DNA from: Bradyrhizobium sp. WSM471
Lineage (GTDB): Bacteria > Pseudomonadota > Alphaproteobacteria > Rhizobiales > Xanthobacteraceae
Reading direction: 5' to 3'
DNA length: 64,000 nucleotides
Assembly: GCF_000244915.1 (NCBI RefSeq)
Contig: NZ_CM001442.1
Coordinates: 2,542,001 to 2,606,000 of the forward strand
Shown here: piece by piece, positions 1 through 64,000 of the stretch
How positions within the stretch are numbered: the first letter of the stretch is position 1
Layout: every line of letters starts with the position of its first letter
Program-made: the position numbers and the translations under genes
The notes under the pieces: model-generated
What the model was told of the DNA's origin: nothing
The model's input: only the letters and a program-made list of their open reading frames with translations
The model's database searches: none

Positions 1-319
1 CGCCGGCGCTCTCGCGCCCGAATAGCAGGATGTCCGCCGTCTGGTAACGGAAATCGCGGTAGTCGGTCGCGCCTTTGGTGGTGAACAGCAGCAGGCGGGC
101 GCCCTGCGCCGCCCGCCATTGCTCGAATTTCGACCAGGAGTCGTGCCTGACGATGCTGACCTGATCGAGGTAGTCCATTCCCGCCCGGCGGAAATGCCGG
201 TCCGAGACCGGGAAGCCCGCCGGTTCGATGATATGGGCGGCCACGTCCAGACAGGCGCAGAGCCTGAGAATCGTACCGGTGTTCTGGGGGATGTCGGGTT
301 GGAAAAGTGCGATCTGCAT
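1..319 (-). CDS. trmL: tRNA (cytidine(34)-2'-O)-methyltransferase, partial (C-terminus beyond window)
   Basis: TrmL is a SPOUT-class enzyme that 2'-O-methylates the wobble base of certain leucine tRNAs using S-adenosylmethionine. Reading the minus strand from the ATG at 319 gives an N-terminus MQIALFQPDIPQNTGTILRL, the usual start of this family, and the frame stays open to the window edge with the conserved GRESAG motif just before it. About 106 residues are visible of an expected 150 or so; the knotted SAM-binding C-terminal part lies outside the window. It diverges from the cytochrome bc1 operon across 289 bases in which I see no clear promoter box. The family call is firm; the tRNA target is inferred from the family. 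Confidence 0.88.
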   Translation of the reverse strand, partial: MQIALFQPDIPQNTGTILRLCACLDVAAHIIEPAGFPVSDRHFRRAGMDYLDQVSIVRHDSWSKFEQWRAAQGARLLLFTTKGATDYRDFRYQTADILLFGRESAG

Positions 320-608
320 GGGCTGTGCAAGGCCTAGATTGGGTTCGGTGCGGGCCGGAAATGTCTCAATAAAACATCGCTGGCCGCGGAATTCGTGCAT
401 TGCACGCTCCCGCGCCGATAGCGGGCTTGCGCTCGCCCGGCAAGGGTGCCAATAGAACGATTCTGGACTGCTGTTTTCGCCTTGTTTTGGTGGGGGCACG
501 TGAAGTTCTGCCGCCGCGGGGGGCCGCGGGCGCCGGCAGGCTGTTCTGGGGACCTTGGGGGCTCCTGGAGCGGTTCCGCCGGCTGCATAAGAAGAAAGGG
601 TTGGAATC

Positions 609-1139
609 GTGACGACAGCGTCTTCGGCGGACCATCCGACACGCCGTGATTTCTTATTCGTTGCAACGGGGGCAGCTGCAGCAGTAGGGGGCGCAGCTGC
701 GCTCTGGCCCTTTATCTCCCAAATGAATCCTGATGCGTCGACCATCGCCGCCGGTGCGCCGATCGAGGTCGATCTCAGCCCGGTCGCCGAGGGGCAGGAC
801 ATCAAGGTGTTCTGGCGCGGCAAGCCGATCTATATCAGCCACCGCACCAAGAAGCAGATCGACGAGGCGCGCGCCGTCAACGTGGCGAGCCTGCCCGATC
901 CGCAGTCCGACGAGGCCCGGGTCAAGTCCGGCCATGATCAGTGGCTGGTCGTGATCGGCATCTGCACCCATCTCGGCTGCATCCCGATCGCCCATGAAGG
1001 CAATTACGACGGGTTCTTCTGCCCCTGCCATGGTTCGCAGTACGATTCGTCCGGCCGCATCCGCCAGGGGCCCGCGCCCGCGAACCTGCCGGTGCCGCCG
1101 TACCAGTTCGTTTCCGACACCAAAATCCAGATCGGCTGA
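609..1139 (+). CDS. petA: Ubiquinol-cytochrome c reductase iron-sulfur (Rieske) subunit
   Basis: This is the Rieske [2Fe-2S] subunit of the cytochrome bc1 complex (called fbcF in Bradyrhizobium), passing electrons from ubiquinol to cytochrome c1. The cluster ligands are visible as C119-T-H121 with C124 and C138-P-C140-H141. The N-terminus has a twin-arginine motif (T11-R12-R13-D-F-L) followed by a hydrophobic anchor at about 16-36, as expected for a Tat-exported membrane-tethered Rieske protein. The 176-residue length is typical. The start is GTG at 609, preceded by GAAAGGG; no in-frame ATG fits before the Tat motif. It is followed after 62 bases by the fused cytochrome b/c1 gene, so the two form one operon. 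Confidence 0.97.
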
Positions 1140-1201
1140 GCTTCGGGCCCTCGTCCGAAGCTTCGCGCCGTCTCGTCGTACTATTTCCTCAGGATCGCAT
1201 C

Positions 1202-3274
1202 ATGAGCGGACCATCCGACTACCAGCCGAGCAATCCGGCCCTGCAATGGATCGAGCGACGTCTGCCGATCCTCGGCCTCATGCACTCCTCCTTCGTGGTC
1301 TATCCCACCCCGCGCAACCTGAACTATTGGTGGACCTTCGGCGCCATCCTCTCCTTCATGCTGGGGATCCAGATCCTGACCGGCGTGATCCTGGCGATGC
1401 ACTACACGCCGCATGCCGACCTCGCCTTCAAGTCGGTCGAGCTGCTCGTCCGTGACGTCAATTACGGCTGGCTGCTGCGCAACATGCATGCCGTCGGCGC
1501 CTCGATGTTCTTCGTCGCCGTCTACGTCCACATGCTGCGCGGCCTCTATTACGGCTCCTACAAGGAGCCGCGCGAGGTGCTGTGGATCCTCGGCGTCATC
1601 ATCTACCTGCTGATGATGGCGACCGGCTTCATGGGCTACGTGCTGCCGTGGGGCCAGATGAGCTTCTGGGGCGCCACCGTCATCACCAATCTGTTCTCCG
1701 CCATTCCCTATGTCGGCGAGAGCATCGTGACGCTCTTGTGGGGCGGCTATTCGGTCGGCAATCCGACGCTGAACCGCTTCTTCTCGCTGCACTATCTGCT
1801 GCCGTTCCTGATCGCGGGCGTCGTCGTGCTCCACGTCTGGGCGCTGCATGTCTCCGGCCAGAACAACCCTGATGGCGTCGAGCCCAAGACGGAAAAGGAC
1901 ACTGTTCCGTTCACGCCGCATGCGACCATCAAGGATATGTTCGGCGTCTCCTGCTTCATGCTGCTCTACGCCTGGTTCATCTTCTACATGCCGAACTATC
2001 TCGGCGACGCCGACAATTACATTCCGGCGAACCCGGGCGTGACGCCGCCGCACATCGTGCCGGAATGGTATTACCTGCCGTTCTACGCGATCCTGCGTTC
2101 GATCCCGAACAAGCTCGCGGGCGTGATCGGGATGTTCTCGGCGATCATCATCCTGTGCTTCCTGCCCTGGCTCGACGCCGCCAGGACGAAGTCGTCGAAG
2201 TACCGTCCGCTGGCCAAGCAGTTCTTCTGGATCTTCGTCGCGGTCTGCATCCTGCTCGGCTATCTCGGCGCGCAGCCGCCGGAAGGCATCTATGTGATCG
2301 CCGGCCGGGTCCTGACGTTCTGCTACTTCGCCTACTTCCTGATCGTGCTGCCGCTGCTCTCGCGCATCGAGAAGCCGCGGCCGGTGCCGAACTCGATCTC
2401 GGACGCCGTCCTGGCCAAGACCGGGAGCAGGTCGACGCCGATGGTGTCGAGCGCGATCGTGCTTGCGCTGGCGGGCGCGTTGTTTGCGGGCTCAGCCGAC
2501 AGCGCGCGTGCCTCCGAAGGCAGCGACAAGCCGCCGGGCAACAAATGGTCGTTCGCCGGTCCGTTCGGCAAGTACGACCGCGGCGCATTGCAGCGCGGCC
2601 TGAAGGTCTACAAGGAAGTCTGTGCCAACTGCCACGGCCTGTCCTACGTCGCCTTCCGCAACCTCGCGGAAGCCGGCGGTCCCGGCTATTCGGTCGCGCA
2701 GGCTGCTGCCTTCGCCTCCGACTACAAGGTCAAGGATGGCCCAAACGACGCCGGTGATATGTTCGAACGCGCGGGCCGGCCGGCGGATTATTTCCCCTCG
2801 CCATTCCCGAACGAGCAGGCCGCGCGTGCCGCGAATGGTGGCGCGGCGCCGCCGGATCTGTCGCTGATCACCAAGGCGCGTTCCTACGGTCGCGGCTTCC
2901 CCTGGTTCATCGTCGACTTCTTCACCCAGTATCAGGAGCAGGGCCCGGACTACGTCTCGGCGCTGCTCCAGGGGTTTGAGGACAAGGCGCCCGAAGGCGT
3001 TACCATCCCCGAGGGGTCCTACTACAACAAGTACTTCCCGGGCCACGCCATCAAGATGCCGAAGCCGCTCAGCGACGGCCAGGTGACCTATGACGACGGC
3101 TCGCCGACCACGGTCGCGCAGTACGCCAAGGACGTCACCACGTTCCTGATGTGGACCGCCGAACCGCACATGGAAGCGCGCAAGCGCCTCGGCTTCCAAG
3201 TGTTCATCTTCCTGATCATCTTCGCCGGCCTGATGTACTTCACCAAGAAGAAGGTGTGGGCCGACTCGCACTGA
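1202..3274 (+). CDS. fbcH: Fused cytochrome b / cytochrome c1 polyprotein
   Basis: One 690-residue reading frame encodes both cytochrome b (about residues 1-405) and cytochrome c1 (about 438-690) of the bc1 complex. Cytochrome b shows its many hydrophobic helices and the Qo-site PEWY motif. A hydrophobic stretch ending in ARA (A437) acts as an internal signal sequence before SEGSDKPPG. The haem c motif C474-A-N-C477-H478 follows, and a C-terminal membrane anchor lies near 665-682. In Bradyrhizobium japonicum the corresponding FbcH precursor is known to be cut by signal peptidase into the two mature cytochromes; the same layout here implies the same processing. Many other bacteria use separate petB and petC genes. 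A strong terminator follows. Confidence 0.97.
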
Positions 3275-3298
3275 GCGGCCCGAGCCGAGAATGAAGAG

Positions 3299-3320
3299 GC
3301 CCCCGCAAGGGGGCTTTTTT
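3299..3320 (+). terminator. Rho-independent terminator of the petA-fbcH operon
   Basis: A perfect 6-bp stem GCCCCC/GGGGGC (3299-3304 with 3309-3314) has a GCAA tetraloop and is followed at once by TTTTTT. It lies 25 bases after the fbcH stop codon. Confidence 0.93.
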
Positions 3321-3412
3321 GTTGGGCACGAGAGTGTGTTGTCAGGCGCGATTGCCTATCGCGCGCTCAAACGCCAAAATGCCGCGAATCCAAAAACTCG
3401 TCGGAGGACACC

Positions 3413-4087
3413 ATGGGAACCGCCATCACCTTCAAGCGCCCGGACGGCAAGGACGCATCGGGCTATCTCGCCAATGCCGCGCGCGGCAACGCGCCGGGCG
3501 TGGTGGTCATCCAGGAATGGTGGGGTCTGTCGGACCAGATCAAGGGCCTGTGCGACCGCTTCGCGCTGGCCGGGTTCGATGCGCTGGCGCCCGATCTCTA
3601 CAAGGGCAAGGTGGTGCCGTATCACGACACCGACGCCGCCGGCAAAGAGATGAACTCGCTCGACTTCATGGACGCCACCACGCAGACGGTGCGCGGCGCC
3701 ACGCAATATCTGTCGCGCAACGGCGCCAAGGTGGGGCTAACAGGCTTCTGCCTCGGCGGCGCCGTCACCATCATCGGCTCGGTGCATGTGCCGGAGCTCG
3801 CCGCCGGCGTGGTGTTCTACGGCATCCCGCCCGAGCAGGCGGCCAAGCCCGCCGACGTCAAGATCCCGCTCCAGGCCCATTTCGCCAACAAGGACGATTG
3901 GTGCACGCCGGAACTGGTCAACGGCTTCGAAAAGGCCATGAAGGCCGCCGGCAAGTCGCTGGAGCTGTTCCGCTATGACGCCGAGCACGCTTTCGTCAAC
4001 GAGCAACGCCAGGCCGTCCACGATCGCGAAGCCGCCGAGCTCGCCTGGGGCAGGGCGACGGAATTTTTCCGGAAGCATCTGGGGTAG
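3413..4087 (+). CDS. Dienelactone hydrolase family protein
   Basis: An alpha/beta hydrolase of the dienelactone hydrolase (carboxymethylenebutenolidase) family, probably cytoplasmic. The nucleophile elbow is GFC113LGG, with the acid at D162 or D163 (KDDW) and H193 (AEHAF), giving the Cys-Asp-His triad of the family. E35 in QEWWG is also a conserved family position. The 224-residue length fits. The ATG at 3413 has a strong GGAGG eight bases upstream. No aromatic degradation genes lie nearby, so the true substrate cannot be read from context, and many members of this family are not catabolic. It stands alone after the bc1 terminator. Confidence 0.9.
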   Translation: MGTAITFKRPDGKDASGYLANAARGNAPGVVVIQEWWGLSDQIKGLCDRFALAGFDALAPDLYKGKVVPYHDTDAAGKEMNSLDFMDATTQTVRGATQYLSRNGAKVGLTGFCLGGAVTIIGSVHVPELAAGVVFYGIPPEQAAKPADVKIPLQAHFANKDDWCTPELVNGFEKAMKAAGKSLELFRYDAEHAFVNEQRQAVHDREAAELAWGRATEFFRKHLG

Positions 4088-4203
4088 GCTGTGCGGCGGC
4101 GCGCCGCGATCTGCGCTAGCGCCGCATCGCGTTTGAAAATCGATCACTGCAATCATAGAGTGCAGTCGCAGAGGTTTCCACCATGCGACTGCAGGAGAGC
4201 ACG

Positions 4204-5355
4204 ATGATTGTGGACGGCCGCTTGACCAAGGTTGTGGTGTCCCGCGAAGCGCTGGAGGCGGCTCGGGACCCCCAGAAGGCCCATTATCTCACTGGCGCTG
4301 TGGTCGACTATGTCAGCCGAATTCAGCATTTCGGCGTCTACACGAGAGGTGAACTCCCGGCCGTGGCCATACAGGCCTATCATGCCGACTTCTATCTCGC
4401 TCAGGTCTGCAACGGCGGTCACAGCCAGTTCATCGGCAACACAGGGCTCGCGATGCTCCCAACGACGTCCGGCGACGCACTCGCTGGATTGGAGGCGATG
4501 GGAGCGAGCGCGCAACACCAGATCTTGCAGGAGATGATCGCCTGGGTAGAGGCACATCCCGACGAGGCTGCGCTGCAGACCGGATTCGAAAACCGCGCCG
4601 CGGCGCTCAGCGCGCTTGATAAGCGCTTCTATGCGGTAGAACGAGAGCAACCAATGATACCGCTCGCGGCCCGATGGATCGCGAGCTGGCCCGAATTGCA
4701 CGCCGTCGCGCAGGAGCAGTATGCTTCCGAAATCGAGCGGCTTGCGCAGCTTAACCCACATCTGTCCCACCGCCGGATCTGGCAAAGCGTTCGCCACATC
4801 AGCTTCCAGATGACTGACGATTTGCAGATCACGGTCGCGGCGGCCTGCGGGGCGGTGAGGCCTGACCCGGAGCTCAAGGTCATGGTGCTTCCAGGATTCG
4901 ACACGGATGTGGAGGGGCAGCAATGCACGGCGTTCGGCGTAAGGACCAACAAGGGCTCGCGGCTATGCGTCTTTGACGAGGCGGGTGGACGACTTTATGA
5001 ACTTGCGACGCCCCCTACGATAGTGGGCGCGCGGCTGTCGACTGTGGGGACTGACACGATCCAGAATTTCTTGAGAATTGCCGAGCAAAACCTTGCGGCC
5101 GAAGCGATCGACCTGCTGTTGCGGAAGTTAAGTCTGGATCCCGCCGCGGTGATCACGGCCTTGAGTGTGAGCGACGATCGAGCGAGTTGGTGTGCGGTCA
5201 CAGGAGAGACCAGCGTTTTGGTCGAAACCTTTGGCGACCGCGCCCAGGTCATCGGATCTGACGGCGAGCTCGTGCTCACGGTCATGCGAGACGCAATCGA
5301 GCGTCATGCCGGCGACGCGGCCGTGGGGCGCGCCAGCCTGCAAGACCGGCGATAA
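4204..5355 (+). CDS. DMP19-like (DUF4375) domain protein
   Basis: The N-terminal half (about residues 25-140) resembles the DUF4375/DMP19 family, with a Y-H-A-D-F-Y-L-x-Q-V-C-NGG-H-S-Q-F-I-GN block typical of that fold. DMP19 of Neisseria is a DNA-mimic protein, but most family members are uncharacterised, so DNA mimicry should not be assumed. The C-terminal half (about 200-383) matches nothing I recognise. I prefer ATG 4204, which has AGGAG six bases upstream; an in-frame ATG at 4183 with AGAGG is possible and would add seven residues. Base composition looks a little less GC-biased at third positions than in the neighbours, which might hint at a later arrival. It appears monocistronic. Confidence 0.6.
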   Translation: MIVDGRLTKVVVSREALEAARDPQKAHYLTGAVVDYVSRIQHFGVYTRGELPAVAIQAYHADFYLAQVCNGGHSQFIGNTGLAMLPTTSGDALAGLEAMGASAQHQILQEMIAWVEAHPDEAALQTGFENRAAALSALDKRFYAVEREQPMIPLAARWIASWPELHAVAQEQYASEIERLAQLNPHLSHRRIWQSVRHISFQMTDDLQITVAAACGAVRPDPELKVMVLPGFDTDVEGQQCTAFGVRTNKGSRLCVFDEAGGRLYELATPPTIVGARLSTVGTDTIQNFLRIAEQNLAAEAIDLLLRKLSLDPAAVITALSVSDDRASWCAVTGETSVLVETFGDRAQVIGSDGELVLTVMRDAIERHAGDAAVGRASLQDRR

Positions 5356-5405
5356 CGCTCGTTGCGATTTGCGCCATTTTGCCGGTCGAGCCTGCCCAGC
5401 GGCTC

Positions 5406-5441
5406 TTGACGTCGTTCCCGCGCCATGGTGAGTATCCGCCG
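5406..5441 (+). promoter_or_regulatory. Candidate trp leader promoter
   Basis: A good -35 box TTGACG lies at 5406-5411. The -10 region is weak (GAGTAT at 5430-5435, 18-base spacing). That spacing would put transcription start at or next to the A of the trpL ATG at 5442. As I recall, the Sinorhizobium meliloti trpL message is leaderless in the same way. Confidence 0.5.
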
Positions 5442-5489
5442 ATGAGCACCGCCGTCCGCCCAGCCCGTCTTTGGTGGCGCACCTCCTGA
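5442..5489 (+). CDS. trpL: trp operon leader peptide (Trp-Trp sensor)
   Basis: A 15-codon reading frame encodes MSTAVRPARLWWRTS, with two adjacent tryptophan codons at positions 11 and 12, placed 116 bases before trpE(G). This is what a ribosome-stalling attenuator peptide looks like: scarce charged tRNA-Trp would stall the ribosome on TGG TGG and change folding of the downstream RNA. No ribosome binding site is visible upstream, which agrees with a leaderless message. The stop codon lies inside a strong hairpin (5476-5498). Rhizobial trpE(G) genes are known to be controlled this way, and in S. meliloti the attenuated leader RNA (rnTrpL) and the peptide have been reported to act in trans. Confidence 0.82.
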   Translation: MSTAVRPARLWWRTS

Positions 5490-5563
5490 GAGGTGGCCGG
5501 TGCGATTTATTCTCCCAAAATCGTCTGAGGTCGCCCACGCAGTGCGGCGGCCTGATCGTTTGT
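5476..5563 (+). promoter_or_regulatory. trp attenuator hairpins
   Basis: Two stem-loops can be drawn. Hairpin 1:2 is GGC-(G)-CACCTC / GAGGTG-GCC at 5476-5498, starting within the tandem Trp codons and containing the trpL stop. Hairpin 3:4 is GGTCGCC (5529-5535) with GGCGGCC (5546-5552), extendable by CAC/GTG around a GCA loop, followed by TGATCGTTTGTCC. It is a plausible terminator with only a weak T-run. I could not draw one convincing 2:3 antiterminator by hand, so the switching detail is inferred from the layout. Confidence 0.62.
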
Positions 5564-5604
5564 CCTGTGTGGCGTTCCCTCGACAAGTTTCGTAAGAGGA
5601 CCCC

Positions 5605-7770
5605 ATGAACAGGACCGTCTTTGCCCTTCCGGCTCGAAGCGACTATGTGACCCGCGCGAGGCTTGCGGTCACGCGCGTGGCGGAGCAGTTTTCCGGCGGC
5701 GCCAACCGGCTCGACGATCTCGTCAACCTGCTCGACCGTCGCCGCGGCGTGGTGCTGTCGTCGGGTACGACCGTGCCCGGCCGTTACGAGAGTTTTGACC
5801 TCGGCTTCTCCGATCCGCCGCTCAAGCTCGAGACCACCGGCGTCAATTTCAAGCTGGAAGCGCTGAACGCGCGCGGGGAGGTCCTGATTTCCTTCCTGGC
5901 CGACGTCTTGCGCGAACCCTGCGTCGTGATCTCCGAGAAGACGCCCACGCGCCTTGCCGGTCATATCATCCGCGGCGACGCCCCGATCGACGAAGACCAG
6001 CGCACGCGGCGCGCCAGCGTGATGTCGCTGGTGCGCGATCTCGTCGCCGCTTTCTCCGCTAATGACGACGGGGTGCTGGGTCTGTTCGGCGCCTTCGCCT
6101 ACGACCTCGTGTTCCAGATCGAGGATCTCGTACAGAAGCGCGCGCGCGAGAGCGACCAGCGCGACATCGTGCTCTACGTCCCCGACCGCCTGCTCGCCTA
6201 TGACCGCGCCACGGGCCGCGGCGTCGTGCTCACTTACGATTTCGCCTGGAAGGGCAAGTCCACCGCGGGCCTGCCGCACGAGACTGCCGAGAGCCCGTAT
6301 CTCAAGACACCGCGCCAGGGTTTTGCCGATCACGCGCCCGGCGAATATCAGGCTACGGTCGAGACCGCGCGCGCCGCCTTTGCGCGTGGCGATCTGTTCG
6401 AGGCGGTGCCGGGGCAGCTCTTCGCCGAGCCCTGCGACCGCTCGCCGGCGGAAGTGTTCCAGCGGCTCTGCGTCATCAACCCGTCGCCGTACGGCGCGCT
6501 GATGAATCTCGGCGAGGGCGAATTTCTCGTCTCGGCCTCACCGGAAATGTTCGTGCGCTCGGACGGACGCCGGGTCGAGACCTGCCCGATCTCGGGCACC
6601 ATCGCGCGCGGTACCGATGCGATCGGCGATGCCGAGCAGATCCGCCAGCTCCTGAACTCAGAGAAGGACGAGTTCGAGCTCAACATGTGCACCGACGTGG
6701 ACCGCAACGACAAGGCGCGCGTCTGCGTTCCCGGCACGATCAAGGTGCTGGCGCGCCGGCAGATCGAGACCTATTCAAAGCTCTTCCACACCGTCGACCA
6801 TGTCGAAGGCATGCTGCGTCCCGGCTTCGATGCGCTCGATGCCTTCCTCACCCATGCCTGGGCCGTCACCGTCACCGGCGCACCAAAACTCTGGGCGATG
6901 CAGTTCGTCGAGGATCACGAGCGCTCGCCGCGTCGCTGGTATGCCGGCGCGATCGGGGCGGTGAATTTCGACGGCAGCATCAACACCGGCCTCACCATCC
7001 GCACCATCCGGATGAAGGAAGGCCTCGCGGAAGTGCGTGTCGGCGCCACCTGTTTGTTCGACTCCGATCCCGCCGCCGAGGACCGCGAATGCCAGGTCAA
7101 GGCCGCGGCCCTGTTCCAGGCGTTGCGCGGTGATCCGCCGAAGCCGCTGTCGGCCTTCGCGCCCGATGCCACCGGAAGCGGCAAGCGGGTGCTGCTGATC
7201 GACCATGACGACAGCTTTGTGCATATGCTGGCCGATTACTTCCGCCAGGTCGGTGCCGACGTCACCGTGGTCCGACATGTGCATGCGCTCGACATGCTCA
7301 AGCAGAAGCGATGGGATTTGCTGGTGCTGTCGCCCGGCCCCGGCAGGCCTGAGGATTTCGGGATCAAGAAGACCATCGACGCGGCGCTAGAGAACAAGCT
7401 GCCGGTGTTCGGCGTCTGTCTCGGCGTCCAGGCGATCGGCGAATATTTCGGCGGCGAGCTCGGGCAGCTCACGCATCCCGCCCACGGCCGGCCCTCGCGG
7501 GTGCAGGTGCGCGGCGGGCGGCTGATGCGCAATCTGCCGAACGAGATCATCATCGGCCGCTATCACTCGCTCTACGTCGAGCGCGACAGCATGCCGGAGG
7601 TGCTATCCGTCACCGCCAGCACCGAGGACGGCGTCGCCATGGCGCTGGAGCACAAGACCCTGCCGGTCGCCGGCGTGCAATTCCATCCGGAATCGCTGAT
7701 GTCGCTCAGCGGCGAGGTGGGCTTACGAATTGTCGAGAACGCGTTCCGCCTGGATGCGCGCGCTGATTGA
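5605..7770 (+). CDS. trpE(G): Anthranilate synthase, fused TrpE-TrpG
   Basis: This enzyme makes anthranilate from chorismate and glutamine, the first step of tryptophan synthesis. Residues 1 to about 505 are the TrpE chorismate-binding part (NPSPYGA, a PISGT-like segment and the [10 protein letters not shown] active-site block). Residues about 525-721 are the TrpG glutamine amidotransferase, with the GVCLGVQAI nucleophile elbow and the QFHPES motif. Fusion into a single 721-residue chain is characteristic of rhizobia and relatives. The ATG has AGAGGA upstream. Expression is probably governed by the trpL attenuator just before it. apt follows after 8 bases and is likely co-transcribed. Confidence 0.97.
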
Positions 7771-7778
7771 GAGGCACC

Positions 7779-8318
7779 ATGACTTTTGACCACGATCTGA
7801 AGGCGAGCGTCCGCACCATCCCGGACTACCCGAAACCCGGGATCTTGTTCCGCGACATCACCACGCTGCTCGCAGATGCGCGTGCGTTCCGCCGCGCGGT
7901 CGACGAACTCGTCAATCCCTGGGCCGGCAACAAGATCGACAAGGTCGCCGGCATGGAAGCGCGCGGCTTCATCATCGGCGGCGCGGTGGCGCACCAGGTT
8001 TCGGCCGGTTTCGTGCCGATCCGGAAAAAAGGCAAGCTGCCACACACCACCGTGCGCATCGCTTACTCTCTCGAATACGGCATCGACGAGATGGAGATGC
8101 ATGTCGACGCCATCCAGCCCGGCGAGCGCGTGATCCTGGTCGACGACCTCATCGCCACCGGCGGCACCGCGGAAGGCGCGGTGAAATTGCTGCGCCAGAT
8201 CGGAGCCAATGTGGTCGCCGCCTGCTTCATCATCGACCTGCCGGACCTCGGCGGCGCCGCCAAGCTGCGCGCGATGGACGTGCCGGTGCGCACGCTGATG
8301 ACGTTCGAGGGGCACTGA
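7779..8318 (+). CDS. apt: Adenine phosphoribosyltransferase
   Basis: Apt salvages adenine by joining it to PRPP to give AMP. The PRPP-binding loop [11 protein letters not shown] is at 121-131 and the 179-residue length is standard. I chose ATG 7779, which has GAGAGG six bases upstream, over an in-frame TTG at 7767 that would overlap the trpE(G) stop. Sitting directly behind trpE(G) is sensible because both pathways draw on PRPP, though that link is inferred. It converges with the GIY-YIG gene; the 20-base gap holds a short GTCGCC/GGCGAC hairpin without a T-run. Confidence 0.95.
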
Positions 8319-8338
8319 GCGGTCGCCGCTGGCGACGT

Positions 8339-8737
8339 TCAGATCGGCTCGGCCTTCAGCTCCGACAGCCAATGCAGCGTGCGCTCTTTGAGCAGCGCAT
8401 TCCTGACATAGGCGGTCTCCTCATCCTCCAGACGCTCACATTCGCCAAACGTCAGGCCTGCCTCGCCATGCCTGTTCCAGGCAGCCTGGAGGCTACGGCA
8501 GGTGTGGCTACCCTGGCGCAGCGAGAACCAGATGCGGTTCTGGATTGTCTCGAGGTTTGGGGCTTGGCCGATCCGGGCCTCGCCCGAGGCCGCGCAGCGG
8601 ACGACGTAGATGCCTGCAACGGTCTTCCGCTCCTTGTAGGCGGCGATCGCTGCTTTCCGGTCGATGGTCACGGTGAAGAGGCCTTGCTGAGGACGCTGGT
8701 GCGTCAACTCCGTAACCGCAGAGCCTCTCCGCGTCAA
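8339..8737 (-). CDS. GIY-YIG nuclease family protein
   Basis: A small protein with a GIY-YIG-like core: GIYVVRC, then a region where the YIG element has become RIGQA, followed by a conserved R in NRIWFSLRQGSH. Such stand-alone GIY-YIG proteins are common in alphaproteobacteria and their substrate is unknown. The second element is degenerate, so nuclease activity is uncertain. The start is unclear: the frame opens with TTG at 8737, and GTG at 8671 gives a shorter form beginning VTIDRKAAI, which I consider equally likely. It is convergent with apt and 19 bases downstream of the first ParA-like gene, perhaps as the tail of that operon. Confidence 0.7.
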   Translation of the reverse strand: MTRRGSAVTELTHQRPQQGLFTVTIDRKAAIAAYKERKTVAGIYVVRCAASGEARIGQAPNLETIQNRIWFSLRQGSHTCRSLQAAWNRHGEAGLTFGECERLEDEETAYVRNALLKERTLHWLSELKAEPI

Positions 8738-8756
8738 TAATATCCGGGTAAAATAT

Positions 8757-9425
8757 TCAGGACCGTTGCAGGATCAGGCTGAGCTCGAGCTCGCGGAAGG
8801 CGAGATAGTTCCGCCGGGTCCACTGGTGCAGCTCGGTCGAGGCATCCTTCTCCTGGCGCAGGTAGCCGGTGAAGGAGAAGTTCAGGCGGCCGATATAGGT
8901 CTTCAGGAACCCGGGCAGCGCGGGCAGTCGGAATACCCGTCCGGCAGCCATCGCGGCCGGTAGTTCACCGCGCACGATGTGCTCGTTGTCCACCGTGATC
9001 AGGTTGATCCGCGGGATCTGTTCGCGCAGCATCTCGTGGGCGCGGGCCGAGACGCGGTCGGTGTCGGCGACGAACAGGATCATCGGCGCGACGTGGCGAC
9101 GCGCCGCCTCTTTCAACAGGCCGATCTCCTCCGTCATCTTGAAGAACTCGTCAAAGGCATGGAAGCCGAGGTCGATCACCTTGGCAACCCCGTCATCGAC
9201 GATGACGCGATCCATCAGCTGCATCTTGCCATAGGTGTCGATCACGTCGGCGGTCTCCGTGATCTTCGGCAGATAGTCGAGCAGCGACGGCTCCTTCAGG
9301 TTGACGTCGAAGGCCACGACGTTGCCGTTCTTGAGCAGCAAAAATTCGCTCAAAAGCCGCGCCAGCAGGGTCTTGCCGACCTGCGGGCGGGGCGAGCAAA
9401 TGATGTAGAGGGGCGTCGCGGACAT
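8757..9425 (-). CDS. ParA/MinD-like P-loop ATPase (first of a pair)
   Basis: The N-terminus carries a Walker A of the form SPRPQVGKTLLA. The usual ParA/MinD signature lysine (KGGxGKT) is absent, since R and Q occupy the loop, so it is an atypical member of the SIMIBI class. FDVNLKEPSLLDYL may serve as the A'-type segment, and VIDLGFHAFD as Walker B. The C-terminal 50 residues (LHQWTRRNYLAFRELELSL) are rich in Arg, Leu and aromatics and could contact membrane or partner. At 222 residues it is 60 bases downstream of a second ParA-like gene on the same strand, so the two are likely one operon. No ParB or centromere-like repeats are visible here, so chromosome segregation is not implied. Confidence 0.68.
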   Translation of the reverse strand: MSATPLYIICSPRPQVGKTLLARLLSEFLLLKNGNVVAFDVNLKEPSLLDYLPKITETADVIDTYGKMQLMDRVIVDDGVAKVIDLGFHAFDEFFKMTEEIGLLKEAARRHVAPMILFVADTDRVSARAHEMLREQIPRINLITVDNEHIVRGELPAAMAAGRVFRLPALPGFLKTYIGRLNFSFTGYLRQEKDASTELHQWTRRNYLAFRELELSLILQRS

Positions 9426-9485
9426 CGATAGCTATATCAGTCGAACTCGGCGACCAATCCAGCCGTATCCGCCCGGCTTGCGCAA

Positions 9486-10241
9486 CTATTTTTCGCTGTT
9501 GCGGGCCCCGGATTTCGTCGAGCCGACGATATCGGTCAGCCGGATCCGGTCGAACTCACTCCAGACGTTCGCAAGCCAGTGTCGGACATAGCCGCGCAGC
9601 ACGAACGAGTAGTTCGCGGCCTCGTCGTTGATGCCCTTGTTGGCGACGAATTTCAGGAATGGGACGGAGGACACCTCGACCTGCTCATAGGCCATTTCGT
9701 TGAGCTTGGGGATGGTCAGCTCGGTCGCGTCCTTGATGCGGTTGAAATACGATTGGTAGGTCGCCTGATCCCACTGGAAGAACTGGGTATCGTTGATGAA
9801 GTTCTTCACCAGGAAGTATTTGGCGCCCCCCATGAAGCCCGCGGTCTCGGCGATTTCGTCCAGAGAGGCGATCGAGGGTCCGAGGATGTGGAACACGGCA
9901 AAGGTGATCTGGCCGGCCTTGGCGGCGTCGAGGAAACCGATGTCGCGCAAGGAGGCGAGCGCCGGCGAGAGCAGGCCGGCGCGGACGTCGATCACGGTGA
10001 CCGACGGGCTCGTCGCGTTGAGCGTATCGAAGATCTTCATCTGATCCGACGTCGTCGTCATGTCGACGATCTCGGTGATGTCAGGGTGGAAGCGCTTCAG
10101 GGTTCCGCGCGGCGATTCGGTGTCGAAGGCACGCGTCGGCACGTTGTTGGCGGAAAAATAATCGAGCAAGGTGCGCGACACGGTGGTCTTGCCGACCCCG
10201 CCCTTGTCCGCGCCCACCACAACCACTGCCGGCTTTGCCAT
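9486..10241 (-). CDS. ParA family ATPase (second of a pair)
   Basis: A 251-residue ATPase with a textbook deviant Walker A, GADKGGVGKTTVSRT, including the signature lysine, and VTVIDVRAGLLSPAL as Walker B region. Residues 80-130 hold a hydrophobic helix pair. ParA/MinD proteins act as ATP-dependent dimers that position plasmids, chromosomes, division sites or protein clusters. Which of these applies cannot be told: no ParB, MinE or polar partner gene is adjacent. Its only likely operon partner is the atypical P-loop protein just downstream. The ATG at 10241 is preceded by GGGGACAGCA. Confidence 0.75.
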   Translation of the reverse strand: MAKPAVVVVGADKGGVGKTTVSRTLLDYFSANNVPTRAFDTESPRGTLKRFHPDITEIVDMTTTSDQMKIFDTLNATSPSVTVIDVRAGLLSPALASLRDIGFLDAAKAGQITFAVFHILGPSIASLDEIAETAGFMGGAKYFLVKNFINDTQFFQWDQATYQSYFNRIKDATELTIPKLNEMAYEQVEVSSVPFLKFVANKGINDEAANYSFVLRGYVRHWLANVWSEFDRIRLTDIVGSTKSGARNSEK

Positions 10242-10444
10242 TGCTGTCCCCTAACGCGCCCCCCGATCGCGAAGTCGCAATCGGCCGGGCCCCAAATCGA
10301 TGTCGCAAAGATGTCCCAAGTCTGCTGTTGGGCGCGAACATGGCAGAAACAAGGGAGAATTCAATTCCGCAGGCCCCAGTTACGGCAATTCCCGAGGTTT
10401 TTCCCAATCGCCACGAATCCTGCCGCGCGTGGCGTCAAATCGCC

Positions 10445-11671
10445 TCAATGGCGGCCCCAAGGACCCATAGGATTGCTGCCGGCCGTTCCGGCGGAGCTGG
10501 GTGCCGGCACGGGTGGCGGACTGGCCGTGCCGCCTGCGTCGCTCCAAGGACCTTGCCGGGGACCCTGGCGCAGCGGCGGTGGGGTGTTCTGCCGTTCGGC
10601 TTGCGTGTCCGGCTCCTCGGCCTCCTCGGTCTCGTCGGCGGAAGGCGGCAGCGGGCCAGGATCATGGCCGCCGGCGAACTTGACCAACGCGTCGACCCGC
10701 GACTGCACCGAGGGGTGGGTCGCGAACAAATCGGCAAAACCCTCGCGCGGATTGTCGACGCAGAGCTCCATCACCGCCGAGGTTGCGCCCGGCAGCTCGC
10801 CGTGGTTCTCGATCTTACGCAGCGCCGAGATCATGGCGTCCGGGTTTTTCGTCAGCTCGACGGAGCCCGCGTCCGCAAGATATTCGCGAGAGCGCGACAG
10901 CGCGAGCTTCACCACCTGCGACAACAGCCAGGCCACCACGATCAGCACGACCGCGATGATGATCACGATCACCGCGCCGCCCCCGGAACTCTTGCTGTCG
11001 CTCGACGACGAGGACGATCGTGACGACGAGGAGGAGCCCGACGACCACGAGCCGCCGGAGCTCCAGCTGAAATTCGTGAACAGGCGGAAGAACAATTCGC
11101 CGAAGAACCCGACCACGCCCGCGATGATGACGGCGACCACCATGAGCTGTACATCGCCATTCTTGATGTGGGTCAGCTCGTGGCCGAGCACCGCCTCGAT
11201 CTCCTTGTCATCAAGCGCATTGAGAAGACCGGTGGTGACGGTGACCGAATATTGCCGCGGGTTGAGGCCGGTCGCGAACGCATTCAGCGCCGGGCTCTCC
11301 ATGATCTTCAGCTTCGGCATCGTGATGCCGCGCGAGATGCAGAGATTTTCGAGCAGATTATAGAGCCGCGGCTCCTCCTGCCGCGTGACGTCGTGGCCGC
11401 CGGTCACCGCATCGATCATCGACTGGTGGAAGAAATAGGCGATCACGATCCAGGCCGCTGCCACGACGGTCGCAACCGGTGCGGCGACTTTCAGATCATA
11501 GAAGGCGCGTCTCAGATAATGGACGACGGTCTCGTCGCCATTGATGACGACTTCGGCGATCAGCGCGCCGGCATAGACCAGCACATACACCAGCGCGAAC
11601 AGGCCGGCGAGCAGCAGCATCGAACGCAACTTGTTCGAGGCGATGTGCGTGTAGAGACCATACGCGGCCAT
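10445..11671 (-). CDS. M48 family zinc metalloprotease (HtpX-like) with serine-rich linker
   Basis: A membrane metalloprotease with two N-terminal membrane helices (about 17-42 and 62-82), the zinc motif H164-E-L-T-H168 and two further helices (about 173-198 and 232-255). HtpX-type M48 proteases degrade damaged membrane proteins. An unusual serine/glycine tract occupies about residues 202-229, between the HELTH helix and the fourth membrane helix, and the C-terminal 70 residues are rich in Pro, Glu and Gln. The LemA-like gene ends just upstream (32 bases), a pairing seen in many bacteria in which LemA and an M48 protease are encoded together. The ATG at 11671 has no strong ribosome site, so translation may be coupled to lemA. 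Confidence 0.88.
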   Translation of the reverse strand: MAAYGLYTHIASNKLRSMLLLAGLFALVYVLVYAGALIAEVVINGDETVVHYLRRAFYDLKVAAPVATVVAAAWIVIAYFFHQSMIDAVTGGHDVTRQEEPRLYNLLENLCISRGITMPKLKIMESPALNAFATGLNPRQYSVTVTTGLLNALDDKEIEAVLGHELTHIKNGDVQLMVVAVIIAGVVGFFGELFFRLFTNFSWSSGGSWSSGSSSSSRSSSSSSDSKSSGGGAVIVIIIAVVLIVVAWLLSQVVKLALSRSREYLADAGSVELTKNPDAMISALRKIENHGELPGATSAVMELCVDNPREGFADLFATHPSVQSRVDALVKFAGGHDPGPLPPSADETEEAEEPDTQAERQNTPPPLRQGPRQGPWSDAGGTASPPPVPAPSSAGTAGSNPMGPWGRH

Positions 11672-11703
11672 GACGCGATGCCCTGCCGGCCTATCGGCTC
11701 AAC

Positions 11704-12264
11704 TCAGAACTTCACCTGTGGCGTGGCCTCGACCTCGGTACGGCTGGCGCCGAGATCGAAGAAGTCCTTCCTGGTGAAGCCGAACATGCCGGCGAACAGG
11801 GCGGCCGGCATCTGCTGGATGCCGGTGTTGTATTCCTGGACCGCGCTGTTGAAGAAGCGGCGGCTGGCCGCGATCTTGTTCTCGAGGTCGGACAGCTCGC
11901 TGGCGAGTTGCTGGAAATTGGCGTTGGCCTTGAGGTCGGGATAGGCCTCCGACAGCGCGATCAGGCGGCCGAGCGCGCCGGAGAGCTGGTTCTCGGCCGC
12001 GGACACCTGCGCCGGTCCCTGCGCCGACATCGCCGAATTGCGCGCCTTGATGACGTCGTCGAGTGTGCCGCGCTCATGCGAGGCATAGCCCTTCACCGTC
12101 TCGACCAGGTTCGGGATCAGATCGTGGCGCTGCTTGAGCTGCACGTCGATATCGGCAAAGGCCTGGCCGACGCGCTGGCCCAGCGCCACCAGCCGGTTGT
12201 AGGCGGCGAAGGCAAAGAACACGAGGACGACGATAACGCCGAGAACGATCCAGCCGGTCGACAT
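11704..12264 (-). CDS. lemA: LemA family protein
   Basis: LemA proteins have one N-terminal membrane helix followed by a helical bundle. Here the helix is at about 4-21 (WIVLGVIVVLVFFAFAAYN) and the family pattern follows (NRLVALGQRVGQAFADIDVQ, then QRHDLIPNLVETVKGYASHE). The 186-residue length is typical. The biochemical role is unknown; family members are repeatedly found next to M48 proteases or TPM-domain proteins, as here, where the M48 gene follows on the same strand. The ATG at 12264 is preceded by AGGAG. Confidence 0.92.
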   Translation of the reverse strand: MSTGWIVLGVIVVLVFFAFAAYNRLVALGQRVGQAFADIDVQLKQRHDLIPNLVETVKGYASHERGTLDDVIKARNSAMSAQGPAQVSAAENQLSGALGRLIALSEAYPDLKANANFQQLASELSDLENKIAASRRFFNSAVQEYNTGIQQMPAALFAGMFGFTRKDFFDLGASRTEVEATPQVKF

Positions 12265-12400
12265 GGAGAACTCCTGAAGGGGGAAGAAGGCGGGCGCAGC
12301 CTAGACCAAATTGGCGCGGAGCGAGAGCCCGGCGCAGAGGGGAGCTAGGATTGGTCGGATGAGGGACTATCCGAGTTCAAGGCGAAAGTCCCGGAGGAGG

Positions 12401-13378
12401 TTAACTTTCGGACAGGTCGGCATCACCCCAGCGCCAGCGGCGGGCGCTTGCATAGGCGGCCTTGTCGCGACGTGGGACCTTGGCGAATTCGACGCCTTGC
12501 TCGCTGCAGAGCTTTGCCGTGATCTCGGCCTTGCCGACCTCCGGCGGCGCCAGCACGCGCGCGGCGCGGGTTGCGGGCGGCGTACGGGTCAGCGCCACAT
12601 AGATGAATCGCTCGTCCTCGAACGGCACCTCGGCGCCCTTGATCTGGCGATGAGCCTGCGAGCGCGGCAAGCGCTGGGAGAAATGGCACCAGTCGGGCGC
12701 CGCCAGCGGACACGGCTTTTCGTGTGGGCAGGGTGCGGCGACATAGGCCCCCGCCGCGATCAGTTGCTGGCGCAAAGCGAGGATGCGCGCGTAGCCGGCG
12801 GGCGTGCCGGGCTCGATCACGACCAGCGCGTGGCGCGCTTTCGCCCACATCGTTTCCGCGAGCTTGCGTTGATCGCCGTCGCTGAGCTCGCCAATGACAT
12901 AACTCGCGACGACGAGATCGGCTGGCGAAAGTTCGGCGAGATTCGCGCCGGCATCGCCCGGCAGGTAGCGGCAATCCGCCAGACGCGTGCTGTCGCGCGC
13001 CAGGTCGAGCGCGAGACGGCTCAGCGTGGCGTTGGCGTCGAGCAGGGTGAAATCTTGCAGCGATGAAAACGCCTCTGCCGCGGCCCAGCTCGCGGTGCCC
13101 GGACCTGCGCCGACGTCGAGCAGTGTTTCTGGAGCGAGGTCCGGTGCGATCTCGGTCAGCGCATTCAGACTTGCCGCCACCGCCGCGTAGGTCGCCGGCA
13201 TGCGCGCGAACGCATAGGCGAGCGCATCGGCATCGGACTTGATCGTGCCGGAGCCGCCGCCTGCGCGATAGGTGGTCGAGATTTTCTGCGATCGCTGCGC
13301 AGCGTCGGTGCGCGAGAAGCCCTGGAGCTTGCCGTCGAGGGCGGCCTTTAGCTCAGCGGGAAGCGTGGGCGAGATCAT
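12401..13378 (-). CDS. Rsm22-like small ribosomal subunit methyltransferase
   Basis: The middle carries a SAM-binding motif LLDVGAGPGTASWAAAEAF (about 81-99) and the C-terminal third has the cysteine set typical of Rsm22: APCPHEKPCPLAAPDWCHF. The Rsm22/METTL17 family assists assembly of the small ribosomal subunit, and the cysteines have been linked to an iron-sulfur cluster in the mitochondrial members. At 325 residues it matches bacterial homologues. It lies between the lemA operon and smc on the same strand, separated from smc by a palindromic repeat, so it is probably transcribed on its own or by read-through. Confidence 0.82.
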   Translation of the reverse strand: MISPTLPAELKAALDGKLQGFSRTDAAQRSQKISTTYRAGGGSGTIKSDADALAYAFARMPATYAAVAASLNALTEIAPDLAPETLLDVGAGPGTASWAAAEAFSSLQDFTLLDANATLSRLALDLARDSTRLADCRYLPGDAGANLAELSPADLVVASYVIGELSDGDQRKLAETMWAKARHALVVIEPGTPAGYARILALRQQLIAAGAYVAAPCPHEKPCPLAAPDWCHFSQRLPRSQAHRQIKGAEVPFEDERFIYVALTRTPPATRAARVLAPPEVGKAEITAKLCSEQGVEFAKVPRRDKAAYASARRWRWGDADLSES

Positions 13379-13386
13379 CTTAGTTC

Positions 13387-13482
13387 GCCGTCATTCCGGG
13401 CGCGCGTAGCGCGAACCCGGAATCTCGAAATGGTGGCGCGAGATTCCGGGTTCGATGCTGCGCACCGCCCCGGAATGACGGC
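13387..13482. repeat. Palindromic intergenic repeat, family A (CATTCCGGG type)
   Basis: An imperfect palindrome of about 95 bp opening with GCCGTCATTCCGGGCGCGC and closing with the complement GCCCCGGAATGACGGC, with an internal pair of GGAATCTCG / CGAGATTCC. The same type recurs at 57001-57104 and 60249-60354 and as a short form at 27674-27716. It sits between smc and the Rsm22-like gene. Confidence 0.85.
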
Positions 13483-13490
13483 CAAAAAAA

Positions 13491-16400
13491 TCACGCCACG
13501 TTCTGGTCGAGAATGTCCACTGCCTCTTGCAGGTTCACCGACACCAGTTGCGAGACGCCGCGTTCGGCCATGGTGACGCCGAACAGGCGGTTCATCCGCG
13601 CCATCGTGATCGGGTTGTGGGTGATGATGATGAAGCGCGTGTCGGTCGAGGCGGTCATCTCGTGCAACAGGTTGCAATAGCGCTCGACGTTGTGGTCGTC
13701 GAGTGGCGCGTCGACTTCGTCCAGCACACAGATCGGCGAGGGATTGGTGAGGAACACCGCGAAGATCAGCGCCATCGCCGTCAGCGCCTGCTCACCCCCC
13801 GAGAGCAGCGACAGCGTCTGCGGCTTCTTGCCCGGTGGCTTGGCGATGATTTCGAGGCCGGCTTCGAGCGGATCATCGCTCTCGATCAAATGCAGCGCGG
13901 CTTCGCCGCCGCCGAACAGCTCGACGAACAGGCGCTTGAAGTGGTTGTTGACGACCTCGAACGAGGTCAGGAGCCGCTCGCGCGCCTCCTTGTTGAGGCT
14001 CTGGATGCCCTGGCGCAGCCGCTTGATGGCTTCGACGAGGTCATCGCGCTCGGTAACCAGGCCGTTGTGCTGGGTCTCGACCTCGCGCAGCTCTTCCTCG
14101 GCGCGCAAATTGACCGCACCCAGGCGCTCGCGATCGCGGCGCATTTTTTCGAGGTCTTCCTCGATATCGTGCAGCGGCGGCAGCTCCGTGCCGGGTTCAA
14201 TCTCGGCGAGGCCGGCAACGGCCTGCGGTTCGACTTCCAGCATGTCGCGGATCTCGCGCTCGATGTCCTCGAGCCGGCGTCGCGCGCCCTCCATGCGCTC
14301 CTCGGCGCGGGCGGTGGCCTCGCGCGAGCTCGAGAGCGCCTCCAGCGTCAGCTTGGCGACGCGATCGGTTTCGGCCATCGCGGTCTCCGCGCTGGCGAGC
14401 GCGTCGGCGGCCATGCGGCGGTCGTTTTCGGCGTACTCGATCTCGGTGATCAGCGCGCTGCGCTTCTCCGCGAACACGGCCGGCGCGTTCTCGAGATCGC
14501 TGCGCTCGATCGAGACTTCGGCGATGCGCGCCTGGATGGTGTCGATGTGGGACGCCGCGCTCTCCTTGCGGTTCTGCCACTCGGTGCGTTCGGCGAGGAT
14601 CGCCTGCACGCGGCGGTCGGCCAGCTCGGCTTCGCGCGCCAGCGCCTGGGCCTCGGCGCGGACCTGGGCGGCCATGCGGCGATGGCCTTCGATATCGCTG
14701 CGGACGGCGGCGAGACGGGTTTCGGTGTCCTCGCTCGACGGCAACTCGGAGATCCCGGCTTCGGCGTATTCGTAGGCGGCTTCGGCCTCGGCGCGGTCGG
14801 CGGCCAGACGGCTGTGCGCTTCCGACAGCGTCGCCTTGCGCGCGGCGTGGCGGCTGATCTCGCGCTCGACCGTGGCGTGGCGCTCGCGCGCGACGTTGAG
14901 CTCGCGCTGCGCGGCGCGCCAGGCTTCGCGGCTCGCGCCTTCGGTGCTGGCGGCCATCTGCAGCTCGGCCTCGGCGTTCTCCAGCGCCTGACGCTTGATC
15001 TGCGCGTCGATGCGGGCCTGCTCCAGCTCGTTCTCGATGTCGATCAGGCGGGCGCGCTCGGCAAGCCGCCTTGCTGCGCCGGTCGGCGCATGGGCGGCTG
15101 CGACAAAACCGTCCCAGCGCCAGACGTCGCCTTCGGGCGAGACCAGCCGCTGGCCGGTCTTGAGCTGCGAGATCAGCTCGGCGCCGCGCTCACGCGGCAC
15201 CACGCCGATCTGCGCCAAGCGGCGGCTCAGCTCGGCCGGAGCCTGCACGTGGCTGGCGAGCGGCACGACGCCTTCGGGCAGTTCCGGATCACCGTCGGTG
15301 ACGCCAGCGTTGGTCCAGCGCATCGGCGCGGACGGATCGACCGGCGCGTCGAGATCGTCGCCGAGGGCTGCGCCGATCGCCTTTTCAAACCCCTTGTCGA
15401 CCGTGATGCCGTCGATGATCGGAGGCCACAGATTCTTGGTCTCGCCGTTGAGGATCTTGGAGATCGTGCGCGCCTCGGTATCGAGCCGCTGCACGCGCTT
15501 GTCGGCTTCGACGAGCGGCGAGCGCGAGGATTCCAGCGTCTGCCGCGCGGCGACGTGCGCGGCTTCGCTGGCCTGAGCGGCGGCTTCCGAGGCTGCCAGC
15601 GTCTGCTCGGCGTTCTCGACCGTCGCGGTCAGCTCGTCGAGATCGCCGAAGCCGCCGGTCTCCTGGGTGAGCTTCTGCTCTTCCGCCGCGACATTCGAAA
15701 TCTCCTGGTCGAGCCGGGCGAGCTTGTCGCGGTGGGTCCGAACGTTGGCTTCGAGTTGATTGCGCTTGGCGGTGAGGTCGGCGAGCGCGGTGGTGAGCTC
15801 GGCGAACTGCTGCTCGGTCTCGGTCAGAACCGCCTCGGCTTCGGCGACACGCTCGTCGACGCCGGAGCGCTTCTCGACGCGCGACTTGATCTCTTCCCTC
15901 AGCTCGGCATCTTCGGCGTCGAGGCGCTGCAGCGCGACATCGGCGTCCATGGTCTGCTGCTGGGCACGCGAGATGTCGCCTTCGAACTGGGCGAGGCGCC
16001 GCTCGAGTTCCGCGACGCGCTCCTTGGCGCGCTCTTCCTCGCGATCGAGCAGCTCGCGGGCGTTGGTCAGGCGCTGCAGCCCCGCCGCGGCGCGCGCTTC
16101 GGCATCGCGCAGCGCCGGCATTTCGGCAGCGCGAATCGCCTGGATGCGTGCGGCTTCGGCCTGGTGCTGAGTACGCTCAGCCATCTCGCGGACGGCGAGA
16201 TCGTGGGTGTGGCCGGATTCGTTGACGTCGGCATGGGCGCCGATCCAGCGCAGATGAAACAAGGTCGCTTCGGCCTTGCGCACCTTGGCCGCAACTTCGC
16301 GATAGCGCACGGCCTGGCGGGCCTGCTTCTTCAGGCCTTCCATCTGCCCTGCGAGCTGGCCGATCACGTCCTCGACGCGGGTGAGATTGGTTTCGGCCGC

Positions 16401-16955
16401 CTTGAGCCGCAGCTCGGCTTCGTGGCGTCGGGCGTGCAGGCCGGCGACGCCGGCGGCGTCTTCCAGCACGCGGCGGCGCTGCTCGGGCTTGGCCTGAATG
16501 ATCTCGCCGATCTTGCCCTGGTGGACGAGGGCCGGCGAGCGCGCGCCGGTGGCAGCGTCGGCGAACAGAATCTGCACGTCGCGGGCGCGCACATCGCGGC
16601 CGTTGATGCGGTAGACCGAGCCGGCCTCGCGCTCGATGCGGCGGGAGATTTCAAGCAGCTGGCTGTCGTTCATTGCCGCCGGCGCGGTGCGATCGGAATT
16701 GTCGATCGTCATCGTCACTTCGGCGTGGTTGCGCGCGGGGCGATTGCCGGAGCCGGCGAAGATCACCGCATCCATGTCGGCGGCGCGCAGCGATTTGTAG
16801 GAGGTCTCGCCCATTGCCCAGCGCAGCGCCTCGACGAGATTCGACTTGCCGCAGCCGTTGGGGCCGACCACGCCGGTCAGGCCGGGCTCGATGACGAAGT
16901 CGGTGGCCTCAACGAAGGATTTGAAGCCGTGAAGGCGCAGGCGGGTGATTTTCAT
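13491..16955 (-). CDS. smc: Chromosome segregation protein SMC
   Basis: SMC is the DNA-entrapping ATPase that compacts and resolves chromosomes. Walker A (GPNGCGKSNLVEALRW) is at about 32-47. Two long coiled-coil arms rich in Glu, Arg, Ala and Gln flank a hinge at about 510-620. The ABC signature LLSGGEQAL and Walker B (CVLDEVDAPLDD) lie near the C-terminus. The 1154-residue length is normal. I prefer ATG 16955 (MKITRLRLHGFKSF); an in-frame GTG six bases earlier is possible. scpA and scpB are not in this window. The repetitive coiled-coil coding leaves the opposite strand open for most of the gene, which explains the long antisense frame there. Confidence 0.97.
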   Translation of the reverse strand: MKITRLRLHGFKSFVEATDFVIEPGLTGVVGPNGCGKSNLVEALRWAMGETSYKSLRAADMDAVIFAGSGNRPARNHAEVTMTIDNSDRTAPAAMNDSQLLEISRRIEREAGSVYRINGRDVRARDVQILFADAATGARSPALVHQGKIGEIIQAKPEQRRRVLEDAAGVAGLHARRHEAELRLKAAETNLTRVEDVIGQLAGQMEGLKKQARQAVRYREVAAKVRKAEATLFHLRWIGAHADVNESGHTHDLAVREMAERTQHQAEAARIQAIRAAEMPALRDAEARAAAGLQRLTNARELLDREEERAKERVAELERRLAQFEGDISRAQQQTMDADVALQRLDAEDAELREEIKSRVEKRSGVDERVAEAEAVLTETEQQFAELTTALADLTAKRNQLEANVRTHRDKLARLDQEISNVAAEEQKLTQETGGFGDLDELTATVENAEQTLAASEAAAQASEAAHVAARQTLESSRSPLVEADKRVQRLDTEARTISKILNGETKNLWPPIIDGITVDKGFEKAIGAALGDDLDAPVDPSAPMRWTNAGVTDGDPELPEGVVPLASHVQAPAELSRRLAQIGVVPRERGAELISQLKTGQRLVSPEGDVWRWDGFVAAAHAPTGAARRLAERARLIDIENELEQARIDAQIKRQALENAEAELQMAASTEGASREAWRAAQRELNVARERHATVEREISRHAARKATLSEAHSRLAADRAEAEAAYEYAEAGISELPSSEDTETRLAAVRSDIEGHRRMAAQVRAEAQALAREAELADRRVQAILAERTEWQNRKESAASHIDTIQARIAEVSIERSDLENAPAVFAEKRSALITEIEYAENDRRMAADALASAETAMAETDRVAKLTLEALSSSREATARAEERMEGARRRLEDIEREIRDMLEVEPQAVAGLAEIEPGTELPPLHDIEEDLEKMRRDRERLGAVNLRAEEELREVETQHNGLVTERDDLVEAIKRLRQGIQSLNKEARERLLTSFEVVNNHFKRLFVELFGGGEAALHLIESDDPLEAGLEIIAKPPGKKPQTLSLLSGGEQALTAMALIFAVFLTNPSPICVLDEVDAPLDDHNVERYCNLLHEMTASTDTRFIIITHNPITMARMNRLFGVTMAERGVSQLVSVNLQEAVDILDQNVA

Positions 16956-17172
16956 AAGCACGCATCTCTGTTGGCAGGCGCGAATCCCCCTGCCGGGACA
17001 ATACCATGAAAGGCAATGTCGCTATCCGGGCGAGTCGCGCGAGGCGCCTCATGCGGTCGGACAATGGCCGCGGTGCGCCGCGAGGGCAACCGGCGAAAGC
17101 CGCTTTTCCCAAGGGATTTATGCCGGGAAAGATACGGTTATCGAGATGCGAATCAGGATTGTGCCGTGCAAA

Positions 17173-17829
17173 TCAGCTCTTGAGCAGCGGATTGATCTTC
17201 TTGGCGAATTCCTCGAACGAGGTCTCGCCCTTGATCTTCTCGCCGTTGACGAAGAACGTCGGCGTCGAATCGACCTTCAGAACGTCGCTGGCATATTTCT
17301 GGTCGGCGGCGATCTTGTCGAGCAGCGCCTGGTCCTTCAGGCAAGCCTCGACCTGCTGCTGGGTGAGACCGGCCTGCTTGCCGATCCGGGTCAGGGTCTC
17401 CGTGGTGTTCTTCACTACCCAGTCGTTCTGTTGGCGGAACAGCATGTCGGTGACGGCAAAGTATTTCGGCGCGTCGCCATTGGCGATGCAGCGCGACAGC
17501 ATGGAGCCGGCGGCGGCTTTGATGTCGAGCGGGAACTCGCGGAAGACGTAACGTACCTTGCCGGTGTCGATGTATTCCGACTTGATCTTGGGAAACACCT
17601 GCTCGTTGAAGGCCGCGCAATGTGGGCAGGTCATCGAGGCGTATTCGGTGATGGTGACGGCGGCGTCCTTCGGGCCCAGCGCCATGTCGGGCAGCGACAC
17701 CGGCTTGGCGACGTCGCCAGCGGCCTGCGCGATAGCTTCCGAGATGAACCGCAGCGGTGAGAGCCCGGCGACCGCGGCAAGCCCGGTCAGCGACAGCATC
17801 GTGTTGAAGGCGCGGCGGGTGATGATCAA
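17173..17829 (-). CDS. DsbA family thiol:disulfide oxidoreductase
   Basis: A periplasmic thioredoxin-fold protein with the active site C-P-H-C in ASMTCPHCAAFNEQVF (about 69-84) and the cis-proline region VDSTPTFFVNG near 187. The N-terminus MIITRRAFNTMLSLTGLAAVAG has a twin-arginine motif followed by a hydrophobic stretch, so export through Tat is possible. At 218 residues it resembles the DsbA/ScsC-like group common in rhizobia rather than classical DsbA. It lies between smc and a DUF721 gene on the same strand. No partner DsbB is nearby. Confidence 0.88.
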   Translation of the reverse strand: MIITRRAFNTMLSLTGLAAVAGLSPLRFISEAIAQAAGDVAKPVSLPDMALGPKDAAVTITEYASMTCPHCAAFNEQVFPKIKSEYIDTGKVRYVFREFPLDIKAAAGSMLSRCIANGDAPKYFAVTDMLFRQQNDWVVKNTTETLTRIGKQAGLTQQQVEACLKDQALLDKIAADQKYASDVLKVDSTPTFFVNGEKIKGETSFEEFAKKINPLLKS

Positions 17830-17956
17830 GGTCGGCTCCCGGATTGGCGTGGTGTCGCCCGAAATTCCTATTCAGACGGCCTGTCGCTAGCTTGAAACGT
17901 CGTTTGAGGCAATGGCGAGCGGCAAGGACAGGTCCAGTTTGGCCGCAGAATAAGGC

Positions 17957-18451
17957 TCAATTTCGCTTGATGGCGGCCCCGAGGCGCGCCAGCGCCGACT
18001 TCAATTGTTCATCTTCGATGTCGCCCAGGCGCTCAGCCACCTCGGCCACCGATTTGGCGTCCGGCGGGCTGGGCCGGGTTGGCCGTCGGGCGCGCGACAG
18101 CGGAGCCTGGCGGAAGGCCAGCTTGCCGACCGCGCTCCATCCGAAGAAGCGGTTGACCCGTTGCAGGATCACATCGGCGGAGTGCTGGATCTCCAGCGCC
18201 ATCGGACCTTCGACCCGCAGCACCAGCGTGGCCGGCTCCTGCGGCTGACCCTCGACCGGCCGCGGCCATTGCATCTTGAGCGGCTCGGCATGGGCCGCGA
18301 TCTCCGGCCCGGCAATCTGCGCCCACCGCGTTACCAGCTCGCGCGCGGCAAAACCCTGCTTGGCGTAGGCCTCGGCAAAGACGTCGTTGAGCAGGAGCGA
18401 CAGCGGCTTGGCGCTGATGGGACCGGGTTTGATGGGGCGAAGCTTGGACAT
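17957..18451 (-). CDS. DUF721 (DciA-like) domain protein
   Basis: Residues about 18-110 match the DUF721 pattern: a helix (LNDVFAEAYAKQGFA), WAQIAGPEIAAHAEPL, then a strand block with TLVLRVEGPMALEIQHSADVILQRVNRFFG. This fold belongs to DciA, the replicative helicase operator of bacteria lacking DnaC. Whether this short 164-residue alphaproteobacterial version is the true DciA or only a fold relative cannot be told by eye. It diverges from mutY across 122 bases, which must hold both promoters, and precedes the DsbA-like gene. Confidence 0.78.
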   Translation of the reverse strand: MSKLRPIKPGPISAKPLSLLLNDVFAEAYAKQGFAARELVTRWAQIAGPEIAAHAEPLKMQWPRPVEGQPQEPATLVLRVEGPMALEIQHSADVILQRVNRFFGWSAVGKLAFRQAPLSRARRPTRPSPPDAKSVAEVAERLGDIEDEQLKSALARLGAAIKRN

Positions 18452-18573
18452 GGGACCTTATAGCACTCCGGAGCGTCGGCCACAGGCTCTTGGCCGCGAA
18501 GAAAGACGTGGACGCCCGCGCCCAGCGTGGGCATGACGTGGAGAGATCGGTGCATTGCCGCTACAGTGCGAGC

Positions 18574-19674
18574 ATGAGCCCCAAATCCGCCCTCAGGGCG
18601 AAATCGGAACCAGTTCCGCCGGAGACCTCGTCGCGCCCGCTCGCGCTGCTCGATTGGTACGACCGCCATCGCCGCCGATTGCCCTGGCGCGCTGCGCCCG
18701 GCGCGGCATCCGACCCTTACCGCGTCTGGCTGTCCGAGATCATGCTGCAGCAGACCACGGTGAAGGCGGTCGGGCCCTATTTCGAAAAATTCGTCTCGCG
18801 CTGGTCTGACGTCACCGCGCTCGGGCGGGCCTCGCAGGAGGACGTGCTGCGGATGTGGGCCGGGCTCGGCTATTATTCTCGCGCCCGTAATCTCCATGCC
18901 TGCGCGGTCGCGGTGACGCACGAGCATGGCGGCACCTTTCCGGACACCGAAGCGGGCCTGCGCGCGCTGCCGGGCATCGGGCCCTATACGGCGGCAGCGA
19001 TCGCCGCGATCGCGTTCGACCGCCGCACCATGCCGGTCGACGGCAATATCGAACGCGTGGTCTCGCGGCTCTTTGCAGTTGAAGAAGAGCTCCCACAGGC
19101 AAAACCGCTGATCCAGCAATTGGCGGCGACGCTGCTCGCGGACTCCCGCGCTGGCGATAGCGCGCAGGCGCTGATGGATCTGGGTGCCTCGATCTGCACG
19201 CCGAAGAAGCCGGCCTGCTCGCTATGCCCGCTGAACGAGGATTGCACGGGGCGCGCGCTGGGAACGCAGGACACGTTTCCGCGCAAGGCGCCGAAGAAGA
19301 GCGGCGCGCTACGGCACGGCGCCGCCTTCGTCGTCACGCGCGGCGACGAGCTTCTCGTCCGCAGCCGCCCCGAAAAGGGTCTGCTCGGCGGCATGACCGA
19401 GGTGCCGGGCTCGGACTGGCTGGCCGGACAGGACGATGCCAAGGCCAAACAGCAGGCGCCCGAGTTGAAGGGGCTGTCGCGCTGGCAACGCAAGGTCGGC
19501 GTGGTCGCCCACGTCTTCACGCATTTCCCGTTGGAACTGGTGGTCTACACGGCGAGGGTGGGGGCGCGGACGCGGGCACCCGCCGGCATGCGCTGGGTGC
19601 CCATCGCCACGCTCGCCGACGAAGCATTGCCCAACGTCATGCGTAAGGTCATTGCGCATGGATTGGACCGCTAG
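18574..19674 (+). CDS. mutY: A/G-specific adenine glycosylase
   Basis: MutY removes adenine mispaired with 8-oxoguanine. Visible features are EIMLQQTTVK with the catalytic Glu, the helix-hairpin-helix LPGIGPYTAAAIAAIAF, the following catalytic-Asp segment (VDGNIERV), and the iron-sulfur motif C-x6-C-x2-C-x5-C in CTPKKPACSLCPLNEDC. The C-terminal third is the NUDIX-like 8-oxoG recognition domain. I chose ATG 18574 (MSPKSALRAKSEP), giving 366 residues; the frame is open further upstream but that stretch overlaps the divergent promoter region. Confidence 0.96.
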   Translation: MSPKSALRAKSEPVPPETSSRPLALLDWYDRHRRRLPWRAAPGAASDPYRVWLSEIMLQQTTVKAVGPYFEKFVSRWSDVTALGRASQEDVLRMWAGLGYYSRARNLHACAVAVTHEHGGTFPDTEAGLRALPGIGPYTAAAIAAIAFDRRTMPVDGNIERVVSRLFAVEEELPQAKPLIQQLAATLLADSRAGDSAQALMDLGASICTPKKPACSLCPLNEDCTGRALGTQDTFPRKAPKKSGALRHGAAFVVTRGDELLVRSRPEKGLLGGMTEVPGSDWLAGQDDAKAKQQAPELKGLSRWQRKVGVVAHVFTHFPLELVVYTARVGARTRAPAGMRWVPIATLADEALPNVMRKVIAHGLDR

Positions 19675-19742
19675 CAGCCCATCCTGCTGACAACATGCTG
19701 GCAGCAGGCCTGCGTTAGCTGTGGCTGGCAACGGAGGGTCGC

Positions 19743-20165
19743 ATGATCAAGACCGCGCTCGACAACTTTCCAAGGCCACCCTGTGCCGAGCTGCTCGGGT
19801 GGCGCCTGCTCGACGCCCGGCCCGGGGAAGGCTGGATCAAGCTCGCCTTCGACGGCAAGCCGGAGTTCTGCAATCCGGCCGGCTTCATCCAGGGCGGCAT
19901 GCTATCGGCCATGCTCGACGACACGATGGGCCCCGCCGTGCTGGTGATGAGCGAGGGCCGGCTCTACACCACCACCATCAGCATGACCGTGAATTTCCTG
20001 GCTCCCGCAAAGCCCGGACCGATCATCGGCGAGGCCAAGGTGACGCAGCTCGGCAGGACGATTGCGTTCGTCGAGGCCAGGCTGACGGCGGAAGACGGGA
20101 CGCTGCTGGCGACGGCAAGCGCGAGCGAGCGGCTGCTCGAAGCGACGAGGGTGGTGGGCAAATAG
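19743..20165 (+). CDS. PaaI-type hotdog thioesterase
   Basis: A 140-residue single-domain hotdog-fold protein of the PaaI/acyl-CoA thioesterase group. The pattern NPAGFIQGGMLSAMLDDTMGPAV contains the G-G-x-x-x-x-x-x-D helix of this family, and TISMTVNFLAPAKPGPIIGEAKV the following strand. It probably hydrolyses small acyl- or aryl-CoA thioesters. No paa catabolic genes are nearby, so the substrate is open. The ATG has GGAGG close upstream. It follows mutY by 68 bases on the same strand and may be co-transcribed. Confidence 0.88.
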   Translation: MIKTALDNFPRPPCAELLGWRLLDARPGEGWIKLAFDGKPEFCNPAGFIQGGMLSAMLDDTMGPAVLVMSEGRLYTTTISMTVNFLAPAKPGPIIGEAKVTQLGRTIAFVEARLTAEDGTLLATASASERLLEATRVVGK

Positions 20166-20180
20166 CTGCCGCGCACTCTT

Positions 20181-20345
20181 CCTTCCTTCTCCCCTTGTGG
20201 GAGAAGGTGGCGCGAAGCGCCGGATGAGGGGTTGGTTCAGCGAGTTCTAATGCGAGTTGGTTTCGCGGAGACAGACCCCTCACCTGAGTGAGTCCGCGTC
20301 TACCGGCGTCGCTGTCCTCTCCCGCAAGGGGCGAGGGCCCATCAA
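20181..20345. repeat. Composite palindromic repeat, family B
   Basis: About 165 bp made of a CTTCTCCCCTTGTGGGAGAAG hairpin-type arm, a GATGAGGGGTT block and its complement ACCCCTCA, and a closing CTCTCCCGCAAGGGGCGAG arm. The same order recurs at 30901-31106 and, inverted, at 33915-34070. It lies between convergent genes and could act as a bidirectional terminator. Confidence 0.8.
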
Positions 20346-20370
20346 CGTGCGTCTCGCTTCGTGCGAATAC

Positions 20371-21648
20371 TCATTTCGTCGCGCGCGCACCCGCGCTCAC
20401 GATCGGCGGCTTCGCGTTCAGCGCTTCCACCTGGAAGCCGGCGACGCGCTTGTAGTTGGCGGCAACATCCTCGAGCTCCTGTTGCGACAGCACGTCAGTG
20501 ACGACCTTGTAGCCGTCGGGCGCGCGCTCCTCGACCAGCTGCATCACCTGCTCGGGGCCGTTCTTTCGGTTGAGCAGGACGAGACTGGTGGTTGCAGGCC
20601 GCCGCTCCGCCTCATAGGCGAGCAGGGCCGCTTGCGTCGGGCCGTTCGCCAGGATCTCGCGGGTGATGGTGCGGGCATCGAGGATCGCCTGCGAGGCGCC
20701 GTTGGACCCGATCGGGTACATCGGATGTGCGGCGTCGCCCATTAGCGTGACGCGGCCGAAAGTCCATTGTGACACCGGATCGCGATCGACCAGCGGATAT
20801 TCATAGGCGTGCGGGCAGTTCTTGATCAGGCCGGGCACGTCGAGCCAGTCGAACTGCCAGCTCTCGAACCAGGGCAAGAACTCTTCCAGCCGGGCGGTGC
20901 GGTTATAGTCCTCGCGCCGCCATTGATAGGTCGGCGGCATGTGGCGCTCGGCAACCCAGTTGATCAGATGGTTGCCCGCGGCGTCCGGTTCCTTCGAGAT
21001 CGGATAGCAGACGAATTTCAGGATCTCGTGGCCGGCCATGATCATGGTGCGGCCGGTGAGGAACGCCTTTGCAGGCGTGACGCCGCGCCAGAGGATGCGG
21101 CCGTTCCAGATCGGCGGGCCTTCGTCGGGATAAAGTTTTTCTCGCGCCGCGGAATGGATGCCGTCGGCGGCGATGAGGAGCGCGCCTTCGTAAGTCCCCG
21201 CGGCCTTGCCGGTGGCCTTGTCGATGAAATCGGCGCGCACGCCGTCAACGGTTTCGCTCCAGCCGGTCAGATGATGGCTGGTGAGGATGTTGTCGCGGCC
21301 GAGGCGTTCGATCGCGGTGTCGAGCAGCAATTGCTGGAGCGTGCCGCGATGGATCGAAAACTGCGGCCATTTATAGCCGGCCTCCAGCCCGCGCGGCTCG
21401 CTCCAGATCGGTTTGCCGTGCTTGGAGAAATAGGCAAGCTCGCGGGTGCGCACGCCGGCGGCATCGAGCTTGTCCATCAGCCCGAGCTCGATCAGCTCGC
21501 GCACCGCATGCGGCAGCACGTTGATGCCGACACCGAGCGGCCGCAGTTCGGCGACGCTCTCGAACACTTTCACGGGAATGCCGATTCCGTGCAGGCTGAG
21601 CGCAAGCGTCAGCCCGCCGATGCCGCCACCGGCGATGAGTACGGTCAT
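20371..21648 (-). CDS. FAD-dependent aromatic-type monooxygenase
   Basis: A class A flavin monooxygenase of about 425 residues. It has the GGGIGGL dinucleotide-binding loop at 7-13, the LLIAADGIHSAAR DG motif and the VTLMGDAAHPMYPIGSNGASQ GD motif near 300. Such enzymes hydroxylate phenolic rings using NAD(P)H and O2. The substrate cannot be predicted. ATG 21648 is chosen because GGAGGGG precedes it by seven bases and the protein then starts MTVLIAGGG, exactly at the FAD-binding strand. It diverges from a GST gene, a pairing that may serve detoxification, but this is inference. Confidence 0.87.
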   Translation of the reverse strand: MTVLIAGGGIGGLTLALSLHGIGIPVKVFESVAELRPLGVGINVLPHAVRELIELGLMDKLDAAGVRTRELAYFSKHGKPIWSEPRGLEAGYKWPQFSIHRGTLQQLLLDTAIERLGRDNILTSHHLTGWSETVDGVRADFIDKATGKAAGTYEGALLIAADGIHSAAREKLYPDEGPPIWNGRILWRGVTPAKAFLTGRTMIMAGHEILKFVCYPISKEPDAAGNHLINWVAERHMPPTYQWRREDYNRTARLEEFLPWFESWQFDWLDVPGLIKNCPHAYEYPLVDRDPVSQWTFGRVTLMGDAAHPMYPIGSNGASQAILDARTITREILANGPTQAALLAYEAERRPATTSLVLLNRKNGPEQVMQLVEERAPDGYKVVTDVLSQQELEDVAANYKRVAGFQVEALNAKPPIVSAGARATK

Positions 21649-21788
21649 GGGAAAGCCCCTCCAACTAGGGCGTCTTGGCACAGCCGGGCGCCGGTGGGCA
21701 ACTGCGAAGAGCAAGAGCACTGGGAAGGCCGTGCTATGGACCTCGGGGCCCGCAACCGTTACCTTCCGGCTTTCCCATGAGGTCCGAC

Positions 21789-22409
21789 ATGCTCAAGCTC
21801 TACTACGCCACCGGCACCTGCGCGCTCGCCACCTACATCACCCTGGAAGAAGCCGGCGCCGACTACGCGGCCGAGCGGCTGAGCTTCAAGACCAACCAGC
21901 AGAACAGCGCGGAGTATCTCGCGATCAACCCGAAAGGCCGCGTGCCCGCGCTGGTGACCGATCGCGGCGTCCTGACCGAGACCCCGGCGATGCTTGCCTA
22001 TCTCGCGCAGACCTTCCCCAAGGCGAAGCTCGCGCCGCTCGACGATCCCTTCGACTTCGCCCAGGTGCAGTCGTTCAACTCCTATCTCTGTTCGACCGTG
22101 CACATCAACCATGCCCACAAGATGCGCGGCGCGCGCTGGGCGAGCGAAGAGAGCTCGTTTGCCGACATGAAGGCGATGATCCCGAAGACCATGGGCGCCT
22201 GCTTCGCCCTGATCGAGCAGAAGATGTACAAGGGGCCCTGGGTGATGGGCGAGCAGTTCACAATCTGCGATCCTTATCTCTACACCCTGTCGACTTGGCT
22301 CGACGGCGACAGCGTCGACATCAACGCGACGCCAAAAATCGCTGATCATTTCAAGCGCATGTCCGACCGCCCCGCCGTGCGCAAGGTGATGGACGCGCAG
22401 AAGGCGTAG
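21789..22409 (+). CDS. Glutathione S-transferase family protein
   Basis: A two-domain GST: the thioredoxin-like N-terminal half runs MLKLYYATGTCALATYITLEEAG, with KGRVPAL and LTETPAML (the glutathione gamma-glutamyl contact region), followed by an all-helical C-terminal half. C11 sits in the position used by beta-class enzymes. At about 206 residues the length is normal. ATG 21789 begins at the first strand; an ATG 12 bases earlier is also in frame. The divergent FAD monooxygenase upstream suggests a shared regulatory region of about 140 bases. Confidence 0.87.
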   Translation: MLKLYYATGTCALATYITLEEAGADYAAERLSFKTNQQNSAEYLAINPKGRVPALVTDRGVLTETPAMLAYLAQTFPKAKLAPLDDPFDFAQVQSFNSYLCSTVHINHAHKMRGARWASEESSFADMKAMIPKTMGACFALIEQKMYKGPWVMGEQFTICDPYLYTLSTWLDGDSVDINATPKIADHFKRMSDRPAVRKVMDAQKA

Positions 22410-22433
22410 GAGCGCGGCAACATATTCCCCTGT

Positions 22434-22575
22434 TGTCCCGGGCAAGCGTCAGCGCAGACCCGGGACCCGTAACCACAGGGGGAAGTTGTGACGCAAGCTG
22501 ACAATCGCGAGCCTTCGCCAAACCACGTGCTGTGGTTATGGGTCCCGGCCTTCGCCTGGCGAAGGCCGGGACGAC
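22434..22575. repeat. Palindromic repeat, family C (TCCCGG type)
   Basis: The outer arms are TTGTCCCGGGCAAGCG...GACCCGGGACCC and GGGTCCCGGCCTTCGCC...GGCCGGGACGAC, and inner arms pair CCACAG-like and CTGTGG-like ends. A second copy is at 53261-53381. It lies between a GST gene and a convergent LysR gene. Confidence 0.78.
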
Positions 22576-22597
22576 CCGTTTGTTTTGAAGCGGCGTC

Positions 22598-23518
22598 CTA
22601 CCCAGCGCGCCCTTTCTTCTCCAATTGCCGTCCCGTCTCCAGCATCAGCCGCCTGAGCCAGATCGAGCCCGGATCCATCTGTGCGCGGGTCGGGTAGAAC
22701 ATGAACTGCTCGTCGATGCCGGGGGCGAGCGGTGGCGTCACCGTGACGAGGCCGAGCTGCTTGGACAGCGCCGCGATCAGCCGGCGCGGCACGAAGGCGA
22801 CGAGGTCGGTGCGGGCGGCGACGTGCAGCGCTTCGAGATAACCCGGGACGACGAGAGCGAGGTGCCGGTCGATGCCCTTGGTGCGTAGCCAGGTGTCGAT
22901 CAGGTCCTCCGGCTGGCCGCGGATGATGACGCCGACATGGCGTGCGGCCAGGAACGTCTCGCGCTGCTTCAGCTTCGTAGCCATGGGGTGGTCGCGCCGC
23001 ACGGCCAGCGCGTCGCTGTCGGTGTAGAGCAACTGGCGGTGAAACCCCTTGAAGGCGTTGCCGATCGAGATCACGAGATCGATTGTGCGGGCGAACTCGG
23101 CGTGGAAGATCGCCGGTCCCCGCCACGGCACCACGTCGATTCGGACATTGGGCGCGGCCTGCGTCACCTTTTCCATCAAGGGCGGCATCAACAGCTCGAC
23201 CGCGAGATCCGGCATCATCAGGCGGAATTGCCGCTCGCTGCGCGCCGCGTCGAATTCATCCGATAGGAACAGCCCGCGCACCTGATCGAGCGCCTGCGCC
23301 AACGGCGCGCGCAAGGCTTGCGCCCGCGGCGTCAGCTCCATCCGCGCGCCAGTGCGTACCAAGAGCGGATCGCCAAGGATGTCGCGCAGACGCTGGAGCG
23401 CATGACTGGCCGCCGGCTGCGACAGCCCGATCCGCAAGGCGGCGCGGCTGACGCTGACCTCGCGCAACAGTGCGTCGAGCGCGGTCAGGAGATTGAGGTC
23501 GAGCGAATTCAAATTCAT
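22598..23518 (-). CDS. LysR family transcriptional regulator
   Basis: The N-terminal winged helix is clear: MNLNSLDLNLLTALDALLRE, VSRAALRIGLSQPAASHALQRLRDILGDPLLVRTG (about 20-54), then a periplasmic-binding-like effector domain to residue 306. LysR proteins usually control a divergent neighbour; here that is the SnoaL-like gene starting 90 bases away. The effector is unknown. ATG 23518 is the natural family start. In the shared spacer, AATAGATATCATACCCACTATCGATTTGAAG contains loose dyads but no clean T-N11-A box that I would commit to. Confidence 0.92.
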   Translation of the reverse strand: MNLNSLDLNLLTALDALLREVSVSRAALRIGLSQPAASHALQRLRDILGDPLLVRTGARMELTPRAQALRAPLAQALDQVRGLFLSDEFDAARSERQFRLMMPDLAVELLMPPLMEKVTQAAPNVRIDVVPWRGPAIFHAEFARTIDLVISIGNAFKGFHRQLLYTDSDALAVRRDHPMATKLKQRETFLAARHVGVIIRGQPEDLIDTWLRTKGIDRHLALVVPGYLEALHVAARTDLVAFVPRRLIAALSKQLGLVTVTPPLAPGIDEQFMFYPTRAQMDPGSIWLRRLMLETGRQLEKKGRAG

Positions 23519-23608
23519 GAGGCGAATAGATATCATACCCACTATCGATTTGAAGAATTTAGAGCCGGCGGCGATGATCTCGATGTTCTCACCAAGGGAG
23601 ATGCCGCC

Positions 23609-24052
23609 ATGAACGCGAGCGCCAACAAGAAGCTGATGCAGGATATCTTTGCAGCCGCCGCCAGTCCCGATCCGGCTGTGCGCGACCGCGCCTTGTTCAC
23701 CGAAAGTCTTGCCGACGACGCCAAATGGATCGTGACCGGCCAGTACTCCTGGTCGCGCACGTTTTCGGGCAAACATGCGATCCTCAACGATCTGCACGGC
23801 TATGTGCGGACCCGCCTTGTCGATCGGACGCGGACGGTCGCCCATCGCTTCATTGCCGACGGCGATGTCGTCGTCGTCGAAGCGAAGGGCGACAACGTCA
23901 CGCCAGAAGGCGTGCGCTACGATAACGACTATTGTCTCGTGTTTCGTCTCGAGGACGGCAAGATCAAGGAGATCCGGGAATATTGCGACTCGGTGCTGAC
24001 CGAGAAGGCCCTCGGTCCGTTTCCGCAAACGCTCGTGAGGGCCGCGAGCTGA
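23609..24052 (+). CDS. SnoaL-like (NTF2 superfamily) protein
   Basis: A 147-residue single domain with NTF2/SnoaL traits: an N-terminal helix, DDAKWIVTGQYSWSRTFSGKHAIL (the wall strand and helix), VVVVEAKGDNVTPEGVRYDNDYCLVFRLEDGKIKEIREYCDS (the curved sheet). Members include ketosteroid isomerases, small dehydratases and non-enzymes, so no reaction can be assigned. A GGGAG site precedes the ATG by about nine bases. The divergent LysR gene is its probable regulator. Confidence 0.8.
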   Translation: MNASANKKLMQDIFAAAASPDPAVRDRALFTESLADDAKWIVTGQYSWSRTFSGKHAILNDLHGYVRTRLVDRTRTVAHRFIADGDVVVVEAKGDNVTPEGVRYDNDYCLVFRLEDGKIKEIREYCDSVLTEKALGPFPQTLVRAAS

Positions 24053-24390
24053 GCGGATCGAGCGAGGTCGCGTCCGTCGACCGGTGCCGTCCGCCGCGGC
24101 CGGCGATGGTCGTGTCGGTGGCGCTGGCCGGACAAGCTGCAGCGGCCTGCATGGCGCTGCGGGCTTAGCGCCAAAACCTTGTTCACCTGCCGATAAAATC
24201 AGCAGATGTTGTGCCATCTGACGCGTGCGCGCGCGAACAATTTGAAGGTTCAATTAACGAGTGTCCCCCATTGTGTCGCGGTGCAGCGTGGGTCGCGAAC
24301 AACGCGACGCGCGGCTGCCAGGGTGGCCGGTGACGATCGCCGGATTAGGCCGGCCGCTCGAATTGACATGCATCTGGGTGGACAGTGGGA
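24053..24390. other. Intergenic region before chemoreceptor gene
   Basis: No credible gene. The first part is GC-rich with a GGCGCT...AGCGCC inverted repeat (about 24153-24172). From 24175 it becomes AT-richer and probably carries the chemoreceptor promoter, but I see no box pair I would name. Confidence 0.5.
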
Positions 24391-26400
24391 ATGCCGAGTT
24401 TTCGTTTGCGGATCAGGGGACGCCTGTACGCAGGTTTCATGGCCTTGGTGGCGGTTGGTCTTGTGATGGCGGTGGTGGCCATCTGGAATTTGCGGTCCGT
24501 CCAGGATCAGGTCGCAAAACTCTCCAAATTGTCGGACAGCACGGCGCGCGTCCTGGAAATATCGACCCATCTTCAGGCCATCCAGCGGGCCAATCTGCGC
24601 TACATTTACGACGCCAACGAGCCTGCGATGCGGGAGGCTGCCGAGCGAGAGACCGCGGCGACCGGGCTGTTGCAACTCGGAGCAAAAGGCACCCTCTCGG
24701 AGGAGCGGCGGAAGCTCTACAACGATCTGATCGCCGACATCGCCAAAATGAAAAGCCTGCGTGACAGTCTCGGCGACGCCGTCAACGAGGCGCGGACCGG
24801 CAAGGCGACGCTGTTGCCGAGTGGCGAAGAGCTGACCGTCAAGATGGCCAAGCTGGTCGATGTGGCCCGCGCCGCCGCCGACGACGACACGGTGTCGCTC
24901 GTCGCGGACCTCGAGTCCCGGGTCCTGCTGGTTCGAATCGCGAACTGGCGCTTCCTCGCCCTGCGCGACACCAACGGGCCCACCGCCTTCAGAACCAATG
25001 TCGACAGGGCGGTGCAGCGCCTGGCGGCCGTCGAAAGGAGCCCGCAGGCGGCGGACCTTCGCTCGTCTCTGACGCCTGTGAAGACCGCCCTCGGCATCTA
25101 CAAATCCGCGTTCGAAACGACCTCCGCCGCGATGCTGCGGTCCGACGAGATCTACCACAAGGATCTCGCACCGCTCATCTCCGCGAGCATCGCCAAGCTC
25201 AAGGTCGCGGAAACCGCCTTGAAGACGGATTACAAGGATTCGCGCACCGCGGCCGATGTTGTGATCGACGGCACGACGTCGCTACAGGGTATCGCGGGCG
25301 GCCTCGCCGTCCTGTTCGGACTGATCGTCGCCTTCCTGACCGCCCGCAGCATCGTGGGGCCGCTGACCTCGATGACGCGCGCAATGGGGTTGCTTGCCGG
25401 GGGCAATCTGGCCGTCGAGATACCCTCGCGCGGCAAAGCCGACGAGATCGGCGACATGGCCAAGGCGATCGACGTCTTCAAGACCAACATGATTGACACC
25501 GAAAGGCTGCGCCATGAGCAGACCGCAACCGAGGCCCGGCAGGCCGAGAGCCGCAAGGCCGACATGGCCCGGCTCGCCAGCCAGTTCGAGCAGGCGGTGG
25601 GCGAGATCGTCGACACCGTATCCTCGGCATCGCACGAGCTCGAGGGCTCGGCCGGCACCCTGACCGCGACCGCGAGGCGCGCTCAGGATCTCTCCACCGA
25701 AGTGCAATCCGCCTCCCAGGAAGCCTCGGCCAATGTGCAGGCGGTCGCCTCCGCGACCGAGGAGCTGTCCTCCTCGGTGACGGAGATCGCGCGCCAGGTG
25801 CAGGAATCGGCGCGCATCGCGGGCGAAGCCGTCGGTCAGGTGAGCAAGACCAACGCGCGCGTCAGCGAGCTCTCCAAGGCTGCTGCCCGCATCGGCGACG
25901 TGGTCGAGTTGATCAGCACCATCGCCGGCCAGACCAACCTCCTGGCGCTGAACGCCACCATCGAGGCGGCGCGCGCGGGTGAAGCCGGCCGCGGCTTTGC
26001 CGTGGTGGCCTCGGAGGTCAAGGCGCTCGCCGAGCAGACCGCGCGGGCCACCGGTGAGATCGCCCAGCAGGTCTCGGGTATCCAGGCTGCGACGGAGGAG
26101 TCGGTCGGCTCGATCAGGGAGATCAGCGGCACCATCGAGCGGCTGTCGGAGATCTCGTCGACGGTCGCCGCTGCCGTGGAGGAGCAGGGTGCGGCGACGC
26201 AGGAGATCTCCCGCAACGTGCAGCAGGCCGCCCAGGGAACGCAGCTTGTGTCGTCCAACATCGGCGACGTGCAGCGCGGGGCGTCCGAGACCGGCTCGGC
26301 CTCCTCGCAGGTGCTCTCGGCGGCACGCTCGCTGTCGGCCGACAGCCACCGCCTGAAGCAGGAAGTCGCCAACTTCCTGAGCTCGGTCCACGCCGCCTGA
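24391..26400 (+). CDS. Methyl-accepting chemotaxis protein
   Basis: A 669-residue transmembrane chemoreceptor. TM1 is at about 13-33, a helical periplasmic sensor domain (about 35-298, resembling four-helix-bundle types) follows, then TM2 at about 300-322, HAMP at about 323-378, and the cytoplasmic signalling domain. The hairpin tip reads [20 protein letters not shown] from about residue 513. It signals through CheA/CheW to the flagellar motor; no che genes are in the window. The C-terminus lacks an NWETF-type CheR/CheB tether. ATG 24391 is chosen with GGTGGA eight bases upstream; GTG 24385 is an alternative. The ligand is unknown. Confidence 0.94.
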
Positions 26401-26413
26401 GCCTCGAAAGCAA

Positions 26414-26439
26414 AAGGCCACGCGCATGCGCGTGGCCTT
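26414..26439. terminator. Bidirectional terminator between chemoreceptor and GST
   Basis: A perfect 26-bp palindrome with arms AAGGCCACGCGCA / TGCGCGTGGCCTT lies between convergent genes. On the minus strand it is followed by TTTTGC, so it suits the GST gene best, but it can fold on both strands. Confidence 0.8.
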
Positions 26440-26458
26440 GCGTTGTGACCTGACGCCG

Positions 26459-27145
26459 TCAGGCGACTTTCGTCGTCATGTGCCTGAACATGTTGCTGCG
26501 GGCCTCGTCGTCCATCTCCGCCTTGAAGGTGAACTTGTCCTTCAGCGCGATCGCGCGCGCCGCCGCGGGCCGCGCCGAGATCTCGTCCACCAGCCGCTTC
26601 ACGTTCGGATATCGCGCGAAGGCGTCGTCGCCAAGCTTGAACGGCACCATCCGGGCCCAACCCCACAGCGCCATGTCGACGATCGAATAGCTGTCGCCGA
26701 CCATGTAGCGACGGCCTTCGAGGTGACCGTCGAGAATCCTGTAATGGCGATCGGTCTCGAACTGGTAGCGGTTATGCGCGTAGTCGTGGTTCTGGTCTTT
26801 CGGCGCAAAGTGCTTGAAGTGCACGGCCTGACCCGAATACGGCCCAACGCCGGTGGCGACGAACATCAGCCATGACAGCATCTCGCCGCGAACATTGCCG
26901 GCGGGCAGGAATTTGCCGGTCTTCTCGGCAAGATACAGCAGGATGGCGTTGGAATCGAACACGATGGTGCCGTTGTCGTCGATCGCCGGCACCTTTCCGT
27001 TCGGATTGATCTTCAGATAGTCCGGCGTGAACTGCTCCCCCTTGCGGGTGTCGATCTTCACCGGCTCGAAGGGCAGGCCGGCCTCTTCGAGATAAAGCGC
27101 GACCTTGGTCGGGTTCGGCGAACCGTTGAAATAGAATTTGAGCAT
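26459..27145 (-). CDS. Glutathione S-transferase family protein
   Basis: A 228-residue GST: N-terminal thioredoxin-like half MLKFYFNGSPNPTKVALYLE with NGKVPAI and VFDSNAILLYLAEKTG (glutathione-binding block), then a helical C-terminal half. The S9-P-N-P motif resembles the theta/nu-type (YghU/YfcG-like) active site, in which a Ser/Thr/Asn near the N-terminus activates the thiol or disulfide chemistry. ATG 27145 is preceded by AGGGGAG at good spacing. It stands alone, convergent with the chemoreceptor. Confidence 0.88.
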   Translation of the reverse strand: MLKFYFNGSPNPTKVALYLEEAGLPFEPVKIDTRKGEQFTPDYLKINPNGKVPAIDDNGTIVFDSNAILLYLAEKTGKFLPAGNVRGEMLSWLMFVATGVGPYSGQAVHFKHFAPKDQNHDYAHNRYQFETDRHYRILDGHLEGRRYMVGDSYSIVDMALWGWARMVPFKLGDDAFARYPNVKRLVDEISARPAAARAIALKDKFTFKAEMDDEARSNMFRHMTTKVA

Positions 27146-27277
27146 CGGGCATCTCCCCTGTGTTTGTTGGCTGAAAGTGGAGGCAGCAACATGTCCGCAA
27201 GCGGCCTTGTCTTGCCTGAACCTTATCGGGGAGGGCAACCGGCGAGTTTGCCGGGCGGTATCTGCGCGTCACGCAGA

Positions 27278-27604
27278 TCAGCCGGCGTAACAAAGGCCGA
27301 TCGCCGCCGTAATGACCATGGCCGCGCCCACGAGCTCCAGGCGCAGCCCGAGCCGGGTGGCGATATGCATGTCGGAGGCCCGCGCCGCGCGCTCCGATCC
27401 GCGCGCGTAGCCGTGAACGATGACGTCGTGATTGAAGCTGTCATGGGCCTCGTTGCTGCTGGCGAGCCCGACACAGACGACGAGCACGCCGAACAAGGCG
27501 AGGCCGAAAAATCCCAGCAGCGCGATCAGGAACATCGGAAACATGCCGACCAGGAAGATCGGCAGCAGCGGCACCAGCAGCAATGTCTCGGACTGTCGTC
27601 GCAT
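27278..27604 (-). CDS. Small hypothetical membrane protein
   Basis: I do not recognise a family. Starting at ATG 27604 it is 108 residues, MRRQSETLLLVPLLPIFL..., with a long hydrophobic N-terminal region (about 8-49, one or two membrane helices), a soluble middle, and another hydrophobic segment near the C-terminus (about 88-105). No clear ribosome binding site is present. The hydrophobic pattern and codon bias support a real gene, but moderately. Confidence 0.5.
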   Translation of the reverse strand: MRRQSETLLLVPLLPIFLVGMFPMFLIALLGFFGLALFGVLVVCVGLASSNEAHDSFNHDVIVHGYARGSERAARASDMHIATRLGLRLELVGAAMVITAAIGLCYAG

Positions 27605-27673
27605 GGCTCGACCGGTCAAGACGGGGCGTAGGCGGTCAATCTAGTCCCGCCGGCCGCTGTGTTCAACCAGTCT

Positions 27674-27716
27674 CGTCATTCCGGGGTCGCGCCAGGAGGC
27701 GCGTCTGAAATGACAG
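27674..27716. repeat. Short palindromic repeat, family A remnant
   Basis: GTCATTCCGGGGTCGCGCC...GGCGCG...GAAATGACA resembles a shortened and decayed copy of the repeat at 13387-13482. It lies just after the ccrM stop. Confidence 0.6.
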
Positions 27717-27721
27717 GGCGG

Positions 27722-29257
<1,536 letters not shown>

Positions 29258-30193
29258 ATGCGCTACGATGATTTCCGCCGCAGCGACGACATCGAGGATC
29301 GTCGCGACGATGGTGGCGGCGGCGGTGGAGGAGGCGGGTTCGGCCTCCCCATGGGCGGCGGCGGGCTCGGGATCGGCACCATCATCGTGCTCGGCCTGGT
29401 CGGCTACGCCTTCGGCATCGATCCGCGCATCCTGATCGGCGGCGCCGAGATCCTCACCGGTGGCGGCCAGGCGCCGTCCTACCAGAGCGATCGCCAATCG
29501 TCCTCCAACGCCAAGCGCGGCGCGCCGACCGACGAGATGGGCAGCATGATCTCCGGCATCCTCGGCGAGATCGACGATCGCTGGAGCGAGATCTTCCAGG
29601 CCTCGGGCCAGTCCTTTACCGGTCCGAAAGTCGTGCTGTTCCGCAACGTCACCAATGGCGGGCGCTGCGGCCGGGCGGAGTCGGCGATGGGACCGTTCTA
29701 TTGTCCGCCCGACAAGACGATCTTTCTCGACACCGGTTTCTTCCGCGAGGTCGAGACGCGTTTTCGCGGCTGCTCCGGCAAGTCCGCCTGTAACTTCACC
29801 ACCGCCTACATCATCGCCCACGAGGCCGGCCATCACATCCAGAACCTGCTCGGCATCATTCCGCGCGTGACGCGGCTGCAGCAGCAGGCCGGCAGCAAGG
29901 CGGAATCGAATGCGCTCCAGGTGAAGGTCGAATTGCAGGCCGACTGCCTGTCCGGTGTCTGGGTCAATCGCGAGGCGAAGAAGCGGCCGAACTTCCTGGA
30001 GCCGGGCGACATCGACGCCGCACTCACCACGGCGAGCGCGATCGGCGACGACACGCTGCAGCGCCAGTCGACTGGCCGGGTCGTGCCGGATTCCTTCACC
30101 CACGGCTCGGCGGCGCAACGCAAACAGTGGTTCATGACCGGCTACCAGCAGGGCACCGTCCAGGCCTGCAACACGTTTGGTGGCGGACAGTAG
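29258..30193 (+). CDS. Neutral zinc metallopeptidase (YpfJ family)
   Basis: A 311-residue protein with an acidic, glycine-rich N-terminus (MRYDDFRRSDDIEDRRDDGG), one membrane helix (about 36-60, preceded by glycine runs), and a peptidase domain whose zinc motif is H188-E-A-G-H192 in YIIAHEAGHHIQ. This is the putative neutral zinc metallopeptidase family, membrane anchored with the catalytic part outside. Physiological substrates are unknown. ATG 29258 follows GAGGGA by seven bases. It diverges from ccrM. Confidence 0.9.
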   Translation: MRYDDFRRSDDIEDRRDDGGGGGGGGGFGLPMGGGGLGIGTIIVLGLVGYAFGIDPRILIGGAEILTGGGQAPSYQSDRQSSSNAKRGAPTDEMGSMISGILGEIDDRWSEIFQASGQSFTGPKVVLFRNVTNGGRCGRAESAMGPFYCPPDKTIFLDTGFFREVETRFRGCSGKSACNFTTAYIIAHEAGHHIQNLLGIIPRVTRLQQQAGSKAESNALQVKVELQADCLSGVWVNREAKKRPNFLEPGDIDAALTTASAIGDDTLQRQSTGRVVPDSFTHGSAAQRKQWFMTGYQQGTVQACNTFGGGQ

Positions 30194-30201
30194 GGGTTAT
30201 C

Positions 30202-30299
30202 CGTCATCCTGAGGTGCTCGCCGATTGGCGAGCTTCGAAGGATGGCGAGCCCGTGGCGCATCCTTCGAGGCGCGCAAGTGCGCGCACCTCAGGATGACG
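30202..30299. repeat. Palindromic repeat, family D (CATCCTGAGG type)
   Basis: Outer arms CGTCATCCTGAGGTGC and GCACCTCAGGATGACG are near-perfect complements; inner arms include CTTCGAAGGATG and CATCCTTCGAGG. It fills the gap between the metallopeptidase and moaB. Confidence 0.85.
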
Positions 30300-30328
30300 T
30301 CAGTGGTCTGTGAAGAAGGTGTGTTGCA

Positions 30329-30892
30329 ATGACCTCCATCGACGAAGCAAAACAGTTCGTCCCGCTCAACATCGCGGTGCTCACCGTGTCTGACACGCGC
30401 GCGCTGGCGGATGATAAATCCGGCCAGACGCTCGCCGACGGTCTCCTTGCGGCCGGCCATCATCTCGCCGCGCGCGAGATCGTCACCGACGACGTCGAGG
30501 CGATCCGCACCGTCATCCGCCGCTGGATTGCGGACGCGGGCGTCGACGTCGTCATCACCACCGGCGGCACCGGCTTCACGGGGCGCGACGTCACGCCGGA
30601 GGCGATCGAGCCCTTGTTCGAGAAGCGCATGGACGGTTTCTCGATCGCATTCCACATGCTGAGCCATGCCAAGATCGGCACGTCGACGATCCAGAGCCGC
30701 GCCACCGCCGGCGTCGCGGGCGCAACCTACATCTTCTGCCTCCCAGGTTCGCCCGGTGCCTGCCGCGACGGCTGGGACGGCATCCTCAAAGCCCAGCTCG
30801 ACTACCGCACGCGGCCCTGCAATTTCGTCGAGATCATGCCACGGCTGGACGAGCACCTGCGCCGGCCGAAGGCCCAGGGCGCGACGGTGTGA
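30329..30892 (+). CDS. moaB: Molybdenum cofactor biosynthesis protein B
   Basis: MoaB/MogA-type proteins adenylylate molybdopterin during molybdenum cofactor synthesis. The 187-residue protein shows the N-terminal strand NIAVLTVSDTRALADDKSGQ, the nucleotide loop VVITTGGTGFTGRDVTPEAI (about 75-94) and the C-terminal FCLPGSPGACRDGWDGIL. The length and the presence of SGQ and TTGGTG fit MoaB. No other moa genes are adjacent. The ATG has GAAGGTG upstream. Confidence 0.95.
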   Translation: MTSIDEAKQFVPLNIAVLTVSDTRALADDKSGQTLADGLLAAGHHLAAREIVTDDVEAIRTVIRRWIADAGVDVVITTGGTGFTGRDVTPEAIEPLFEKRMDGFSIAFHMLSHAKIGTSTIQSRATAGVAGATYIFCLPGSPGACRDGWDGILKAQLDYRTRPCNFVEIMPRLDEHLRRPKAQGATV

Positions 30893-30900
30893 GCGCTTGC

Positions 30901-31106
30901 TTCCCCTTCCCCCCTTGCGGGGGAAGGTGGCATAGGCGGCCTTGGGCCGCCGTTCTTAAAGAACGCCGAAGCGAAGCTTCGGCTATGGCGCCGGATGAGG
31001 GGTATCTATCGGCACGGAATGTGCCGAAGTCGACCCCTCACCCAAGTGAGCTTATGTCTAGCAGCGTCGCTGCCCTCTCCCGCAGGGGGCGAGGGCACAT
31101 TCATGC
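30901..31106. repeat. Composite palindromic repeat, family B
   Basis: Second copy of the repeat at 20181-20345, about 205 bp: CCCCCCTTGCGGGGGAAGG arm, GATGAGGGGTA and CCCCTCACCCAAGTGAG blocks, then CCTCTCCCGCAGGGGGCGAG. It has an extra insert, TTCTTAAAGAAC with flanking GAAGCTTC, not in the first copy. Confidence 0.8.
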
Positions 31107-31129
31107 GCATCTCGCCCGCTGTTGCAGCA

Positions 31130-32056
31130 TCAGAGATCCCGCTCCCACGTTTCCCCAATCAGATCCTGCCCGAAGCTGTGATGCGGCTCGGTCTTCACGA
31201 GCTTGAAGCCTGCACTTTGATAGATGCCGCGTGCGGCGACCAGGATGCTCTGCGTCCACAGCGTCATCTTGCCGTAGCCCCTCTCGCGTGCGCCCTGGAT
31301 GCATTGGTCGACCAGCGCGCGGCCGACACCGAATCCCCGCGCTTTCTTTTCCACCTGCAACAGGCGCAGCTTGGCGATCTCGTCCGTGGCCTTGACCAGA
31401 AAGATCGAGCCGACCGGCTCGCCGCCCACTTCCGCAATCCAGCAGTGCTCGCGCGCGGCGTCATAATTCTTGATGAACTGTGCGCAGATCTCGGCGACCA
31501 GGGCCTCGTAGCTGATATCCCAGTTGTAGTCGGCCGCATAGGCGGCGGCCTGCCGGGAGATGACCCAGCCCATGTCGCCAACGCGATGGCTGCGCAGCAT
31601 GAAAGCCGCGGGCTGGCTTCGACGCTCCAGCACAGCCTCGATGGTCGCCATAGCCTGCGTGAGCCGCGTTGCATCGCTGGCCGAAAGCTGAGCCAGCATT
31701 GCGGCGACCTCATTTTGCGAGCCCAGGTTCAGCTTGGCAAAGGTCTGGCGCCCCTTGGCGGTGAGGCTGAGCTGGTATTGCCTGCGATCCACGGGCAGGG
31801 GCCTGCGGGTGATCAGGCCCTTTTCGTCGAAGCTTTGCACGATCCGGCTGAGATAGCCGGGATCGAGGCCAAGCTCGTTGCCGATCTCCTTTGCGGCAAG
31901 GTCATCCCGTTGCGCGAGCTCGTAGAGTACGCGGGCCTCGCTGAGCGAGAACGGGCTTTTTCCGAGGTGCTGGTCGAGCACGCCAAGCTTGCGGGTGTAG
32001 AAGCGGTTGAAGGCGCGGACCGCTGCGATGTGGTCGTCGGTAGGATTGAACGACAT
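31130..32056 (-). CDS. MarR-type regulator fused to GNAT acetyltransferase
   Basis: Residues about 1-145 form a MarR winged helix (VRAFNRFYTRKLGVL, LSEARVLYELAQRDDLAAKEIGNELGLDPGYLSRIVQSFDEKGLITRR with the DRRQ wing). Residues about 155-308 form a GNAT domain with the acetyl-CoA loop KARGFGVGRALVDQCIQGARERGYGKM. Such fusions exist in several proteobacteria; the substrate is unknown. Binding of substrate or acetyl-CoA by the GNAT half could control DNA binding by the MarR half, but that is inference. Its ribosome site GAGGTG lies inside a long palindrome directly upstream, the likely operator. Confidence 0.9.
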   Translation of the reverse strand: MSFNPTDDHIAAVRAFNRFYTRKLGVLDQHLGKSPFSLSEARVLYELAQRDDLAAKEIGNELGLDPGYLSRIVQSFDEKGLITRRPLPVDRRQYQLSLTAKGRQTFAKLNLGSQNEVAAMLAQLSASDATRLTQAMATIEAVLERRSQPAAFMLRSHRVGDMGWVISRQAAAYAADYNWDISYEALVAEICAQFIKNYDAAREHCWIAEVGGEPVGSIFLVKATDEIAKLRLLQVEKKARGFGVGRALVDQCIQGARERGYGKMTLWTQSILVAARGIYQSAGFKLVKTEPHHSFGQDLIGETWERDL

Positions 32057-32060
32057 GGGT

Positions 32061-32116
32061 CACCTCGATATTTGCCATTGTCAAATACTTATTTGACTTT
32101 GGCAAGTATCGAGGTG
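32061..32116. promoter_or_regulatory. 56-bp nested palindrome, probable MarR operator
   Basis: Half-sites of 28 bp match at 24 positions: CACCTCGATA / TATCGAGGTG outside, TTGCCA / TGGCAA next, and GTCAAATA / TATTTGAC in the centre. The inner part has the size and AT-rich form of a MarR box. The outer arm holds the GAGGTG ribosome site of the MarR-GNAT gene, so a transcript entering from upstream would pair it with CACCTC. Confidence 0.8.
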
Positions 32117-32118
32117 CC

Positions 32119-32694
32119 TCAGCCGACCATGACGATCCGGCTGCGCAGCATGATCCGCGACGAGCGGCCGAGCCGCCGGAGCAGCCGCGCCTCGGAGCGG
32201 CGGGCTTGGGGCGGGTAGCCGCCGATGCGGTCGTAGTGATCACGCGCGATCAAAAGTCCCTGATCGCCGAAGGGACCGACGAGCTTGCGCATCAGGGCCC
32301 GGAGGATATCGCGGAAGCCGGCATCGGCGTAGGGCGAGCGGGCATAGCGGAAGACGGCCGCACGATCCCGGCCGCTGGTCGAGACCGACTGGATGAACTG
32401 GGTGGTTTCCTCGATCCACCCGGTTTCCAGAACGGCGCCCGCAGGGAGGAACATCAGCCAAGACGAACGGGCCTGGAGTGCGCCGGCGGCAAGCGCGGCG
32501 CCTTGCGTTGATCCCTCGAAGCCGATGAATCGGCAGCCCGCGACGTCGGCAACGCGCTCGATGACGCCATTGCGGGTGCCGTCGACCAGGAGCACTTCCC
32601 GGATGATGCCTGCGGCAGCACCGGGTACCAGCGCGGCCAGAGTTGCGACCGCCGTCTGCTCGACGCCTTCGGTCGGAATGATGACGCTCAGCAT
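32119..32694 (-). CDS. Glycosyltransferase family 2-like protein
   Basis: A short 191-residue GT-A fold protein opening MLSVIIPTEGVEQTAVATLAAL, with EVLLVDGTRNGVIERVAD (a DGT in place of the usual DDGS loop) and SSWLMFLPAGAVLETGW, the D-x-D region being degenerate. It resembles small family-2 enzymes of unknown acceptor, and loss of acidic metal ligands makes catalysis uncertain. ATG 32694 is preferred; an in-frame GTG at 32715 would add seven residues, and neither has a strong ribosome site. The stop abuts the palindrome before the MarR-GNAT gene on the same strand. Confidence 0.72.
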   Translation of the reverse strand: MLSVIIPTEGVEQTAVATLAALVPGAAAGIIREVLLVDGTRNGVIERVADVAGCRFIGFEGSTQGAALAAGALQARSSWLMFLPAGAVLETGWIEETTQFIQSVSTSGRDRAAVFRYARSPYADAGFRDILRALMRKLVGPFGDQGLLIARDHYDRIGGYPPQARRSEARLLRRLGRSSRIMLRSRIVMVG

Positions 32695-33023
32695 GATTGA
32701 AGCTTCACTGTCCACACTTCGGGAGAAGCGTAGCTCATTATGAGGGCGTCATAAAACATGTGGCGCTGCCGAGTGCAACTTTCCGGCCGCGCTTCGGTAT
32801 ACGATGGTAAACCGCTGCGGCTCTCTCATCCAAATATGTCGCGTACGGGGCCGCGATATTGCCAATGTGTCGCCCCAAGCCTGTCCTGTCCGTATTAGTC
32901 CGGAGATGAGCCGCAACATTGCGCGGCGCGCCGGCCGTTCGCAACCTTGCAAGAGGAGGATGCGATAGCGGACGAGCGCGAGAACGGGAAAACCGTGCAA
33001 TGGTGCTGCTGAAGAGGCTTCGA
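32695..33023. other. Divergent spacer, glycosyltransferase and RMD1-family gene
   Basis: About 330 bp without a supportable gene. AGGAGGATGCGATAG at 32954-32968 looks like a ribosome site and start but runs into a stop after two codons. Both flanking promoters should lie here; I cannot pick boxes with confidence. Confidence 0.45.
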
Positions 33024-33863
33024 ATGAACGCCGATCAACTTGCTGTTAACTCGCCCGCAACATCTCCCAGGCCGGACGGCGCGCCGACCTTGCGGATCCG
33101 CGCCCTGATGCTGGGTGAACGCATCAATCCCTCCGGACTCGAAATGGGCGCGACAGTCTCCTCGACGCCGGCCGCCTTCCGCGTCCATGCCGGCCTTGCG
33201 GTCATCTTCCGCTACGGCGTCGTGGTGCTGATCGGTCTCCTCCCTTCGGAGGAGAAGGTGCTGATCGACAGCCTGAAGACCCGCGTGATCGGCGAGTTCA
33301 GCCCCTACGAGGAGGAGATCGCACATGCGCAACTCTGCAAGGACGAAAGCGCCGAGGCTATCCAGCCGGGCGGCCCGATCTGCCTCGCCAAATTCTCCGA
33401 CGACCGGCTGCTGCTGATCGCGGACGCGCTGGCCAAGAGCACCTCGCTCGCACGTGACGAGCGCCGCGTCGCCGCGGTCTTCGACGTGATCGAGCCATTT
33501 GCGCGCAAGCTCGCCGAGCAGGGCCGCACGCCGCCCCGGCGCAAGGGCATCTTGCAACTGATCGGCAATGCGCTTCTCGTCCAGCAGCGCGTCGCCGGTC
33601 GTGTTGCGGTGGCCGAGAAACCCGACGTGCTCTGGGAGAAACCCGAACTCGACCGGCTCTATGCCCGCCTTGAAGACGAGTACGAACTGAAGGAGCGCCT
33701 GGACACGCTCGAGCGCAAGCTCACCGCCGTGTCCGCGACCGCCAACGCGCTCACCGACATCATCGATACCCAGCGCTCGCTCCGGCTCGAAATCGCGGTG
33801 GTGGTGCTGATCGTGATCGAGGTCGCGATCGGGTGTTTCCAGATTTGGTCGGGGACGCATTAG
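33024..33863 (+). CDS. RMD1/DUF155 family protein
   Basis: A 279-residue protein of the RMD1 (DUF155) family, known from yeast proteins linked to nuclear division or mitochondria and widespread but uncharacterised in bacteria. Visible features are the long conserved middle (FRYGVVVLIGLLPSEEKVLIDSL), a lysine/arginine-rich helix (FARKLAEQGRTPPRRKGILQLIGNALL), a predicted coiled coil at about 208-245 (LDRLYARLEDEYELKERLDTLERKL) and one C-terminal membrane helix at about 256-274. That architecture suggests tail anchoring with the bulk in the cytoplasm. ATG 33024 has GAAGAGG six bases upstream. Confidence 0.82.
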   Translation: MNADQLAVNSPATSPRPDGAPTLRIRALMLGERINPSGLEMGATVSSTPAAFRVHAGLAVIFRYGVVVLIGLLPSEEKVLIDSLKTRVIGEFSPYEEEIAHAQLCKDESAEAIQPGGPICLAKFSDDRLLLIADALAKSTSLARDERRVAAVFDVIEPFARKLAEQGRTPPRRKGILQLIGNALLVQQRVAGRVAVAEKPDVLWEKPELDRLYARLEDEYELKERLDTLERKLTAVSATANALTDIIDTQRSLRLEIAVVVLIVIEVAIGCFQIWSGTH

Positions 33864-33914
33864 AATGCGCGGGCCACTGGATCAATTTACCCTGCAGTTG
33901 AGATGCTCGTGACT

Positions 33915-34070
33915 GCGCCCTCGCCCCTTGCGGGAGAGGGCAGCACCGCGAGGAGACACAAACTCACAGGGTGAGGGGTATGTCTCCGCATACTCACATG
34001 CATACGTGAGCGACGACAAAACCCCTCATCCGGCACTTCGCGCCACCTTCTCCCGCAAGGGGAGAAGGGA
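33915..34070. repeat. Composite palindromic repeat, family B (inverted)
   Basis: Third copy, in opposite orientation to those at 20181 and 30901: CGCCCTCGCCCCTTGCGGG, then GGTGAGGGGTATGTC, ACCCCTCATCCGGCACTTCGC, ending CTTCTCCCGCAAGGGGAGAAGG. It separates the convergent RMD1-family gene and ackA. Confidence 0.8.
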
Positions 34071-34089
34071 AGTAAGATTGCCATCGTGC

Positions 34090-35271
34090 TCAAATCGTTC
34101 GCAGCACCGCCGCACAATGTCGTGCGATCATCAGTTCCTCATTCGTTGGAATGACAAAGACATCGACTGCGCTATCGCCCCCGTTGATACGCTCGCGCGC
34201 CGCATCATTCGCCGCGGCATCGATGCGCACGCCGAGCCAGTCGAGACGCTCACCGATCGCGCTGCGGATTTCGCTGGCATGCTCGCCGATGCCGCCGGTG
34301 AAGACCAGGCAGTCCAGCCCGGCAAGCGTTGTCGCCATCGCCGCCACCTCCTGCGCGGCGCGGAAGGTGAAGAGCTCGACCGCCTCCCGCGCCGCAGCTT
34401 CGCTGCTTGCAAGCAGCGTGCGCATGTCCGAAGCGATGCGGGAGACGCCGAGCAGGCCGGATTCGTGATAGAGCAGGTGCTGGACATCTTCGACCGACAT
34501 CTTCTCGTGCTGTTGCAGATAGAGCAGCACGCCCGGGTCGATCCTGCCGCAGCGCGTGCCCATCACCAGCCCGTCGAGCGGCGTCAGTCCCATCGTGGTG
34601 TCGATGCTGCGGCCGTCGCGCAAGCCGCACAGGCTCGCGCCGTTGCCGAGATGCGCGATCACAGTGCGCTTCGCCACGAGCTGCGGCGCGATTCGGGCGA
34701 GCCGTCCCGCGACATATTCGAACGAGAGGCCGTGAAATCCGTAGCGCCGGATGCCGCGCTCTTCATAACGTCGCGGAATGGCGAAGCGGCTGGCGGGCGG
34801 CGCAATGCCGTGATGGAAAGCGGTGTCGAAGCAGGCGAGCTGCGTCAGGTCGGGCCTTATCGCCGTGATAGTGCGGACCGGAGCCAGGCAGCGTGGCTGG
34901 TGCAGCGGCGCCAGCGGCGTCAACGCCTCCAGCTTTGCGGTGACATCCTCCGTCAGCTCGACCGGAGCGGAATAATCCGGACCGCCATGGACGACCCGAT
35001 GGCCGACGGCGCGCAAGCGATGGTCGCCGAAGCGATCCTCGATCAAGCCGAGCACGTCGGCGAACAGATGATCGCTGGCCGCATCCGATGCTTCCCTCCG
35101 TTTCTCGAACAGGTCTTCGCCCGCGGGGCTCTTCACGACGAGCCGCGGCTTCGTCTCGTGCTCGTCGAGCAGGCCCTTGCAGAGCAGGGTGGGCTCGGCC
35201 GCCGAGATTTCGAACAGGCCGAATTTGATGCTCGACGATCCCGAGTTGAGAACGAGAACCATGTTCAACAT
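34090..35271 (-). CDS. ackA: Acetate kinase
   Basis: AckA transfers phosphate between acetyl phosphate and ADP. The N-terminus MVLVLNSGSSSIKFGLFE holds the ASKHA phosphate-1 motif. ARRFAIPRRYEERGIRRYGFHG and VIAHLGNGASLCGL are the acetate-kinase signatures, with FTGGIGEHASEIR near the C-terminus. At about 393 residues the length is standard. The start is either ATG 35271 (MLNMVLV) or ATG 35262; neither has a strong ribosome site. Only 8 bases separate it from the phosphoketolase stop, so translation is probably coupled and its job is to turn the acetyl phosphate made by Xfp into acetate and ATP. Confidence 0.96.
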   Translation of the reverse strand: MLNMVLVLNSGSSSIKFGLFEISAAEPTLLCKGLLDEHETKPRLVVKSPAGEDLFEKRREASDAASDHLFADVLGLIEDRFGDHRLRAVGHRVVHGGPDYSAPVELTEDVTAKLEALTPLAPLHQPRCLAPVRTITAIRPDLTQLACFDTAFHHGIAPPASRFAIPRRYEERGIRRYGFHGLSFEYVAGRLARIAPQLVAKRTVIAHLGNGASLCGLRDGRSIDTTMGLTPLDGLVMGTRCGRIDPGVLLYLQQHEKMSVEDVQHLLYHESGLLGVSRIASDMRTLLASSEAAAREAVELFTFRAAQEVAAMATTLAGLDCLVFTGGIGEHASEIRSAIGERLDWLGVRIDAAANDAARERINGGDSAVDVFVIPTNEELMIARHCAAVLRTI

Positions 35272-35279
35272 GGCTGCTG

Positions 35280-37694
35280 TCAGTCGCCTGCCTCTGCCGG
35301 CGTGTTGCCGCCGGCGCTGTTCTGCCAGACCCATTCCTGGATTTCCGGCATGTCCTCGCCGTATTCGCGTACATAACGCGAATGCTCGATCAGCTTGTCA
35401 CGGAATTGCTGCTTCACCTGCGCCGCCCTGGTCGCGAGCCCCTGCACGCGCTCGATCACCTCGATCGCGAGGTGATAGCGGTCGAGCTCGTTGAGCACGA
35501 CCATGTCGAACGGCGTCGTCGTGGTGCCTTCCTCGGCAAAGCCGCGGACGTGCATGCCGGCGTGGTTGGTGCGGTTATAGGTCAGCCGGTGGATCAGATA
35601 GGGATAGCCGTGATAGGCGAAGATCACCGGCTTGTCGCGCGTGAACAGGCCGTCGAAGTCGCGGTCCGACAAGCCGTGCGGGTGCTGCTCCCTGGGTTGC
35701 AGCGTCATGAGGTCGACGATGTTGACGACGCGGATCTTGAGCTCGGGCAGCGCCTTGCGCAGCAGGTCGACGGCGGCGAGCGTTTCCAGTGTCGGCACGT
35801 CGCCGGCGCAGGCCATCACGACATCGGGCTCGCCATTCGCATCTTCCGTGCCGGCCCAGCTCCAGATGCCGATGCCGGCGTCGCAATGCGTGGCTGCCTC
35901 CTGCATCGACAGCCATTGCGGCGCCGGCTGCTTGCCGGCGACGATCACGTTGATGCGATTGTACGTCCGCAGGCAGTGGTCGGCGATCCACAGCAGCGTG
36001 TTGGCGTCTGGCGGGAAGTAGATGCGGACGATGTCCGCTTTCTTGTTGGCGACGAGATCAACGAAACCGGGATCCTGATGGCTGAAACCGTTGTGGTCCT
36101 GACGCCAGACATGCGACGTCAGCAGATAGTTGAGCGAGGCAATCGGGCGCCGCCACGGCAGATGCCGCGTCACCTTCAGCCATTTGGCGTGCTGGTTGAA
36201 CATGGAATCCACGATGTGGATGAACGCCTCGTAGCAGGAGAAGAAGCCGTGCCGGCCCGTGAGCAGGTAGCCCTCCAGCCAGCCCTGGCAGAGGTGCTCG
36301 CTCAGGACTTCCATCACGCGTCCATCCTGGGCGAGGTGCACGTCGTAAGGTTCTGTCGGCTCCATCCAGACGCGTTCGGTGGCCTCGAACACCGCATCGA
36401 GCCGGTTTGACGCGGTCTCGTCCGGGCCCATGATGCGGAAGTTGCGGGCCCCGGCGTTGAGGCGGATGACGTCGCGCAGGAATTTGCCGAGCTCGCGGGT
36501 TGCCTCCGCCACGACGCCGCCCGGCTGAGGGACCTCGACGGCGAAGCTGCAGAAGTCCGGCAGCTTCAGCTCCTTCTTCAGAAGGCCGCCATTGGCGTGC
36601 GGATTGGCGCCCATGCGGCGATGGCCTTCGGGCGCGAGCGCCTGCAGCTCGGCAACGAGCGCGCCGTTCGCGTCGAACAGCCTTTCCGGCTCGTAGCTGC
36701 GCATCCAGTCTTCGAGAATCTTCAGATGCGCCGGGTTCTCGCGACAGTTCGCGACAGGTACCTGATGCGCACGCCAAAATCCCTCCACCTTCTTGCCGTC
36801 GACTTCCTTGGGGCCGGTCCAGCCCTTCGGGCTGCGCAGCACGATCATCGGCCAGCGCGGGCGTTCGACGCTCTTGCGGCCGTCGCGGGCGTGCTGCTGG
36901 ATCGACCGGATGCTGACGAGCGCGACGTCGAGCGCGTCTGCCATGGTCCGGTGCATCAATTTGGGATCGTCGCCCTCGACGAACAGCGGCTCGTGGCCGA
37001 GCCCGCGGAAGAGATCGCGGATCTCGTCGTCGCGCATCCGCCCGAGCACGGTCGGATTGGCAATCTTGTATCCGTTGAGATGCAGGATCGGCAGCACCGC
37101 GCCGTCATGCGCGGGATTGAGGAACTTGTTGGAGTGCCAGGACGCCGCGAGCGGGCCGGTCTCGGCCTCGCCGTCGCCGACGACACAGGCGACGATCAGG
37201 TCGGGATTGTCGAAGGCCGCGCCATAGGCATGCACCAGCGCGTAACCGAGCTCGCCGCCTTCGTGGATCGAGCCCGGCGTTTCCGGCGCCGCGTGACTCG
37301 GGATGCCGCCGGGGAAGGAGAATTGCCTGAACAGCTTGCGCAAGCCCTCGGTATCGCGCGCGATATCGGGATAGATCTCGCTGTAGCTGCCTTCGAGATA
37401 GGTGTTGGCGACCATGCCGGGACCGCCGTGGCCGGGACCGCAGACATAGATCACGCTCAGGTCCAGCGCGCGGATGACGCGGTTGAGATGGGCATAAATG
37501 AAATTCAAACCGGGCGTCGTACCCCAATGGCCGAGCAAACGCGGCTTGATGTGCTCGGGCCGCAACGGCTCGCGCAGCAGCGGGTTGTCGAGAAGGTAGA
37601 TCTGCCCGACGGAGAGATAGTTCGCGGCGCGCCAATAGCGATCGAGCAGATCGAGGTCGCTGCTCGCTGCGGCCAATTGTTGTTGATTTGTCAT
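35280..37694 (-). CDS. xfp: Xylulose-5-phosphate/fructose-6-phosphate phosphoketolase
   Basis: A thiamine-diphosphate enzyme splitting xylulose 5-phosphate (or fructose 6-phosphate) with phosphate into acetyl phosphate and glyceraldehyde 3-phosphate (or erythrose 4-phosphate). Visible marks are the N-terminal [40 protein letters not shown], the cofactor motif [22 protein letters not shown] and, later, the [19 protein letters not shown] and [10 protein letters not shown] blocks. Starting at ATG 37694 it is 804 residues, full length. With ackA behind it, this is a complete phosphoketolase shunt. It diverges from a radical SAM gene. Confidence 0.97.
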
Positions 37695-37870
37695 GTTCCT
37701 GCCGACCTTCACCCGGGATCGTCACCAACCGAGTTCCGGCGAGATCGATCCTCGGCAGCATCAAACGGGATCGCCGTGACGGCACTGTTGCGTGAGGTCA
37801 AAAGCGGGCGCGCGAAGTTTGGGCAGATCTACTGTGCATGGGGTTGTTTTCACGTTTTTTGTTTGCGTTC

Positions 37871-37904
37871 TTGATTTGTTCCTTTGGCGTGCTATCTTGT
37901 GTTC
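37871..37904 (+). promoter_or_regulatory. Candidate promoter giving a leaderless transcript
   Basis: TTGATT at 37871-37876 and TATCTT at 37893-37898 are spaced by 16 bases, and the ATG of the next gene begins seven bases after the -10 box. There is no Shine-Dalgarno sequence between. This predicts transcription starting at or very near the start codon. Confidence 0.55.
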
Positions 37905-39068
37905 ATGAGTCCAGCATCCTCTCATGCTCTCAAGCACCCGCCGGTCACGGCGCCCTCCGAGCCGGCGGGTGCGCCTTCTGACTTCCCTGAGCTGGCGGTC
38001 GCCATCGACCGCCAGCGCAGGCGAGGCCGGGGCGCGCAGTCCAACGCCAGCGGCCGGTTTGAGGCCGAGGCGCGCGTCACATTCGACGATGGCTGGCAGA
38101 GCCTTGAAGAACTGCCTCCGTTCAAGACCACGGTCGGGATCGACACCTCGCGCAAGGTGATCACCCGCAACGAATCTCCCGACATCGGCTTCGATCGCTC
38201 GATCAATCCCTACCGCGGCTGCGAGCACGGCTGCGTCTATTGCTTCGCGCGGCCGACGCATGCCTATCTCGGCCTGTCACCGGGGCTCGACTTCGAGTCG
38301 AAGCTGTTCGTGAAGCCCGAGGCGCCGGCGCTGCTCGAGAAAGAGCTTGCGGCGCCGGGCTACGAGCCGCGGATGATCGCGATCGGCACCAACACCGATC
38401 CCTATCAGCCGATCGAGCGCGAGCGCAAAATCATGCGCGGCATTCTGGAGGTGCTGGAGCGCGCCGGCCATCCCGTCGGGATCGTCACCAAGTCGGCGCT
38501 GGTGACCCGCGATATCGACATTCTTGCGCGCATGGCCAAGCGCAATCTCGCCAAGGTCGGGATCTCCGTGACCTCGCTCGATCCGAAACTGGCGCGCACC
38601 ATGGAGCCGCGGGCGTCCACTCCGTCGAAGCGGCTGGAGGCGCTGAAGCAGCTTTCCGAGGCCGGCATTCCGACCACCGTCATGGTCGCGCCCGTCATCC
38701 CCGCGCTGAACGATTCCGAGATCGAGCGCATCCTGGATGCCGCCGCCCATGCCGGCGCCAAGGAGGCCTCCTATGTATTGCTGCGATTGCCGCTCGAGGT
38801 GCGCGATCTCTTTCGGGAATGGCTGATGGCGAACTATCCGGACCGCTATCGTCACGTCTTCACGCTGATCCGCGACATGCGCGGCGGCCGTGACTACGAC
38901 CCGAAATGGGGCGAGCGCATGAAGGGCACCGGCCCGATGGCCTGGACCATCGGACGCCGCTTCGAGATCGCCTGCGACAGGCTCGGGCTGAACAAGCGGC
39001 GCTCCAAGCTGACGACGGATCATTTTGCCAAGCCAAAGCGGAACGGCGATCAGCTCAGCCTGTTCTGA
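37905..39068 (+). CDS. PA0069-type radical SAM protein
   Basis: A 387-residue radical SAM enzyme whose cluster motif is C-EHG-C-VY-C in YRGCEHGCVYCFARPTH (CX3CX2C). It belongs to the group often annotated as PA0069 family or as spore-photoproduct-lyase-like: DRSINPYRGCEHGC, then IGTNTDPYQPIER and VTKSALVTRDIDIL. Its reaction is unknown and the resemblance to SplB is only partial. The start ATG 37905 (MSPASSHAL) lacks a ribosome site, which fits the leaderless promoter just upstream. It is divergent from xfp-ackA and followed after 24 bases by a VOC-family gene. Confidence 0.87.
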   Translation: MSPASSHALKHPPVTAPSEPAGAPSDFPELAVAIDRQRRRGRGAQSNASGRFEAEARVTFDDGWQSLEELPPFKTTVGIDTSRKVITRNESPDIGFDRSINPYRGCEHGCVYCFARPTHAYLGLSPGLDFESKLFVKPEAPALLEKELAAPGYEPRMIAIGTNTDPYQPIERERKIMRGILEVLERAGHPVGIVTKSALVTRDIDILARMAKRNLAKVGISVTSLDPKLARTMEPRASTPSKRLEALKQLSEAGIPTTVMVAPVIPALNDSEIERILDAAAHAGAKEASYVLLRLPLEVRDLFREWLMANYPDRYRHVFTLIRDMRGGRDYDPKWGERMKGTGPMAWTIGRRFEIACDRLGLNKRRSKLTTDHFAKPKRNGDQLSLF

Positions 39069-39092
39069 GGGACGAAGTGAGAGAGGCGTCGC

Positions 39093-39548
39093 ATGAGTCA
39101 GGAACTGCCGGCTCCAATCCCGCGACTTACCGTCATCACGCTGGGCGTGAACGACATCCGCACCAGTATTGCCTTTTACGACGCGCTTGGTTTCTCGCGC
39201 CGGCTCAAGGTGACCGGCGAGGCCGTGGCGTTCTATGACACCGGCGGTCCGGTGCTCGCGCTGTTTCCCTGGGATCAGCTCGCGGTCGACGCCAAATTGC
39301 CTGATCATCCGAGGCCATCGACGTTTGGCGGCATGACGCTCGCTTGGAACTGTCGCGCGCGTGAGGAGGTGGATGCGGTGCTGGCGTTCGCCGTCGCCAA
39401 GGGAGCCGCGCTGCTGAAGGCCGCGCATGAGACCGACTACGGCGGCTATTCCGGCTATTTCGCCGATCCTGACGGCCATCCCTGGGAAGTCGTGGTCGCG
39501 CCCGGCATTGAAGTCGGCGAGGACCGGCGGGTGCATCTGGCGGAATAG
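39093..39548 (+). CDS. VOC family (glyoxalase-like) protein
   Basis: A 151-residue protein with two beta-alpha-beta-beta-beta units: RLTVITLGVNDIRTSIAFYDALGFSRRL and GYFADPDGHPWEVVVAPGIE, the usual vicinal-oxygen-chelate marks. The family includes glyoxalase I, fosfomycin/bleomycin resistance proteins and extradiol dioxygenases, so no substrate is assignable. GAGAGG precedes the ATG by seven bases. It follows the radical SAM gene closely and is probably in the same transcript. Confidence 0.88.
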   Translation: MSQELPAPIPRLTVITLGVNDIRTSIAFYDALGFSRRLKVTGEAVAFYDTGGPVLALFPWDQLAVDAKLPDHPRPSTFGGMTLAWNCRAREEVDAVLAFAVAKGAALLKAAHETDYGGYSGYFADPDGHPWEVVVAPGIEVGEDRRVHLAE

Positions 39549-39625
39549 GGCAGCTGACTTGAATAACGGGAATTGTCCGAGGTTCCCGGTTGCGCAGGCC
39601 ATGCCGCTTGCGCACGATCCCGGCC

Positions 39626-40483
39626 ATGATTCGGGATCAATCCGCCAAGAAGCCGGCCAAAGGCGCGCCCAAGAAGGCTGCGCCCAAGAACGGGAAGGCT
39701 GCGCCTAAGAACGGGAGGGCTGCGCCCAATAAAATCGTCAAGGCGCTGGCCGGCGCCAAGGGCGCCATCATGGTCGCCCCGAGCTTCCGTCGCGAGCGCG
39801 CGCTGATCAAGCGCGGCGTCTGGCCGGTGGCGGGCTGCGATGAGGCCGGCCGCGGGCCGCTGGCCGGTCCTGTGGTGGCGGCGGCGGTGATTCTCGATCC
39901 CGACCGCATCCCGCGCGGCATCGACGATTCCAAGCGACTGACGGCCGAGGAGCGCGAAAGGCTGTTCGACAAGATCTGCGCCACCGCCCAGGTCTCGGTG
40001 GCCGTCGCCTCGCGCGCCCGCATCGACCGCGACAACATCCTGCGCGCCTCGCTATGGGCGCTGAAGCGCGCCGTGGTGGCGCTGCCCGAGCAGCCCCGGC
40101 ACGTCTTCGTCGACGGCCGCGACCGGCTCGACACGGCATGCGATTGCGAGGCCGTGATCGGCGGCGACGGCATCGTCCTGTCGATCGCAGCGGCCTCGAT
40201 CGTTGCCAAGGTAACGCGGGACCGCCTGATGTGCGCGCTGGCTCAGGACTGTCCCGGCTACGGTTTCGAGCAGCACAAGGGCTACGCCGTTCCCGAGCAT
40301 CTCGAGGCGCTCAACCGCCTCGGCCCCACCGTCCACCACCGCAGCTTTTTCGCTCCCGTCGCTGCCGCCCGTGCCAAGCACATGCCCTGGACGGTCGAGC
40401 CGGCACAGGACCTGTTTGCAGTGACCGAGATCGAGCTGCAGGTGGACACGAGCCTGGAAGTCGACGCGTCGGCAAATCTCTAG
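39626..40483 (+). CDS. rnhB: Ribonuclease HII with lysine-rich N-terminal tail
   Basis: RNase HII cuts RNA in RNA-DNA hybrids, including single embedded ribonucleotides. The catalytic domain starts with [21 protein letters not shown] (D and E of the metal site) at about residue 71 and continues through [24 protein letters not shown] and the [13 protein letters not shown] block. The first 60 residues are an unusual Lys/Ala/Pro/Asn tail built on a heptad-length repeat ([21 protein letters not shown]). Starting from ATG 39626 the protein is 285 residues against about 200-220 for typical RNase HII. The tail could bind nucleic acid non-specifically. Confidence 0.94.
39671..39733 (+). repeat. Three 21-bp tandem repeats inside rnhB
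   Basis: Units at 39671-39691, 39692-39712 and 39713-39733 share the core GGCTGCGCC(C/T)AAGAAC or close variants. Each encodes seven residues, so copy number could change without shifting the frame. Confidence 0.85.
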
Positions 40484-40581
40484 ACGAGACTCGGTTGCCA
40501 CGACGCGCCGCGCCCTCTATCAAAATAGTCGTGAGCGAATAGGGCCGGCTGCACGGGTTGGCTGCATCTTTCGGACGTTGC

Positions 40582-42090
40582 ATGCGGTTTACCTCCCTGG
40601 TCATCGAGCTCATTCGCGCGCGGCCGCGGCTGATCGTCTGGATCGCCGTGCTGCTCCAGGCGGCGATGTGGCTGTTCGTGGCGCTGGTGTTTTATCGCAG
40701 CCCGCCCGGCAGCCTCGCGACGCTGCTGGCCTTCGGCCGCGAATACCAGGTCGGGACCGATCTCGGCCCGCCCTTGCCGGTCTGGCTCGCCGACATCGCC
40801 TATCGCGCCGCCGGCGGTCACGTGTTCGGCGTCTACGTGCTGGCCGAGCTCTGCGGGATCGCGACGCTGATCACGCTCTATCACCTGTCCCGCGCGGTGG
40901 TCGGCCCCCAGCAGGCAGTGCTGGCCGTGCTGCTGACCATGACACTGCTGGCCTTCTCCTCGCCCGCACTCGACTTCGGCCCCCTAGTGCTGGCGCGGCC
41001 GCTCTGGGCGCTGCTGCTGCTGCATTCCTGGCAGATCATCGGGCAGCGCCGCGGCAACGCCTGGTTCGCCTGGTCGATCGAGGCCGGCCTCTTGCTGCTG
41101 ACGACCCCGGCTGCGATCTTCCTGCTGCTGCTGATCGTCGTCTTCGCGCTCGCAACCGCGGACGGCCGCCGCACGTTGCGCGCATTCGACCCGCTGTTTG
41201 CGCTGGTGGTCGTCGCCGTGCTGGCGTTGCCCTATGCCGTCTGGCTGATGCGCGCAGAGGTGCTCGTCCTGCCGGCCTTGCCTGAGGTGGCCCAGCTCAA
41301 TGCCCGCGCGCTGCACGCGGCCTGGCTGCTCGGGGGGCTCCTGTTCGGTGCGGCGGCGATCCCGGCGCTGACCGTCCTCAACACCGGCCTGTTCGTTCCC
41401 AAGAGCGAGGAGGCGCCGATCATCTACCGCCCGCCGGTCGAGCCGCTCGCGCGCAATTTCGTCTATTTCTTCGCGCTGGCGCCGGCGCTCGGCGCGGTGC
41501 TGATCTCGGGTCTGCTGGGCCTCGACGCCGTCGTCGGCGGCGCCGGCGTCGTGCTGGTGTTGTCGGGACTTGCCGTGGTCGTGGGGGCCGGCGATCTCAT
41601 CGCGATGCGCCGCGCGAGGATGCTGCGGATGGTCTGGGCGGCCGCCGTCATCGCGCCCGCAATCGGCGTCGTGCTCGCCGTCCTGCTCCTACCGTGGACC
41701 GGTGCCAATGAGATCGCGACGTCGATGCCGGCGCGCGCGATTTCGGACTTCTTCGACGAGAGCTTTGCCCGCCGCACCAATCATCGCCTGCGCGCGGTCG
41801 CCGGCGAGACCCAGCTTGCGAGCTTGATCACGCTGCATTCCGGCCGGCCGCATCTCTTCATCGATGCCGAGCCTGCGCGTACGCCGTGGATCAATCAGGC
41901 CAAGTTCAGCGAGACCGGCGGCGTCGTGGTCTGGCGCGCCTCCGATACCGCCGGCACCCCGCCGCCAGACATTCTCGCGCGCTTTCCCGGCATCGTCCCG
42001 GAAGTTCCGCGCGCCTTCGAATGGCTGGTGACTGGACGCCAGCAACTCCTGCGTATCGGCTGGGCCATCGTGCGGCCGAAGGGGACGTAG
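40582..42090 (+). CDS. GT39-like multi-spanning membrane protein
   Basis: A 502-residue protein with about ten or eleven hydrophobic segments spread over residues 1-395 and a soluble C-terminal portion (about 400-502). The first extracytoplasmic loop reads FGREYQVGTDLGPPLPVWLADIAYR, where the acidic D resembles the loop-1 active-site acid of polyprenol-dependent mannosyl/arabinosyl transferases (GT39/ArnT type). It may therefore transfer a sugar from a lipid carrier in the periplasm. The acceptor is unknown. ATG 40582 starts MRFTSLVIELIRARP just before the first helix. A palindromic repeat interrupted by an IS element follows. Confidence 0.72.
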   Translation: MRFTSLVIELIRARPRLIVWIAVLLQAAMWLFVALVFYRSPPGSLATLLAFGREYQVGTDLGPPLPVWLADIAYRAAGGHVFGVYVLAELCGIATLITLYHLSRAVVGPQQAVLAVLLTMTLLAFSSPALDFGPLVLARPLWALLLLHSWQIIGQRRGNAWFAWSIEAGLLLLTTPAAIFLLLLIVVFALATADGRRTLRAFDPLFALVVVAVLALPYAVWLMRAEVLVLPALPEVAQLNARALHAAWLLGGLLFGAAAIPALTVLNTGLFVPKSEEAPIIYRPPVEPLARNFVYFFALAPALGAVLISGLLGLDAVVGGAGVVLVLSGLAVVVGAGDLIAMRRARMLRMVWAAAVIAPAIGVVLAVLLLPWTGANEIATSMPARAISDFFDESFARRTNHRLRAVAGETQLASLITLHSGRPHLFIDAEPARTPWINQAKFSETGGVVVWRASDTAGTPPPDILARFPGIVPEVPRAFEWLVTGRQQLLRIGWAIVRPKGT

Positions 42091-42103
42091 TCCTTCTTTC
42101 CAT

Positions 42104-42179
42104 CGTCATTGCGAGGAGCGAAGCGACGAAGCAATCCAGAGTCCCTCCGCGGCAAGATTCTGGATTGCTTCGCTGCGCT
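42104..42179. repeat. Left part of a palindromic repeat (family E) split by the IS
   Basis: CGTCATTGCGAGGAGCGAAG...TGGATTGCTTCGCTGCGCT is the left 76 bp of a palindrome whose missing end, CGCAATGACGG, reappears at 43735-43745 on the other side of the insertion. An intact relative is at 53165-53227, ending GCTGCGCTCGCAATGACG. Confidence 0.9.
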
Positions 42180-42205
42180 AGGAAGAAACGGTTAGGTGTT
42201 TGGCG

Positions 42206-43477
42206 TCAGGCTGCCTCCGCCGTGGGCTGGAGTTGGACAGTGAAGCCGAGCTTCTTGAGGCGCGCGACGAGGCGGTTTGCTTGGACCTCCATGGGCCGGC
42301 GATCGAAGTAGGCGGCACCGAGATCGCGGTGCTCGGTGCCGTCTTTGAGTATGTGGTAGATAGCGGTGAGGATCGAAGCGGCGACAGCACAGATGGCTTT
42401 TTGCGGCCCGCGCTTGGCCTGCAATCGGAAGAACTGAGTTCGGTAATAGCTGTTTTTGCTACGCTTGGCGGCCCAAGCACATTGGACGAGCATGGTCTTG
42501 AGCCACGGTGCCCCCTTGCGCAGGCGCGAGGATTTGCGCTTGCCGGCGCTCTCGTTTTGCCCGGGGCACAGGCCGGTCCAGGCGACGAGATGGCCAGCAG
42601 TCCGGAAGCGGCTCATGTCAGCGCCGATCTCGGACAAAATTGCCGGCGCTGCGACCGCGCTGACGCCGGGGACCGTGGTCAGCAACCCGATCAGGTGGCG
42701 AAAGGGGATCTTGCGACCGTCCGCCTCCGCTTCCATACGTTCGATCCGCTCGGCGATTTCGGCATCAAGCCGGCGAATCGTCTCATCCAGAACATCCCAT
42801 TGCTGCAGATGAAGCGCGAGTAGAAAGCGATGGTGATCCGTCAGGCGGCCGTGCAACGCATCGTAAAGCTCCTTCGGCGACGCCTTGATCTGCTTGCCGG
42901 CAAGCTCGGCCAGCTTGTTCGGCTGCCGCTCGCCGTTGATCATCGCCTGGATGATCCGCCGGCCGCTCGCGCCCATGATGTCGGAGATGACCGAGCCGAG
43001 CTTGATGTTGGCTTCTGCCAGCGTCTTGTCGATCCGCTGAACGTGCCGCGTCTGTTCGCGCACCAGTTGCTTGCGTGTTCGCGTCAGGGCACGCAGCTCC
43101 TGCACCCGCTCTTCCGGAATGAAGCTGCCCTTGATCAGCCCGCAGGCCAACAGGTCGGCGATCCACATCGCATCGTTCATGTCGGTCTTGCGTCCCGGAA
43201 CATTCTTGATGTGCGCCGCATTGGCGACGATCAGTTCAAAAGCGCCTTCGCCCAGAATCCGGAACACCGGCATCCAGTAGACGCCCGTCGCCTCCATCGC
43301 CACATGCGTGCACCGGCTTTCCTCCAGCCATCGTCGCAGCTCTGCAAGCTGCTCAGTCGTGGCCGCAAAGGTCCGGCACTCTCGCTGCGCCTTCCCCTCG
43401 ACCATGATCCGCAGGCAGGCCACAACTGTGTCCTTATGCACATCCAGGCCCGCCACCCGCTCGTACAGAATATCCAT
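42206..43477 (-). CDS. IS110 family transposase
   Basis: A 423-residue recombinase. The N-terminal RuvC-like DEDD set is complete: D12 (GLDVHKD), E62 (MEATG), D99 and D102 (KTDMNDA). A helical linker follows (about 120-270). The C-terminal Tnp domain contains PGVSAVAAPAILSEIG and the serine motif CPGQNESAGKRKSSRLRKG, where the nucleophilic serine of IS110 enzymes is expected. I chose ATG 43477 because GAGGAGAGGAGC precedes it and the frame upstream runs into the non-coding left end. Nothing looks broken, so it may be active. Confidence 0.95.
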   Translation of the reverse strand: MDILYERVAGLDVHKDTVVACLRIMVEGKAQRECRTFAATTEQLAELRRWLEESRCTHVAMEATGVYWMPVFRILGEGAFELIVANAAHIKNVPGRKTDMNDAMWIADLLACGLIKGSFIPEERVQELRALTRTRKQLVREQTRHVQRIDKTLAEANIKLGSVISDIMGASGRRIIQAMINGERQPNKLAELAGKQIKASPKELYDALHGRLTDHHRFLLALHLQQWDVLDETIRRLDAEIAERIERMEAEADGRKIPFRHLIGLLTTVPGVSAVAAPAILSEIGADMSRFRTAGHLVAWTGLCPGQNESAGKRKSSRLRKGAPWLKTMLVQCAWAAKRSKNSYYRTQFFRLQAKRGPQKAICAVAASILTAIYHILKDGTEHRDLGAAYFDRRPMEVQANRLVARLKKLGFTVQLQPTAEAA

Positions 43478-43732
43478 GCTCCTCTCCTCAACAGTTCGCG
43501 CCGGCGGCATAGGGCGCCTGTCAAAAAAGAATGCTAGGAAGCGTGCTCTAGGGCCATACTGCCCCTCCGCGCCAGTGTGGGTCATCCAGGCAACCCGGGT
43601 CCAACTCGCAACCGGGCTCTCACGCACCAGTGAGCAATCGACCTCTTTGCCGACGGCACCTCAGTTTACCGCTCTTGCCAACCCGCGAAAAGTTTCATCC
43701 AGCGCGCGTCAGACCCTCAAGACTGGTCCCAA
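43478..43732 (-). ncRNA. Candidate IS110 bridge RNA region (left end)
   Basis: The 255-nt non-coding left end has the place and size expected for a bridge RNA. Read on the minus strand, TTGCGAG (43611-43605) lies in a hairpin loop closed by CCCGG/CCGGG and equals the target bases plus core left of the insertion (ATTGCG-AG). Further on, CTTCCTAG (43541-43534) equals the element's right end plus core. The order, target guide first and donor guide second, matches that known for IS621. I did not find convincing matching partners for the other two guides (right target, right donor), so boundaries and fold remain a hypothesis. Confidence 0.5.
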
Positions 43733-43734
43733 CT

Positions 43735-43745
43735 CGCAATGACGG
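43735..43745. repeat. Right remnant of the split family E repeat
   Basis: CGCAATGACGG is the end of the palindrome begun at 42104; see the entry at 42104-42179. Confidence 0.85.
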
Positions 43746-43764
43746 GGAGAGGCCGTACGGCTCC

Positions 43765-44574
43765 TCACGCGCCTGCCAGCACCTTCGCGATCGCGCGCAG
43801 ATCCTGCCAGGCCAGCCGCTTGTACGACGGCGAGCGCAGCAGATAGGCGGGGTGGAAGGTCGGCAGCGCGCGGATGGTGCGCCCGCCCGTCTCGTAGTCG
43901 AACCAGCGGCCGCGGGTACGCATGATACCTTCGCGGGTCGACAGCAGCGTCTGCGTGGAGGGATTGCCGAGCGTCACCAGCACATCCGGATTCACCAGCT
44001 CGATCTGGCGCTGGATGAAGGGCAGGCAGATTTGCGTCTCCTGCGGCGTCGGCGTGCGGTTGCCGGGCGGCCGCCAGGGGATCACGTTGGCGATGTAGGC
44101 GGTGGTGCGGTTGAGGCCTATGGCTCCCATCATCAAATCGAGCAGCTTGCCGCTGCGCCCGACGAAGGGCAGCCCCTCGATGTCCTCGTCGCGGCCCGGT
44201 GCCTCGCCGACGAACATGATGCGCGCCTGCGGATTACCGTCGGCGAAAACCAACCGTGTCGCCGTGTGCTTCAGCGCGCAGCCCTCAAAGCTCTGCATCA
44301 ACTCGCGCAGCGCCTCGAGCGTCGGCGCGGTGCGTGCGGCCTCGCGCGCCGAGGCGATTGCGACGTCGGGCGCCGGTGCCGCCTCGCCGCGCAACACCGC
44401 GGGCGCGGCGGCCGGCCGTGGGGCCTCGACGGGAGGCGGCGCGCGCGGGGCCGGAGGTGGAACATCCAATTCCGCCAGGCGGTCGATCGGTTCCTCCGCG
44501 AGCGTGCAATCGACTCCGGCCTCCAGATAGAAGGCGAGAAGCTCTCGGACGGTGGGTGCGGGTTCTGGGATCAT
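43765..44574 (-). CDS. Uracil-DNA glycosylase, family 4-related, two cluster cysteines lost
   Basis: A 269-residue DNA repair glycosylase that removes uracil. [20 protein letters not shown] (123-142) and the later [13 protein letters not shown] region are the family-4 motifs. Family 4 enzymes bind a 4Fe-4S cluster with four cysteines; here only C99 and C183 remain, the CxxC partner being K102 and the NVVKC position being W167 ([13 protein letters not shown]). The cluster is therefore probably absent. The N-terminal 70 residues are a Pro/Ala-rich extension of unknown role. The ATG at 44574 gives [13 protein letters not shown]. It diverges from the ETF-QO gene by 135 bases. Confidence 0.87.
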
Positions 44575-44709
44575 CGGAAAGTCCGACTATTAGTCCAGTT
44601 TGGGGTGCCTTGCACCCCGGCGAAACGCATTTCCGAGGTTGTCCTACCCGGAAAAATCGGAAACAAGAGGGCGCAATCGACCAAGGACCGTCTCAAGGGC
44701 TGAGATCAG

Positions 44710-46371
44710 ATGAGCACCGAAGAACTTCCCCCGCGCGAATCCATGGAATTCGACGTCGTCATCGTCGGCGCCGGTCCCTCGGGCCTGGCTGCGGCGATCC
44801 GGCTGAAGCAGATCAATGCCGATCTCAATGTCGTCGTGGTGGAGAAGGGCTCCGAAGTCGGTGCGCATATTCTCTCCGGCGCCGTGATCGACCCGGCCGG
44901 GCTCGACAAGCTGATCCCGGACTGGCGCGAGGATTCCGATTGTCCGCTCAAGACGCAGGTCAAGGACGACCGCTTCTTCTGGTTCACCGAGACCAGCGCG
45001 ATCAAGCTGCCGAACTTCATCATGCCGCCGCTGATGGACAACCATCACTGCTATATCGGCTCGCTCGGCAATGTCTGCCGCTGGCTGGCGCGCAAAGCGG
45101 AAGCGCTAGGCGTCGAGATCTATCCCGGCTTTGCAGCGGCCGAAGTGCTCTATGACGACAATGGCGCAGTGCGCGGTATCGCCACCGGCGACATGGGGAT
45201 CGGCCGGGACGGCAAGCCGAAGGACTCCTTTACCCGTGGCATGGAATTGCTCGGCAAGTACACGCTGTTCGCCGAAGGTGCGCGCGGCAGCCTGACCAAG
45301 CAGCTGATCTCGAAATACGCGCTCGACACCAAAAGTGAGCCGCCGAAATTTGGCATCGGGCTGAAGGAAGTCTGGCAGATCGATCCGGCCAAGCATCAGA
45401 AGGGCCTCGTGCAGCACGCCGTTGGCTGGCCCTTGAACAACAACACCGGCGGCGGCCTGTTCTTCTACCATTATGACGAGAACCTGGTGTCGATCGGTTT
45501 CGTCGTTCATCTCAACTACAACGACCCCTATTTGTCGCCATTCGACGAATTCCAGCGCGTCAAGAACCATCCGGCGGTCCGCGCGACGCTTGAAGGCGGC
45601 AAGCGGCTGGCTTACGGCGCGCGCGCCATCACCGAAGGCGGGTACCAGTCGGTGCCGCGGCTGAGCTTCCCGGGCGGTGCGCTGATCGGCTGCGCGGCCG
45701 GCTTCGTCAACGTGCCCCGGATCAAGGGCGTGCACAATGCCATGGGCACCGGCATGCTCGCGGCAGAACATGTTAACGCAGCTCTCGCTGCGGGCCGCGC
45801 CAATGATGAGCTGGTCGAATACGAGAACGCTTGGCGCGATTCCGTCGTCGGTAAGGACCTCTATCCTGTCCGCAACGCCAAGCCGTTGTTGTCGAAGTTC
45901 GGCACCTTCATCGGCGCCGGGCTCGGCATCTTCGACATGTGGTGCAACACGCTGTTCGGCGGCTCGCTGTTTGGCACCCAGTCGCACGCGAAGCCCGATC
46001 GCGCGACGCTCGATCCGGCCAAGACCCACGCGCCGAGGACCTACCCGAAGCCGGACGGCAAGATTTCCTTCGACAAGCTCTCGTCGGTGTTCCTGTCCAA
46101 TACCAATCATGAGGAGGACCAGCCGGTCCATCTCAAGGTCACGGACATGAACCTCCAGAAGAGCTCCGAGCATGACGTGTTCGCCGGTCCCTCGAATCGC
46201 TATTGCCCGGCCGGCGTCTATGAGTGGATCGAGGAAGGTTCGGGCCCGCGCTTCCAGATCAATGCCCAGAACTGCGTTCACTGCAAAACCTGCGACGTGA
46301 AGGACCCCAACGGCAATATCACCTGGGTTCCCCCGGAGGGCGGCGGCGGTCCGAACTACGAGGCGATGTAG
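44710..46371 (+). CDS. etfD: Electron transfer flavoprotein-ubiquinone oxidoreductase
   Basis: ETF-QO passes electrons from acyl-CoA dehydrogenases, through ETF, to ubiquinone at the inner membrane. It has the FAD-binding VVIVGAGPSGLAAAIRL at about 14-30, the GAHILSG block, the ubiquinone-binding middle region, and a C-terminal ferredoxin-like 4Fe-4S motif NCVHCKTCDVKDPNGNI near 520. At 553 residues it is full length. Quinol made here feeds the bc1 complex encoded at the left of the window. No etfAB genes are adjacent. The ATG lacks a strong ribosome site (CAAGGGCTGAGATC upstream). Confidence 0.97.
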   Translation: MSTEELPPRESMEFDVVIVGAGPSGLAAAIRLKQINADLNVVVVEKGSEVGAHILSGAVIDPAGLDKLIPDWREDSDCPLKTQVKDDRFFWFTETSAIKLPNFIMPPLMDNHHCYIGSLGNVCRWLARKAEALGVEIYPGFAAAEVLYDDNGAVRGIATGDMGIGRDGKPKDSFTRGMELLGKYTLFAEGARGSLTKQLISKYALDTKSEPPKFGIGLKEVWQIDPAKHQKGLVQHAVGWPLNNNTGGGLFFYHYDENLVSIGFVVHLNYNDPYLSPFDEFQRVKNHPAVRATLEGGKRLAYGARAITEGGYQSVPRLSFPGGALIGCAAGFVNVPRIKGVHNAMGTGMLAAEHVNAALAAGRANDELVEYENAWRDSVVGKDLYPVRNAKPLLSKFGTFIGAGLGIFDMWCNTLFGGSLFGTQSHAKPDRATLDPAKTHAPRTYPKPDGKISFDKLSSVFLSNTNHEEDQPVHLKVTDMNLQKSSEHDVFAGPSNRYCPAGVYEWIEEGSGPRFQINAQNCVHCKTCDVKDPNGNITWVPPEGGGGPNYEAM

Positions 46372-46707
46372 GCTGGGGTCAGTAAGCCACGATCCATGTG
46401 ACCAAGGCCCAATGTGACCAAAGTTGCGTGATCTTCGCCCTGTGACGCACGTTCGCGTGAGAACCCGGCCGCCTTCGCGGGTCGTGGTCACGATAAGGCC
46501 ATACTGGCGGCGTCTTGGGGCGCTCTTGACCGGTCACTTGGTCGATTTGGGCCGTGCGGAGGGGATCGCCCGGCCCGAATCCTTGCGGTGAAGCGCCAAA
46601 AGCGGCATTGTCGGCCTGACGGTTCCGGGTCCCCATGCCACCGGCCGCGTTCGCATGCGATACGGCCTTCTGCAAACCCAGGCACTACCAACTCAAGGCG
46701 AGCCCTG
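46372..46707. other. Intergenic region with duplicated ATGTGACCAA
   Basis: A 336-bp spacer without a supportable gene. ATGTGACCAA occurs at 46396-46405 and again at 46412-46421, 16 bp apart, and related GGTCAC / TTGGTC words follow near 46530-46550 (TTGACCGGTCACTTGGTC). These may be regulator sites for the downstream TPR gene. Confidence 0.5.
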
Positions 46708-48510
46708 ATGCTTTCAAATCGTTTCAACCGTTGGACTGTTGCCGCCATTGCCCTCATGGGCTCAGCGATGGCGACGGTCCCCGGCGCGGTCCGGGCGCAG
46801 ACGCCGGACCATCCGTCCGACACCGCGGCGCAGTTTCCGACCCGAAACGATCTGAAGGCGCTGACCACCTCCGGCAGCTATCTCGCCGCCCGCCACGCCA
46901 GCGTCGAGCGCGACGCGGCCTCCGCTGCCGCGTTCTATCGCTCGGCCCTGCGCACCGATCCCAAGAACAACGAGCTGCTCGACCGCGCCTTCATCTCCTC
47001 GGTTGCCGACGGTGACATCGACGAAGCCGTCAAGCTTGCTGAGCGCATCCTGACCATCGACAAGACCAACCGCGTTGCGCGCCTCGTCGTCGGCGTGCAC
47101 GATCTCAAGCTCAAGAAGTACGCGGCCGCGCAGACCAACATCAACCAGTCGATCCGCGGTCCGATCACCGATCTCGTCGCCACGCTGCTATCGGGTTGGG
47201 CTGCCTATGGTGCGGGCGATGCCAAGGGCGGCGTCGCCACCATCGACAAGCTGGCCGGTCCGGAATGGTATCCGCTTTTCAAGGACCTCCACGCCGGCAT
47301 GATCCTCGAGCTCGCCGGCAAGGAAAAAGACGCCGGCACCCGGTTCGAGCGCGCCTACAAGCTTGACGATTCCATGTTGCGTGTCACCGAGGCCTATGCG
47401 CGCTGGCTGTCGCGCAACAAGGACTCGGCCGCCGCGACCACGGTCTACCAGGCTTTCGACAAGAAGCTCGCCCGCCATCCGCTGATCGTGGAAGGGTTGC
47501 GCGACACCAAGGCCGGCAAGAAGATGCCGCCGCTGGTCGATAGCGCGCAAGCCGGCGCCGCAGAAGCACTCTACGGCATCGGCGCCACACTGACCCGCCG
47601 CGGCGGCGAGGATCTGGCGCTGGTCTATCTCCAGCTCTCGCTCTACCTCCAGCCCACCCATCCCCTGGCGCTGCTCTCGCTCGCCGATCTCTATGAATCG
47701 GTGAAGCGGCCGCAGATGGCGATCAAGGTCTACGAACGGGTGCCGTCGTCCTCGCCGCTCAAGCGCAACGCCCAGATTCAGCTCGCCATCGATCTGGATT
47801 CCGCCGACCGCACCGACGAGGCGATCAAGATTCTCAAGGGCGTCACCACTGAGGATCCCAAGGATCTCGAAGCCATCATGGCGCTCGGCAACATCGAGCG
47901 CGGCCGCAAGAAGTTCGGCGAATGCGGCGCGACCTATTCGCAAGGCGTCGACGTGCTGCCGGCCGGCATCGACAAGGCCAACAGCGTCTGGTATTATTAT
48001 CGCGGCATCTGCGAGGAGCGCTCCAAGCAGTGGGGCAAGGCCGAAGCCGACATGAAGAAGGCGCTCGAGCTGCAGCCCGACCAGCCGCACGTCCTGAACT
48101 ATCTCGGCTATTCCTGGATCGACCAGGGCATCAATCTCGACGAAGGCATGAAGATGATCAAGCGGGCGGTCGAGCAGCGCCCGGATGACGGCTACATCGT
48201 CGACTCCCTTGGCTGGGCCTATTACCGCATCGGCAATTACGAGGACGCGGTGAAGAACCTCGAGCGCGCCATTGATCTCAAGCCCGAAGATCCCACCATC
48301 AACGATCACCTTGGCGACGCCTATTGGCGCGTCGGCCGCACGCTGGAAGCCAAGTTCCAGTGGGCGCACGCCCGCGATCTCAAGCCCGAAGCGGATGAGC
48401 TTCCGAAGATCGAGGCCAAGATTGCAAACGGTATGACCGAAGACAATTCGAACTCCTCGGCTGCGCAGGCGGAGAAGGAGAAGAAGAAGGACGACGGCAA
48501 AGGCGGCTGA
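46708..48510 (+). CDS. Exported tetratricopeptide repeat protein
   Basis: A 600-residue protein with an N-terminal signal sequence (MLSNRFNRW then a hydrophobic core, ending near AVRAQ at about residue 31), so probably periplasmic or outer-membrane associated. The rest is built of TPR-type helical hairpins; the best are in the last third (PHVLNYLGYSWIDQGINLDEGM, YIVDSLGWAYYRIGNYEDAV, PTINDHLGDAYWRVG). The C-terminus is a charged Lys/Glu tail. TPR proteins organise complexes; no partner can be named. Similar alphaproteobacterial proteins often precede ispE, as here. AAGGCGAG precedes the ATG. Confidence 0.88.
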   Translation: MLSNRFNRWTVAAIALMGSAMATVPGAVRAQTPDHPSDTAAQFPTRNDLKALTTSGSYLAARHASVERDAASAAAFYRSALRTDPKNNELLDRAFISSVADGDIDEAVKLAERILTIDKTNRVARLVVGVHDLKLKKYAAAQTNINQSIRGPITDLVATLLSGWAAYGAGDAKGGVATIDKLAGPEWYPLFKDLHAGMILELAGKEKDAGTRFERAYKLDDSMLRVTEAYARWLSRNKDSAAATTVYQAFDKKLARHPLIVEGLRDTKAGKKMPPLVDSAQAGAAEALYGIGATLTRRGGEDLALVYLQLSLYLQPTHPLALLSLADLYESVKRPQMAIKVYERVPSSSPLKRNAQIQLAIDLDSADRTDEAIKILKGVTTEDPKDLEAIMALGNIERGRKKFGECGATYSQGVDVLPAGIDKANSVWYYYRGICEERSKQWGKAEADMKKALELQPDQPHVLNYLGYSWIDQGINLDEGMKMIKRAVEQRPDDGYIVDSLGWAYYRIGNYEDAVKNLERAIDLKPEDPTINDHLGDAYWRVGRTLEAKFQWAHARDLKPEADELPKIEAKIANGMTEDNSNSSAAQAEKEKKKDDGKGG

Positions 48511-48513
48511 GTT

Positions 48514-48563
48514 GAGCGCATGATCCGGAAGAGTGTGTAGCGGTTTTCCGGCAAGATCATGCG
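48514..48563. repeat. Palindromic repeat, family F (GCATGATCCGGAA type)
   Basis: GAGCGCATGATCCGGAA (48514-48530) and TTCCGGCAAGATCATGCG (48546-48563) pair over most of their length. This sequence type is widespread between genes in Rhizobiales. It lies between the TPR gene and ispE. Confidence 0.8.
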
Positions 48564-48596
48564 TAGGAAGAACTAAGTTCTGGGGGCGTGTCGTCA

Positions 48597-49481
48597 ATGC
48601 CGGCGTTGATTGAAGAAGGGCGCGCGAAGGTCAATCTGAGCCTTCGCGTGGTCGGCCGTCGTACCGACGGCTATCATGATCTCGAAAGCGTCGTCGCGTT
48701 TGCCGACTGCGCCGACCGGCTCACCCTGGAGCCCGGCGGCGAGCTGAAGCTCACCACGACGGGGCCGCTCGCGGCGGCCTGCGGCGATATGGCCGACAAC
48801 CTCGTGTTCAAGGCGGCCAAGCTCCTGGCCGAAGCCGTCCCGAACCTGAAGCTGGGCGTCTTTGCGCTCGACAAGGTGCTCCCGGTCGCTGCCGGCATCG
48901 GCGGCGGCTCGGCCGACGCCGCGGCGGCGCTGCGGTTGCTGGCGCGTCTCAACGATCTGTCGCTCGATGACCCGCGGCTGCAGAAGGTTGCGCTTGCGAC
49001 CGGTGCCGACGTGCCGGTGTGCCTGTTCTCGCGCGCCTGCGACATGACCGGTGTCGGGGAGCAGCTGCTGCCGCTCGCGTTGCCGAGCATGCCCTGCGTG
49101 ATGGTCAATCCGCGCGTGCCGGTCGCGACCAAGGATGTGTTCCAGGCGCTGGGCCTGCGCAATGGCGAACTTCTGGTTGGCGCCACCTCCGTCCTCGACG
49201 CCCCGGCCTGGCCGGGCGAGGCCGCCTCCATTGCCGATTGGGTCGACACGCTCGAGACCGTCGCCAACGATCTCGAAGCCCCGGCGATGCGCATCGAGCC
49301 TGTCATCGGCGACGTGCTGGAAGCCTTGCGTGGCTCCGCCGGCGTAAAGCTAGCCCGCATGTCCGGCTCGGGTGCGACGTGCTTTGCGATCTATGGCGCA
49401 TCTGCCGAGGCGCATGCCGCCGCTGAGAAGATCCGCAGGGATCATTCCGGTTGGTGGGTGCACTCGGGGACGTTGAGCTAG
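48597..49481 (+). CDS. ispE: 4-diphosphocytidyl-2-C-methyl-D-erythritol kinase
   Basis: IspE is the GHMP kinase of the MEP isoprenoid pathway. Its motifs are the N-terminal AKVNLSLRVVGRRTDGYHDLESVV, the ATP loop LPVAAGIGGGSADAAAALRLL (about 99-119) and the C-terminal ARMSGSGATCFAIYG. The 294-residue length is normal. ATG 48597 gives MPALIEEGRAKVNL; a GTG nine bases earlier is also in frame. Its product route supplies isopentenyl diphosphate, used by the polyprenyl synthase encoded about 4 kb further on. Confidence 0.95.
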   Translation: MPALIEEGRAKVNLSLRVVGRRTDGYHDLESVVAFADCADRLTLEPGGELKLTTTGPLAAACGDMADNLVFKAAKLLAEAVPNLKLGVFALDKVLPVAAGIGGGSADAAAALRLLARLNDLSLDDPRLQKVALATGADVPVCLFSRACDMTGVGEQLLPLALPSMPCVMVNPRVPVATKDVFQALGLRNGELLVGATSVLDAPAWPGEAASIADWVDTLETVANDLEAPAMRIEPVIGDVLEALRGSAGVKLARMSGSGATCFAIYGASAEAHAAAEKIRRDHSGWWVHSGTLS

Positions 49482-49488
49482 GTACGAC

Positions 49489-49586
49489 CGCCGTATAGGG
49501 CGGGCAGAGCGAAGCGTGCCCACCAATTGTTCAGTCAACCGGATGCATGGGGGGCACGGCGCTGTCGCGCCTTTGCCCGCCATACG
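49489..49586. repeat. Palindromic repeat, family G (GGGCGGGCAGAGCGAAG type)
   Basis: ATAGGGCGGGCAGAGCGAAG...GTGCCCACC and GGGGGCAC...CTTTGCCCGCCATAC pair as outer arms. It is the first of two adjacent palindromes filling the gap after ispE. Confidence 0.75.
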
Positions 49587-49609
49587 ATAGCGCGGCCAGC
49601 CCAAGCTGC

Positions 49610-49686
49610 GTAGCCCGGATGAGCGAAGCGATATCCGGGACCTTGCTTGCCGCGTCCCGCATGTCGCTGCGCTCATGCGGGCTACG
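49610..49686. repeat. Palindromic repeat (GTAGCCCGGATGAGCGAAGC type)
   Basis: GTAGCCCGGATGAGCGAAGCG and CGCTGCGCTCATGCGGGCTAC pair with few mismatches; the right arm overlaps the stop codon of the hydrolase gene on the minus strand. Confidence 0.8.
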
Positions 49687-50566
49687 AGTTCTCAGCCAGT
49701 CCGAGAAACCGCCGAATCTCGCTCAACACCTCCAGCGGCTTGTCATGTTGCAGCCAGTGTCCAGCCCCGGCGATGGTCTCGACGCGCGCCTGCGGAAAAT
49801 AGCGCTCCAGGCCCGCGGCCCTCGCGCCAGCCAGAAAGCTTTCGCCGGCATTCAAGAGCAGCGTCGGACAGGTGATGCGCGACCACAGCGCGATGTGATC
49901 GTCCGGCCAGAGCCGGTGCGGCGCGGAGGCGCGCTGGTAGGGATCGAACTTCCAGCTATAGGTGCCGTCCTCGTTCTGCCGCGCGCCGTGGGTGGCGAGA
50001 TGCAGCGCGAGGTCGCGAGACAGCCGCTTGTTGTGAAGCACCATCTGCGCCGCCGCGTCTTCGAGCGTCGAATAGCGGCGCGGTGCGCGGTCGTGCAGCT
50101 TGTCGAGCTGACCGACCCATTTGCCGATCCGCTCATGCACCGGCGGTTTTGGTGTATCCGGCAACATCGTCACGCCGTCGAGCACGACCAGCTTCGAGAC
50201 CTGTTCGGGGAATGACCCTGTAAAGATCAGGCTGACCATGCCGCCCATGGAATGGCCGATGAGAGTGATTTGAGGCGCCGCGACGGCACGGACGAGCTGG
50301 GCCAGATCGTACACATACTCCGTCAGCGCGTAGCTGCCGCCTTTGGTCCAGTCGGAATCACCGTGACCGCGCAGGTCGGGTGCGAGCACGTGAAAATGCG
50401 GCTGCAGCGACCGGGCGATGACGTCCCAGCTCCGGCAATGATCGCGGCCGCCGTGAACCAGGATGGTGACCGGCGCGCCGTCGTTGCCCCAGTCGACATA
50501 GTGCAGCCGCAGGCCGTGAGACTCGTAAGTGCGGCTTTGCGGGGCAAGCATGGCGGCGCTATCCAT
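49682..50566 (-). CDS. Alpha/beta fold hydrolase
   Basis: A 294-residue alpha/beta hydrolase: ILVHGGRDHCRSWDVIA (oxyanion region), LAPDLRGHGDSDWTKGG, the nucleophile elbow LIGHSMGGMVSL, and a C-terminal GAGHWLQHDKP with the catalytic His. The substrate is unknown. Its ATG overlaps the stop of the upstream LysE gene (shared ATGGATAG), so the two are translationally coupled. Confidence 0.88.
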   Translation of the reverse strand: MDSAAMLAPQSRTYESHGLRLHYVDWGNDGAPVTILVHGGRDHCRSWDVIARSLQPHFHVLAPDLRGHGDSDWTKGGSYALTEYVYDLAQLVRAVAAPQITLIGHSMGGMVSLIFTGSFPEQVSKLVVLDGVTMLPDTPKPPVHERIGKWVGQLDKLHDRAPRRYSTLEDAAAQMVLHNKRLSRDLALHLATHGARQNEDGTYSWKFDPYQRASAPHRLWPDDHIALWSRITCPTLLLNAGESFLAGARAAGLERYFPQARVETIAGAGHWLQHDKPLEVLSEIRRFLGLAENS

Positions 50567-51191
50567 TCACGGGCCGCCGCGCCAGTGCGAGCGACAGGCC
50601 GAGCCCTGCGATGAAGACACCGGAGCCCTGGGTGAGGCGTCGCATCAGGTGCGGGCATCCGATCAACTGCGTGCGTGTCGCGGAGGCCATCAGCACCACC
50701 ATGATGTCGGCGAGTGTGTTCAGCGTTACCGAGATCGCGCCCAACGTGATGAACTGCAGCGTCGGGTTCGATCCCGCCGGGTCAAGGAACTGCGGAATGA
50801 AGGCGAGGAAGAATGCGGCGGTCTTCGGGTTCAGCGCCTCGACCAGCACGCCGTCGCGAAAGGCGCGCTTGTCGCCGACGGGCTCGTTGCCGAATGACAG
50901 CGCGCGGCTGGCGCTGCGAAAAGTCCTGATGCCGAGCCAGACCAGATAGAGTACGCCGACGAATTTCACGGCGGCAAACAGCTCGGCGCTGGCAAGGATG
51001 ATCGCGGAGATGCCGAGGCTGCCCGCGACCACATGAACCAGCCCGCCGAGCGCGGTGCCTGCGGTCGATGCAAAACCGCTGCCGCGCCCTTCCGACAAGG
51101 TTCGTGCCGCGACGTAGAAAATGCCGGGGCCGGGAACGGCGGCGATGAGACAAGCGGCGGCCAGGAACAGCCAGAAATTCGTGTTGATCAT
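50559..51191 (-). CDS. LysE family translocator
   Basis: A 210-residue membrane exporter with about six helices. The family pattern is clear: FLAAACLIAAVPGPGIFYVAARTLSEGRGSG, then VGVLYLVWLGIRTFRS and AFRDGVLVEALNPKTAAFFLAFIPQFLDP. LysE/RhtB proteins export amino acids such as lysine, threonine or homoserine lactone; the substrate cannot be read. It overlaps the hydrolase gene by 8 bases. Confidence 0.92.
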   Translation of the reverse strand: MINTNFWLFLAAACLIAAVPGPGIFYVAARTLSEGRGSGFASTAGTALGGLVHVVAGSLGISAIILASAELFAAVKFVGVLYLVWLGIRTFRSASRALSFGNEPVGDKRAFRDGVLVEALNPKTAAFFLAFIPQFLDPAGSNPTLQFITLGAISVTLNTLADIMVVLMASATRTQLIGCPHLMRRLTQGSGVFIAGLGLSLALARRPVNG

Positions 51192-51250
51192 CCTGCTTTG
51201 GTAGCGATGCTTGCCGCGATTGCAAGGCCCGTCGATTAAGGCCCCGTCGT

Positions 51251-52507
51251 TTAGCCCATCCGGCGGAAGATCACGCTGGCATTCACCCCGCCGAAGCCGA
51301 ACCCGTTCGAGATCGCGTGCTGCATCGGCGTCGGGCGCGCCACACCGGCGACGATGTCGATGCCGTCAGCGGCGGGATCGGGGTTTTCGAGATTGAGTGT
51401 CGGCGGCGCGATCTGGTCGCGCAGGGCGAGCACGGTGAAGATCGCCTCGAGCCCTCCGGCGGCGCCGAGCAGATGTCCGGTGGCCGATTTGGTCGCGCTC
51501 ACGGCGATGCCGCGGTGACGGCCGAACAGCGCGGCAATCGCGCCAAGCTCGCTCTCGTCGCCGGCCGGCGTCGACGTCGCATGCGCGTTCAGGTGCTGCA
51601 GATCCGCGGGCGCAAGCTTGGCCTGCCGGAGCGCGATCTCCATGGCGCGCCGGGCGCCGTCGCCGTCGGGCGGACCCGATGTCATGTGATAGGCATCCGC
51701 GGTCGTGCCGTATCCGACGATCTCCGCGATCGGGGTCGCGCCGCGCGCCAATGCATGCTCCAGCTCCTCGATCACCAGGATGCCGGCGCCTTCGCCCATG
51801 ACAAAACCGTCGCGGTCGCGATCGAACGGGCGCGAGGCGCGCGCGTCATTGAACCCGCTCGACAGTGCGCGGGCCGCGGCAAAGCCGCCGAGGCTGACGA
51901 TGTCGATGCAGGCTTCAGTACCGCCGCAGATCGCGACATCAGCCTCGCTTGCGCGGATCATGCGCGCGGCATCGCCGATCGCCTGAACGCCGGCGGCGCA
52001 CGCCGTGACCGGTGTGCCCAGCGCTCCCTTGTAGCCGTATTTGATCGAGACGTGGCCGGCGGCGAGATTGGCGAGGAAGGAGGGGATCGTGAACGGCGAC
52101 AGCCGGCGCGGTCCGCGCTGTTCGGTGATGCGCACCGCCTCCGCCATCGCCGGAAAACCGCCGACGCCGGAGGCGATGATCGTCGCAGTTCGTTCCTGCG
52201 CCGCCGCGTCCTGCGGCGTCCAGCCGGCCTGCGCAACCGCTTCTGCGGTGGCGAGCAGCGCGAACAGGATGAAGCGGTCCATCTTGCGCTGGTCTTTCGG
52301 CGCGGCGGCCTGCGCGGGATCGAAGCCACCGTCGGCGTCCTCGGCCTTGTCGGGCACGAGGCCGGCGATGCGTGCGGGCAGCGCCTGCGACCATTCCGGC
52401 AGCGGGCGCAGCCCGCTTTGGCCCGCCAGCAGCCGGCGCCAGGACAGTTCGACACCGCAGCCAAGCGGCGACACCGCGCCCATTCCCGTCACGACGATAC
52501 GACGCAT
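51251..52507 (-). CDS. Beta-ketoacyl-ACP synthase II-like (FabF)
   Basis: A condensing enzyme with the Cys-His-His set: VTACAAGVQAIGDAARM (nucleophile Cys near 172), NAHATSTPAGDESE (first His) and KSATGHLLGAAGGLEAIFT (second His). The 418-residue length fits FabF. It elongates acyl-ACP with malonyl-ACP. A housekeeping fabF normally sits beside acpP; this one is beside an HxlR regulator with no acp, so it is probably a paralogue with a dedicated role. Confidence 0.9.
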   Translation of the reverse strand: MRRIVVTGMGAVSPLGCGVELSWRRLLAGQSGLRPLPEWSQALPARIAGLVPDKAEDADGGFDPAQAAAPKDQRKMDRFILFALLATAEAVAQAGWTPQDAAAQERTATIIASGVGGFPAMAEAVRITEQRGPRRLSPFTIPSFLANLAAGHVSIKYGYKGALGTPVTACAAGVQAIGDAARMIRASEADVAICGGTEACIDIVSLGGFAAARALSSGFNDARASRPFDRDRDGFVMGEGAGILVIEELEHALARGATPIAEIVGYGTTADAYHMTSGPPDGDGARRAMEIALRQAKLAPADLQHLNAHATSTPAGDESELGAIAALFGRHRGIAVSATKSATGHLLGAAGGLEAIFTVLALRDQIAPPTLNLENPDPAADGIDIVAGVARPTPMQHAISNGFGFGGVNASVIFRRMG

Positions 52508-52508
52508 G

Positions 52509-53024
52509 TCAGTCTCCAGCCGGCGCGACGGCCGGGTTCATGGCTTTGAGCGAGGTCAGCCGTTTGCGCATGAGACGGCTGGCGCGGGGACCGGCGATGA
52601 TGACCGCATTGGTGAGCGTGATCGGCTGCATGTCGGCGGCATCGAGCACGACCGGATTGAACGGACGACGATCGTGCCGGTTCGCGAGCAGGATCGCTTC
52701 GCCCTTCGGTGCGAGATGCTTGTTGCCCCAGGCGAGCAGGGTCGCGACCACGGGGAAGAAGTCCCGGGCCTTGTCCGTCAGCACATATTCGTAGCGCGGT
52801 GGCCGTTCGTGATAGCGGCGGCGGACGAACATGCCGCTTTCGGTGAGATGGGCCAACCGCCGCGACAGGATGTTCGGCGCGATCCCGAGGCTTTGCGAAA
52901 ATTCGTCGAACTTCGTTGCGCCCTGGAACGCATCCCTCAGGATCAAAATGCTCCACCATTCGCCGACCGTCTCCACGGCGCGGCCGACCGGACATTCCTG
53001 AATGGAGGGGGACTTGGGCTGCAT
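52509..53024 (-). CDS. HxlR family transcriptional regulator
   Basis: A 171-residue winged-helix regulator with the HxlR core: CPVGRAVETVGEWWSILILRDAFQGATKFDEFSQSLGIAPNILSRRLAHL, then the wing RPPRYEYVLTDKARDF. The N-terminal Cys (C12) is the conserved position that senses aldehydes or oxidants in some members. One base separates its stop from the fabF-like start, so they are one transcript and it may control it. Confidence 0.9.
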   Translation of the reverse strand: MQPKSPSIQECPVGRAVETVGEWWSILILRDAFQGATKFDEFSQSLGIAPNILSRRLAHLTESGMFVRRRYHERPPRYEYVLTDKARDFFPVVATLLAWGNKHLAPKGEAILLANRHDRRPFNPVVLDAADMQPITLTNAVIIAGPRASRLMRKRLTSLKAMNPAVAPAGD

Positions 53025-53164
53025 GGTTCGAAAGTAGGGATGTAACTTTCAAAATGCAAGTGACAAGGGCGACTTCCCCGCACGGCAGGACGATGTGCGG
53101 GACTGCAAAACTGTCTCTGTGATCCGGGATGCGAGTTGGCGAGCGACGCCTGCGCTCCTTGCTC

Positions 53165-53227
53165 CGTCATTGCGAGCGGAGCGAAGCAATCTAGAGTCCT
53201 TCTGCGTTCGCTGCGCTCGCAATGACG
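53165..53227. repeat. Palindromic repeat, family E, intact
   Basis: CGTCATTGCGAGCGGAGCG...GCTGCGCTCGCAATGACG pairs end to end. It shows the uninterrupted form of the repeat hit by the IS at 42180. Confidence 0.88.
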
Positions 53228-53260
53228 CTGTTGATGCAGTGGTGGCGCGTACCTCAACGA

Positions 53261-53381
53261 TGTCGTCCCGGCGAAGGCCGGGACCCATACCCACGACTGT
53301 TGTTGTGATGCACGATGGGGGCCACAGCCGCTAAGACAACGCTGACCGGGGTAATGGGTCCCGGCCTTCGCCGAGACGACA
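53261..53381. repeat. Palindromic repeat, family C
   Basis: GTCGTCCCGGCGAAGGCCGGGACCCAT...ATGGGTCCCGGCCTTCGCCGAGACGAC: second copy of the repeat at 22434-22575. Together with the family E copy it fills the 398-bp gap before the polyprenyl synthase gene. Confidence 0.8.
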
Positions 53382-53422
53382 CTGAGGGTGTGGCTACCAG
53401 CAAGCGCTAGGGATGCGAGAAG

Positions 53423-54430
53423 CTAATGCGACCGAGCCAGGCAGAACGCCACGACCTGCTCCAGCGCGCTCTTCATCGGCGAGGACGGGAACAGCGCCAG
53501 CGCGTCCACGGCCATGGCGCCGTAGTGCTGGGCGCGGCTGCGCGTGTCTTCGAGCGCACGATGCTTGTTCATCAGCCCGATGGCGTGGTCGAGGTCGGTG
53601 TCGCCGATCTCGCCGCGCTCGAGCGCGCGGATCCAGAAGGCACGCTCGGTGTCGTTGCCGCGGCGGAAGGCGAGCACGACGGGCAGCGTGATCTTGCCCT
53701 CGCGGAAATCGTCGCCGGTGTTCTTGCCGAGCTTGGCGCTCTTGCCGCCATAGTCGAGCACGTCGTCGACGAGCTGGAAGGCGATGCCGAGATTCATGCC
53801 GACCGAGCGGCAGGCGGTCTGCTCCGCCTTCGGACGGTTCGCGATCACGGGGCCGACCTCGCAGGCGGCCGCGAACAGCTCGGCGGTCTTGCCGCGGATC
53901 ACGGCGAGATATTCGTCCTCGGTGGTCGCGGTGTTCTTGGCGGCGGCAAGCTGCATGACCTCGCCCTCGGCGATGGTGGCAGCGGCCGCGGAGAGAATGT
54001 CGAGCGCACGGAGCGAGCCGACCTCGACCATCATGCGGAAGGCCTGGCCGAGCAGGAAGTCGCCGACCAGCACGCTCGCCTCATTGCCCCAGAGCATGCG
54101 CGCCGACAGCTTGCCGCGGCGCATCTCGCTTTCGTCGACGACGTCGTCATGGAGCAGGGTGGCGGTATGCATGAACTCGACGCTGGCGGCGAGCTTGATA
54201 TGGCCGTCGCCGGTGTAGCCGGCGAGGTTGGCCATAGCCAGCGTCAGCATCGGCCGCAGGCGCTTGCCCCCGGAGGAGATCAAATGGTTGGCGACCTCCG
54301 GGATCATGGTCACGTCCGAACCGGTCCGCGACAGGATCGTGGCGTTGACGCGCTCCATGTCACCGGCGACAAGGGCAACCAGCTCTTCGATCGACGCGCC
54401 GGGAGTTTCGAAAGGTACGATGACGGCCAC
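53423..54430 (-). CDS. Polyprenyl diphosphate synthase (probable ubiquinone side chain)
   Basis: A trans-prenyltransferase of 335 residues with both aspartate-rich motifs: LLHDDVVDESEMRRG (first) and QLVDDVLDYGG (second), plus GGKRLRPML near the N-terminus. The residues before the first DDxxD are small or aromatic as in long-chain (C40-C50) synthases, so it probably makes the octaprenyl or decaprenyl tail of ubiquinone, the quinone used by the bc1 and ETF-QO enzymes in this window. GTG 54430 is preferred (GGAG six bases upstream); TTG 54442 is also in frame. Confidence 0.93.
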   Translation of the reverse strand: MAVIVPFETPGASIEELVALVAGDMERVNATILSRTGSDVTMIPEVANHLISSGGKRLRPMLTLAMANLAGYTGDGHIKLAASVEFMHTATLLHDDVVDESEMRRGKLSARMLWGNEASVLVGDFLLGQAFRMMVEVGSLRALDILSAAAATIAEGEVMQLAAAKNTATTEDEYLAVIRGKTAELFAAACEVGPVIANRPKAEQTACRSVGMNLGIAFQLVDDVLDYGGKSAKLGKNTGDDFREGKITLPVVLAFRRGNDTERAFWIRALERGEIGDTDLDHAIGLMNKHRALEDTRSRAQHYGAMAVDALALFPSSPMKSALEQVVAFCLARSH

Positions 54431-54562
54431 GCCGGTCTCCAATATTTGCCCCGGAAGGGCTATTCTGATGGAAAGACAATAGAAACTGGACGGGGATGCG
54501 GCAAGGGCCGTGGAACCATTGACATTTGCCGCTTAATCCCCGTCAGGCAGGAGGCCTGTGTT

Positions 54563-54790
54563 TTGCGAGAACTGGTTCGGACCAACGATATGGTGCTGGT
54601 GTCGGCGATCGGCGCGCTGCTCGACGGCGCCAACATCCATCATCTGGTGCTGGACCAGAACATGAGCATCATCGAGGGCTCGCTCGGCATTTTGCCGCGG
54701 CGGATCCTGGTCCACGAGGACGACGCCATCGAGGCCCGGCAGCTACTGACCGAGGCCGGCCTCAGCCACGAACTGCGCGGCGATGAGTGA
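54563..54790 (+). CDS. DUF2007 domain protein (TTG start)
   Basis: A 75-residue protein, MRELVRTNDMVLVSAIGALL...LGILPRRILVHEDDAIEARQLL, matching DUF2007, a small domain sometimes called putative signal-transducing. The start is TTG at 54563: a perfect AGGAGG lies eight bases upstream and there is no ATG before residue 10. Its last bases overlap the next gene (ATGAGTGA), so both are translated from one message. It diverges from the polyprenyl synthase gene. Function unknown. Confidence 0.85.
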   Translation: MRELVRTNDMVLVSAIGALLDGANIHHLVLDQNMSIIEGSLGILPRRILVHEDDAIEARQLLTEAGLSHELRGDE

Positions 54791-55553
54791 AGCCCTGGCA
54801 GACCTCACCGAGGACGCCTTCCTCGGCGGACAATTGCGGCTGAAGCAGAAGCGGTCCGGCCATCGCGCCGGGCACGACGCCATTCTGCTCGCGGCGGCGA
54901 CGGAGGCGAGCGCGGGCGACCGTGTCGTCGATCTCGGCGCCGGCATCGGCACGGCCGGGCTTGCATTGGCTCGGCGCGTGGCCGGGATCAGGCTCGGCCT
55001 GGTGGAGATCGATCCCGAACTGGCGGAGCTTGCGCGCGCCAATGCGGCAGCGAATGCGATTGCCGCCGAGACGATCGTGCTCGACGTCACCGCGGACGCG
55101 CAGACCTTCGCGGCCAGCGGGCTCGCGCCCGACAGCGTCGACGTGGTGCTGATGAACCCGCCCTTCAACGATCCCGCCCGCCATCGCGGCTCGCCCGACC
55201 AGGCGCGCCAGATCGCGCATGTGGCGAGGGATGAGACGCTGAATGGCTGGGCGCATGCGGCGCGGCGCATCCTCCGATCGAATGGCGCGCTGACATTGAT
55301 TTGGCGCGCAGATGGGATTGCGGACGTTTTGGCGGCGCTGTCTCGCGGCTTCGGCAGTCTCGCGATTCTGCCGGTTCACGGTGAAGCCGGGCGGCCCGCG
55401 ATCCGCGTGCTGGTGCGCGCGATCAAGGGCGGGAGGGCTCCGACACGATTGTTGCCGGGCCTCATACTCAACGAGGAATCACGCGTGCCTAAAAAAGAGG
55501 TGATGGATATTCTGGAGGGAAGGGCGGTTCTACCCCTGGTGGAACCGTGCTGA
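54783..55553 (+). CDS. TrmN6-like N6-adenine methyltransferase
   Basis: A 256-residue SAM-dependent methyltransferase: VVDLGAGIGTAGLALARRV is the SAM loop (about 41-59) and VVLMNPPFNDP the N6-amino-methylating NPPF motif (near 122). The opening DAFLGGQLRLKQKRSGHRAGHDAILLAA is typical of the TrmN6/YfiC group that methylates A37 of tRNA1-Val. It overlaps the DUF2007 gene by 8 bases. The target is inferred from family resemblance. Confidence 0.87.
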   Translation: MSEALADLTEDAFLGGQLRLKQKRSGHRAGHDAILLAAATEASAGDRVVDLGAGIGTAGLALARRVAGIRLGLVEIDPELAELARANAAANAIAAETIVLDVTADAQTFAASGLAPDSVDVVLMNPPFNDPARHRGSPDQARQIAHVARDETLNGWAHAARRILRSNGALTLIWRADGIADVLAALSRGFGSLAILPVHGEAGRPAIRVLVRAIKGGRAPTRLLPGLILNEESRVPKKEVMDILEGRAVLPLVEPC

Positions 55554-55554
55554 G

Positions 55555-55653
55555 CTATTGCGGAAGCGATTCCGACTGCTGCTCTTGCGGTGTCGTCAGG
55601 CGGATCGCCATGAACAGCGCACCGATCAGCAGCATCAGCAGATAGATTTTCAT
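55555..55653 (-). CDS. Tiny membrane protein, 32 residues
   Basis: MKIYLLMLLIGALFMAIRLT followed by TPQEQQSESLPQ: one membrane helix and a short polar tail. GGAG lies six bases before the ATG, and the gene exactly fills the space after the methyltransferase stop on the opposite strand. Small single-helix proteins of this kind are often regulators of larger membrane proteins. No function can be assigned; the good ribosome site is the main support. Confidence 0.55.
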   Translation of the reverse strand: MKIYLLMLLIGALFMAIRLTTPQEQQSESLPQ

Positions 55654-55764
55654 GGTGTTCTCCGCCGGCCCATTGCAGCCTCTCAACGGGGTTTCTGCAA
55701 AACACGTTCCGGGCCCTTCCAATGACAGTCGCGTGATAAGAAATGGTTAATCAGAGGTAACGGC

Positions 55765-56673
55765 ATGGCCGAACAATTGAACGATCGTGAGAGTTCCGGC
55801 CTGGCCGACAAGCTCATGCAATATCTGCCGGCGCGCTTCCGTCCCGGTACGGCCGTGGTGCCGGTGGTGCGGCTGTCCGGTGTGATCGGCGCAGTGACGC
55901 CGCTGCGCCCGGGCATGACGCTTGCGACCGTTTCGCGGGTGCTGGAGCGGGCGTTTTCGATGCGCAACGCCAAGGCGGTGGCGCTGGTCATCAATTCGCC
56001 CGGCGGCTCGCCGGTGCAGTCGCGCCAGATCTACCTGCGCATCAAGCAGCTTGCGGCGGAGAAGAAGCTGCCGGTGCTGGTGTTCGTCGAGGACGTCGCG
56101 GCCTCCGGCGGCTACATGATCGCCTGCGCCGGCGACGAGATCATTTGCGATCCGTCCTCGATCCTTGGTTCGATCGGCGTGGTCGGCGGCAGCTTTGGTT
56201 TCCAGGAGGCGATCAAGCGGCTCGGCATCGAGCGGCGCCTCTACACCGCCGGCGCACACAAGGCGATGCTCGACCCGTTTCTCCCTGAAAACCCCGACGA
56301 CGTCGCCAAGCTGAAGGCGCTCCAGCGCGAGATCCACCAGATCTTCATCGCGCTGGTGAAGGAGAGCCGCGGCGCGCGCTTGAAGGGCTCCGACGACACC
56401 CTGTTCACGGGCGAATACTGGGCCGGCGAGAGTTCTGTCGCGCTGGGGCTTGCCGACAGCATCGGCGATCTCCGCTCAACTCTTCGTGCCCGCTTTGGCG
56501 ACAAGGTTCTCACCCCCGTGATTGCCCAGCCGACCGGTCTGCTCTCCAGCCTTTTGGGCCGGAAATCGCCCGGCGCGGGGCAGCTTTCGGTCCTGGAATC
56601 AATGGCCGGCCTGCCGGACGACCTGATTTCGGCGGTCGAGACGCGCGCGATCTGGGCGAAATTCGGGTTCTAG
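55765..56673 (+). CDS. S49 family serine peptidase (SppA/SohB-like)
   Basis: A 302-residue single-domain S49 peptidase. INSPGGSPVQSR is the oxyanion region, VEDVAASGGYMIACAGDEI holds the nucleophile Ser, and the Lys of the dyad is probably in TAGAHKAMLDPF (K about 172). S49 enzymes cut signal-peptide remnants in or near the membrane. No clear membrane helix is present at the N-terminus, unlike SohB and SppA, so this is a soluble or peripherally attached form. The ATG follows AGAGGT. Confidence 0.92.
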   Translation: MAEQLNDRESSGLADKLMQYLPARFRPGTAVVPVVRLSGVIGAVTPLRPGMTLATVSRVLERAFSMRNAKAVALVINSPGGSPVQSRQIYLRIKQLAAEKKLPVLVFVEDVAASGGYMIACAGDEIICDPSSILGSIGVVGGSFGFQEAIKRLGIERRLYTAGAHKAMLDPFLPENPDDVAKLKALQREIHQIFIALVKESRGARLKGSDDTLFTGEYWAGESSVALGLADSIGDLRSTLRARFGDKVLTPVIAQPTGLLSSLLGRKSPGAGQLSVLESMAGLPDDLISAVETRAIWAKFGF

Positions 56674-56789
56674 ACGGAGCCCCTCCGCGCCATTTGGTCC
56701 CAAGCAGACTTGAAGCCGTGCCAATTGCGGCGCGGCCCGGTCTGCGCAAGAATGCGCGTGGGGGCTGAGCAATAGACAAGGATCGACCG

Positions 56790-56981
56790 ATGCCGCCGTT
56801 CGTCGCATTCGCGGGCGTCCTGGGCGGGCTTGCCGTGGTCCGCTGGGCCTACAAGACCGCTGTCAGGATCAACCAGGAGCTGGAGGAGATGCGCCTCTCG
56901 CGCGTCGCTGAGGCCGCCCATAGGGGGGCCGTCCAGACGCTGAAGCAGGATCCCGTGACCGGAGCCTATCGGCCGGGTTAG
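56790..56981 (+). CDS. Small conserved-type hypothetical protein
   Basis: A 63-residue protein with a hydrophobic N-terminus (MPPFVAFAGVLGGLAVVRWAY, one helix) and a charged amphipathic remainder (KTAVRINQELEEMRLSRVAEAA) ending QDPVTGAYRPG. AAGGA precedes the ATG by seven bases. I do not recognise a family. It lies downstream of the S49 peptidase on the same strand, and could be part of its transcript. Confidence 0.7.
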   Translation: MPPFVAFAGVLGGLAVVRWAYKTAVRINQELEEMRLSRVAEAAHRGAVQTLKQDPVTGAYRPG

Positions 56982-57000
56982 CCGGGCGTCTTTTCATACG

Positions 57001-57104
57001 CGGTCATTCCGGGGCGATGCGAAGCATCGAACTAGGGTGCGCAGTTGCGCACCTGAGAAGCTCGAGATTCCGGTTCGCCCTTCGGGCGCCCCGGAATGAC
57101 GGCC
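57001..57104. repeat. Palindromic repeat, family A
   Basis: GGTCATTCCGGGGCGATGCG...GCGCCCCGGAATGACGGCC with inner GATTCC-type arms: same type as 13387-13482. It lies before glyQ. Confidence 0.85.
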
Positions 57105-57189
57105 ATTCCACCCCCTTTGCCTTGATTCCCACCCCTGCCGTCGATACGGTCCCGCGCGATTCAACCCCCCGCGAGAGCCCGATCTGACG

Positions 57190-58125
57190 ATGGACGCCTC
57201 CTTGCCCGCCCATATGCGCCCGGAACGCTCGTTCCAGGGCTTTATCCTCGCGCTCCAGCGGTTCTGGGCCGAGCAGGGCTGCGTGATCCTGCAGCCTTAC
57301 GACATGGAGATGGGTGCGGGTACCTTCCATCCGGCGACTACGCTGCGCGCGCTCGGGCCAAAGCCCTGGAATGCGGCCTATGTGCAGCCCTCGCGGCGGC
57401 CCAAGGACGGCCGCTATGGCGAGAATCCGAACCGGATGCAGCACTACTACCAGTTCCAGGTGATCATGAAGCCGTCGCCGCCGAACCTTCAGGAGCTGTA
57501 CCTGAAGTCGCTTGCCGCGATCGGTATCGATTCCGCCGTGCACGACATTCGCTTCGTCGAGGACGATTGGGAGAGCCCGACGCTGGGCGCCTGGGGCCTC
57601 GGCTGGGAGTGCTGGTGCGACGGCATGGAAGTCAGCCAGTTCACCTATTTCCAGCAGGTCGCGGGTGTCGAATGCGCGCCGGTCGCGGGCGAGCTCACCT
57701 ACGGGCTCGAGCGGCTCGCGATGTACGTGCAGGGCGTCGATCGCGTCTACGACCTCAACTTCAACGGCCGCGACGGTGACGCCAAGGTCACCTATGGCGA
57801 TGTCTTCCTGCAGGCCGAGCGGGAATATTCGAAGCACAATTTTGAGATCGCCGACACCGCGATGCTGTTCGAGCAATTCAAGATGGCTGAAAGCGCGTGC
57901 AGAAAGTACCTAGAAGCTGGCTGGAAGGACGGCAAGCGCGAGGCGCATCTGATGTCGCTGCCGGCCTATGACCAGTGCATCAAGGCGAGCCATGTCTTCA
58001 ACCTGCTCGACGCGCGCGGCGTGATCTCGGTGACGGAGCGGCAGAGCTACATTCTTCGCGTGCGCGAACTGGCAAAGGCTTGCGGCGAGGCCTGGATCCA
58101 TACTGAAGCGGGCGGAGCGGCCTGA
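57190..58125 (+). CDS. glyQ: Glycine-tRNA ligase, alpha subunit
   Basis: The alpha chain of the bacterial alpha2beta2 glycyl-tRNA synthetase, carrying the class II catalytic core. [36 protein letters not shown] is diagnostic, with [22 protein letters not shown] and [13 protein letters not shown]. The 311-residue length is right. The stop overlaps the glyS ATG by one base (TGATG), so the two subunits are made together. Confidence 0.98.
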
Positions 58126-60224
58126 TGCCCGATCTTTTGCTTGAACTGTTCTCCGAAGAAATCCCCGCGCGCATGCAGGCCAAGGCGGCGGAAGACCTGC
58201 GCCGCATGGTCACCGACAAGCTCGTCGCCGAAGGTCTCGTCTACGAAGGCGCAAAGGCGTTCGCGACGCCGCGCCGCCTCGCTCTCACCGTGCACGGCAT
58301 CCCCGCGCGCCAGCCTGACCTGAAGACCGAACGCCGCGGACCGAAGATCGGCGCGGCCGATGCGGCCGTGCAGGGGTTTCTGAAAGCGACGGGATTGACG
58401 TCGCTGGACGAGGCCAAGATCCAGCGCGACCCGAAGGGCGACTTCTACATCGCGCTGATCGAGAAGCCCGGCCGCGACGCCATCGACGTGCTCGCGGAAA
58501 TCCTCCCCGTGATCATCCGCACGTTCCCCTGGCCGAAATCGATGCGCTGGGGCGCGCGCTCCGGCAAGCCAGGCTCGCTGAGCTGGGTGCGCCCGCTGCA
58601 CGCGATCACCGCGACGTTCGGGCCTGAGACCGAAGAGCCCGATGTCGTCAAATTCTCGGTGGACGGCATCGAGTCCGGCCAGACCACCTACGGTCATCGT
58701 TTCATGGCGCCTAGCGCGATTTCCGTGCGCCGCTTCGAGGATTACGAAGCCAAGCTGAAGGCCGCAAAAGTCATCCTCGATCCGCAGGCGCGCAAGGACA
58801 TCATCTTTGCCGACGCCAAGGAGCTGACCTTCGCGCAAGGGTTCGAACTGGTCGAGGATCAGGTGCTGCTGGATGAGGTTTCGGGCCTGGTCGAATGGCC
58901 GGTCGTCATGATGGGATCGTTCGAAGCGGAATATCTCGCGATCCCCGACGAGGTGATCCGCGCCACGATCCGCAACAACCAGAAATGCTTCGTCGTCAAA
59001 GATCCCAAGACGGGCAAGCTAACCAACAAATTCGTCCTCACCGCGAACATCGAGGCGCCCGACGGCGGCAAGACCATCGTCGCCGGCAACGAGCGCGTGA
59101 TCCGTCCGCGCCTGTCCGATGCGAAGTTCTTCTATGAGACGGACCTGAAGACGAAGCTGGAAGACCGCCTGCCGAAATTCGAGCAGATCGTGTTTCACGA
59201 GAAGCTCGGGACCCAGGCCGCGCGCATCAAGCGGATCGAACGCCTCGCTGCCGAGATCGCCCCCCTGGTCGGCGCCGATGTCGCCAAGGCGACGCGCGCC
59301 GCGCATCTAGCGAAGGCGGATTTGCTGACCGAAGTCGTCGGCGAGTTTCCCGAGGTGCAGGGCCTGATGGGCAAATACTACGCGCTGGCGCAGGGCGAGG
59401 ATGCTTCCGTCGCGGCGGCTTGCGAGGAGCACTACAAGCCGCAGGGGCCTGCCGATCGCGTGCCGACCGATCCGGTCAGCGTGGCAGTGGCGCTCGCCGA
59501 CAAGCTCGACACGCTTATTGGCTTCTGGGCCATCGATGAGAAGCCGACCGGAAGCAAGGACCCATATGCACTGCGTCGTGCGGCGCTGGGCGTGATCAGG
59601 CTGATCACCGAGAACGGACTGCGTCTATCCCTCATGAAGGTGGCGGCGTCCGCGCTCGCCGGCTTGTCCTTGAAGCCTGCCGATGCGCAGAAGCTTCCGA
59701 GCGACCTGCTTGCCTTCTTCGCTGACCGTCTGAAAGTCCAACTCCGTGAGCAGGGCGCGCGGCACGATCTCGTCGATGCCGTGTTCGCGCTCGGCGGCCA
59801 GGACGATCTTCTGATGATCGTTCGCCGCGTCGAGGCGCTCGGCAAATTCCTCGAGTCCGAGGACGGCAAGAATTTGCTCGCCGGCATCAAGCGCGCCAGC
59901 AACATCCTCGGCATCGAGGAGAAGAAGGACAAGCGCAGCTTTGAAGGCGCGCCCGATGCTGCGCTCTACGGCCTTGCCGAGGAAAAGGCGCTGGCCAAGG
60001 CGATCGGCGAAGTGCAGGCGGAAGCCAGCGCTGCCGTCGCCAAGGAAGACTTCGCGGCTGCGATGAGTGCGATGGCCAAGCTGCGCCCGCCGGTCGATGC
60101 GTTCTTCGAGAAAGTTCGCGTCAACGACGAGGATGCGAAGGTGCGCGAGAACCGGTTGAAGCTGCTCAACGAGATCCGCAGCGCCACGCGCGCGGTGGCG
60201 GATTTCTCAAAGATCCAGGATTGA
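58125..60224 (+). CDS. glyS: Glycine-tRNA ligase, beta subunit
   Basis: The tRNA-binding beta chain: [18 protein letters not shown] at the start, [16 protein letters not shown], then a C-terminal anticodon-binding half with [20 protein letters not shown]. The 699-residue length is standard. It forms the active synthetase with GlyQ and is translationally coupled to it. Confidence 0.98.
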
Positions 60225-60248
60225 GCGCGGTCTTGCGGCCGCCAACAC

Positions 60249-60354
60249 TGTCATTCCGGGGCGCGCCACTTGGCGCGAGCCCGGAATCCATTTCTCCACA
60301 TCACGCGCCGCATGATGGATTCCGGGCTCGCGCTTCGCGCGCCCCGGAATGACG
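60249..60354. repeat. Palindromic repeat, family A
   Basis: GTCATTCCGGGGCGCGCC...GGAATCCA...TGGATTCCGGGC...GCGCCCCGGAATGAC: a clean copy with inner arms GGAATCCA / TGGATTCC. It separates glyS and the terminator that serves the opposite-strand gene. Confidence 0.88.
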
Positions 60355-60361
60355 AAAGCAC

Positions 60362-60399
60362 AAAAAGCCCCGCCCGGCGGGGGGAGGACCGGGCGGGGC
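60362..60399 (-). terminator. Rho-independent terminator for the DUF1236 gene
   Basis: An 11-bp stem GCCCCGCCCGG / CCGGGCGGGGC (60367-60377 with 60389-60399) is followed on the minus strand by TTTTTG (complement of 60362-60366). It lies downstream of the DUF1236 gene; on the plus strand there is no T-run, though it could still slow glyS read-through. Confidence 0.88.
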
Positions 60400-60474
60400 C
60401 TGATGTCCGACTCTATTGCTCGCGTCAGCCTGATTGATGTGACGCGCCGGACACCTAGTTGATTCCGGAAAACG

Positions 60475-60828
60475 CTAGTCCATCACCTCGACGATGCGCC
60501 GCGAGCGCGGCTCGACCAGCACGGTCTCGCCGTTCACGACGGTGTAGCGATAGGTGGTGGCGCCGAAACGTTGCGGCACGTCATAATAGGTGACGCCGCT
60601 TTCAGGTAAGGTGGCACCGACCACCACGCGATCCGGGATGCGGAAAGCCGGCACCCGTTGCTCGACGACATAGTCGCGGAAAGCCGGCCGCTGCTCGACC
60701 GCAATGGTCGGGCCGCTGTCGACGACGACGGGCGCGCGTCCCACGGTGACGCTGCTTTGCGCCTGCGCCGCAAGGGGCGAGCCGATCGCGGCCGCGAGCG
60801 CTGCAAGAGCAAGAATCCTGTTCCGCAT
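60475..60828 (-). CDS. DUF1236 domain protein, exported
   Basis: A 117-residue protein with a signal peptide (MRNRILALAALAAAIGSPLAAQA, cut near AQA) and a DUF1236-type C-terminal half (PDRVVVGATLPESGVTYYDVP, then YRYTVVNGETVLVEPRSRRIVEVMD). This domain is common in Bradyrhizobium secreted proteins; the function is unknown. ATG 60828 has AAGGAG seven bases upstream. A strong terminator lies at its 3' side. Confidence 0.88.
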   Translation of the reverse strand: MRNRILALAALAAAIGSPLAAQAQSSVTVGRAPVVVDSGPTIAVEQRPAFRDYVVEQRVPAFRIPDRVVVGATLPESGVTYYDVPQRFGATTYRYTVVNGETVLVEPRSRRIVEVMD

Positions 60829-61051
60829 GGGCAACTCCTTCGAGAAGGTTTTCGGGAAGCGCCAATGGCGCGACCGGTTGCCAATGCATGCGTCTTCGCG
60901 ATGTTCCGGACAATGCCCGCCGCATTCGCGGCATTTTCGGGCAGTTTTCGCGAAGCCGGGAACTCGCGTGGGCTCAGTGCGTCTCTACCCGCGGAACCCA
61001 GTCCGCTATGATCCCGCCGCGATTCGCCCCCACCCCACGGAAAGAAAATTC

Positions 61052-61207
61052 ATGCACATCACCGTCGCCCACATCTCGCCGATCCTGTCTCTGCTTGCGG
61101 GTGTGCTCATCCTGATCATGCCGCGCCTCCTGAACCTGATCGTCGCGATTTTTCTCATCGTAAATGGTGCGATCGGGCTCGGATTGTTGAAGTGGCTCCA
61201 TCTCTAG
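61052..61207 (+). CDS. DUF3096 domain small membrane protein
   Basis: A 51-residue protein, MHITVAHISPILSLLAGVLILIMPRLLNLIVAIFLIVNGAIGL..., with two membrane helices and the conserved P-R-L-L-N turn of DUF3096. GGAAAG lies close before the ATG. Function unknown. It starts 96 bases before ppdK on the same strand. Confidence 0.85.
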   Translation: MHITVAHISPILSLLAGVLILIMPRLLNLIVAIFLIVNGAIGLGLLKWLHL

Positions 61208-61303
61208 GCCTTCATTCTACGGAACTCTTCGACTTGCGCGGACCTGCCCAAAGTGGTGTAAGGCGCGCAATTACCCATTCCTCTCGCAGGTTGTGTGCAA
61301 GCT

Positions 61304-64000
61304 ATGGCCAAAGCCGCCTCGAAAACTCCAGCGAAAATGCCAGCGAAATCAAAGTCCTCCGGAAAGGCGAAAGCCGCGCCGGCGGCCCGCAAGGCACTTG
61401 CCAAGCGCGCCCCGAAGCCCGTGGCCAAGGGCGCTGCCAAGGCTGCTGCCAAGCCGGCTGTGAAGCCTGCCGCCAAGGCTGTCTCCAAGGCTGTTGCAAA
61501 GGTACCGACGAAGCCGGTTGCGCCGAAAGTCGCCGTGAAGCCGGCACCGAGCAAGGCGGCGCCTGTTGCGGCCAAGGCCGGCAAGTGGGTGTTCACGTTC
61601 GGCGACGGTAAGGCCGAGGGCAAAGCGGAGATGCGCGATTTGCTCGGCGGCAAGGGCGCCAACCTCGCCGAGATGGCCAATCTCGGCCTGCCGGTGCCTC
61701 CGGGCTTCACCATTCCGACCTCGGTCTGCACCTACTTCTACGCGCACGACAAGTCCTACCCGAAGGAATTGAAGTCGCAGGTTGAGAAGGCGCTCGACCA
61801 TGTCGGCAAGTTGACCGGCAAGATCTTCGGCGATTCCAGGAACCCGCTGCTCGTGTCCGTGCGTTCCGGCGGCCGCGCCTCGATGCCGGGCATGATGGAC
61901 ACGGTGCTCAATCTCGGCCTCAACGACGAGACCGTGGAAGCGCTGTCGGAACTGTCGGGCGATCGCCGATTCGCCTATGACAGCTATCGCCGCTTCATCA
62001 CCATGTATTCGGACGTGGTGCTCGGCTTCGAGCATCATCATTTCGAGGAGATCCTCGACACCTTCAAGGACAGCCAGGGCTACACGCTCGACACGGATCT
62101 CACCGCCGACGACTGGGTCGATCTGGTCGGCAAGTACAAGGACGCGGTCGCGCGCGAAACCGGCAAGGATTTTCCGCAGGATCCGCACGACCAGCTCTGG
62201 GGCGCGATTGGCGCGGTGTTTTCATCCTGGATGAACGCCCGCGCGGTGACCTACCGCAGGCTGCACGACATCCCGGAATCCTGGGGCACCGCGGTCAATG
62301 TGCAAGCCATGGTGTTCGGCAACATGGGCGAGACCTCGGCGACCGGCGTTGCCTTCACGCGCAATCCCTCGACCGGCGAGAGCAAGCTCTACGGCGAGTT
62401 CCTGATCAACGCGCAAGGCGAGGACGTGGTGGCGGGCATCCGCACCCCGCAGGACATCACCGAGGAAGCACGCAAGGATTCGGGCTCCGACAAGGCGTCG
62501 ATGGAATCGGCGATGCCGGAGGCCTTCAAGGAGCTGACGCGGATCTACACGCTGCTCGAGAAGCACTATCGCGACATGCAGGACATGGAGTTCACGGTCG
62601 AGCAGGGCAAGCTCTGGATGCTGCAGACCCGCGGCGGCAAGCGCACGGCCAAGGCGGCGCTGCGCATCGCGGTCGAGCTCGCCAATGAAGGCCTGATTAC
62701 CAAGAAGGAAGCGGTTACGCGGATCGACCCCGCCTCGCTCGACCAGCTGCTGCATCCGACCATCGATCCCAACGCCAAGCGCGACGTGATCGCAACCGGC
62801 CTGCCGGCCTCGCCGGGTGCGGCCTCCGGCGAGATCGTGTTCTCCTCGGACGAGGCGGCCAAGCTTCAGGCCGACGGACGCAAAGTGATTCTGGTCCGGA
62901 TCGAGACCAGCCCCGAAGACATCCACGGCATGCACGCCGCCGAAGGCATCCTGACCACCCGCGGCGGCATGACCTCGCATGCTGCGGTGGTCGCGCGCGG
63001 CATGGGCAAGCCCTGCGTCTCCGGTTGCGGCACCATCCGGGTCGATTACGGCCGCGGCACCATGAGCATCGGCTCGCGCACCTTCAAGACCGGCGACGTC
63101 ATCACCATCGACGGCTCGCTCGGCCAGGTGCTCGCCGGCCGCATGCCGATGATCGAGCCCGAGCTGTCCGGCGAGTTCGGCACGCTGATGAAATGGGCCG
63201 ACCAGGTCCGCAAGATCGGCGTGCGCGTCAACGCGGACACGCCGGAGGACGCGCACACCGCGATCAAGTTCGGCGCGGAAGGCATCGGCCTCTGCCGTAC
63301 CGAGCACATGTTCTTCGAGGAGACGCGCATCCGGACGGTTCGCGAGATGATCCTCTCCGAGGACGAGCAGTCGCGACGCGCTGCGCTGGCAAAGCTGCTG
63401 CCAATGCAGCGCGCCGACTTCGTCGAGCTGTTCGAGATCATGAAGGGCCTGCCCGTCACGATCCGCTTGCTTGATCCGCCGCTGCACGAGTTCCTGCCGC
63501 ACACCCATGCCGAGGTCGAGGAAGTGGCGCGCGCCATGAACACCGACCCGCGGCGCCTGGCCGACCGCGCGCGCGAGCTGTCGGAGTTCAATCCGATGCT
63601 CGGGTTCCGCGGCTGCCGTATCGCGATCGCCTACCCCGAGATCGCCGAGATGCAGGCGCGCGCGATCTTCGAAGCGGCGGTCGAGGCCGAGAAGCGTACC
63701 GGCAAGGCCGTCGGCCTCGAGGTGATGGTGCCGCTGATCGCCACCAAGATGGAGCTCGACCTCGTCAAGGCGCGCATCGACTCCACCGCGAAGGCGGTGA
63801 TGCGCGACACCAACACCAAGCTGACCTATCAAGTCGGCACCATGATCGAGCTGCCGCGCGCCTGCCTGCTCGCGGCCGAGATCGCGGAGAGCGCCGAGTT
63901 CTTCTCGTTCGGCACCAACGACCTCACGCAGACGACGTACGGCATCAGCCGTGACGATGCCGCGAGCTTCCTCGGCACCTACGTGTCCAAGGGCATCCTG
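61304..64000 (+). CDS. ppdK: Pyruvate, phosphate dikinase with H1-like N-terminal extension (partial)
   Basis: PPDK interconverts pyruvate, ATP and phosphate with phosphoenolpyruvate, AMP and PPi. From K94 the canonical protein begins (KWVFTFGDGKAEG), with the ATP-grasp part (LLVSVRSGGRASMPGMMDTVLNLG), the phosphohistidine loop TRGGMTSHAAVVARG near residue 550, and the PEP-binding barrel running off the window end; 899 residues are visible. The first 93 residues are an Ala/Lys/Pro tract (repeats of AAKPA, AAKAV, KPV), like a histone H1 or AlgP tail. The only in-frame ATGs are 61304 and 61337, so the tail appears translated, though its ribosome site (GCAGG) is weak. Confidence 0.95.
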   Translation, partial: MAKAASKTPAKMPAKSKSSGKAKAAPAARKALAKRAPKPVAKGAAKAAAKPAVKPAAKAVSKAVAKVPTKPVAPKVAVKPAPSKAAPVAAKAGKWVFTFGDGKAEGKAEMRDLLGGKGANLAEMANLGLPVPPGFTIPTSVCTYFYAHDKSYPKELKSQVEKALDHVGKLTGKIFGDSRNPLLVSVRSGGRASMPGMMDTVLNLGLNDETVEALSELSGDRRFAYDSYRRFITMYSDVVLGFEHHHFEEILDTFKDSQGYTLDTDLTADDWVDLVGKYKDAVARETGKDFPQDPHDQLWGAIGAVFSSWMNARAVTYRRLHDIPESWGTAVNVQAMVFGNMGETSATGVAFTRNPSTGESKLYGEFLINAQGEDVVAGIRTPQDITEEARKDSGSDKASMESAMPEAFKELTRIYTLLEKHYRDMQDMEFTVEQGKLWMLQTRGGKRTAKAALRIAVELANEGLITKKEAVTRIDPASLDQLLHPTIDPNAKRDVIATGLPASPGAASGEIVFSSDEAAKLQADGRKVILVRIETSPEDIHGMHAAEGILTTRGGMTSHAAVVARGMGKPCVSGCGTIRVDYGRGTMSIGSRTFKTGDVITIDGSLGQVLAGRMPMIEPELSGEFGTLMKWADQVRKIGVRVNADTPEDAHTAIKFGAEGIGLCRTEHMFFEETRIRTVREMILSEDEQSRRAALAKLLPMQRADFVELFEIMKGLPVTIRLLDPPLHEFLPHTHAEVEEVARAMNTDPRRLADRARELSEFNPMLGFRGCRIAIAYPEIAEMQARAIFEAAVEAEKRTGKAVGLEVMVPLIATKMELDLVKARIDSTAKAVMRDTNTKLTYQVGTMIELPRACLLAAEIAESAEFFSFGTNDLTQTTYGISRDDAASFLGTYVSKGIL

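Follow-up and report, generated by a model that had tools for sequence, protein, structure and literature searches.

An IS110-family insertion sequence with a long non-coding left end

The window (the whole stretch of 64,000 nt analysed here) contains an insertion sequence of the IS110 family on the minus strand. Its non-coding DNA comprises 255 bp in the left end (LE) and 26 bp (42180-42205) in the right end (RE). The main features are as follows.

42180..43732, minus: IS110-family insertion sequence, 1,553 bp without the core (three same-ended copies in differing surroundings; intact sites in relatives)
43732 and 42180, minus: element tips, first base of LE and last base of RE
43733..43734: left-end core dinucleotide, AG on minus, CT on plus
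42178..42179: right-end core dinucleotide, AG on minus, CT on plus
42206..43477, minus: transposase, 423 aa (Pfam, NCBIfam and structure matches, motif positions)
43478..43732, minus: left end, the 255-nt non-coding region upstream of the transposase gene (tnp)

The transposase matched PF01548 (DEDD_Tnp_IS110; 4.1e-29) and PF02371 (Transposase_20; 8.1e-23) in Pfam, and NF033542, 'IS110 family RNA-guided transposase', in NCBIfam (8e-87; 291.6 bits against a cut-off of 140). D12, E62, D99, D102 and S310 lie at the positions expected for the DEDD and serine residues, an assignment based on motifs, and the only solved structures with a sequence match were those of IS621 (8wt6, E 2e-11) and ISCro4. 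The protein thus has the DEDD RuvC-like domain and the serine-bearing Transposase_20 domain of the IS110 family.

The genome of the strain (one contig, 7.78 Mb) holds three near-identical copies of the element. All three have the left junction CATTGCGAG|TTGGGACC, the right junction CTTCCT|AGCGCAGCG and the common layout ATTGCG-AG | TTGGGACC ... CGTTTCTTCCT | AG-CGCAGCG, with differing surroundings. Using both flanks fused with one core removed as the query, relatives of the genus aligned across the join, and the uninterrupted site TTGCTTCGCTnCGCTCGCAATGACG was found in 12 out of the 12 relatives examined (best matches first). Because the copies share their ends and the relatives show an uninterrupted site, the element is placed at 42180-43732 with a 2-bp core. 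It is thus inserted at a core dinucleotide in a specific target that is empty in relatives, as expected of the IS110 family.

The element targets one arm of a short palindromic repeat; a CGTC-tagged repeat class has been described from Bradyrhizobium (PMC3733652). All three copies lie at CATTGCGAG followed by CGCAGCG, despite 208 occurrences of CATTGCGAG in the genome (34 of the backwards pattern) and only 35 of TTGCGAGCGCAGCG (none backwards), a preference for which the RNA described below offers no explanation. The same genome also carries a diverged IS110-like transposase in two pieces (L004, G000:C1:1498818-1499971).

Two words in the left end follow the target and the right end of the element

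The left end had been proposed in the initial annotation to encode a bridge RNA, on the grounds that it contains copies of both junction sequences. Both minus-strand words, TTGCGAG (43611-43605) and CTTCCTAG (43541-43534), are present exactly where they had been placed, and the junctions that they match are the same in the three copies. The candidate guides are as follows.

43607..43612, minus: left target guide GTTGCG, in which TTGCG matches the flank (family word counts)
43605..43606, minus: core AG within the left target guide
43603..43604, minus: handshake guide UU of the target loop, identical to LE positions +1 and +2 (family counts at both positions)
43536..43541, minus: left donor guide CTTCCT, matching the end of RE (family word counts)
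43534..43535, minus: core AG within the left donor guide; the following C43533 is identical to the first right-target base
43630..43638, minus: putative position of the right target guide, 5' side of the target loop (weakly supported)

In 5,000 dinucleotide shuffles of LE with the 20-nt tip omitted, TTGCGAG occurred in 7.9%, CTTCCTAG in 0.24% and both in 0.02%. TTGCGAG by itself is weak evidence, and its status as a guide is decided by the relatives.

The relatives were the best 80 of 450 loci, with transposases 48-86% identical, making 81 elements with the window; the nearest among these 80 is L005 (86%), from a Bradyrhizobium metagenome bin. Seventy-three of the 81 elements were aligned and 59 were non-redundant at <90% identity, with an LE boundary in 53, an RE boundary in 56 and a usable right target in 55. 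The eight omitted elements (L006, L019, L029, L040, L041, L051, L069 and L074) had an LE that was cut off or missing, or yielded no anchor resembling ATGAA[AG]C; the guide words are present in at least L029 and L051. LE boundaries were called by a motif model using only element-internal bases, and RE boundaries by the motif [GA]TTTC, GCTTC or a close variant followed by 5 nt and AG.

Flank positions -5 to -1 agreed with the RNA columns before AG in 47, 47, 46, 49 and 49 of 53 elements (15-21 expected; z 8.8-10.5), and RE positions -5 to -1 agreed with the second word in 49, 56, 55, 55 and 56 of 56 (16-32 expected; z 8.0-11.9). Counted per element, the target word matched at 5/5 bases in 37 of 53 and at 4/5 in 11, that is, at least 4/5 in 48 (5/5 in 2.0% of mismatched pairings), while the end word matched at 5/5 in 48 of 56 and at 4/5 in seven, that is, at least 4/5 in 55 (5/5 in 2.7% of mismatched pairings). 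The counts of 53 include L032, L073 and L082, whose LE boundaries were miscalled by the automatic rule; without them the target word matched at 3/5 or better in 50 of 50 elements and at 4/5 or better in 48. In total, 238 of 265 bases matched between flank and left target guide (permutation mean 84.7, maximum 121; 20,000 permutations) and 271 of 280 between the RE end and the left donor guide (mean 117.8, maximum 153). Host flanks do not descend together with the element, so shared ancestry does not account for the target-word result; the end word is element-internal, and its result is therefore partly confounded by descent. The two words thus follow the flank and the element end in relatives, as had been predicted for a left target guide and a left donor guide, and match the target and RE end as the guides of an IS110 bridge RNA do.

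The words also recurred in 12 distant copies, none of which is in the alignment of the covariance model described below (R1): the left word (5 bases plus AG) upstream in nine of the 12 (4.5% in mismatched pairings) and the right word downstream in nine (3.8%). Two of the 12 are copies in L084, whose second copy was in the main word counts. The misses were L121 on both sides, L128 and L131 for the left word, and L088 and L132 for the right word; by eye, the core of L121 does not have the appearance of AG. These 12 came from 16 copies, L089, L092, L094 and L117 being omitted for words that end in AAAAAAC and TAGGAA, not AG. By eye, these four more distant IS110 relatives have the same layout with a different core, with RNA words AAAAAAC and TAGGAA, left flank CTAAAAAAC and right end TAGGAA. 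Further searches of 296 genomes at family, 385 at class and 398 at phylum level, together with a viral scan (4 loci), yielded few additional close elements.

A conserved fold with two internal loops

The predicted fold has the following parts.

43495..43664, minus: predicted bridge RNA body, aligned stretch (57-sequence alignment, covariation, model R1)
43640..43643, minus: target-loop proximal stem, 5' strand GGUC, pairing with GACC at 43598-43601 (99.1% of cells paired)
43613..43629, minus: target-loop distal hairpin UGGUGC...GAGCCCG (97.9% of cells paired)
43511..43596, minus: donor loop, with proximal stem 43590-43596 with 43511-43517 and distal hairpin at about 43543-43572

The alignment used 57 of the 59 non-redundant elements (L018 and L084 were left out). 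Its consensus comprises a closing stem, a target-loop arm and a donor-loop stem, to which the distal donor hairpin was added by hand. Of the cells in its 28 pairs, 89.7% were paired, against 81.7 +/- 0.5 in shuffles and at most 46.8% with slid partners. Changes on both sides occurred in 19 pairs, all five measures lay above all 500 shuffles, and the covariation score exceeded all 500 shuffles and all six slid controls, a comparison in which the fold is favoured over its slid versions because the alignment that yielded it also served for the counts. The donor proximal stem (helix 4) was paired in 94.0% of cells, with both-side changes in six of its seven pairs; the distal donor helices were the weakest (72.4% and 75.8%). 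In the internal loop flanked by GGUC/GACC and UGGUGC...GAGCCCG, the target word occupies the 3' strand (columns 63-70); the end word occupies the 3' strand of the donor loop. LE thus has the conserved fold with target and donor internal loops seen in IS110 bridge RNAs, and the two-loop fold, whose absence would have spoken against the initial annotation, is supported by covariation. The CCCGG/CCGGG hairpin drawn there around the target word was rejected as the conserved fold, since its sequence allows closure in the window and in L005 but not in most aligned rows.

Folded as a single sequence, LE did not outperform shuffles (z 0.40 at 255 nt and 0.08 at 175 nt); the fold emerged from the alignment alone. 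In the covariance search suggested earlier, Rfam gave no family at gathering score in the window, and we therefore built model R1, which finds the three copies and distant relatives; a working covariance model was thus obtained where Rfam had no match in the window. R1 scored 116.5 bits for the window, which is one of its 57 sequences. In the strain's own genome, only the three copies were found at E below 0.01, the next match having an E of 0.028. Distant matches at E 5e-16 to 4e-5 were found in Glutamicibacter, Rhodococcus and Streptomyces (Actinomycetota), Alicyclobacillus, Paenibacillus and Peribacillus (Bacillota), Chlorohelix (Chloroflexota) and a viral contig. Over 32 sources, 24 were matched at E up to 1, including the window, itself with four more weak matches. 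At the same limit R1 gave no match in L090, L091, L093, L096, L122, L126, L133 or L135 and did not find IS621.

No sigma-70-type promoter was found in 43480-43760, an interval distinct from the joined RE-LE circle junction. A -35/-10 pair sought by eye around ATGAAAC was dropped, as its spacing varies between relatives, and the motif is read as part of a subterminal repeat.

A covarying subterminal inverted repeat

Short inverted repeats lie near both ends.

43692..43696, minus: LE copy GAAAC (in ATGAAAC), the reverse complement of the RE copy
42185..42189, minus: RE copy GTTTC, 5 nt before the RE tip

The two copies covary: 54 of 55 elements have exact reverse complements, against a permutation mean of 37.2 and a maximum of 46, a count favoured by the hand-made patterns with which both motifs were sought. 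Variants were GAAGC/GCTTC in eight elements and also GAAAT/ATTTC and GAAAA/TTTTC. Placement is asymmetric: the RE copy lies 5 nt from the RE tip, the LE copy 23-73 nt from the LE core (median 33 nt). The window's repeat extends over exactly 5 bp, with differing bases on either side of it.

At the LE tip of L005, L008, L009, L012-L014, L024, L028, L036 and others there is a short palindrome of varying sequence, lying between the core and the subterminal repeat. The mean stem was 4.4, versus 3.5 in shuffles, and it exceeded the element's own shuffle mean in 39 of 50 elements (p 1.3e-6). The window has no clear tip palindrome (best stem 2).

Candidate handshake and right-side guides

The target-word match had been extended earlier to TTGCGAGTTGG-ACC. 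Its first two T are handshake-like: the RNA bases after AG agreed with LE in 47 of 53 elements at +2 (33.4 expected; z 7.2) and in 48 of 53 at +1 (44.5 expected; z 4.2), with apparent independent switches of the pair to TC, TG, CT and CG. Both copies of this word lie inside the element, so the result is partly confounded by descent. The handshake guide of IS621 is described as behaving likewise (PMC11208158). The GGACC part of the extended match is a coincidence, because the RNA conserves GGACC whatever the element's end. A corresponding test for a donor-loop handshake guide gave a weak signal.

A ninth matching base, the C after the left donor guide, had also been pointed out, and it may have a meaning. 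This position is A in 53 of 56 elements; in the three exceptions (window C, L005 G, L027 C) it equals the first base of the element's own right target. The general test against the right target was weak (18 of 56, versus 15.1 +/- 1.2 expected). The window's C43533 and the G of its 86% relative L005 thus each equal the first base of their own right target (C and G).

The 5' strand of the target loop contains a complement of the right target, with z 6.3 at the best offset, which was picked after a scan of 120 offsets; the best unrelated place among these gave z 2.3. At the position first tried, permutation p was 5e-5 to 2e-4 across ten score variants. The signal fell to z 2.9 when bases were shuffled within each site and is weak per element. 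The window's own right target guide fits just 3 of 6 bases, yet all three copies use the CGCAGCG arm. Three Sphingobium copies (L009-L011) have the common left target AAAGTAG and differing right targets, suggesting that the right side is loosely read. For a right donor guide there was no consistent family signal among the non-redundant elements, in which the right donor varies little, and a by-eye candidate in the window (CCCA-C-ACT versus AGTTGGG) was accordingly dropped.

Guide order probably differs from that of known systems

In several respects the element resembles IS621 (PMC11208160, PMC11208158). As described there, the ncRNA lies in the end upstream of the transposase and has two internal loops, target then donor, with the core included in the guides; the 5' strand of the target loop ends in CU (here in the consensus, not in every element), the 3' strand ends in AG plus handshake bases, and the recombinase is of the DEDD plus serine type. 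The difference lies in the order of the guides. In an IS621 control oriented identically, with RNA and tnp on plus (the copy carries a partial tandem LE duplication), the 5' strand (ATCGGGCCT) contains the LE-side target ATCAGGC-CT, the right target is found in the 3' strand and the sense core is CT. This is the opposite of the order in the window element, whose LE-side target is in the 3' strand with AG. The guide order anticipated earlier therefore stands in part: the target loop precedes the donor loop, whereas the left guides are on the 3' sides, unlike in IS621. The transposase is also longer (423 aa, versus 326 aa in IS621), and the subterminal repeat is 5 bp, versus the 2-3 bp reported for IS110.

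It would be natural to suspect an error of orientation behind this reversal, given that the target loop comes before the donor loop just as in IS621 and that both left guides exist. We regard such an error as very improbable, since IS621 in the same frame has its left target in the 5' guide with a sense core of CT, while here the left target is in the target-loop 3' strand (columns 63-70) with a sense core of AG and the right-target signal is 5' of it.

Taking the reversal as genuine, the element shares its guide polarity with the IS1111 group. In the IS1111 seekRNAs described (ISEc11, ISPa11, ISKpn4; PMC11187229), the top-strand match is 5' of the bottom-strand match, as holds here at the family level, the right-target side being weak; a subterminal inverted repeat is likewise present. 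However, the RNA region of IS1111 elements is usually downstream of tnp and here is upstream; their repeats are 7-17 bp and here 5 bp and asymmetric; and their transposases are 330-350 aa and here 423 aa (PMC11187229). ISEc21, of the IS110 type, also has an upstream RNA region, but its top-strand match is 3' of the bottom-strand match and here it is 5' (PMC11187229). Exceptions in location are noted in the same source, such as ISMtsp17, an IS1111 relative with an upstream RNA region. In the portions of open-access PMC text available, we found no statement of an upstream RNA combined with the IS1111 guide order, which may nevertheless be in print.

The left guides are placed alike in relatives in Actinomycetota, Bacillota and Chloroflexota. 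One of them, an element of the ISArsp3 family named in a plasmid record (L127; Actinomycetota), has the left words at the same places, an R1 match at E 1.6e-8 and a transposase 41.6% identical to that of the window, and differs in its RE motif (ATTTTC) and left target word (GTGAG).

As read from the sequences, the whole guide layout is inverted relative to the element when compared with IS621, and the reversed layout is probably real and general for the subgroup. Since the IS621 control shows the opposite order, the element appears to face the other way around a seemingly identical RNA-DNA geometry. We consider it likely that a large, phylum-crossing subgroup of long-transposase IS110 elements represents a third bridge-RNA architecture, with an upstream RNA gene, IS1111 guide polarity and an asymmetric covarying subterminal repeat. 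Guide order would then be independent of where the RNA gene lies, and the true family invariant would be the core-strand geometry (a 5' guide ending in CU and a 3' guide ending in AG plus handshake), around which the element could face either way. This layout breaks the reported pairing of RNA location with guide order, in which upstream went with one order and downstream with the other among tested elements, and suggests a simpler geometric rule. As bridge RNAs are programmable, strands need to be assigned to target sides before elements outside the IS621 group are used.

A probable bridge RNA and its proposed action

The boundaries of the element, the word-for-word covariation, the conserved fold and the DEDD/serine protein family were all observed here. 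They support the bridge-RNA reading of the initial annotation, and it is highly probable that the left end encodes an IS110-type bridge RNA. The words might instead be DNA repeats, protein-bound copies of target and end, and word identity at the DNA level cannot by itself distinguish the two; nevertheless, the words keep constant positions within an RNA-like fold that shows compensatory changes, in a family described as using such RNAs (PMC11208160, PMC11187229), which leaves this alternative very little probability. Chance matches in a GC-rich end, which TTGCGAG alone might suggest at 7.9% of shuffles, are refuted by the family-wide tests against permuted pairings and are practically out of the question.

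The action of the putative bridge RNA can be outlined by analogy with IS621 and ISEc21. Transcription of the RNA would run in the direction of the transposase gene. The first internal loop would read the genomic target, with left target-AG and then two handshake bases on its 3' strand and, on its 5' strand, a less exact complement of the right target. The second loop would read the joined ends of the element, with the final bases of RE and then AG on its 3' strand. Excision by the transposase would yield a circle (RE-AG-LE), which the RNA would hold together with the target for strand exchange at the core.

RE-AG-LE junctions were also seen between tandem copies, in L067 and in L017/L086 (G132:C679); such junctions are what insertion of an element next to its own end, or integration of a dimer, would produce.
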